From the IMG/VR virus record IMGVR_UViG_3300005337_000047, positions 1-24,215 of that record: DNA of 24,215 nucleotides. One strand, 5' to 3'. A program made the position numbers and the translations under genes. Numbering within the stretch: position 1 is the stretch's first letter; every line of letters begins with the position of its first letter. The DNA is from a virus. This document shows, one piece after another, positions 1-24,215 of this stretch. The notes beneath the pieces are model-generated. The model saw only the letters and a program-made list of their open reading frames with translations. It was not told the origin of the DNA and ran no database searches.

Positions 1-27
1 ATACCAGCTAGGTGAGCAATGTGCAAG

Positions 28-948
28 CTAGTTCTGAATTAATTTTCGGCGAGCCAGGTCTGCAAGAACCATGTTGGCCACGCTCGACACCCTTATGATC
101 AAACGCGGTCGGCCGCGAGTACCGGAGTTGAACGCATGTAGGTCAACCAGGCCGTAGCGGTACGCGGTGAACATGTCGTGCCGCGTGGTCGAGGTGAACA
201 TACTCGCCGGTACCCACGCATCCCAACGGGTCGCGAGTGGTGCCCGGAATAGTAGTGTATCACGACTTTCAACATCTTGCACCACATTTGGCATGTTCAT
301 ATTAGCTTGAGTGAACGGTACCGGCTGAAACGCCGGTAATGGGTGGGTATTACTCGGTTGGGTATGTGTTCGGTTTATTTCAGGGGTTAGGCCCGGTACG
401 GTCAACCCTAAGTCTCTTGCGTGCTTTGCTAAAGTTGTTGGGTCTTGTTCATTTTCTGCTACTTCGTTGTATTTGTGCTCAGCTGCGTGTATTGCTTGTT
501 TGATGACGGTTAGCAGCTTTAAGGTACGTTTTGGTATTACTGCCCGCAAATAAGCTTGTTCGGCCGTTTGCCAGGCTTTGGGTTGAAACGGCTCATTGTC
601 CGTTTCCTCTAGTATTGAGTTAATTGCCTGAACTGCACTGGTAAGTTTGCTTTGACCCACAGGGGTCAATTGCCCGTTCATGTCAGCCCAACGCGGTCGG
701 TAGCCGCGTACGGCTGCGACGTGGGCACGAGTAGCAAGAAGTTGTGCCTCGCGACTATGAATGAACGTCTGCGAAATGTCCGCATCCGTGGCGCCTTGTG
801 CACGCCATTGACTTTCTCGGTGTTTTGCGTCTAGCCATACGGCTAGCTCCACTGAGCAATCGCCCAGGCCGGATTTTTCTATTTGGTAGTGTATATCGCC
901 TATATGGTGAAAAACTAGGATATTACTACCGAGATCCGAGTATGGCAT
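28..948 (-). CDS. Hypothetical protein, 306 aa
   Basis: I do not recognise this protein. It is the largest leftward gene in the window. It looks soluble: no signal peptide or membrane segment is visible. The middle (about residues 90-185) is rich in Ala, Lys, Gln and Glu and looks helical, followed by a Pro/Thr/His-rich linker (about 190-225). The last 80 residues are more compact and basic, including GTRGRPRLIIRVSS, where GRPR resembles an AT-hook-like or turn-rich basic motif. The start is ATG at 948, preceded by CTAAGGAAAATA, a good ribosome binding site. It lacks the AAATCGGACATAAGGAGAC element of the genes further right. The gene ends 28 bases from the window edge, with no near neighbour visible. 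DNA binding is possible from the basic C terminus but is a guess. Confidence 0.75.
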   Translation of the reverse strand: MPYSDLGSNILVFHHIGDIHYQIEKSGLGDCSVELAVWLDAKHRESQWRAQGATDADISQTFIHSREAQLLATRAHVAAVRGYRPRWADMNGQLTPVGQSKLTSAVQAINSILEETDNEPFQPKAWQTAEQAYLRAVIPKRTLKLLTVIKQAIHAAEHKYNEVAENEQDPTTLAKHARDLGLTVPGLTPEINRTHTQPSNTHPLPAFQPVPFTQANMNMPNVVQDVESRDTLLFRAPLATRWDAWVPASMFTSTTRHDMFTAYRYGLVDLHAFNSGTRGRPRLIIRVSSVANMVLADLARRKLIQN

Positions 949-1188
949 TATTTTCCTTAGAACAGACGTACTAAGTTACTGTGTGTTTTGTTGGTATCAC
1001 CCGTCGTTACCCGACAGGATCAAACCTACAGTTGTCTTCAGCAAGTACTGCTCTCTATTTTACACGCACTTTTATTCGATGCAGAGAATCTGTTTGCCGG
1101 ATCGAAGCGCTTGGATAGGCGAGAGGTTCCTTTCGCCGCGTGAGTTACGCTACTGATCCACAAATGTACGGGCGTTGCGACTTTGGTA

Positions 1189-1241
1189 CTGAAATGTCCG
1201 AATTTTATTAATGCTAAAAGGGTTGGAAACGGACATTTCAG
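1189..1241. repeat. Inverted repeat with TGTCCG core, no gene inside
   Basis: The arms CTGAAATGTCCG (1189-1200) and CGGACATTTCAG (1230-1241) are perfect complements, separated by 29 AT-rich bases. The arms carry the same TGTCCG/CGGACA word as the repeats that enclose genes at 4177-7436, but here only 29 bases lie between them. Confidence 0.7.
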
Positions 1242-1536
1242 GGTTAGAATCATTAGACTATTAGATTGCCCGGGGGGTTGGTAACAACTGTTGTTGCGGG
1301 GCAGAGGAGTAGAAGGTGTAGCGGTGGGGCTTATTGGGGGTTTGCTTGAACACTCCCAGGATGCCCTAGGTTGTACCAATCTCAAGATATGAGACTCGAT
1401 TCGGTGCCTCGGGAAAACCCCGGCCAAACTCCTACAGTGCACGCCCGTCCACGAATTCACAGGATGAGTTGCAATGTCCGACTTATTTTGTTTGCGTCAA
1501 TCTTTGAGGTCTTATGTGTGTCTGGGCTGAATGAGA

Positions 1537-1562
1537 AGAGTAGGGTGGTTGCACCCTACTCT
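1537..1562 (-). terminator. Strong hairpin, possible terminator of leftward transcription
   Basis: An 11-bp perfect stem (AGAGTAGGGTG / CACCCTACTCT) with a 4-base loop lies about 75 bases after the stop of the leftward gene 1637-1861. On the minus strand it is followed by TCTCATTC, only weakly U-rich, so intrinsic termination is plausible but not certain. On the plus strand no T-run follows. Confidence 0.45.
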
Positions 1563-1581
1563 GTCTCAAATGTCCGAATTC

Positions 1582-1633
1582 AGTTGATCATCGACTGGTG
1601 TCGATGGATGGAGCTAGTTGATCATCGACTGGT
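1582..1633. repeat. 18-bp direct repeat pair
   Basis: AGTTGATCATCGACTGGT occurs at 1582-1599 and again at 1616-1633, a period of 34 bp. The first copy is followed by GTCGATG and so also forms a CATCGAC-TGGT-GTCGATG hairpin. The pair lies just past the end of gene 1637-1861. A protein binding site is possible. Confidence 0.6.
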
Positions 1634-1636
1634 TTG

Positions 1637-1861
1637 TTACCAAATGAATGAGTCTTCCTTCAATTGGCATGATCCTAGACGACCTAGCCGCTTTTCGGTG
1701 GCTTCATCCGCAACGATGCAATCCGTGCCCATTCGGTAGATCTGACTGGCTACGGACGTATTGCGGATGGCTTGTCCCTTATAGCGGATCTTCTTACGCT
1801 TTGTCGCTCGTTTGGTGGTTTCGGGCATAGGTACCGTTGGTGCGTATTGCGGTGTTGGCAT
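1637..1861 (-). CDS. Small basic hypothetical protein, 74 aa
   Basis: Unrecognised. The first 20 residues are rich in Pro and Thr, then comes a basic cluster (TKRATKRKKIRYKGQ, about residues 16-30), then a folded-looking remainder ending LKEDSFIW. It has no membrane segment. The basic stretch suggests nucleic acid binding, but that is inference. ATG at 1861 is preceded on the minus strand by AACAAGGGGCAAACAG, a usable ribosome binding site. Upstream (1920-1952) there is a 12-bp direct repeat with a 21-bp period that could be an operator for this gene, and downstream a strong hairpin at 1537-1562. Together these suggest a small monocistronic unit. Confidence 0.55.
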   Translation of the reverse strand: MPTPQYAPTVPMPETTKRATKRKKIRYKGQAIRNTSVASQIYRMGTDCIVADEATEKRLGRLGSCQLKEDSFIW

Positions 1862-1919
1862 CTGTTTGCCCCTTGTTTGTTGTTTTGTGTGTTGTGTCTT
1901 GTATGTCCGTTTTGCAAGT

Positions 1920-1952
1920 TGATCTTGTTACATTGATAAATGATCTTGTCAC
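1920..1952. promoter_or_regulatory. Direct repeat with 21-bp period, possible operator
   Basis: TGATCTTGTTAC (1920-1931) and TGATCTTGTCAC (1941-1952) differ by one base and are 21 bp apart, two turns of the helix. This places them on the same face of the DNA, upstream of leftward gene 1637-1861. The regulator is unknown. Confidence 0.4.
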
Positions 1953-2017
1953 GGTGTCCGCTCAGCTGTCGCTGTTCGCCACTCCTGTGGCCATGCGGAC
2001 CGCTCAGAGCCATTTTG

Positions 2018-2072
2018 AGCCATGATCACCATGGGTTGGTTGCTCGGTCTAGGTCCCTTGTTGATCATGGCT
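2018..2072. repeat. Inverted repeat AGCCATGATCA / TGATCATGGCT
   Basis: Perfect 11-bp arms at 2018-2028 and 2062-2072 are separated by 33 bases. A small hairpin (CTGAGA-N5-TCTCAG, 2071-2087) follows at once. The position is between the stop of 2107-2445 and the start region of 1637-1861, so it may act as a terminator or as an operator. Confidence 0.45.
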
Positions 2073-2106
2073 GAGAATCGCTCTCAGACTGTTTAGTACA
2101 GATGTG

Positions 2107-2445
2107 CTAAGCGAATTGCAGGTAAAAGCCTGAATTGCTCGTCATGATTCTTAAGAGATGTTGATGGTGAGTTGTGCTAACTGAGTAGTTAACGTATGGG
2201 ATGAGCCAATTAGGCTCATTGTACAGATTGCACCATCCGATGGGTGTTGCGTAGGAATACACCACATAGAGTGGATAGTCCAGATGGCGCGCTGTAAGCA
2301 CATCTGTCAAAGATGCCGGCAATCTCCCCATTGAGATGAAATCGCCGATGTCATACACTTTTGCACTGATATTTCCCCTGCGGAAGGGTTTGCGGTTATC
2401 GACCGCTTTTTGCACGATTTTTCTGGTTTCGATCTGAGTACCCAC
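2107..2445 (-). CDS. Hypothetical protein, 112 aa, GTG start
   Basis: Unrecognised. I choose GTG at 2445 rather than the longer open frame reaching 2586. It is preceded by CAAATCGGACA, nine bases, then AAAGGAGACGAAC, matching the start-associated element of the other leftward genes; the longer version would also overlap the upstream gene. The protein starts VGTQIETRKIVQKAVDNRKPF. This resembles the start of the 44-aa protein at 7248-7382 (RELAQKAADHRKTC), so the two may share a short helical N-terminal module. The rest is neutral, rich in Tyr, His and Asn, without membrane segments. A hairpin at 2490-2520 lies just upstream. Confidence 0.65.
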   Translation of the reverse strand: MGTQIETRKIVQKAVDNRKPFRRGNISAKVYDIGDFISMGRLPASLTDVLTARHLDYPLYVVYSYATPIGWCNLYNEPNWLIPYVNYSVSTTHHQHLLRIMTSNSGFYLQFA

Positions 2446-2489
2446 GTTCGTCTCCTTTGTGTTGAATTGTCCGATTTGGGTGGGTAAGT

Positions 2490-2520
2490 GGGTACATGTC
2501 CAAGTTGCGGACATGTACCC
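2490..2520. repeat. Perfect hairpin GGGTACATGTCC / GGACATGTACCC
   Basis: Perfect 12-bp arms (2490-2501, 2509-2520) with a 7-base loop lie between the end of leftward gene 2543-2776 and the start-associated element of gene 2107-2445. The arm contains ACATGTCC, as do the arms of the gene-enclosing repeats further right. No U-run follows, so it is a poor intrinsic terminator; it may be an RNA structure or protein site. Confidence 0.65.
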
Positions 2521-2542
2521 TATATCGACCCAATCGATGGGA

Positions 2543-2776
2543 TTAAGTGGTTCGTGCCTTTTGCTCGATTCTGGCGAGTTTGTCATTTTCGAGTAGAGCT
2601 TTCACTTTTGTCTCAACTTGCCAGAAATGAGGGAATTCGTCCAGATAGACTATCGTGACCGATGTGTCTGGATTGATGATCGATCGTGACAATCGCCACA
2701 TACTGCCCTCAAATGATCTGAATGCGATGTATGCGCCCCAATGTACGTAAGTTCCGCTCTCTTCTGAATTGCTCAT
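2543..2776 (-). CDS. Hypothetical protein, 77 aa
   Basis: Unrecognised small soluble protein. The N-terminal half (MSNSEESGTYVHWGAYIAFR) is rich in aromatic residues; the C-terminal part (WQVETKVKALLENDKLARIEQKARTT) looks like a charged amphipathic helix. ATG at 2776 has the site AAAGGGGACGCA upstream. It overlaps the stop of the 55-aa gene 2773-2940 (ATGA), so the two are probably translationally coupled. Function unknown. Confidence 0.65.
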   Translation of the reverse strand: MSNSEESGTYVHWGAYIAFRSFEGSMWRLSRSIINPDTSVTIVYLDEFPHFWQVETKVKALLENDKLARIEQKARTT

Positions 2777-2940
2777 TGCGTCCCCTTTAGGGTAGCTTTG
2801 TTCCCTCTGTCCGATTTGACCAGACTTGCTTCGTACAGATGTGCGAGCGAGTCAGACTCTGTGGTATTTGCCAAATACCTGAGGAATCTGTTGATTCGCC
2901 TGATCTGTCCGGTTTTGAAAGTAATGCGATGCTTATGCAT
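2773..2940 (-). CDS. Small basic hypothetical protein, 55 aa
   Basis: A short gene read from ATG at 2940, preceded by GGACATAAGGACAACAA, which is the start-associated element of this region with one change in the binding site. The protein begins MHKHRITFKTGQIRRINRFL and ends KATLKGTQ; it is strongly basic in its first 25 residues. Its stop overlaps the start of the next gene as ATGA at 2773-2776. These two facts favour it over a longer open frame on the same strand in another phase (2787-2999), which has no binding site. Function unknown; nucleic acid binding is possible. Confidence 0.6.
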   Translation of the reverse strand: MHKHRITFKTGQIRRINRFLRYLANTTESDSLAHLYEASLVKSDRGNKATLKGTQ

Positions 2941-3023
2941 TTGTTGTCCTTATGTCCTAGTTTGGCATTATTAGGTGGACATTCGGCATATCGGCACAAT
3001 GTCCAATATGCCTAGTTGCTCAC

Positions 3024-3281
3024 CTAAGCAGGTATTGTCCTACATTCCATGCACATGCACATTTCACTAAAAACGATTGAATCATCCGATTCGTACGAAT
3101 CTTCTGAATCGTATGAATCTTCTGAATCGTACAAATCGTCCGATTCATCCTCAATGTCCAATTCGTCTTCAATGTCCCAATCGGCCTGAGTGGTGTATCT
3201 GTCCTCGTAATCCGATTCAAGAAAATCGTCCTCGTACATGCTACTTTGTCCGTTTCTGCTGTAATTAGGTACGGATCGCAC
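3024..3281 (-). CDS. Very acidic repeat protein with CxC..C end, 85 aa
   Basis: Unrecognised. The protein is dominated by Asp, Glu, Ser and Tyr, with a repeated core (DSEDSYDSEDSYESDDS, about residues 51-67) mirrored as GATTC/GAATC-rich repeats in the DNA. It ends with a cluster CMCMEC that could bind metal. I choose GTG at 3281 because AAAAGGGACGTTAC precedes it; an internal ATG at codon 15 (MYEDDF) is a possible alternative with a weaker site. The strong negative charge suggests a DNA mimic or a partner of a basic protein, but nothing proves this. The binding site lies in a small hairpin (3282-3305). Confidence 0.6.
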   Translation of the reverse strand: MRSVPNYSRNGQSSMYEDDFLESDYEDRYTTQADWDIEDELDIEDESDDLYDSEDSYDSEDSYESDDSIVFSEMCMCMECRTIPA

Positions 3282-3305
3282 GTAACGTCCCTTTTGAGAC
3301 GCTAC
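3282..3305 (-). promoter_or_regulatory. Hairpin enclosing the ribosome binding site of gene 3024-3281
   Basis: On the minus strand GTAGCGTC and GACGTTAC pair over 8 bp with one mismatch, around an 8-base loop that contains AAAAGG of the ribosome binding site. The GTG start follows directly. Such a fold could lower translation initiation. Confidence 0.35.
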
Positions 3306-3318
3306 GCACGAAAGATAC

Positions 3319-3960
3319 CTAAGCTTTCAACATGTCCTGTTCAAAGCTATCCATGCTGATATCTTCAGCTTTGCTACTAAATGCCGGCTCTGCCTCCTGT
3401 GGAGCCTTTGCACGACTTGTCCGTTTTGCTGGAGTTGTGGCTTTCGCCGGAGTAGCACGCTTTACTGGCGCAGTGGGTGTCTGTGGGGCATTTGTCGCCT
3501 TTGCCGCAACTGCCTTCTTTGGTGTAGATTGCGACTTCTGCACCGTTGTGTCCGTTTTAACCGTAGTTGAAACTTTCGTCGCGATAATCACACCTGCCAG
3601 TAACATGGGCATATCCGTAATGAATACGTACATTATGGCGACATAGATAGGTTGTCCTAGTCTAGCCGTATTCTCCACAATGTGCCATCCTGAACCAATC
3701 ATACTGAAAAGCACGACTAGTCCCATTCCGCCCCATACTATCAGCTTTTGTCCGATATTACGTGGCGAAAAGTACGAAATCAGGTGAGATGCGAAGAATG
3801 AGACAATTGGGGGAAAAACGGACACTATGATGTTTTCCGCCTCAATCTGCCCAGATCGGACATTTGAGTAAATCGAAAATGCACCACATAGCACCAATGT
3901 ACCAGTTGCCCAGAACGCTCCCTTTTGTGCCTTTGTTCTGGGTATACGTGGCTTGTCCAT
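3319..3960 (-). CDS. Four-helix membrane protein, DUF2637-like, with Lys/Ala/Pro tail
   Basis: A 213-aa protein from ATG at 3960, four codons inside the longest frame. I choose it because TGGAGACAAAA sits directly before it. Four hydrophobic helices are visible at about residues 15-36, 44-64, 74-97 and 104-127. The pattern (GAFSIYSNV, then SVFPPIVSFFASHLISYF, then SGWHIVENTARLGQP, then ITDMPMLLAGVIIA) resembles the actinobacterial DUF2637 membrane family found in mobile elements and phages. The remaining 85 residues are a basic, low-complexity tail rich in Lys, Ala, Pro and Thr, ending in an acidic segment. Function of the family is not settled. The transcript probably begins near 4098 and carries a long leader hairpin (3971-4071). 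Confidence 0.65.
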   Translation of the reverse strand: MDKPRIPRTKAQKGAFWATGTLVLCGAFSIYSNVRSGQIEAENIIVSVFPPIVSFFASHLISYFSPRNIGQKLIVWGGMGLVVLFSMIGSGWHIVENTARLGQPIYVAIMYVFITDMPMLLAGVIIATKVSTTVKTDTTVQKSQSTPKKAVAAKATNAPQTPTAPVKRATPAKATTPAKRTSRAKAPQEAEPAFSSKAEDISMDSFEQDMLKA

Positions 3961-3970
3961 TTTTGTCTCC

Positions 3971-4071
3971 ATTCAGCTAGGGATGGCACAGTTCAGACCA
4001 ATTGTCCGGTTTGCATCGCTTCCGTGCCACTGTGGGGCAAAAGCGCCTGAACTGTCCCATCCCCGCTGAAT
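3971..4071 (-). promoter_or_regulatory. Long leader hairpin before the membrane protein gene
   Basis: The arms 3971-3996 and 4047-4071 are inverted repeats of about 25 bp with one mismatch and a small bulge (ATTCAGCTAGGGATGGCACA versus the complement of TGTCCCATCCCCGCTGAAT). They enclose about 50 bases. The structure would form in the 5' leader of the leftward transcript, and ends only a few bases before the GGAGAC of gene 3319-3960, so it may control translation. Confidence 0.5.
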
Positions 4072-4104
4072 GTCCGCTTTGGAGTTGTTTGCCTTACTAT
4101 CTCT

Positions 4105-4110
4105 AGTATA
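4105..4110 (-). promoter_or_regulatory. Leftward promoter -10 box TATACT (P1)
   Basis: On the minus strand TGCGAGCTATACTAGAGATAG contains a good -10 box. There is no recognisable TTGACA at 16-18 bp upstream. A Crp/GlxR-like palindrome (4155-4170) is centred 52.5 bp upstream of the first base of the -10 box. The same sequence (CGAGCTACACTTGATATAG) with the same spacing recurs at 5056-5061. Expected transcript: leader hairpin plus gene 3319-3960. Confidence 0.5.
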
Positions 4111-4154
4111 GCTCGCACAATACAGACTTATAGTTCTAATCCGACATTCTGTAC

Positions 4155-4170
4155 TGTGACCTGTGTCACA
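4155..4170. promoter_or_regulatory. Crp/GlxR-like operator TGTGA-N6-TCACA (site 1)
   Basis: TGTGACCTGTGTCACA has both perfect half sites of the Crp/GlxR consensus; the central TA is TG here. The centre would be near -64 of promoter P1, close to a class I activator position. Regulation by the host is inferred only. Confidence 0.5.
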
Positions 4171-4176
4171 TTCTGC

Positions 4177-4530
4177 CATATGTAGATATAGGTGGACATG
4201 TCTCGTTTTGGGTTGTTTAAGCGATTTGCCCGATTTCCCACAGTTTGGGGTATTCGAGCCTTTCGTGCTGAGGTGTCTCGTTGATGTGCTTTCGGCAGAA
4301 TTGTAGCCAATCTACCAATGCATCCTCTTCGTCACACTGTAGGATGATTCCGACGCAAATGTGCGTTACGTCCTCTTCGTCCTCTTCGCACGAAAGGTAC
4401 CCATTGTCCGGTTGGTCCAAATCTTCCGGATCGTAGTATTCCATGGGCCTTACGATGGTTCCAACCCTTAGCGGCATATTCGTCTCCTTATATCCGATTT
4501 GGGAGACATGTCCACTTATATCCACATATG
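4177..4530. repeat. Gene-enclosing inverted repeat 1
   Basis: The arms 4177-4204 and 4503-4530 (28 bp, 2 mismatches, both transitions) enclose gene 4217-4477. The arms contain TGGACATGTCTC. The right arm lies directly upstream of the start-associated element. Confidence 0.8.
4217..4477 (-). CDS. Acidic hypothetical protein, 86 aa
   Basis: Unrecognised. It starts at ATG 4477 (MPLRVGTIVRPMEYYDPEDL), 16 codons inside the longest frame, because AAATCGGATATAAGGAGACGAAT precedes this codon. The protein has an acidic middle (SCEEDEEDVTH) and a second half with predicted strands and helices (ICVGIILQCDEEDALVDWLQFCRKH). The three cysteines are not in a metal-binding pattern. No membrane segment. It forms cassette 1 of the inverted repeat series. 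Function unknown. Confidence 0.7.
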   Translation of the reverse strand: MPLRVGTIVRPMEYYDPEDLDQPDNGYLSCEEDEEDVTHICVGIILQCDEEDALVDWLQFCRKHINETPQHERLEYPKLWEIGQIA

Positions 4531-4890
4531 TACAAACATGTAGGGGTGTGGGAAGATTGTCCGATTAGTACTCTACGATGTAGAAATGTCCGCTTTCTGT
4601 GTAGAATTCCAAATCTTCCCATTGATCCGGGTCGTCCATAATGCCCGGATCACGCGAGATGTCCTTGATGTCCGCGAAGACCGTTTCGTACTCCTTGCGG
4701 AGATTGTCCGATTCTTCCATGTTGTCCAGGACGGTTGAGACATGTCCCTCCAAATGGGACATACCCTTACCGAATGTAGCAAAATTGGCGAAATGCGTCT
4801 CTTCACCATCATCCTGGAGATACCCGACAGACCATCCCATTTTTACCCCTAGTGTGAGTTATCCCCCCACACCCCTACAAATTCGTACAT
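4528..4890. repeat. Gene-enclosing inverted repeat 2
   Basis: The arms 4528-4557 and 4861-4890 (30 bp, 25 matching, core TGTAGGGGTGTGGG) enclose gene 4565-4840. The left arm overlaps the right arm of repeat 1 by three bases, so the two cassettes abut. Confidence 0.75.
4565..4840 (-). CDS. Acidic hypothetical protein, 91 aa
   Basis: Unrecognised. The sequence MGWSVGYLQDDGEETHFANF, a central His/Glu/Asp-rich helix and an aromatic, acidic C terminus (EDLEFYTESGHFYIVEY) point to a small soluble protein of alpha-beta type. The start ATG 4840 is preceded by TAGGGGTAAAA, a variant of the usual binding site that lacks the ATCGGACA part. The DNA has several internal TGTCC words on the plus strand, as do its neighbours. 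It forms cassette 2. Function unknown. Confidence 0.7.
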   Translation of the reverse strand: MGWSVGYLQDDGEETHFANFATFGKGMSHLEGHVSTVLDNMEESDNLRKEYETVFADIKDISRDPGIMDDPDQWEDLEFYTESGHFYIVEY

Positions 4891-5003
4891 TTGCGGATTT
4901 GTCCGATTTGTTCCAAGGTCACCGACTTATTCCGACAAAGCCAATCATTTAGGACGAAAGCTCTCGCTCTCCTCCTATAGCCGACTAAATCCGGCATGTC
5001 CAT
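4875..5003 (-). CDS. Possible small basic protein, 42 aa
   Basis: A short frame from ATG 5003: MDMPDLVGYRRRARAFVLND, followed by WLCRNKSVTLEQIGQIRKCTNL. The second half (SVTLEQIGQIRKC) could be a helix-turn-helix-like helix pair, too short to call. CGGACA and CCAGACAAAG precede the start, resembling the start-associated element but with a damaged GGAG. It is the first frame after promoter P2, which supports it. Its last 16 bases fall in the right arm of inverted repeat 2. Without protein evidence it stays uncertain. Confidence 0.35.
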   Translation of the reverse strand: MDMPDLVGYRRRARAFVLNDWLCRNKSVTLEQIGQIRKCTNL

Positions 5004-5055
5004 CTTTGTCTGGAGTTGTCATGATTGTCCGTTTTGGGTCTTCTGTCCTATATCA

Positions 5056-5061
5056 AGTGTA
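5056..5061 (-). promoter_or_regulatory. Leftward promoter -10 box TACACT (P2)
   Basis: On the minus strand TTGTCCGAGCTACACTTGATATAGG closely matches promoter P1. It lacks a -35 hexamer, and has a Crp/GlxR-like palindrome (5107-5122) centred 53.5 bp upstream of the -10 box. Expected to transcribe the genes at 4565-5003 and beyond. Confidence 0.5.
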
Positions 5062-5106
5062 GCTCGGACAAATAGGGCATATGTTGCATGTCCGATTTAT
5101 CCATTC

Positions 5107-5122
5107 CGTGATCTACGTCACA
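5107..5122. promoter_or_regulatory. Crp/GlxR-like operator (site 2)
   Basis: CGTGATCTACGTCACA has one mismatch to TGTGANNTANNTCACA. It is placed relative to P2 as site 1 is to P1, within one base. Confidence 0.5.
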
Positions 5123-5125
5123 CCA

Positions 5126-5398
5126 CTATATGCGGATATATCCTACCTTGTCCGGTTCTAGGCTAGTTTGCGCTGAATTGCGGGTAAATGACCCTAATGC
5201 CCGTTTCGCCCGGTTCGCGGAATAGAACCAGTTTTGCCGGTTCTGGGGTATATTTCACGAAACGTGGCGACTTGTCCGGATTGTCCGAAATGCGCTGCTT
5301 GAGGCCTTTCAGCCAATTTGTCCGCTTACGCCGGTGAAGTCCCATTTTGTCTCCTTATGTCCGACTTGACCGACAAGGTAGGATATAACCACATATAG
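5126..5398. repeat. Gene-enclosing inverted repeat 3
   Basis: The arms 5126-5152 and 5372-5398 (27 bp, 2 mismatches; core GACAAGGTAGGATATA) enclose gene 5163-5345. Confidence 0.8.
5163..5345 (-). CDS. Small basic hypothetical protein, 60 aa
   Basis: Unrecognised. It begins MGLHRRKRTNWLKGLKQRIS, strongly basic for the first 20 residues, and ends with a beta-rich segment (KLVLFREPGETGIRVIYPQF). ATG 5345 is preceded by AAGTCGGACATAAGGAGACAAA, nearly the full start-associated consensus, so the start is firm. No membrane segment. Nucleic acid or ribosome binding is a guess from charge. It forms cassette 3. Confidence 0.7.
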   Translation of the reverse strand: MGLHRRKRTNWLKGLKQRISDNPDKSPRFVKYTPEPAKLVLFREPGETGIRVIYPQFSAN

Positions 5399-5679
5399 TA
5401 GCTTTAGACCGACATGTCTCATTTGTCTGATTTAGGCGGATACGAGCCTTGGGTACCGGTTTCGGCGGATTTGGTACATATCGACCGCTATGTCCGTTTC
5501 CTCATCTATGCAGTCAATGTCCGGTTCATCACAGATGAGGTCTATGCCCGATTGTTCCATCATGCGCAGTTTGCCCGCAATGCGATGCCATGCGGCAAAT
5601 GTGGCGATTTGGCGCGCAATGTCCATTTTTGTCCCTCTTGTCCGATTTGAGAGACATGTCGATTTAGAGCTACTATATG
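5392..5679. repeat. Gene-enclosing inverted repeat 4
   Basis: The arms 5392-5420 and 5651-5679 (29 bp, 3 mismatches, all transitions; core CATATAGTAGCT and CGACATGTCTC) enclose gene 5432-5626. Similarity extends to 40 bp (5381-5420 / 5651-5690, 33 matching). The left end is shared with the right arm of repeat 3. Confidence 0.8.
5432..5626 (-). CDS. Hypothetical protein, 64 aa
   Basis: Unrecognised. ATG 5626 (MDIARQIATFAAWHRIAGKL) is chosen, 22 codons inside the longest frame, because AAATCGGACAAGAGGGACAAAA precedes it and the longer form would run through the inverted repeat arm. The first 25 residues look like an amphipathic helix; the middle is acidic (ICDEPDIDCIDEETDIAVD); the end is basic (RRNRYPRL). 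No membrane segment or known motif. It forms cassette 4. Confidence 0.65.
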   Translation of the reverse strand: MDIARQIATFAAWHRIAGKLRMMEQSGIDLICDEPDIDCIDEETDIAVDMYQIRRNRYPRLVSA

Positions 5680-5720
5680 CTGATACATCCACTTTTGCCC
5701 CGCATGTCCGATTTGCGTGA

Positions 5721-5822
5721 TTAGTGCCTTCTACTCCAAAGGTCCAGTATGACCGAAATGGCCCAAATGTTCAGTAAGAGCACTCCTGAGAGGAATGTCA
5801 CCATTTGCCGGTTTCTGCTCAC
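5721..5822 (-). CDS. Single-span membrane micropeptide, 33 aa
   Basis: A very small gene from GTG 5822, preceded by AAAGGAGGACAAA, an excellent ribosome binding site. It overlaps the stop of gene 5819-5983 as GTGA, so coupled translation is likely. The peptide starts MSRNRQMVTF, has one hydrophobic helix (about residues 8-27, FLSGVLLLNIWAISVILDL) and a basic end (WSRRH). Positive charge at both ends leaves the topology unclear. The frame stays open 192 bases further upstream, but no binding site is found there. A toxin-like, holin-like or regulatory membrane peptide is possible; nothing identifies it. Confidence 0.6.
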   Translation of the reverse strand: MSRNRQMVTFLSGVLLLNIWAISVILDLWSRRH

Positions 5823-5983
5823 TTTGTCCTCCTTTGGGCTACTACGCCCGAAATGAGGTATTCGGGCCGAATGCGTCCTATGTCCATTTTCGCGAACTTT
5901 GCCATGAAACGCACCCATTGTCTGTCTCTGCCCACTATGAGCTGATATGCCGGCTTTGTGTAGACTACGTACCATACGCGCAT
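5819..5983 (-). CDS. Small basic hypothetical protein, 54 aa
   Basis: Read from ATG 5983, preceded by AAATCGGACATAGGAGACAAA, the start-associated consensus. The protein starts MRVWYVVYTKPAYQLIVGRD and ends ISGVVAQRRTK; a small beta-rich fold is likely. There is no membrane segment. The stop overlaps the next gene's GTG start. It is too short to appear in a search limited to 60 codons, but the start element, the enclosing inverted repeat and the overlap all support it. Function unknown. Confidence 0.65.
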   Translation of the reverse strand: MRVWYVVYTKPAYQLIVGRDRQWVRFMAKFAKMDIGRIRPEYLISGVVAQRRTK

Positions 5984-6075
5984 TTTGTCTCCTATGTCCG
6001 ATTTGTGTGGACATGCGGAGTAAGAGCGGATGTATCCGAACTATCCGGATAAATGAGGCTATGTCCGGTTTTGCA

Positions 6076-6321
6076 CTACTTAGCCGTTATGGCCAATCTG
6101 GGGGTTTTGCGTAGAACGAGCAGTAGGCCCTGAAATGCCCGAATTGCCCGCATTGTGGCGAGAATGTCTAGATCGTCCGAGATGCCCCGGAGTGCCACCA
6201 TATGCCAGATTTGCTCCATTGTGAGCGGTTTGTCCAATTTGCTCACAATGTCCCGAACGACCGAGATGTGCACTTTGCCGTTTGGGTACGGGGTTGGCAT
6301 GATCTGTCCCCAAATGTTCAT
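6076..6321 (-). CDS. Hypothetical protein, 81 aa, possible winged-helix-like fold
   Basis: Not recognised with confidence. It begins MNIWGQIMPTPYPNGKVHIS. The part LDKPLTMEQIWHMVALRGIS (about residues 29-48) reads like a helix-turn-helix spacing, and the following residues form a helix and a hydrophobic strand pair (QGLLLVLRKTPRLAIT), as in small winged-helix proteins. That is an inference from pattern only. ATG 6321 follows AATTCGGACATAGGAGACAAAG, so the start is firm. It forms cassette 6. Confidence 0.7.
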   Translation of the reverse strand: MNIWGQIMPTPYPNGKVHISVVRDIVSKLDKPLTMEQIWHMVALRGISDDLDILATMRAIRAFQGLLLVLRKTPRLAITAK

Positions 6322-6343
6322 CTTTGTCTCCTATGTCCGAATT

Positions 6344-6361
6344 TGTCCGATTTGTCGGACA
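6344..6361. repeat. Start-associated palindrome TGTCCGA-TTTG-TCGGACA
   Basis: A 7-bp arm palindrome upstream of gene 6076-6321, identical in core to those at 7158-7177 and 7395-7414. Confidence 0.7.
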
Positions 6362-6395
6362 TAGCCTCATTTACCCGGATAGTCCTAAATGTTCT

Positions 6396-6697
6396 ACATT
6401 TCCGGATTTAGGGGTACATGTCCCTTTTGCGTGGGTTTAGCCTGAGATGCGTGACATGTACTCTTCGTCCGTTTCGACCGTTACGTCGTCTACGACCGCT
6501 TCGTCCCCATTCAGGCACATTTGCACCTTTTTGCGGAGAAGGTCTGCTTGGTCCGACTTGCCCCAGTTGTCCGAAATGTCCGCTTCGTACGTGATTATCA
6601 CAGTTGCTACCATCTTGGCCATGTTTGTCCCCTATCTACCCCTATGTGCCCGTGTGTCCGATTTTGTGGGGACATGTACCCTTAGATCCGGAAATGT
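6396..6697. repeat. Gene-enclosing inverted repeat 7
   Basis: The arms 6396-6424 and 6669-6697 (29 bp, 2 mismatches, both transitions; core ACATTTCCGGAT and GGTACATGTCCC) enclose gene 6437-6622. Confidence 0.85.
6437..6622 (-). CDS. Hypothetical protein, 61 aa
   Basis: Unrecognised. MAKMVATVIITYEADISDNW starts with a beta strand, followed by a charged helix (GKSDQADLLRKKVQMCL) and an acidic strand-rich end (EAVVDDVTVETDEEYMSRISG). This beta-alpha-beta order is that of a small ferredoxin-like fold, which cannot be confirmed by eye. ATG 6622 follows GATAGGGGACAAAC; the AAATCGGACA part lies further upstream than usual. It forms cassette 7. Confidence 0.7.
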   Translation of the reverse strand: MAKMVATVIITYEADISDNWGKSDQADLLRKKVQMCLNGDEAVVDDVTVETDEEYMSRISG

Positions 6698-6838
6698 CCG
6701 AAATCACCGACTTATTGCTTCTGTCCCAATTGCCTAGTTCAGTAGGTTTTGCCCTTCTTCTCCGGTAATGTCGGTGATGTCCGGTTTTGTCGCGATACGT
6801 ACCGAGTTAGGAGGATATGTCCGATTTATCACCTTATG

Positions 6839-7144
6839 TCAGATAAGACGTACTTTGTCCGATTTGACCTCTATGGTCGGTTCGCCCGTTTCGTCGCCTT
6901 CGTCGTTTATGGGCAGTAGCGTCACAAATGTGGTAAATACCACATTTGTGAGGAATAGCCCGGAATTGTCCGAATTGGGGTCTATCTCCTGGTATGTCGC
7001 ACATTTCAGGATTTCGTACGATTTCCCTAGATATGTCACATACGTCCCGATTCGGGGGATTTTGACCACGATTGTCCCAAGTTGGGTACCTTCGTCGCTT
7101 TTGTCCCAAATACCCGACATGTCCGTTGTGAGCAGTTCTGACAT
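6839..7144 (-). CDS. Beta-rich hypothetical protein, 101 aa
   Basis: Unrecognised. It begins MSELLTTDMSGIWDKSDEGT and continues with several strands (GTIVVKIPRIGTYVTYLGKSY, and NVVFTTFVTLLPI), ending acidic then basic (EVKSDKVRLI). No membrane segment is clear, although residues 63-78 are hydrophobic. ATG 7144 follows AAATCGGACATAAGGAGATAAATC, with the full palindrome at 7158-7177. The coding sequence contains a perfect 12-bp hairpin (6923-6950). It forms cassette 8. Confidence 0.7.
   Translation of the reverse strand: MSELLTTDMSGIWDKSDEGTQLGTIVVKIPRIGTYVTYLGKSYEILKCATYQEIDPNSDNSGLFLTNVVFTTFVTLLPINDEGDETGEPTIEVKSDKVRLI
6923..6950. repeat. Perfect hairpin inside gene 6839-7144
   Basis: The arms CACAAATGTGGT (6923-6934) and ACCACATTTGTG (6939-6950) pair perfectly over 12 bp around AAAT. 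It lies inside the coding region (codons for NVVFTTFV), with no T-run on either side. Confidence 0.8.
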
Positions 7145-7157
7145 GATTTATCTCCTT

Positions 7158-7177
7158 ATGTCCGATTTGTCGGACAT
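7158..7177. repeat. Start-associated palindrome, full form
   Basis: ATGTCCGATTTGTCGGACAT: 8-bp perfect arms around TTTG. It lies immediately upstream of the AAGGAGA of gene 7144, and is repeated exactly at 7395-7414. Confidence 0.8.
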
Positions 7178-7247
7178 ATCCCCTTAGCCCGGTACGTACC
7201 TAATGTCGCTCATGTCCCCTATGTCTGGCATGTCCGAAATTTACGAT

Positions 7248-7382
7248 TTAGCCGTTAAGTGTTGAAATGAGGAGATTTAGGTTGATTTCGGCCATTTTGT
7301 CGCAAACGTGGCGGTTTGTGCAGGTTTGGCAGGTTTTGCGGTGATCCGCCGCCTTTTGGGCTAGTTCGCGCTGTTTGTCCAC
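7248..7382 (-). CDS. Small Cys-cluster protein, 44 aa, GTG start
   Basis: The first leftward gene after the control region. GTG 7382 follows AAATCGGACATAAGGAGACAAAA, the exact consensus; the frame stays open further upstream but would run through the inverted repeat and the palindrome. The protein VDKQRELAQKAADHRKTCQT continues with CTNRHVCDKMAEIN. C18, C21 and C27 plus H25 could bind a zinc ion. The N-terminal RELAQKAADHRK resembles the start of the 112-aa protein at 2107-2445. Probably a small regulator, but this is inference from size, position and the Cys pattern. Confidence 0.6.
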   Translation of the reverse strand: MDKQRELAQKAADHRKTCQTCTNRHVCDKMAEINLNLLISTLNG

Positions 7383-7394
7383 TTTTGTCTCCTT

Positions 7395-7414
7395 ATGTCC
7401 GATTTGTCGGACAT
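7395..7414. repeat. Start-associated palindrome, full form
   Basis: An exact copy of the 20-bp palindrome at 7158-7177, placed directly before the AAGGAGAC of gene 7248-7382. Confidence 0.8.
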
Positions 7415-7536
7415 GCCAGATATGGGAGACATGAGCCTTTTGCCCGGGTCTGTCACTATTGAGTTGATAAAGTACGATTTGGGGGGATCTGCCCGGCTCG
7501 CCCGGGATGTCCGATTTGGCCCCCTTGTGCCCTTTC

Positions 7537-7542
7537 AGTGTA
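7537..7542 (-). promoter_or_regulatory. Leftward promoter -10 box TACACT (P3)
   Basis: On the minus strand TGTGCTACACTGAAAGG holds a TACACT -10 box with an extended TG-N motif. No -35 box is seen. A degenerate GGTGA-N9-TCACA lies at 7586-7604, centred 53 bp upstream of the -10 box, the same distance as the operators of P1 and P2, but with spacer 9 instead of 6. Would drive gene 7248-7382 and those following. Confidence 0.4.
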
Positions 7543-7613
7543 GCACAGCCTGGTTTGCCGTATATGTCCGATTTGTCCGACATAGGGTGATATATCCGGT
7601 CACATTTTGTACC

Positions 7614-7619
7614 ATTATA
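7614..7619 (-). promoter_or_regulatory. Possible leftward -10 box TATAAT
   Basis: The minus strand reads CCGGATATAATGGTAC with a perfect TATAAT but no -35 hexamer at the normal distance. It overlaps the end of the 37-bp duplicated block, in which the second copy has TATATC instead. Confidence 0.3.
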
Positions 7620-7747
7620 TCCGGATAAATACGGACATATCCTGATATAGTGGGGCAGAATAGGGCAAACCGGACAGTTGATCTGTGACGTACGTCACAC
7701 TGACCGGATATATCCGGACAAATTCGGACATATCACCATATAGTGGG
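7618..7747. repeat. 37-bp direct repeat, two copies 93 bp apart
   Basis: Copies at 7618-7654 and 7711-7747 match at 32 of 37 bases (shared parts TATCCGGA, CGGACATATC, ATATAGTGGG). Each lies just left of a Crp/GlxR-like site, as if a promoter-operator unit had been duplicated. A partial third copy (ACGGACATAGTGGGG) lies near 7845-7858. Confidence 0.65.
7684..7699. promoter_or_regulatory. Crp/GlxR-like operator (site 3), perfect
   Basis: TGTGACGTACGTCACA is a perfect 16-bp palindrome and matches TGTGANNTANNTCACA, the published actinobacterial Crp/GlxR consensus, at every fixed position. Confidence 0.6.
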
Positions 7748-7793
7748 TGTCTGACATATCGGACATAATCGTACATATCCGGACATATCCGAC

Positions 7794-7809
7794 TGTGATC
7801 TACGTCACA
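7794..7809. promoter_or_regulatory. Crp/GlxR-like operator (site 4)
   Basis: TGTGATCTACGTCACA matches every fixed position of TGTGANNTANNTCACA. It shares GTGATCTACGTCACACCACT with site 2. Confidence 0.6.
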
Positions 7810-8020
7810 CCACTGCGCCTATGTCGTACTATGTCCACATATAACGGACATAGTGGGGCATACGGGGGTATACCCACATATATCCGACCTATACGGGCGA
7901 ATCGGACATTACGGGTATATGTGATTAAATGTCATCAAAATGTAAAAAATTAACTATATTAGTTTATATGATGATAAAACGGACATTCTGGTACGTATTA
8001 GGAACTTTAATGTTCTAAAG

Positions 8021-8040
8021 AGTGTTAGTAAACTGACACT
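8021..8040. promoter_or_regulatory. Possible operator AGTGTTAGT-AA-ACTGACACT
   Basis: An inverted repeat with one mismatch in 9-bp arms. Similar half sites (GGTGTCAG and CTGATGTT) recur at about 8072-8100. They lie upstream of the structural operon, where a repressor or late activator could act. Confidence 0.35.
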
Positions 8041-8098
8041 ATTCTAGATCATCATTTCTTAAATATTGATTGGTGTCAGATTACCAACAAACTGATGT

Positions 8099-8127
8099 TA
8101 GACATTTACTGTACCGGGTAGTACTCT
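8099..8127 (+). promoter_or_regulatory. Weak candidate promoter of the structural operon
   Basis: TAGACA (8099-8104) and TACTCT (8122-8127) are separated by 17 bp. The -35 matches five of six bases, the -10 only three. The late genes must be transcribed from somewhere near here, but the sequence does not single out a strong promoter. Confidence 0.25.
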
Positions 8128-8160
8128 AGCTCTTAAGGTCTAGCACAAGGAGCGCGAGAC

Positions 8161-8496
8161 ATGACCAGCCCCGATCACCTTCCAGCCGATCCATCGGACT
8201 GGAATCCAGCGGAAGCGCTCAGAAACCTTACCTTAGAGCGTGCCCTGCAATCCACGGGTACTCCTCAGGAGCTAGCCACTCGACTTTTTGCAGAGAACTT
8301 ACCAATATCGGTAATGTCCATCTGTCATATAGCAACCTATGGTGAGTCCGAAGCTATGCGCTTTAATGCCGCTCGTTATGTCGTTGAGCGCACTATGGGT
8401 CCTGCTGAGCGGCAAAGCAGTCCTAATGGTAAGCACGTCTGGGACGACATCTATGAGAAGGTTGTATCAGAAGCTGAAGGTTATCTGAACAGCTAA
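8161..8496 (+). CDS. Putative terminase small subunit, 111 aa
   Basis: The first gene of the rightward operon, with ACAAGGAGCGCGAGAC before the ATG. The protein begins MTSPDHLPADPSDWNPAEAL and is mostly helical. The stretch LPISVMSICHIATYGESEAMRFNAARYVVERTMG (about residues 46-79) resembles the conserved helix pair in small terminase-like proteins of tailed phages, which bind DNA ends and recruit the large subunit. The identification rests on this motif and on position. Six small genes and one Ig-like gene separate it from the large subunit at 9805, which is unusual, as the two are commonly adjacent. Another DNA-binding head protein is the alternative. Confidence 0.5.
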   Translation: MTSPDHLPADPSDWNPAEALRNLTLERALQSTGTPQELATRLFAENLPISVMSICHIATYGESEAMRFNAARYVVERTMGPAERQSSPNGKHVWDDIYEKVVSEAEGYLNS

Positions 8497-8506
8497 AGGA
8501 GGACAC

Positions 8507-9007
8507 ATGGCAGTAAAGCGTGGGTTTCGCGGCGACAATGTAATTTATCGCAATGCACGCGGTGAGTCTATGGCAGTTATTCTAACTGGAGGACAGGGCA
8601 CTGCTCCGGCTGCCCCGGCTGCTGTGGGGTCTGGTACTGGTGGCACCTTGCCCGCTGCTACTTATACGTACAAGGTTACGTACGTTAAGGATGGCATCGA
8701 GAGTGAACTAAGTGCCGGATCCACGCCGTATGTGGCAACTGGTTCAACTTCTAGTGTGGCGTTGACACTTACGGCGGTAGCTGGCGCTACATCGTATAAG
8801 GTATATGGTCGGACTGGTGGCTCGTTCTTGTTGATGAAGACATTAACAGCACCAACTGTGACATATACCGACACAAATGCAGATACGCCATCTGGCGCCG
8901 GACCTACCTCGAATTTCAATGCGTCATTCAACACACCATATACTGGACACGCTGCGGTTACTGGTGTTCTGCCAGGGATAACAGCTGGCACCTATCAGAA
9001 AATATAA
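8507..9007 (+). CDS. Ig-like (fibronectin-type) domain protein, 166 aa, likely virion surface
   Basis: ATG 8507 follows AAAGGAGGACAC. Residues 1-30 form a short N-terminal segment (MAVKRGFRGDNVIYRNARGE). Residues 40-135 form one Ig/fibronectin-III-like repeat with the typical strands (AATYTYKVTYVKDGIESELS, then VAGATSYKVYGRTGG, then PTVTYTDTNADTPSGAGPTS). The same domain, with the same YKVY and SGA turns, is embedded in the tail tube protein at 17847-19109. Such domains decorate phage capsids and tails and are thought to bind carbohydrate. A head decoration or head fibre protein is the likeliest role, but its place before the terminase is unusual. Confidence 0.6.
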   Translation: MAVKRGFRGDNVIYRNARGESMAVILTGGQGTAPAAPAAVGSGTGGTLPAATYTYKVTYVKDGIESELSAGSTPYVATGSTSSVALTLTAVAGATSYKVYGRTGGSFLLMKTLTAPTVTYTDTNADTPSGAGPTSNFNASFNTPYTGHAAVTGVLPGITAGTYQKI

Positions 9008-9012
9008 ATATC

Positions 9013-9219
9013 ATGGCTTGGACAGCACAAGTTAATGGTCACATTCAGATTTTTTACGTAAGCGGTTCTAAGATCAAGGTGCGGCCTGGAATAATTACTG
9101 GAATTGTTTCAGGCCAAACCGTAAACGCTCGTGTCGGTCATTCCGGTCAGACGTTTTCAAGTCTGGCGCGCCGGACAACGCCGACCGCGCAGAGTTATCC
9201 GTGTTATATTGCGATGTGA
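9013..9219 (+). CDS. Small hypothetical protein, 68 aa
   Basis: Unrecognised. MAWTAQVNGHIQIFYVSGSK and the following strands (GIITGIVSGQTVNARVGHSGQTF) suggest a small beta-barrel. The codon use and position match the structural operon. ATG 9013 lies only five bases after the previous stop and has no clear ribosome binding site, so translation is probably coupled. The end, SLARRTTPTAQSYPCYIAM, is basic and flexible. It may be a small virion protein. Confidence 0.55.
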   Translation: MAWTAQVNGHIQIFYVSGSKIKVRPGIITGIVSGQTVNARVGHSGQTFSSLARRTTPTAQSYPCYIAM

Positions 9220-9222
9220 ACT

Positions 9223-9408
9223 GTGAAACCGTTAGCTATTATGCCAATACAAAGTGACCATGGTGATGTACATGAAATTCGAATTGTGCACGCAGATGGC
9301 ACGAGCTTAACTGTAGCTGAATACAAAATGATTTTCAAAGCTATTACCGGACGCAAAATATTGGGACCCGAGATTCCGATAAGCTGGTTTGCTGTGGAGG
9401 ATCGATGA
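9223..9408 (+). CDS. Small hypothetical protein, 61 aa
   Basis: Unrecognised. The start is uncertain: GTG 9223 (three bases after the previous stop) or ATG 9241 (codon 7, MPIQSDHGD). Neither has a good binding site, so coupling is likely. The sequence HEIRIVHADGTSLTVAEYKMIFKAITGRKI looks like a strand pair and a helix. The stop overlaps the ATG of the next gene (ATGA, 9405-9408). Confidence 0.55.
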   Translation: MKPLAIMPIQSDHGDVHEIRIVHADGTSLTVAEYKMIFKAITGRKILGPEIPISWFAVEDR

Positions 9409-9572
9409 CAGAAAAATGGCATGGCTGCGAAATAGTCAAATCCGCAGTGACGCCACCAATACCTCCAGCACCACCAATACCTGAACGTGGAGGACAAGAT
9501 GAACATCGACACGTTGTTGTGGCTCCTAGCCGCAATAAGTTTTGGTCTTGGTGCCTTCAACGCTTTTGCTAA
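9405..9572 (+). CDS. Small Pro-rich protein, 55 aa
   Basis: ATG 9405 follows GGAGGATCG, a good ribosome binding site, and overlaps the previous stop. The peptide starts MTEKWHGCEIVKSAVTPPIP, then has a Pro-rich segment (PPIPPAPPIPERGG) and a basic end with Trp and Cys (NKFWSWCLQRFC). The 3' half overlaps the membrane peptide gene 9499-9630 in another frame by 74 bases, an unusually deep overlap. Function unknown. Confidence 0.5.
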   Translation: MTEKWHGCEIVKSAVTPPIPPAPPIPERGGQDEHRHVVVAPSRNKFWSWCLQRFC

Positions 9573-9630
9573 TAGAATAAACTGGCTTTGTCTTGGCCTG
9601 ATGTTCGCCGCGTTAACCTTCGTGCTATGA
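9499..9630 (+). CDS. Membrane micropeptide, 43 aa
   Basis: ATG 9499 follows GTGGAGGACAAG, an excellent binding site. The peptide is almost wholly hydrophobic: two helices (LLWLLAAISFGLGAFNAFA and WLCLGLMFAALTFVL) around a short NRIN turn, hence a two-span membrane hairpin. It overlaps 9405-9572 in another frame and the start of 9627-9824 as ATGA. A holin-like role cannot be excluded, but it lies far from any lysin. I have no identification. Confidence 0.55.
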   Translation: MNIDTLLWLLAAISFGLGAFNAFANRINWLCLGLMFAALTFVL

Positions 9631-9824
9631 GTACCAAAAGTACTCAGTTCGTGGTCTGCCATTCTTGTGAGGCCACAATTAAGGTTATAGTTCGTGACGA
9701 TGAGCAGATTCTTATGAATGAGATTGCCGTTACTTGTAGCTGCTTAACTGCCATTTGGTTTAAGGTACGTCGGGTAGACGGCGGATTGATGGTAAGCAGG
9801 ATAGATGACAGACAGTCCGCTTAG
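9627..9824 (+). CDS. Small zinc-finger-like protein, 65 aa
   Basis: ATG 9627 overlaps the stop of the previous gene (ATGA). The sequence MSTKSTQFVVCHSCEATIKV has CHSC (C11, C14), and a second pair CSC follows at about residues 38-40 (VTCSCLTAIWFKV); four cysteines of this spacing would make a small zinc ribbon. The position before the large terminase fits a small DNA-processing accessory protein, such as an HNH-lacking packaging helper. This is inference. It overlaps the terminase start by 20 bases. Confidence 0.55.
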   Translation: MSTKSTQFVVCHSCEATIKVIVRDDEQILMNEIAVTCSCLTAIWFKVRRVDGGLMVSRIDDRQSA

Positions 9825-11235
9825 GAAGATATCTAAGGAAAAGTACTTCGAACTGATTGGCTATCAACCACATAGCCGTCAGCAACTTTTTCACGACTCT
9901 AAAGCTAGATTTAAGATTCCAGTCTGTGGCCGACGATTCGGCAAAACATTTATGGGTGCTCGGGAAGCACAGCCATTAGCTCTTATTCCAAATAAGATGA
10001 TCTGGATTGTTGGTCCGACCTATGACTTGGGTGAAAAGGAATTCCGAGTCATATGGTCGGACATGATAATTAAATTAGGTTTGGGCAAAGAGCGTGCTAT
10101 TAAGAAAGCATTCAATAAACGCGCTGGAGATATGTACATTGAATTTCCTTGGCAAACACGTATTGAAGTGCGTAGTGCCGATCGGCCGGAAACGCTCGTC
10201 GGTGACAAACTCGATTACGTCATTATGGCAGAAGCAGCAAAGCATACCAAGGAAACTTGGGACCGATACATTCGGCCTGCACTTGCGGATAACCGTGGTT
10301 CTGCGACATTTAGTACCACTCCGGAAGGGCAGAACTGGATTCACGATTTATGGCAACTGGGCCGAAACCCTCTATTTGAGGAATATGAGTCCTGGCGGTT
10401 CCCGTCATGGGAGAATATGCACATTTACCCAGGTGGGCGACAAGACCCGGAAATTCTGCTCTTAGAACGCACTATGCCAACGGAGTGGTTCGAGCAAGAA
10501 ATTGCTGCGGACTTCACTTCGTTTATGGGGAAGATTTATAACGAGTGGGATGAGCAAACACATGTGCACCCACAGACTTTTAACCCAGCTTGGAAGAATT
10601 ATATAGCATTCGACTGGGGTTTTGTCAACCCCATGGCTGCTGTGGAGTTTCAAATTGATTCAATGGATCGAGTCCATGTTTGGCGATTACATTATAAGAC
10701 TCATACTCGGCTGGAAGTCTTCTTAGCCGAGATGAAGGCCCGCCCCCAGCCCGATGGTTACCATATTGATTTATGTTTCGGTGATGCGGCGGACCCTGAG
10801 GCAGTACAAACAGTTTGCGAAAAATTTGCTCCTTGTATTGCTGATCCAATGTCTAAATCTAACTGGCGGGAAGGCATAGATTTAGTCAAAAGTTTTTTGC
10901 GGACCCAGACGGTGGACACCTCCGATGAATATGGTACGCCGGTAGACGAGCCCTGGCTGTATGTAGACAACGGGTGTGCGGACATAATTCGAGAATTCAA
11001 CAACTATAGAGCAGCCGCACCATCTAGTGGTAAACCTCGCAACGCTAGAGAAGATGCGCAAAAGTACGATGACCATGCCTTAGACGCGTTGCGTTATGGA
11101 CTTATGCATATTTTCAAGCTTGGCGCTACATCTTCGTTGACGGATATCTATGGTAGTAATATCAGCAATGCTGGTACTTCATCTTATGAGCCATCGGCGG
11201 CTGGTTTCTTTACTAGCAATAAGAGCTTCGCATGA
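9805..11235 (+). CDS. Terminase large subunit
   Basis: A 476-aa DNA packaging motor. The N-terminal ATPase has a Walker A motif CGRRFGKT (residues 41-48) and a Walker B region LDYVIMAEAAK with catalytic Glu at about 143. The residue before it, usually Asp, is Ala (142). A coupling motif is likely in TFSTTPEGQNW. The C-terminal nuclease is RNase H-like, with acidic residues D270 (FDWGFVNP), D327 (GDAADPE) and D422/D423/D427 (YDDHALDALRY). The protein cuts concatemeric DNA and pumps it into the procapsid through the portal. The length is normal. The start ATG 9805 has AAGCAGGATAG ahead of it. The stop overlaps the next small gene. Confidence 0.93.
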   Translation: MTDSPLRKISKEKYFELIGYQPHSRQQLFHDSKARFKIPVCGRRFGKTFMGAREAQPLALIPNKMIWIVGPTYDLGEKEFRVIWSDMIIKLGLGKERAIKKAFNKRAGDMYIEFPWQTRIEVRSADRPETLVGDKLDYVIMAEAAKHTKETWDRYIRPALADNRGSATFSTTPEGQNWIHDLWQLGRNPLFEEYESWRFPSWENMHIYPGGRQDPEILLLERTMPTEWFEQEIAADFTSFMGKIYNEWDEQTHVHPQTFNPAWKNYIAFDWGFVNPMAAVEFQIDSMDRVHVWRLHYKTHTRLEVFLAEMKARPQPDGYHIDLCFGDAADPEAVQTVCEKFAPCIADPMSKSNWREGIDLVKSFLRTQTVDTSDEYGTPVDEPWLYVDNGCADIIREFNNYRAAAPSSGKPRNAREDAQKYDDHALDALRYGLMHIFKLGATSSLTDIYGSNISNAGTSSYEPSAAGFFTSNKSFA

Positions 11236-11348
11236 GTTTTAGTCACTGGATGGAATCTTTTTGTGTGCTGGCCATTGCGATGGCCGGCATGACTGTTTTA
11301 GCTATGGCGATTGTCAAGCACATGAAGGGAGGGGAAAGACGTGACTGA
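11232..11348 (+). CDS. Membrane micropeptide, 38 aa
   Basis: ATG 11232 overlaps the terminase stop (ATGA). The peptide MSFSHWMESFCVLAIAMAGM continues TVLAMAIVKHMKGGERRD: one hydrophobic span (about residues 9-28) with a basic C-terminal tail. The codons for GGER also form the GGAGGGG binding site of the portal gene, whose GTG start lies inside this gene. It is probably translated by coupling; its function is unknown, and it may serve mainly to deliver ribosomes to the portal gene. Confidence 0.45.
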   Translation: MSFSHWMESFCVLAIAMAGMTVLAMAIVKHMKGGERRD

Positions 11349-12864
11349 CAGCGACGAAATGATTGCTGCTTTGGAAGAGCGTATTCAGCAAAAAGTTGAA
11401 ACGCTAACCTTAAATGAAGCCATGAATAACTATGATCTAATTTCTACACACTATGATCCAATTCATGGATCATTCGTGGTCATGGCTGAGCGTGACCCAA
11501 AGCTTTCTACTGGGCTTGCTTTTCGTGAGCTAGGTTACAGTTCACCATCTCCGTTCACGTCCTGGACTCGCGCGGAACGCGTACCAGAATTACGAGACCA
11601 GCTTGGTATTCGTACTTATTACGATATGAAGCGGGCCGACGGCACCGTGCGGGGGGCGCTACGCCTATTAAAGACTCCAGTGATGGCAGCTCGCTGGTTT
11701 GTGGAACCAGCTAGTGACTCTGCTTTAGATAAGAATATTGCTAGCTTTGTGGAGGACAACCTCTTTAGAAAGCTTAGCACACCATGGTATCGAGTGCTTG
11801 AAGATGCACTTCTCATGTGTGAGTATGGTTACTCACCATTAGAGAAGGTATTCGGCCAAGATGCTGATGGTAAAATTATTCTGACTAAACTGGCGCCACG
11901 GCACCCGTTGGACATTCAGGAATGGGATTATGATGACCAGGGTGGTCCTAATGCCATTATCATGAACCCAACGGAGTCGAACGGTTGGGAATCTATTCAG
12001 ATTCCCATTGAAAAGCTTGTCGTATTTGTGCTGGAGCAAGAAGCTGGCGATATGCGAGGGATAAGCATTTTGCGATCAGCCTACAAACACTATTACTACA
12101 AGGACACACTCTACAAAATTGATGCTATTCAGAAGGAACGCCATGGTATTGGCGTTCCGGTGATTAAACTTCCGCCCGGCTTCAGCGAAGCTGATAAGCA
12201 GATTGCTGAAGATCTAGGTAGAAACCTCAGAACCAATGAACGTGCCCATGTAACGCTGCCACCGAACTGGTCGCTTGAGTTCGCAAAACTTGAAGGGCAG
12301 CCTGTGGACTGTCTTCCTTCGATTATGCATCACAATGATCAGATTATGGCGAACATTCTAGCTACATTCTACAAGGATCCATCCGCTAAAGAAGATAGCA
12401 TGAACATGTTCTACAAGGGGACTCGCTATATTGCTAATACAATTGCAGATACCTTTAACCGTTACGTCATTCAGCAGCTTGTTGACTTCAACTTTGCACG
12501 AGGAAAGTACCCAATCTTGCGTGCTCGACGCATTGGTGAAAACGAAGACCTGCGTACTTGGTCGTTTGCCTTCCGGAACTTGGTTGGCGCTAACGCCATT
12601 ATACCGGACGATAATCTCGAAAAGTTCCTCCGCGTAGAGCTAGATTTGCCACCTGCCGATGAGAAATCACAACGGCTACCTAAAGCCTTGCAGCCAGCAC
12701 CCGCGCCACAGCAGAATCCTGGTACTCCACAGCAGGAACCTGGTGCACCAATTGACCCTAGAACTAATGTAAAACCACCAAGAGTTGGATTACCACGACA
12801 AAACGATAAGCCACCTGTGGCGCCACCAAAAGGTAATGCTGGTACTGATCGTTCGGGTGGATAG
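11341..12864 (+). CDS. Portal protein, DUF935 / Mu gp29-like
   Basis: A 507-aa portal from GTG 11341, preceded by GGGAGGGGAAAGAC. The part YDMKRADGTVRGALRLLKTPVMAARWFVEP (about residues 96-125) is the characteristic stretch of Mu gp29-type (DUF935) portals. It is followed by EYGYSPLEKVF, KLAPRHPLDIQEW and the helical GISILRSAYKHYYYKDTLYK. The last 70 residues are Pro/Gln-rich and probably disordered. Twelve copies form the ring at the capsid vertex through which DNA passes and to which the tail joins. Confidence 0.88.
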   Translation: MTDSDEMIAALEERIQQKVETLTLNEAMNNYDLISTHYDPIHGSFVVMAERDPKLSTGLAFRELGYSSPSPFTSWTRAERVPELRDQLGIRTYYDMKRADGTVRGALRLLKTPVMAARWFVEPASDSALDKNIASFVEDNLFRKLSTPWYRVLEDALLMCEYGYSPLEKVFGQDADGKIILTKLAPRHPLDIQEWDYDDQGGPNAIIMNPTESNGWESIQIPIEKLVVFVLEQEAGDMRGISILRSAYKHYYYKDTLYKIDAIQKERHGIGVPVIKLPPGFSEADKQIAEDLGRNLRTNERAHVTLPPNWSLEFAKLEGQPVDCLPSIMHHNDQIMANILATFYKDPSAKEDSMNMFYKGTRYIANTIADTFNRYVIQQLVDFNFARGKYPILRARRIGENEDLRTWSFAFRNLVGANAIIPDDNLEKFLRVELDLPPADEKSQRLPKALQPAPAPQQNPGTPQQEPGAPIDPRTNVKPPRVGLPRQNDKPPVAPPKGNAGTDRSGG

Positions 12865-12873
12865 GAGGAGAAA

Positions 12874-13146
12874 ATGAGACCAGAACCAGTCATGTCAGTA
12901 CGACAAAAACGACTTGCTGAGCATAGACCAGAAATTAAGACACAACGTCAGCGTACTACCATCGAGCTATCCGATCGGATGACTCGTGGGTTCAAAAAGA
13001 ACGCAACGAGGATTGCATCGAAGCAGGGCATCCCTTACGATAGAGCTGCCGCGATTCTAGCCGCGTCTGCGCGCCGTGCATCGCCGGCCGCAAAGCGCAA
13101 GAACCCTCGACTGAATAAGGTAAAGGGGAAGGCTGATACTAAATGA
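12874..13146 (+). CDS. Small basic hypothetical protein, 90 aa
   Basis: ATG 12874 follows ATAGGAGGAGAAA. The protein is very basic, with helices (GFKKNATRIASKQGIPYDRAAAILAASARRAS, about residues 39-70) and a Lys-rich end (AKRKNPRLNKVKGKADTK). It sits between the portal and protease. Similar small basic proteins occur at this place in Mu-like heads, but I do not recognise this one. DNA binding inside the head is plausible. It overlaps the protease gene start by four bases (ATGA). Confidence 0.65.
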   Translation: MRPEPVMSVRQKRLAEHRPEIKTQRQRTTIELSDRMTRGFKKNATRIASKQGIPYDRAAAILAASARRASPAAKRKNPRLNKVKGKADTK

Positions 13147-14273
13147 CACATTTTAGTTATTTAGTTGACCTTTCTGCACTTACCGCATTTGATGAGAATA
13201 ATGGAGTAAAGTCCAGTTGGGTACACGCGTTACCGCTAGGTAACTACAAGCACCCAGTCTATGGTACTATTTCCATTGACTCAGAAAAGGCTACGCGGTA
13301 CGCAGAGAGCGTTAACAACAAGACTCGCGGTATTGACCCCAGCATTAACTACAACCACAACAATCAGGACATTGCTGCTGGTTGGGGTAAGAAGGCTGAA
13401 GCGCGAGCCGATGGTGTGTGGCTATTCGTTGAGTGGACGAATGATGCCGCTACCCAGATTCAGGAGAAGAAGTACAAGTATTTCTCTGCTGAATACGAAG
13501 ACGAGTGGACCGATCCACAGGGCAACAAGCACACTAACGTTATATTCGGTGGCGCGCTCACAAATCGGCCGTTCATGAAGAACCTCGCTCCGATTAACCT
13601 ATCGGAAGAGACGTACAACATTGCGTTTGATCTAGTAGCTGCGGCTACTGGTAAGTCTGCTGATGATTTGAAGGGAGGGAATAGCGTGGGTCTTTCAGAA
13701 GAAGATCTGAAGAAGATCATTGAGGGAGTTTCTGCGAAGGTAGTCGAAACTAAGGCTACTACAACGGAGCCAACTCTAGCGCAAAAGCTTTCGGATATGC
13801 CAGAGCTGAAGACGCTGGCTGAGGAAAACCCTCTCGTCAAAGCACTCATCGGGGCTGTGGAGACGCAGAATGCAACACTTGCTGAGAACGCAGCTCAGCT
13901 AAAGACAGCTGAGATTGCCAAGAAGCTAACAGAGTTTGACACGTCTAAGCTTGTCATGACTCCTGTGGCTCGTCAGCGTGTTCTCAAGTTTGCTGAGGCT
14001 CTTCCTAACGAACTGCACGATGCATTCTGGGCAATTCTCACTGACATGAAGAGATCATCTTCATTCCTAGTTGAGCTGGGCGAATTCACTGGTGCTACTG
14101 TTAACTACGGTTCACCCAAGAGCGCGCAGACGCAACTCGAAGAAGCCGCAAAGAAGCTTATTTCTGAGAGTGGTGGCAAGAAGTCCTTCTCAGAAGCTTA
14201 CGATGAGGCTGTTTCGCAGAACCCAGCACTGTACGAGCGTTACCGTGTGGAAATGCGGGAGGAGGTGCGATAA
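13143..14273 (+). CDS. Mu gpI-like prohead protease with C-terminal scaffold
   Basis: A 376-aa protein. Residues 1-160 show the Mu gpI (phage I-like) pattern: GIDPSINYNHNNQDIAAGWGKKAEARADGVW, then VEWTNDAATQIQEKKYKYFS, then FGGALTNRPFMKNLAPI. The protease cuts scaffold and itself during head maturation. Residues from about 182 are helical, rich in Glu, Ala and Lys, as expected for a scaffold (LAQKLSDMPELKTLAEENPL). A strong internal start (AAGGGAGGGAATAGC-GTG, 13686) suggests the scaffold is also made alone. The next gene begins directly after its stop. Confidence 0.82.
   Translation: MTHFSYLVDLSALTAFDENNGVKSSWVHALPLGNYKHPVYGTISIDSEKATRYAESVNNKTRGIDPSINYNHNNQDIAAGWGKKAEARADGVWLFVEWTNDAATQIQEKKYKYFSAEYEDEWTDPQGNKHTNVIFGGALTNRPFMKNLAPINLSEETYNIAFDLVAAATGKSADDLKGGNSVGLSEEDLKKIIEGVSAKVVETKATTTEPTLAQKLSDMPELKTLAEENPLVKALIGAVETQNATLAENAAQLKTAEIAKKLTEFDTSKLVMTPVARQRVLKFAEALPNELHDAFWAILTDMKRSSSFLVELGEFTGATVNYGSPKSAQTQLEEAAKKLISESGGKKSFSEAYDEAVSQNPALYERYRVEMREEVR
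13686..14273 (+). CDS. Internal-start scaffold protein, 195 aa (in frame with protease)
   Basis: GTG 13686, codon 182 of the protease gene, is preceded by AAGGGAGGG with 6-7 bases spacing, as strong as the sites of separate genes in this operon. The product starts VGLSEEDLKKIIEGVSAKVV and is the helical C-terminal domain. In phage Mu, and in lambda (C/Nu3), a scaffold is made from an in-frame internal start of the protease gene; the same arrangement is inferred here. Confidence 0.65.
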   Translation: MGLSEEDLKKIIEGVSAKVVETKATTTEPTLAQKLSDMPELKTLAEENPLVKALIGAVETQNATLAENAAQLKTAEIAKKLTEFDTSKLVMTPVARQRVLKFAEALPNELHDAFWAILTDMKRSSSFLVELGEFTGATVNYGSPKSAQTQLEEAAKKLISESGGKKSFSEAYDEAVSQNPALYERYRVEMREEVR

Positions 14274-14687
14274 ATGGCTAACTTCATTGGGCTAGATAAG
14301 GGCTTCCTTCTCCTATCGACGTATAACTCGTCAGCAGCGGCTGGCGCCCTAGCCTGGAGATTTGTTAAGTCTGGTGGTTCACAGGGAACTGTAGACCTAA
14401 ACACCTCTTCTACAGGTATTGTTCTGGGTGTTCTTCAGGAGAATGTGGATCAGACTAAGATTGCGACCGCGAAGGCTGTTGCCAACGTTCGTATGGCAGG
14501 TATTTCAAAGGTAGTCGCAGGTGCTGGTGTTACCGTTTATACTGAGGTTATGTCAGACTCAACAGGTCGGGCAATTACCGCAGCTACTACTGGTAACCGC
14601 GTGCAGGGCCTAGCCCTTCAGACTGCGTCAAACGCAGGTGACATCATTGACGTTCTACTCGGTGTTAACGGTAGACTTCTACCATAA
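14274..14687 (+). CDS. Capsid decoration protein, DUF2190-like
   Basis: A 137-aa protein with the binding site GGGAGGAGGTGCGATAA, beginning one base after the protease stop. The pattern (STGIVLGVLQENVDQ, VANVRMAGISKVVAGAGVTVYTEVMSDSTGRAITA, VQGLALQTASNAGDIIDVLLG) is that of small beta-tulip head decoration proteins of the DUF2190 type, which trimerise on the outside of the capsid. Its place between scaffold and capsid gene is typical. Confidence 0.72.
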   Translation: MANFIGLDKGFLLLSTYNSSAAAGALAWRFVKSGGSQGTVDLNTSSTGIVLGVLQENVDQTKIATAKAVANVRMAGISKVVAGAGVTVYTEVMSDSTGRAITAATTGNRVQGLALQTASNAGDIIDVLLGVNGRLLP

Positions 14688-14710
14688 TTTCTGAAGGGAG
14701 GGTAAACTAG

Positions 14711-15691
14711 ATGGCAGCGTATAATCCAACTGGTTCCGGCAACGTTCATGTCGATCAAGTACTTACACAGATCAGTGTTGGTTTTCCAAATACTGGTATG
14801 GTCGGGTCTCGACTGTTGCCAAGCGTTCCAGTAAAGAAGCAGTCGGATAAATACTACGTATTTGGTCGCGAAGGTTGGCTACCGGAAGATGACAACCGGG
14901 CACCAGGCTCAGTGGCTAACGAAGTTACTGGTCTAGCTGTTTCAACTGACACCTATTATGCACGTGAGCACTCTCTTCAGATCGCGGTGACTGATGAAGA
15001 GCGTGAGAACGTGGATTCTCCGCTTGCTCCCGATCGTGATGCAACCGACATGGTTACATCTAAGATCATGCTTGGGCGGGAAGTAGCTATTAAGAACCTA
15101 GTTACTACTACTGGTAACTACGCTTCTGGCCTATCTACTACCCTTGCTGGTGGCGCACAGTGGAACTCTGCAAACTACGCGACATCTGACCCGATCGCAG
15201 ACCTGCGTGCTGGTAAGATTGCCGTTAATGCTCGTATCTTCATGGACCCGAATACGCTAGTCGTGCCTTACCAGGTTATGGCTGCACTGGAAGATCACCC
15301 GGACTTCCTAGAGCGTATTAAGTACTCGGAGCGAGCTATCTTCAGCCCTGAACTTCTAGGTGCTGTGCTTGGTTTCGACACAGTTATTGCTCCTGGTGTT
15401 GGTCTCAACACTGCTGCCCTAGGTCAGCCCGCAACTCTAGGCTACCTGTGGGGCAAGGATGTGGTTATGGCTTGGGTGCCGCCACGTTCAGGTTTAAAGA
15501 TTCCTGCCTTTGGGTACGAGTTTACCTGGGGTACTCAGTATGTTGACCGCTGGCGTGAGGAGCCACGGAAGTCGGATCTAATCCGCGCTTCTCGGCGTTA
15601 TGACCTTAAGCTAGTTGCACAGGGCGACGCTGGAACTGCTGATGCTGGTAAGGCAATTGCTGGTTACCTGATCAAAGCGGCCATAGCCTAA
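14711..15691 (+). CDS. Major capsid protein
   Basis: A 326-aa HK97-fold-type capsid protein. The binding site is TGAAGGGAGGGTAAACTAG. The N-terminal arm (VHVDQVLTQISVGFPNTGMVGSRLLPSVPVKKQSDKYYVFG) and later ARIFMDPNTLVVPYQVMAALEDHPDFLERIKYSERAIFSPELLGAVLGFDTVIAPG are typical of major capsid proteins that assemble without a long cleaved delta domain. The codon use is biased to favoured codons, as expected for an abundant protein. It follows scaffold and decoration genes and precedes the connectors. Confidence 0.88.
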   Translation: MAAYNPTGSGNVHVDQVLTQISVGFPNTGMVGSRLLPSVPVKKQSDKYYVFGREGWLPEDDNRAPGSVANEVTGLAVSTDTYYAREHSLQIAVTDEERENVDSPLAPDRDATDMVTSKIMLGREVAIKNLVTTTGNYASGLSTTLAGGAQWNSANYATSDPIADLRAGKIAVNARIFMDPNTLVVPYQVMAALEDHPDFLERIKYSERAIFSPELLGAVLGFDTVIAPGVGLNTAALGQPATLGYLWGKDVVMAWVPPRSGLKIPAFGYEFTWGTQYVDRWREEPRKSDLIRASRRYDLKLVAQGDAGTADAGKAIAGYLIKAAIA

Positions 15692-15708
15692 TTGAGAGGG
15701 AAAGACAA

Positions 15709-15984
15709 ATGCCTAAGAAGATCTTCGCAGTTACAAATGTCAAGGTTGGAAACGGTGAAGGACAGTCCTTTGCAGCTGGAAGTGAAGTAGATCCTAAGCA
15801 GTTCACGAAGGAACAGCTAGTAGCGCTTCATGACCAGGGTGCAATTGAGGTTCGTACCGTAGACGAACAACCTGAAGCTGAACAGCAGACTGAAGAATCA
15901 GAAGAAACAGCAGAGACTCAAGAGACCCAAGAGACCCAAGAGAAGACTCAGGAAACTGAAGAGAATCCTCCACCAGCAGAGTAA
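15709..15984 (+). CDS. Small head protein with Glu/Gln/Thr repeat tail, 91 aa
   Basis: The first 50 residues (MPKKIFAVTNVKVGNGEGQS, then KQFTKEQLVALHDQGAIEVRTV) form a compact domain of the kind often found just after the capsid gene. The tail is very acidic and repetitive (ETQETQETQEKTQETEENPPP), from a 9-bp tandem repeat AGAGACYCA at about 15912-15938. The length of this tail may vary by slippage. The role is uncertain, but it is probably a head or head-tail joining accessory. Confidence 0.65.
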   Translation: MPKKIFAVTNVKVGNGEGQSFAAGSEVDPKQFTKEQLVALHDQGAIEVRTVDEQPEAEQQTEESEETAETQETQETQEKTQETEENPPPAE

Positions 15985-15999
15985 AGAAACTGAGGAGTA

Positions 16000-16452
16000 A
16001 TGGCGCGTATTACTCCAACGGACGCACAAGGGTGGGCAGAGTCAACAAAGTTGTCTCTGTCCACTCTTGACGTGTCTTTATTGGACCAGATTGAAGCCGA
16101 GACACTGGCTAGAATTGCTAGTGCCTATGATACTACGACTTGGCTTGATCCAACTACAACTCCTAAAATTGTCAAAGTGATCATAGCCAAGCTATATGTT
16201 GCCTGGTTCTATGATAGGCAATATAGTGAGAACCAAGATCAAGGCAACGACTATGCAGCAATGCTGCGCACTAATGCTGAGATGTTAATAACTGGCCTCA
16301 TTAATGGCACTATTGACATCCCCGGTGTGACCCCTGTGGGGTCTGCCGGCGGACCGGCATTCTATCCAAACGATGCCTCATCGGCACAAGAGCCTACCAG
16401 TGATGATCCTTCACTAGGTCCTGCTAAATTTAGTATGGGTAAAGTGTTTTAA
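16000..16452 (+). CDS. Head-tail connector (adaptor) protein, 150 aa
   Basis: ATG 16000 after GAGGAGTA. The helical sequence (LSTLDVSLLDQIEAETLARIASAYDT, TTPKIVKVIIAKLYVAWFYDRQYSENQDQGNDYAAMLRTNAEMLITGLINGTIDIPG) matches the pattern of phage adaptor proteins that bind under the portal ring (gp6/gp15-like, DUF1320-like). The C terminus is acidic and flexible. It stands where the first connector is expected, after the capsid genes. Confidence 0.7.
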   Translation: MARITPTDAQGWAESTKLSLSTLDVSLLDQIEAETLARIASAYDTTTWLDPTTTPKIVKVIIAKLYVAWFYDRQYSENQDQGNDYAAMLRTNAEMLITGLINGTIDIPGVTPVGSAGGPAFYPNDASSAQEPTSDDPSLGPAKFSMGKVF

Positions 16453-17160
16453 ATGCCTGATTTTCCCCGTCCTGGTATGTCGTCGATTACTTCGGCGGTT
16501 ACCGGCTCAAAATCTGGCGGGTTTGGCCTAGCAATTCCAGGTCTATATATTGATCCACGATTCAATGCTGTACGTGGAGCGTATCTAGATGCACAGCGGA
16601 TTGATAGACTTGGTATGGCATTTACTAGTTTCAAGATTCCACTCACTACTGCATTGAACCAAGTCATTGTGCCATCTATTATTCAAAACTTTCAGGAACA
16701 AGGTCGACCAAAGTGGCAGAAGCTTTCTAAAAAGACCATCTACAACCGGCAGATGGAAGGCTTCCCACGTGGTCCAATTTTGCAAAAGACAGGACGACTC
16801 AAGCGCATCGCCACCAGGAAAAACATTTGGTACATTCAAGATAATGTACTTAGAATGCGAACAACATACTTCGATCAAGCTGTTCCTTATGGTGAATTCC
16901 ACCAGTTTGGCGCTAAAGAAGCTAGATCAAAGAAGCGACTTACTGGACTACGCAATACTTTGACTTTAGGTCCAGGTTCTAAATCTGAACAATTAGCTTC
17001 TGGACTACAACAAGTATTCGCGGCTGGTGGATATGTGCTTCCGGCTCGTCCTTACATTCAATTAACTGAATCTGAAGAAATAGAAATTTACAACATCTTC
17101 GTAGCCTATATGGTTGCCATGGTTGACAAATATTGGGGATCTGGAAGTGATGGGCTATGA
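16453..17160 (+). CDS. Virion morphogenesis protein, Mu gpG-like / HK97 gp10-like
   Basis: A 235-aa protein beginning one base after the previous stop. The segment IIQNFQEQGRPKWQKLSKKTIYNRQMEGFPRGPILQKTGRLKRIATRKNIWYIQD, then PYGEFHQFGAKE and VLPARPYIQLTESE, is characteristic of the phage virion morphogenesis family (Mu gpG) and of neck or tail completion proteins. It probably connects head and tail. The stop overlaps the next start by four bases. Confidence 0.78.
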   Translation: MPDFPRPGMSSITSAVTGSKSGGFGLAIPGLYIDPRFNAVRGAYLDAQRIDRLGMAFTSFKIPLTTALNQVIVPSIIQNFQEQGRPKWQKLSKKTIYNRQMEGFPRGPILQKTGRLKRIATRKNIWYIQDNVLRMRTTYFDQAVPYGEFHQFGAKEARSKKRLTGLRNTLTLGPGSKSEQLASGLQQVFAAGGYVLPARPYIQLTESEEIEIYNIFVAYMVAMVDKYWGSGSDGL

Positions 17161-17630
17161 CCGGACCAGGACCACACACTGATGCTGATGAGGTACTGGC
17201 TCAGGCATTAGCTGACATCATTGAATTAAATAAAGCAGACCTACAACTTGATGACGTGCTTTATGGAAATCACAACATGATTCCACATGCTAGTGCAGCG
17301 ATTGTAATGCCGATGGGAAAGGTTCGTACTCTAGCTGGTGGATCAGCACCAGGTGGCCGTACGCAGAATGACCTGAGAGTTACGATCTCACTGCTGTGGA
17401 GCAAGGTTGGTGATGAAACTACAGAACGTAAAGCCTGTGATGCTAGAGCTACAGCATTAGAAGCCATTCTACATCAAGATACTACTGTTGGCGGATTGAT
17501 TATTCACGGCTTTGTCAATCAGGTTGAACGTGGCGAATCGCCACTAGCTGGTGGCATAGGTAATAATGGAATGTTCCGCAGTGTTATCATGATGTATAGC
17601 GGCGTAACTAAGACCTATTTGTCTCCGTAG
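17157..17630 (+). CDS. Putative tail terminator protein, 157 aa
   Basis: ATG 17157 overlaps the previous stop (ATGA). The sequence (DEVLAQALADIIELNKADLQLDDVLYGNHNMIP, VRVTISLLWSKVGDETTERKACDARATALEAILHQDTTVGGLIIHGFVNQVERG) has the helix and strand order of tail terminators, which cap the tail tube and join it to the neck. The call rests on order (after gpG-like, before tail tube) and size; similarity is weak by eye. Confidence 0.6.
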   Translation: MTGPGPHTDADEVLAQALADIIELNKADLQLDDVLYGNHNMIPHASAAIVMPMGKVRTLAGGSAPGGRTQNDLRVTISLLWSKVGDETTERKACDARATALEAILHQDTTVGGLIIHGFVNQVERGESPLAGGIGNNGMFRSVIMMYSGVTKTYLSP

Positions 17631-17649
17631 GCGCACCATAGGGGTACTA

Positions 17650-17847
17650 ATGATGCATTTTGAGTTAGAATCCGATCGCGAAGTAACGGTTGATGCTATC
17701 GGATTATTGCCCGCCGGTGAACCTGTGGTGGTCTCGGAAGAAGCACAAACCCTTTTTGAGGCACTGCATGGTACCACCTTAGCAGAAGCTAATTTCCCAG
17801 CATTTGTTAAAGTCACTGCTGTAGTTGATACGGATGGAGGTGTCTAA
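17650..17847 (+). CDS. Small hypothetical tail-region protein, 65 aa
   Basis: ATG 17650 follows TAGGGGTACTA; the next codon is also ATG, so the exact start is open. MMHFELESDREVTVDAIGLL continues PAGEPVVVSEEAQTLFEALHGTTLAEANFPAFVKVTAVVDTDGGV, similar in style to the small proteins found after capsid genes (compare 15709-15984). Its stop overlaps the tube gene start (TAATG). Function unknown. Confidence 0.6.
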   Translation: MMHFELESDREVTVDAIGLLPAGEPVVVSEEAQTLFEALHGTTLAEANFPAFVKVTAVVDTDGGV

Positions 17848-19109
17848 TGGCTATTGGTATTGGTGCATCCGGTATAGTTGGAATTGCCTTTGAGCAATTG
17901 TCACCTCCGGTTCTGTCTGGTGCTCCACAAGCTGGTGGTGCGCTGACTGCTGGTACTTATAAGTACTACATAACAGCGCTCAACGCTAATGGTGAAACTA
18001 CAGTTTCTAACGAAGTTACTGTTACTACGGCTGCCGGCAACCTAACAGCACACTTGTCGTGGCCAGCGGTAACTGGTGCCACAGGATACAAGGTTTACCG
18101 TACTGCTTCTGGTGGCGGCACTGGTACTGAGTTGTTAATAGCAACTTTGGGCTTAGTTGTCGTTTACGATGACACAGCAGTGGGCGCACCATCTGGTGCT
18201 TTCCCGACTGCGAATACCGCCACAACACCCGGTGTCTACGCTGCTCCTATTAAGTATTTCCCATTCAATAGTGAATCTATTACCTCTACCAACCAAACAG
18301 TATTCCGTCGGCCAATCCGACAGTCCGCCGATATCATTGGTGCCGTTGCTGGCAACTACATGATTGGTGGAGAACTTAACATAGAAGCTATTGAGGACGT
18401 GGTTCCTTACTTCCTCATGGGCAGCCGTATTTCTGTAGTGAAATCAGGATCTACACCTAACTTTACATACACATTCACACCAACACCAGCAGCCGTTGCC
18501 GCTAAAACTTACTCGTTAACAGTAGTTCGTAATGGCATAGTATTCGGCTATGTTGGAGTTTGTACTTCAAGCTTCGGTTTCGGCGTTGATAATGGTCTTA
18601 TGACGTTCAAGACTTCGGTCATGGGACGTGATGAGGCCGTACAGAGCCTGCCTACACCAACATATCCAACTACAGTGCCCTTCGGCGCCGGTCAATATTC
18701 AATTGAAATTCCAACAGGTTCAGCAGTGCTAGACACTGACACCTTTGAATTCTCAGTTGAAGATGCAGCAGAGGCACAGTTCCGTCTTAAGAGCACAGGT
18801 CGTGGTGCACAGTTCATCAAGTATGGTGAGCGTGCATCTACTATGACATTTGAGCGTGACTTCCAGGACCGTACTGACTTCGATGCATTCAAAGCAACAA
18901 CTTCACAATCTGTTACCATTACCGCCAGCAAGGGCGTCAACAACTCCATTTCAATTCTTGCCCCTGTGGCTATCAAGGATACGTACGAGGTTGGACTATC
19001 CAGCGAAGGTGACTTGGTTCGCGCTTCTATCGCTTACCAGAACATCATCGATGGCACAGGTAAGTCTTGGCAGATTGTGATTAAGACTCAGGAAGACATT
19101 ACCCTGTAA
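17847..19109 (+). CDS. Major tail tube protein with inserted Ig-like domain
   Basis: A 420-aa protein. Residues 1-20 form the N-terminal arm; residues 22-125 form an Ig/fibronectin-like domain (GTYKYYITALNANGETTVSNE, ATGYKVYRTASGGGTG, VYDDTAVGAPSGA) like that of the 166-aa protein at 8507-9007. The remainder is the tube domain (PIKYFPFNSESITSTNQTVFRRPIRQSADIIGAVAGNYMIGGELNIEA), ending with a long beta-rich part. The tube is a stack of rings through which DNA is ejected. An Ig domain near the N terminus instead of the more common C-terminal position is notable. Confidence 0.8.
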   Translation: MAIGIGASGIVGIAFEQLSPPVLSGAPQAGGALTAGTYKYYITALNANGETTVSNEVTVTTAAGNLTAHLSWPAVTGATGYKVYRTASGGGTGTELLIATLGLVVVYDDTAVGAPSGAFPTANTATTPGVYAAPIKYFPFNSESITSTNQTVFRRPIRQSADIIGAVAGNYMIGGELNIEAIEDVVPYFLMGSRISVVKSGSTPNFTYTFTPTPAAVAAKTYSLTVVRNGIVFGYVGVCTSSFGFGVDNGLMTFKTSVMGRDEAVQSLPTPTYPTTVPFGAGQYSIEIPTGSAVLDTDTFEFSVEDAAEAQFRLKSTGRGAQFIKYGERASTMTFERDFQDRTDFDAFKATTSQSVTITASKGVNNSISILAPVAIKDTYEVGLSSEGDLVRASIAYQNIIDGTGKSWQIVIKTQEDITL

Positions 19110-19120
19110 ATGGGGAATCA

Positions 19121-19618
19121 ATGGATTTAGCTTATTGGTTGATAGTTTACTATATTATTCCAATTGCTGAATTAATCTTTATTCCACTATACGCAGGTCG
19201 TATGGTGTATAAATGGTTAGTAAAGAGGAGATCCACAGCCATGCCAGTAGGTACCATTACCAACACAACATCTGACAAATTAGCGCTCAACACTGCGCCG
19301 CCAGATGGATACGTTATTGTGCGTAGAATGACTTATGGTGAGGAAATGCACCGGTCATCACTAGCAGCCAGATTCCTTATGGGTGGCACATCAAGCAAAG
19401 ACTTCACAGGTGAGCTAGACATTCAGTCGGAGAAAGTGACCCTGTGGGACTTTGCTAATTTAGTAGTTGAGCACAACATTACTGATGCCTCTGGCAGAGT
19501 GCTTAACTTCAAAAATGAGCAGGATGTACGGTCATTGGATGTACGCGTCGGCAAGGAAATCGGTCAGTATATTGATGACTTCAACGCTACAGAGAATACT
19601 GACGAAGTAAAAAACTAA
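19121..19618 (+). CDS. Tail assembly chaperone (gpG-like), with N-terminal membrane-type segment
   Basis: The frame from ATG 19121 (TGGGGAATCA ahead) encodes 165 aa. The first 40 residues contain a hydrophobic helix (LAYWLIVYYIIPIAELIFIPLYAG) and a basic end (KRRSTA), unlike normal chaperones. A second start, ATG 19241 (codon 41, MPVGTITNTTSDKLALNTAP), has AGAGGAG about 12 bases ahead and would give a normal soluble chaperone of 125 aa. The chaperone part (YGEEMHRSSLAARFLMG, LWDFANLVVEHNITDASGRVLNF) has the usual look. The frame ends just after a slippery site (19609-19615). Confidence 0.72.
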   Translation: MDLAYWLIVYYIIPIAELIFIPLYAGRMVYKWLVKRRSTAMPVGTITNTTSDKLALNTAPPDGYVIVRRMTYGEEMHRSSLAARFLMGGTSSKDFTGELDIQSEKVTLWDFANLVVEHNITDASGRVLNFKNEQDVRSLDVRVGKEIGQYIDDFNATENTDEVKN

Positions 19619-19866
19619 TTAGCGAGCTACGTAAGGCAGTTCTTATTCCGAATGCCAACAAAGTAGCTCCAGATGCCTTAGGTATTCTAAACATTATTCG
19701 AACTTGTCAAAACTATAACACGTTACCAAGAGCTGGTGGTTTATTAGATCAAGATGCGCTAATGGTGCATTTAATGTTCTATGTGACGCAATGGGATACA
19801 CAACGGCGTGAACTCGATGAGGCTAAGGCTCGACGTGAAGCTGAACGCCAGCGACAGCATGGGTGA
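19121..19866 (+). CDS. Tail assembly chaperone, -1 frameshift product (gpGT-like)
   Basis: Ribosomes that slip back one base at AAAAAAC (19609-19615) continue in frame CTA ATT AGC and so on, for 83 more codons to the TGA at 19864-19866. The added part (LISELRKAVLIPNANKVAPD, LGILNIIRTCQNYNTLPRAGGLL, then a Glu/Arg-rich end QRRELDEAKARREAERQRQ) has no start codon with a binding site of its own. Such gpG-gpGT pairs chaperone the tape measure protein in lambda-like tails. The end overlaps the spacer before the tape measure gene. Confidence 0.8.
19609..19615 (+). other. Slippery heptamer AAAAAAC for -1 frameshift
   Basis: In the zero frame (GTA AAA AAC TAA) the heptamer is A AAA AAC, a perfect X-XXY-YYZ. 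The zero-frame stop follows at once, giving a strong stop-coupled context. Confidence 0.85.
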
Positions 19867-19877
19867 GAGGAGTCGAA

Positions 19878-22730
19878 GTGCCCTTTAGTGCAACTAGAGA
19901 CCTTTGGCTTGTGCTGAAAGCTCGCGATGAAGCTACTAGCGCAATGCGTGCATTCTCACGTGACATTCGGCAAGTTGGTGACAGCGTTGCTGAAGCAAAT
20001 CTACGAGCAGCCAGATCAGCAATTCAGAATGAAGTAGCAGCACGACGACTTTCCGCAGCATATCAGATTGGTATTCTGCGTAAAGGCGAACAGACTGACG
20101 CTACTAAAGCTGAAATTTCAGCACTACAAAATGAAACTAGAGCATTTGCACTAGGCGCACAACAGCGTATTGGAGTTATTGATCAAGAGATTGCTTCCAT
20201 GCGTGTTCAACGTTCACAAATGGAAGAGAATCGAGTATCTAGTCAAAAGCTAAGTTCTGCTTTTGCTGGATTGTCAGCAGCTACCGCCGCTATGGGTACA
20301 GTTATGGTGGCTAGCGCGGCATTCGGTGTTGCCGGACTTTATAGTCTAGTCAAGGCACAATCTGAATATGAGAAAGCTTCAGCGCTAACTCGTACTCAGG
20401 TTGACAAGTTTGCAACCTCTCTTGAAGATATAGAGAAGATTGGTCTAAGAGTAGCTGATTCTATCGGTGTGCCATTCGAACAGATTCAGCCAGCTTTGTA
20501 TAACATTTTCTCATCAATGGAAATTGGTGCTAAACAAGCTGAGCAAGTCTTAGGCATTTTTGCTAAGGCAGCTGTAGCTGGACAAACAAGTATTGAAAAT
20601 GCATCAGTTGCAACCATTGGTATTTTGAACGCATTCCAATTGCCTCTAACTTCCATCAATCACCTAATGGACGTGCAGTTCCAACTGGTGAAGGAAGGTA
20701 TTGGTAGCTACGACGAGTGGTCACAGCGTATTGGTTTGGTCACTCCATCAGCAGTGCGGTTTGGGCAGACGGTTGATATGATGACCGCTGCACTGGCAGC
20801 ATCCACTCGTATGGGTATTTCCGCTGCTAGATCAGCAACGGCAGTATCTAGGGCTATGGATGCAATGTCTAACCCAGCGGCAGTCAAAGCCCTTAAGGGC
20901 CTCGGTATTGCATCATATGACGCAAGCGGCCACTTCCGTCCTATGATCGATATTCTGATGGACTTCCGTACTCAGCTAGAAAAGATGCCAAATCAGGATA
21001 GAGTCAAAGCAATTCTAGACGTGTTCAAGGGTGCTGGTGGAACTATTGAAGCCCGCCGGTTCCTACAGAACATGCTTCTAACACCAGGAAACTTGGAATT
21101 ATTCCAAAACATTCTTGGTAGCATGAAGCAATCGGCTGGCTCATTCGAGCAAGCCTATGCAATTATGGCAGATACTACTGCGATTAAAACAGAACTACTT
21201 GCAAACAAATGGCAAGAAGTTAAAATTGCCGCAGGTAAAGCACTTGTTCCCGCTTTCACAGCTGTTGTAAGTTGGTTCATTAAACTGTTTGATTGGTTCA
21301 ACAAACTACCACCATCAACCCAACAACTTATTGTTAAGATTATTGCCATCACAGTAGCTGTCACTGGTCTCATCGGTGTACTGCTACTTATCACCAGCGT
21401 TATTCTTGGCTTCGCGGCCGCTATTACTGTTGCATCCACGCCAGTATTGCTATTCGTTGGAATTGCAGCATTGGTTGTAGGTGCGATTATAGCTATCGGT
21501 GTCGCCTTTACCATTCTTATGATTAAGAACAAAGGCTTCCGCGACTGGATCATCAATGCTGGTAAGAACATTAAAAACTTTGCTTTGATGATTGCACACG
21601 GATTCATGGCAGCAGTTAACGCTGTTATCGACTTTGGCAAAATGATTATTCAAGCAGTCGTTACGGCCTGGAACGCTGTAGTAAATGCAACCGTAACGGC
21701 TTGGAACGCTGTTGTCTCATTTGTACAAACTGTCGTTGGTGCTATTGTTGGATTTGTTCAAGGTCTAATCAATGGCATGATCAGCGTATTCCAGGCTGGT
21801 ATTAACTTCATTGTAGGAATTTGGAATTACTTCTGGAACACTAGCATTGGTGGATTGATCATCAGTGCTGGTAAATTCCTACTAGCAGTTGCAGAACTCA
21901 CATTATACGGTTTGCTATTCATCTTTGAATATATCATAAAAGGCATTCAAATCGCCTGGGATTTCCTGTGGGATCATGTTATCAAGTACGTGGTTGATGC
22001 TTGGAACATTGTCGTAGCTTATCTATCAGGTGTTTGGGAAACAGTTAAGGGAGCAGCGCTAGCTGCATGGAACCTTGTCTATGGCTACATTAGTGATAAG
22101 GTAAATTCAGCAAAAACTGCTGTCATGACTGCATTCAATATAGTTAAAAGCTTCCTAGATACTATTTGGACTAATATTAAGACAGCGGTCGCTGCTGCTT
22201 GGGAGACAGTTAAATCTACTGTTGGTGAAAAGGTAGACGCAGTTGTCAACAAAGCTAAGGAAGTTAAAGATAAGATAGTTAACTTCTTTGCTAACGCTGG
22301 CACCTGGTTGTTTGAAGCCGGAAAGCATATCATTCAAGGTCTGATCGACGGTATTGGTTCCATGTTCGATGCACTAGGTAACAAGATCAGTGATGCAGCT
22401 AACTGGATTAAGAGTCACCTACCGTTCTCCCCAGCAAAACGTGGTCCACTATCTGGACGAGGAAATCCATACTACTCTGGTCAATCTATTGTTAAGTTGA
22501 TCGCGGCTGGTATTTACAGTCAGCAAGATGCGTTGACTATGGCACTAAATGCCTTTACTGGCAATATCACAAATATGACTGGCGGATTAGCTATTGGCAA
22601 CGCTGCTGGTGGCACTGGTACAACCGGTACACATAACCAGTACAATCAGAGTATTGTCATTAATACAAATGAAATTGATCCACGGCGTCATGCCATGGAG
22701 CTTGGAGCGCTTTTGGCTGGAGTGTCATAA
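19878..22730 (+). CDS. Tape measure protein, about 950 aa
   Basis: I choose GTG 19878 (MPFSATRDLWLVLKARDEAT), preceded by GAGAGGAGTCGAA, over GTG 19863, which has no site. Domains: N-terminal coiled coil (residues 20-125); a hydrophobic segment (128-158); a TP901/PhageMin_Tail domain (about 160-400, with GVPFEQIQPALYNIFSSM and LVTPSAVRFGQTVDMMTAALAAS); a multi-span hydrophobic block (483-548); then Trp-bearing repeats (TAWNAVVNATV, 11 residues per copy near 596-617) and the conserved end SHLPFSPAKRGPLSGRGNPYYSGQSIV. The protein sets tail length; about 950 residues imply a tail of roughly 140 nm by the usual 0.15 nm per residue. The stop overlaps the next start. Confidence 0.93.
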   Translation: MPFSATRDLWLVLKARDEATSAMRAFSRDIRQVGDSVAEANLRAARSAIQNEVAARRLSAAYQIGILRKGEQTDATKAEISALQNETRAFALGAQQRIGVIDQEIASMRVQRSQMEENRVSSQKLSSAFAGLSAATAAMGTVMVASAAFGVAGLYSLVKAQSEYEKASALTRTQVDKFATSLEDIEKIGLRVADSIGVPFEQIQPALYNIFSSMEIGAKQAEQVLGIFAKAAVAGQTSIENASVATIGILNAFQLPLTSINHLMDVQFQLVKEGIGSYDEWSQRIGLVTPSAVRFGQTVDMMTAALAASTRMGISAARSATAVSRAMDAMSNPAAVKALKGLGIASYDASGHFRPMIDILMDFRTQLEKMPNQDRVKAILDVFKGAGGTIEARRFLQNMLLTPGNLELFQNILGSMKQSAGSFEQAYAIMADTTAIKTELLANKWQEVKIAAGKALVPAFTAVVSWFIKLFDWFNKLPPSTQQLIVKIIAITVAVTGLIGVLLLITSVILGFAAAITVASTPVLLFVGIAALVVGAIIAIGVAFTILMIKNKGFRDWIINAGKNIKNFALMIAHGFMAAVNAVIDFGKMIIQAVVTAWNAVVNATVTAWNAVVSFVQTVVGAIVGFVQGLINGMISVFQAGINFIVGIWNYFWNTSIGGLIISAGKFLLAVAELTLYGLLFIFEYIIKGIQIAWDFLWDHVIKYVVDAWNIVVAYLSGVWETVKGAALAAWNLVYGYISDKVNSAKTAVMTAFNIVKSFLDTIWTNIKTAVAAAWETVKSTVGEKVDAVVNKAKEVKDKIVNFFANAGTWLFEAGKHIIQGLIDGIGSMFDALGNKISDAANWIKSHLPFSPAKRGPLSGRGNPYYSGQSIVKLIAAGIYSQQDALTMALNAFTGNITNMTGGLAIGNAAGGTGTTGTHNQYNQSIVINTNEIDPRRHAMELGALLAGVS
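21663..21712 (+). repeat. 33-bp period repeat in tape measure gene
   Basis: ACGGCCTGGAACGCTGT (21663-21679) recurs as ACGGCTTGGAACGCTGT (21696-21712), coding for two 11-residue units AWNAVV. Such Trp/Phe-bearing 11-residue repeats are known in tape measure proteins. Confidence 0.6.
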
Positions 22731-23587
22731 TGACTATTGGTCTTAATGATTATGAATTCCAGTTGGATACTACTGGCGTGCGATTGAACACTGACAGTAC
22801 CGGAATACCATTTGTGGATATCAACAAAGTTTCTGGATTGGACAACAGTCCATACCGAGAAACTTTTCGTGATCATGAAGGTACTGATGGTGGATTCCTA
22901 GATGCAGAATTTGAAACAGGTAGAGCAATAGTTTTAGATGGTATTGTTTATGGAGATACTTTAAATATTGAAAGTTATCTGGATACACTAAAACAAAATT
23001 ATGCACCAGTACGAAACCCTATTCCATTTTACTTTAAATCTAGTGGTGTCTCTGAACGCTTCGTTAATGTAAAACCAAGAGGCGTGAGATTCGATTGGGA
23101 ACAAGCTCGAAGAATTGGCATCACAAATATTCAGTTTCAGATGTATGCTGAAGATCCAAGAATATATGACAACGATCTATTAAGTATTGCCGTCCCATAT
23201 GGTGGTCCAGCCACCACAGGGTTTGGCTTCAACTTCGGATTCAACTTAAGCTTTGGCGCGACAGTACCAGCTTCTGGTGGTATTGTGGTAGTTAGTGGCA
23301 ATCGACCAACTCCAGCTATTATTACCGTTACTGGTCCTGCGACATTGCCATCAATAGTTAACTCCACAGATGGATTAACACTAACTTTCAATTTAACCCT
23401 ATCAGCTTCTGATGTACTAGTTATTGATCTAGCGACTAGAAATGTAACTGTTAATGGCGCGAATGCTCGATTTAGTTTGATAGAACCTAACTGGTGGCTA
23501 TTCAATCCAGGTAGCACCTTTGTGATTTTTGGTGGGCAGTCTGGCAGTGGCACCATGGTTATTAGTTACAGAAATGCTTGGAGGTAA
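22730..23587 (+). CDS. Distal tail (Dit-like) protein, 285 aa
   Basis: ATG 22730 overlaps the tape measure stop (TAATG). The N-terminal half (YEFQLDTTGVRLNTDSTGIPFVDINKVSGLDNSPYRETFRDHEGTDGGFLDAEFETGRAIVLDGIVYG, then FDWEQARRIGITNIQFQMYAEDPRIYDND) has the belt-domain pattern of Dit-like proteins. The C-terminal half (FNFGFNLSFGATVPASGG to MVISYRNAWR) has the galectin-like strand-rich pattern. The protein forms the hexameric ring joining the tail tube to the tip. Gene order agrees. Confidence 0.8.
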   Translation: MTIGLNDYEFQLDTTGVRLNTDSTGIPFVDINKVSGLDNSPYRETFRDHEGTDGGFLDAEFETGRAIVLDGIVYGDTLNIESYLDTLKQNYAPVRNPIPFYFKSSGVSERFVNVKPRGVRFDWEQARRIGITNIQFQMYAEDPRIYDNDLLSIAVPYGGPATTGFGFNFGFNLSFGATVPASGGIVVVSGNRPTPAIITVTGPATLPSIVNSTDGLTLTFNLTLSASDVLVIDLATRNVTVNGANARFSLIEPNWWLFNPGSTFVIFGGQSGSGTMVISYRNAWR

Positions 23588-23589
23588 TT

Positions 23590-24215
23590 ATGGCTGTGAT
23601 TAACCCGCCAGGCTGGCTACAGAACGTTGGCGCTACGCACACAGCGGCACAGCTACGCAGTTACATTGGTGCATTAATAGGGCAGAACTCTTCTGGCACT
23701 TCCATGATTGCGGCTAGTGGTGTACACCCAGACATGGGTAACAAACTATCTGTGACGCAAAATGGTTCACCAAACATGTCTGTCATTGTTAAGTCTGGTA
23801 TTGCACTAGTAGGTGGCACTGAAAATGCTTCCCAAGGTTCATACTTTGTGATGAATGATGCTGACTTGAACCTCAGCATTGGTGCTAATGGTTCTGGTCA
23901 GCCACGTATTGACAGTGTGTTCTTTAAGGTTCAAGATACTCAGTACTCTGGTGTTACTGATGCATGTTCATTAGTAGTGGTAGCTGGCACACCAGCCGGT
24001 TCACCATCGCCACCATCCGCACCAGCAAATGCAATTCGTCTAGCGAACGTGGCTGTGGCGAATGGTGCTTCATCTATTACCAATGCCAATATTACAGATG
24101 TTAGACCATGGCTTACCGTTCCATCATACACAATGCCACAAGTTGACGTATTTACTTCTGGTGGTACATGGACTAAGCCGGCTGGCGCTCGGTGGGTATG
24201 GGCCAGAGTGCAAGC
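23590..24215 (+). CDS. Minor tail / appendage protein, 3' end outside the window
   Basis: An open frame from ATG 23590 (binding site GGAGGTAATT) to the window end, at least 208 codons. It begins MAVINPPGWLQNVGATHTAA. It then carries VVKSGIALVGG, QPRIDSVFFKVQDTQ, PPSAPANAIRLANVAVANGASSITNANITDVRPWLTVPSY and VFTSGGTWTKPAGARWVW. This set (a short tail-fibre-like base domain, the NITDVRPW motif, and the first strand of a glycine-rich domain after GTWTKPAGA) is usual in siphovirus minor tail and receptor-contacting proteins. The C terminus and any host-binding domain are not visible. Confidence 0.78.
   Translation, partial: MAVINPPGWLQNVGATHTAAQLRSYIGALIGQNSSGTSMIAASGVHPDMGNKLSVTQNGSPNMSVIVKSGIALVGGTENASQGSYFVMNDADLNLSIGANGSGQPRIDSVFFKVQDTQYSGVTDACSLVVVAGTPAGSPSPPSAPANAIRLANVAVANGASSITNANITDVRPWLTVPSYTMPQVDVFTSGGTWTKPAGARWVWARVQ

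Follow-up and report, generated by a model that had tools for sequence, protein, structure and literature searches.

Two overlapping frames at positions 19241-19618 and 19615-19866 are very probably (about 95%) the two parts of a phage tail assembly chaperone produced by frameshifting, as judged from sequence comparison and structure models. They were found in a 24,215-base virus record, here called the window, which carries a tailed-phage structural block. Profile searches of the window recognised terminase, portal, capsid, tail tube, tape measure, and distal tail genes. A programmed -1 frameshift extending the tail chaperone had been proposed in a first-pass annotation, and it is supported by the slippery heptamer, the gene position, the open and conserved -1 frame, a downstream hairpin, and recurrence in relatives. 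The positions of the features are given in Table 1.

Table 1. Features at and around the tail chaperone locus, in window coordinates.
Feature	Position	Strand	Evidence and remarks
Major tail (tube) protein gene	17847..19109	+	Pfam Phage_tube_2, E 1.1e-15
In-frame hydrophobic leader, 40 codons	19121..19240	+	No stop before chaperone start; helix 2-37 in long-form model
Tail assembly chaperone, zero frame (gpG-like), 125 aa	19241..19618	+	SD GAGGAG 19225-19230; stop TAA 19616-19618
Slippery heptamer A_AAA_AAC	19609..19615	+	Sequence; relatives with AAAAAAC or GGGAAAC at same position
Zero-frame stop TAA	19616..19618	+	Directly 3' of heptamer; abuts in 23 of 53 near-heptamer loci
-1 frame extension (gpT-like), 83 codons	19615..19866	+	Homologues; dN/dS < 1; stop TGA 19864-19866
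mRNA hairpin, likely stimulator	19624..19669	+	Outer stem 19624-19630 with 19663-19669
Tape measure protein gene	19878..22730	+	phrog_58 E 5e-68; PhageMin_Tail E 3.7e-23; SD GAGAGGAG 19865-19872

The chaperone locus sits between the genes for the major tail protein and the tape measure protein, which is the gene order of lambda G/GT-type chaperones. The best placement of the tape measure start is the GTG 11 nt past the -1 stop, where it is preceded by GAGAGGAG, whereas the program-made list of open reading frames puts this start at GTG 19863 instead. The first-pass annotation had likewise noted no unexplained gap ahead of the tape measure gene. A whole public contig of 5924 bases (L002), possibly from the same sample, is identical to window positions 17148-23071. 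Inspection by eye revealed similar Ig/fibronectin-like stretches in the open reading frame at 8507 (8507-9007) and at the N-terminus of the tube protein (17847-18250), with the sequences AATYTYKVTYVKDGIESELSAG and AGTYKYYITALNANGETTVSNE; the copy in the tube protein matches major tail proteins of Arthrobacter phages. In the relatives L010, L012, L013, L014, L016, and L017, an inverted repeat resembling a terminator, around GGCCGTGTGGAGTT and CACGGCC, was seen by eye to recur between the tail tube and chaperone genes, just 5' of the leader or the chaperone. It may lower transcription past the tube gene.

The perfect heptamer and the immediate zero-frame stop described in the first-pass annotation are both present. 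With the codon usage of the window, an in-phase X_XXY_YYZ heptamer is expected by chance at a given codon pair with P = 0.0050, and codon shuffling across the relatives gave 0.0043 for the last codon pair. The position of the stop speaks to some extent against frameshifting, as a stop adjoining the heptamer can reduce slippage through release-factor competition. In HIV-1 constructs, a stop placed right after the heptamer resulted in less apparent slippage that was sensitive to release factor, according to an excerpt of PMC4373837. The same excerpt names Rous sarcoma virus and barley yellow dwarf virus as having natural stops directly after the slippery sequence; they share this layout with the window, but are eukaryotic viruses and the genes are other ones. 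For annotated frameshift genes of the SEA-PHAGES program, the mean distance is given as 26 nt in an extract of PMC10885494. The spacing in the family of the window is tighter and may act as a tuning device, and this layout would provide a clean test case for release-factor competition in bacterial -1 slippage.

The relatives are more telling than these probabilities. They were collected from viral contigs with the zero-frame protein as the sole query, so the -1 frame had no part in choosing them. The set comprised 79 loci besides the window's own copy (L067) and, together with the window, represented 62 unique proteins. An in-phase heptamer was found no more than 60 nt from the stop in 53 of these 62 loci (window included), where it abutted the stop in 23 loci, lay 3 nt away in 20, and lay 21-54 nt away in 10. 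Six of the other nine loci had a heptamer at 63-72 nt together with an extension of at least 86 codons; L137 reaches the end of its contig, and the remaining two, L125 and L141, had no in-phase heptamer. Only two out-of-phase heptamers were present in the same stretch across all 62 loci. The heptamer was AAAAAAC in 29 of the 53 loci, GGGAAAC in 17, and GGGAAAA in 4, its position being constant while its type differed. A second set of 47 further unique loci was drawn mostly through the -1 protein, with some contigs also present in an earlier search for -1 homologues; in 42 of these loci an in-phase heptamer was followed by at least 55 codons of extension, with the heptamer abutting the stop in 23, compared to 4 heptamers out of phase.

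This recurrence bears on two other explanations of the split. A sequencing error or mutation that broke a single gene is hardly conceivable: a lost base would be compatible with the window taken by itself, but the same split occurs in nearly all relatives, and the contig identical over 5924 bases is also split, though it may derive from the same sample. The long form could also arise from transcriptional slippage on the run of six consecutive A, as longer poly-A runs are known to cause it (PMC3711429, in the portion available). This is very improbable, since the run is only six A long, relatives have GGGAAAC at the very same position, and both the hairpin and the phase fit ribosomal slippage.

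The -1 frame was previously claimed to be open up to the TGA, and it is indeed open from a stop at 19600 and encodes 83 residues past the slip. Its product is homologous throughout across the relatives, with a conserved LPxxGGLLDQD stretch in the alignment. The dN/dS values of this frame ranged from 0.06 to 0.52 and were below 1 in every computable pair, with many pairs saturated; the -1 product is under purifying selection. Eight of 53 homologues of the -1 product matched phrog_9001 (tail assembly chaperone), with a best E of 7.2e-5. The AlphaFold model of the -1 part (mean pLDDT 95.7) consists of three helices (2-10, 19-34, and 48-82), which agrees with the helical character anticipated in the first-pass annotation. 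No meaningful fold match was obtained for the -1 domain alone (best Z 3.8), an absence that is uninformative. Among cultured phages, the only match to the -1 part was a weak one to Rhodococcus phage ReqiDocB7 (E 0.1), in which the matched protein is annotated as a pre-tape-measure frameshift protein.

The close overlap of the two frames, as in coupled genes, would also fit separate translation of the downstream frame by reinitiation after the zero-frame stop. We regard this as most unlikely, as no ATG, GTG, or TTG occurs in the -1 frame between 19600 and 19762, and a product begun at ATG 19762 would be short of 49 of the 83 residues, including the conserved LPxxGGLLDQD motif.

Ribosomal slippage is further supported by a hairpin downstream of the heptamer, which is absent from the first-pass annotation. 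Its 7-bp stem begins 8 nt past the heptamer, and the region folds with a dG of -20.7 for 75 nt (z -2.9) and pair probabilities of 0.99-1.0. When the -1 frame was shuffled synonymously 1000 times, no shuffle folded as stably. For the 60 nt after the site in the 53 loci, the mean z was -1.34, and values below -2 were found in 20 loci; three control stretches had 3, 2, and 4 such loci out of 53. A 10-bp stem covaries in eight GGGAAAC loci; this is weakened by the control with the partners slid by +1, which scored much the same (0.279 against 0.268 for the true partners), though a smaller share of the cells was paired (50 against 75%). No stable downstream hairpin was found in L069-L073, L076, and L081 (z about 0 or above), which have AAAAAAC with the stop 3 nt away, indicating that the stimulator is not universal. 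The window itself has the canonical -1 element of heptamer, short spacer, and downstream RNA structure, the last of which does not occur in all relatives.

The long form including the leader was modelled with AlphaFold (mean pLDDT 88.0). The best PDB matches of the chaperone core were YqbN (3klu) and the HK97 tail assembly chaperone (2ob9), with a Z of 7.0 each, followed by 5ir0 (Z 6.5) and a drop to 4.7. With Foldseek, 2ob9 was the top match, although its E of 0.24 is weak, and named chaperones recurred among the fold matches in a viral structure library. The resemblance to the chaperones thus ranks above the unrelated structures but is modest. The two parts in the window had no confident Pfam or PHROG family match. 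A tblastn search of cultured phages with the zero-frame proteins of the window, L094, L131, and L132 gave no match, no relative was found among GTDB genome contigs, and a sequence search of the PDB with profile A6 returned nothing useful. The assignment to the lambda G/GT type comes from this modest fold resemblance and the phrog_9001 matches, together with the gene order.

In the proposed mechanism, most ribosomes would stop at the TAA and release a short form of 125 residues. A minority would be stalled by the hairpin while AAA and AAC are occupied by the lysine and asparagine tRNAs, shift back by one base on the heptamer, and add 83 more residues to give a long form of 208 residues. In chaperones of the lambda type, the fusion protein is produced at a fixed, low ratio and tails require it. 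By analogy with lambda, which is the source for the roles of the two forms (PMC5009743 and PMC4493119, both in part), the role of the short form would be to coat the tape measure protein, with the helical tail of the long form bringing in the tube protein. We infer that slippage occurs, and its rate and the division of labour between the two forms are to be read in the same way.

The frame has its first ATG at 19121, but the chaperone's own start is ATG 19241, a point on which the first-pass annotation was silent. This start is fixed by a conserved MPxAxx and by relatives (L078, L112, L117, and L124) in which ATG is exchanged for GTG at the codon. Shine-Dalgarno pairing at the internal start was strong, with a mean of -8.2 compared to -2.7 kcal/mol inside genes, and 31 of 39 loci beat the 5% level. 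By these marks of its own, the internal start is real as far as sequence comparison can tell.

Upstream of this start, the open frame extends beyond 19121, and the stretch immediately preceding the chaperone ATG encodes MDLAYWLIVYYIIPIAELIFIPLYAGRMVYKWLVKRRSTA. This hydrophobic leader is also found upstream of the chaperone in L006, L011-L013, L068-L081, and others, and is kept across the near clade. For a count, we took the 39 of 62 unique loci with a gap of at least 66 nt after an upstream open reading frame of at least 100 codons, and scored a leader where at least 25 codons were open and the 19-residue hydropathy peak was at least 1.3. The frame leading into the chaperone was open for at least 28 codons in 33 of the 39 loci, compared to 8 and 1 for the other two frames, and it was both open and membrane-like by the leader criterion in 28 compared to 0 and 0. 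Leader sequences diverge almost freely (dN/dS mostly from 0.3 to above 1), and the charge after the hydrophobic stretch was greater than before it in 19 of 32 leaders, equal in 7, and lower in 6. In a tree of 61 proteins, of which 31 were marked as leader-bearing (three by hand), at least 11 changes of state occur, and the leader is present in 14 of the 15 rows of the window's clade. The start of the leader is less sure than the internal start: Shine-Dalgarno pairing is modest in the window (-5.5), and no convincing leader start was seen in L071-L073 and L079-L081.

That the leader is general to the family was rejected. Only 5 of 37 gap loci in the more distant set had one by the same criterion, compared to 1 and 0 for the other two frames, and L178, L180, and L211 among these five are contigs already seen as L019, L020, and L030. 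Five annotated cultured actinobacteriophages have 4-24 open in-frame codons before the annotated chaperone start, none of them hydrophobic by eye. An open frame over the end of the tube gene in L082, L084, and L009 was not taken as a leader, as the gap there is 13-22 nt and dN/dS exceeds 1. It is also unlikely that the leader is an independent small gene, because no stop separates it from the chaperone. The leader is thus a clade trait that appears to be selected for its frame and hydrophobicity.

A membrane-tethered chaperone would be the simplest reading of the leader. It is possible, at somewhat less than even odds, that this is a two-start, two-frame gene, in which initiation at ATG 19121 would add a membrane-spanning leader, so that tethered and soluble chaperones would be made, and either could carry the frameshift extension or lack it. 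Tethering would keep the hydrophobic tape measure protein, and hence tail assembly, at the inner membrane. The leader changes fast in sequence while remaining open, in frame, and hydrophobic. Searches of the open PMC literature found no description of a tail chaperone with a membrane leader, a weak negative given that subscription journals are mostly missing from it. The leader matters more than the frameshift, as the site of tail assembly in the cell becomes a testable question if the leader is selected.

The element in the window is very probably a programmed -1 frameshift of the lambda G/GT type, for which the mechanism is already well known; the frameshift in the G/GT tail chaperone of phage lambda was reportedly described by Xu, Hendrix, and Duda in 2004. 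The window differs from lambda in its heptamer, A_AAA_AAC with an adjoining stop, in lacking any detectable family match by sequence, and in its upstream hydrophobic leader. The predicted core aligns with the HK97 chaperone and YqbN over about 100 residues at 4.1-4.2 Å, but at only 8-11% identity. The leader helix is almost without a counterpart in these structures, since the alignments begin at residue 35-38 of the model. The SPP1 tail chaperone 17.5/17.5* likewise has a putative -1 frameshift at a heptamer (UUUUUUC), and the available part of the source (PMC6316719) mentions no leader for it. The frameshift adds a family of uncultured phages, represented by two parts that lack confident Pfam or PHROG matches, to a well understood mechanism, and the gene would represent a departure from the ordinary G/GT-type chaperone if the leader-bearing form is made.
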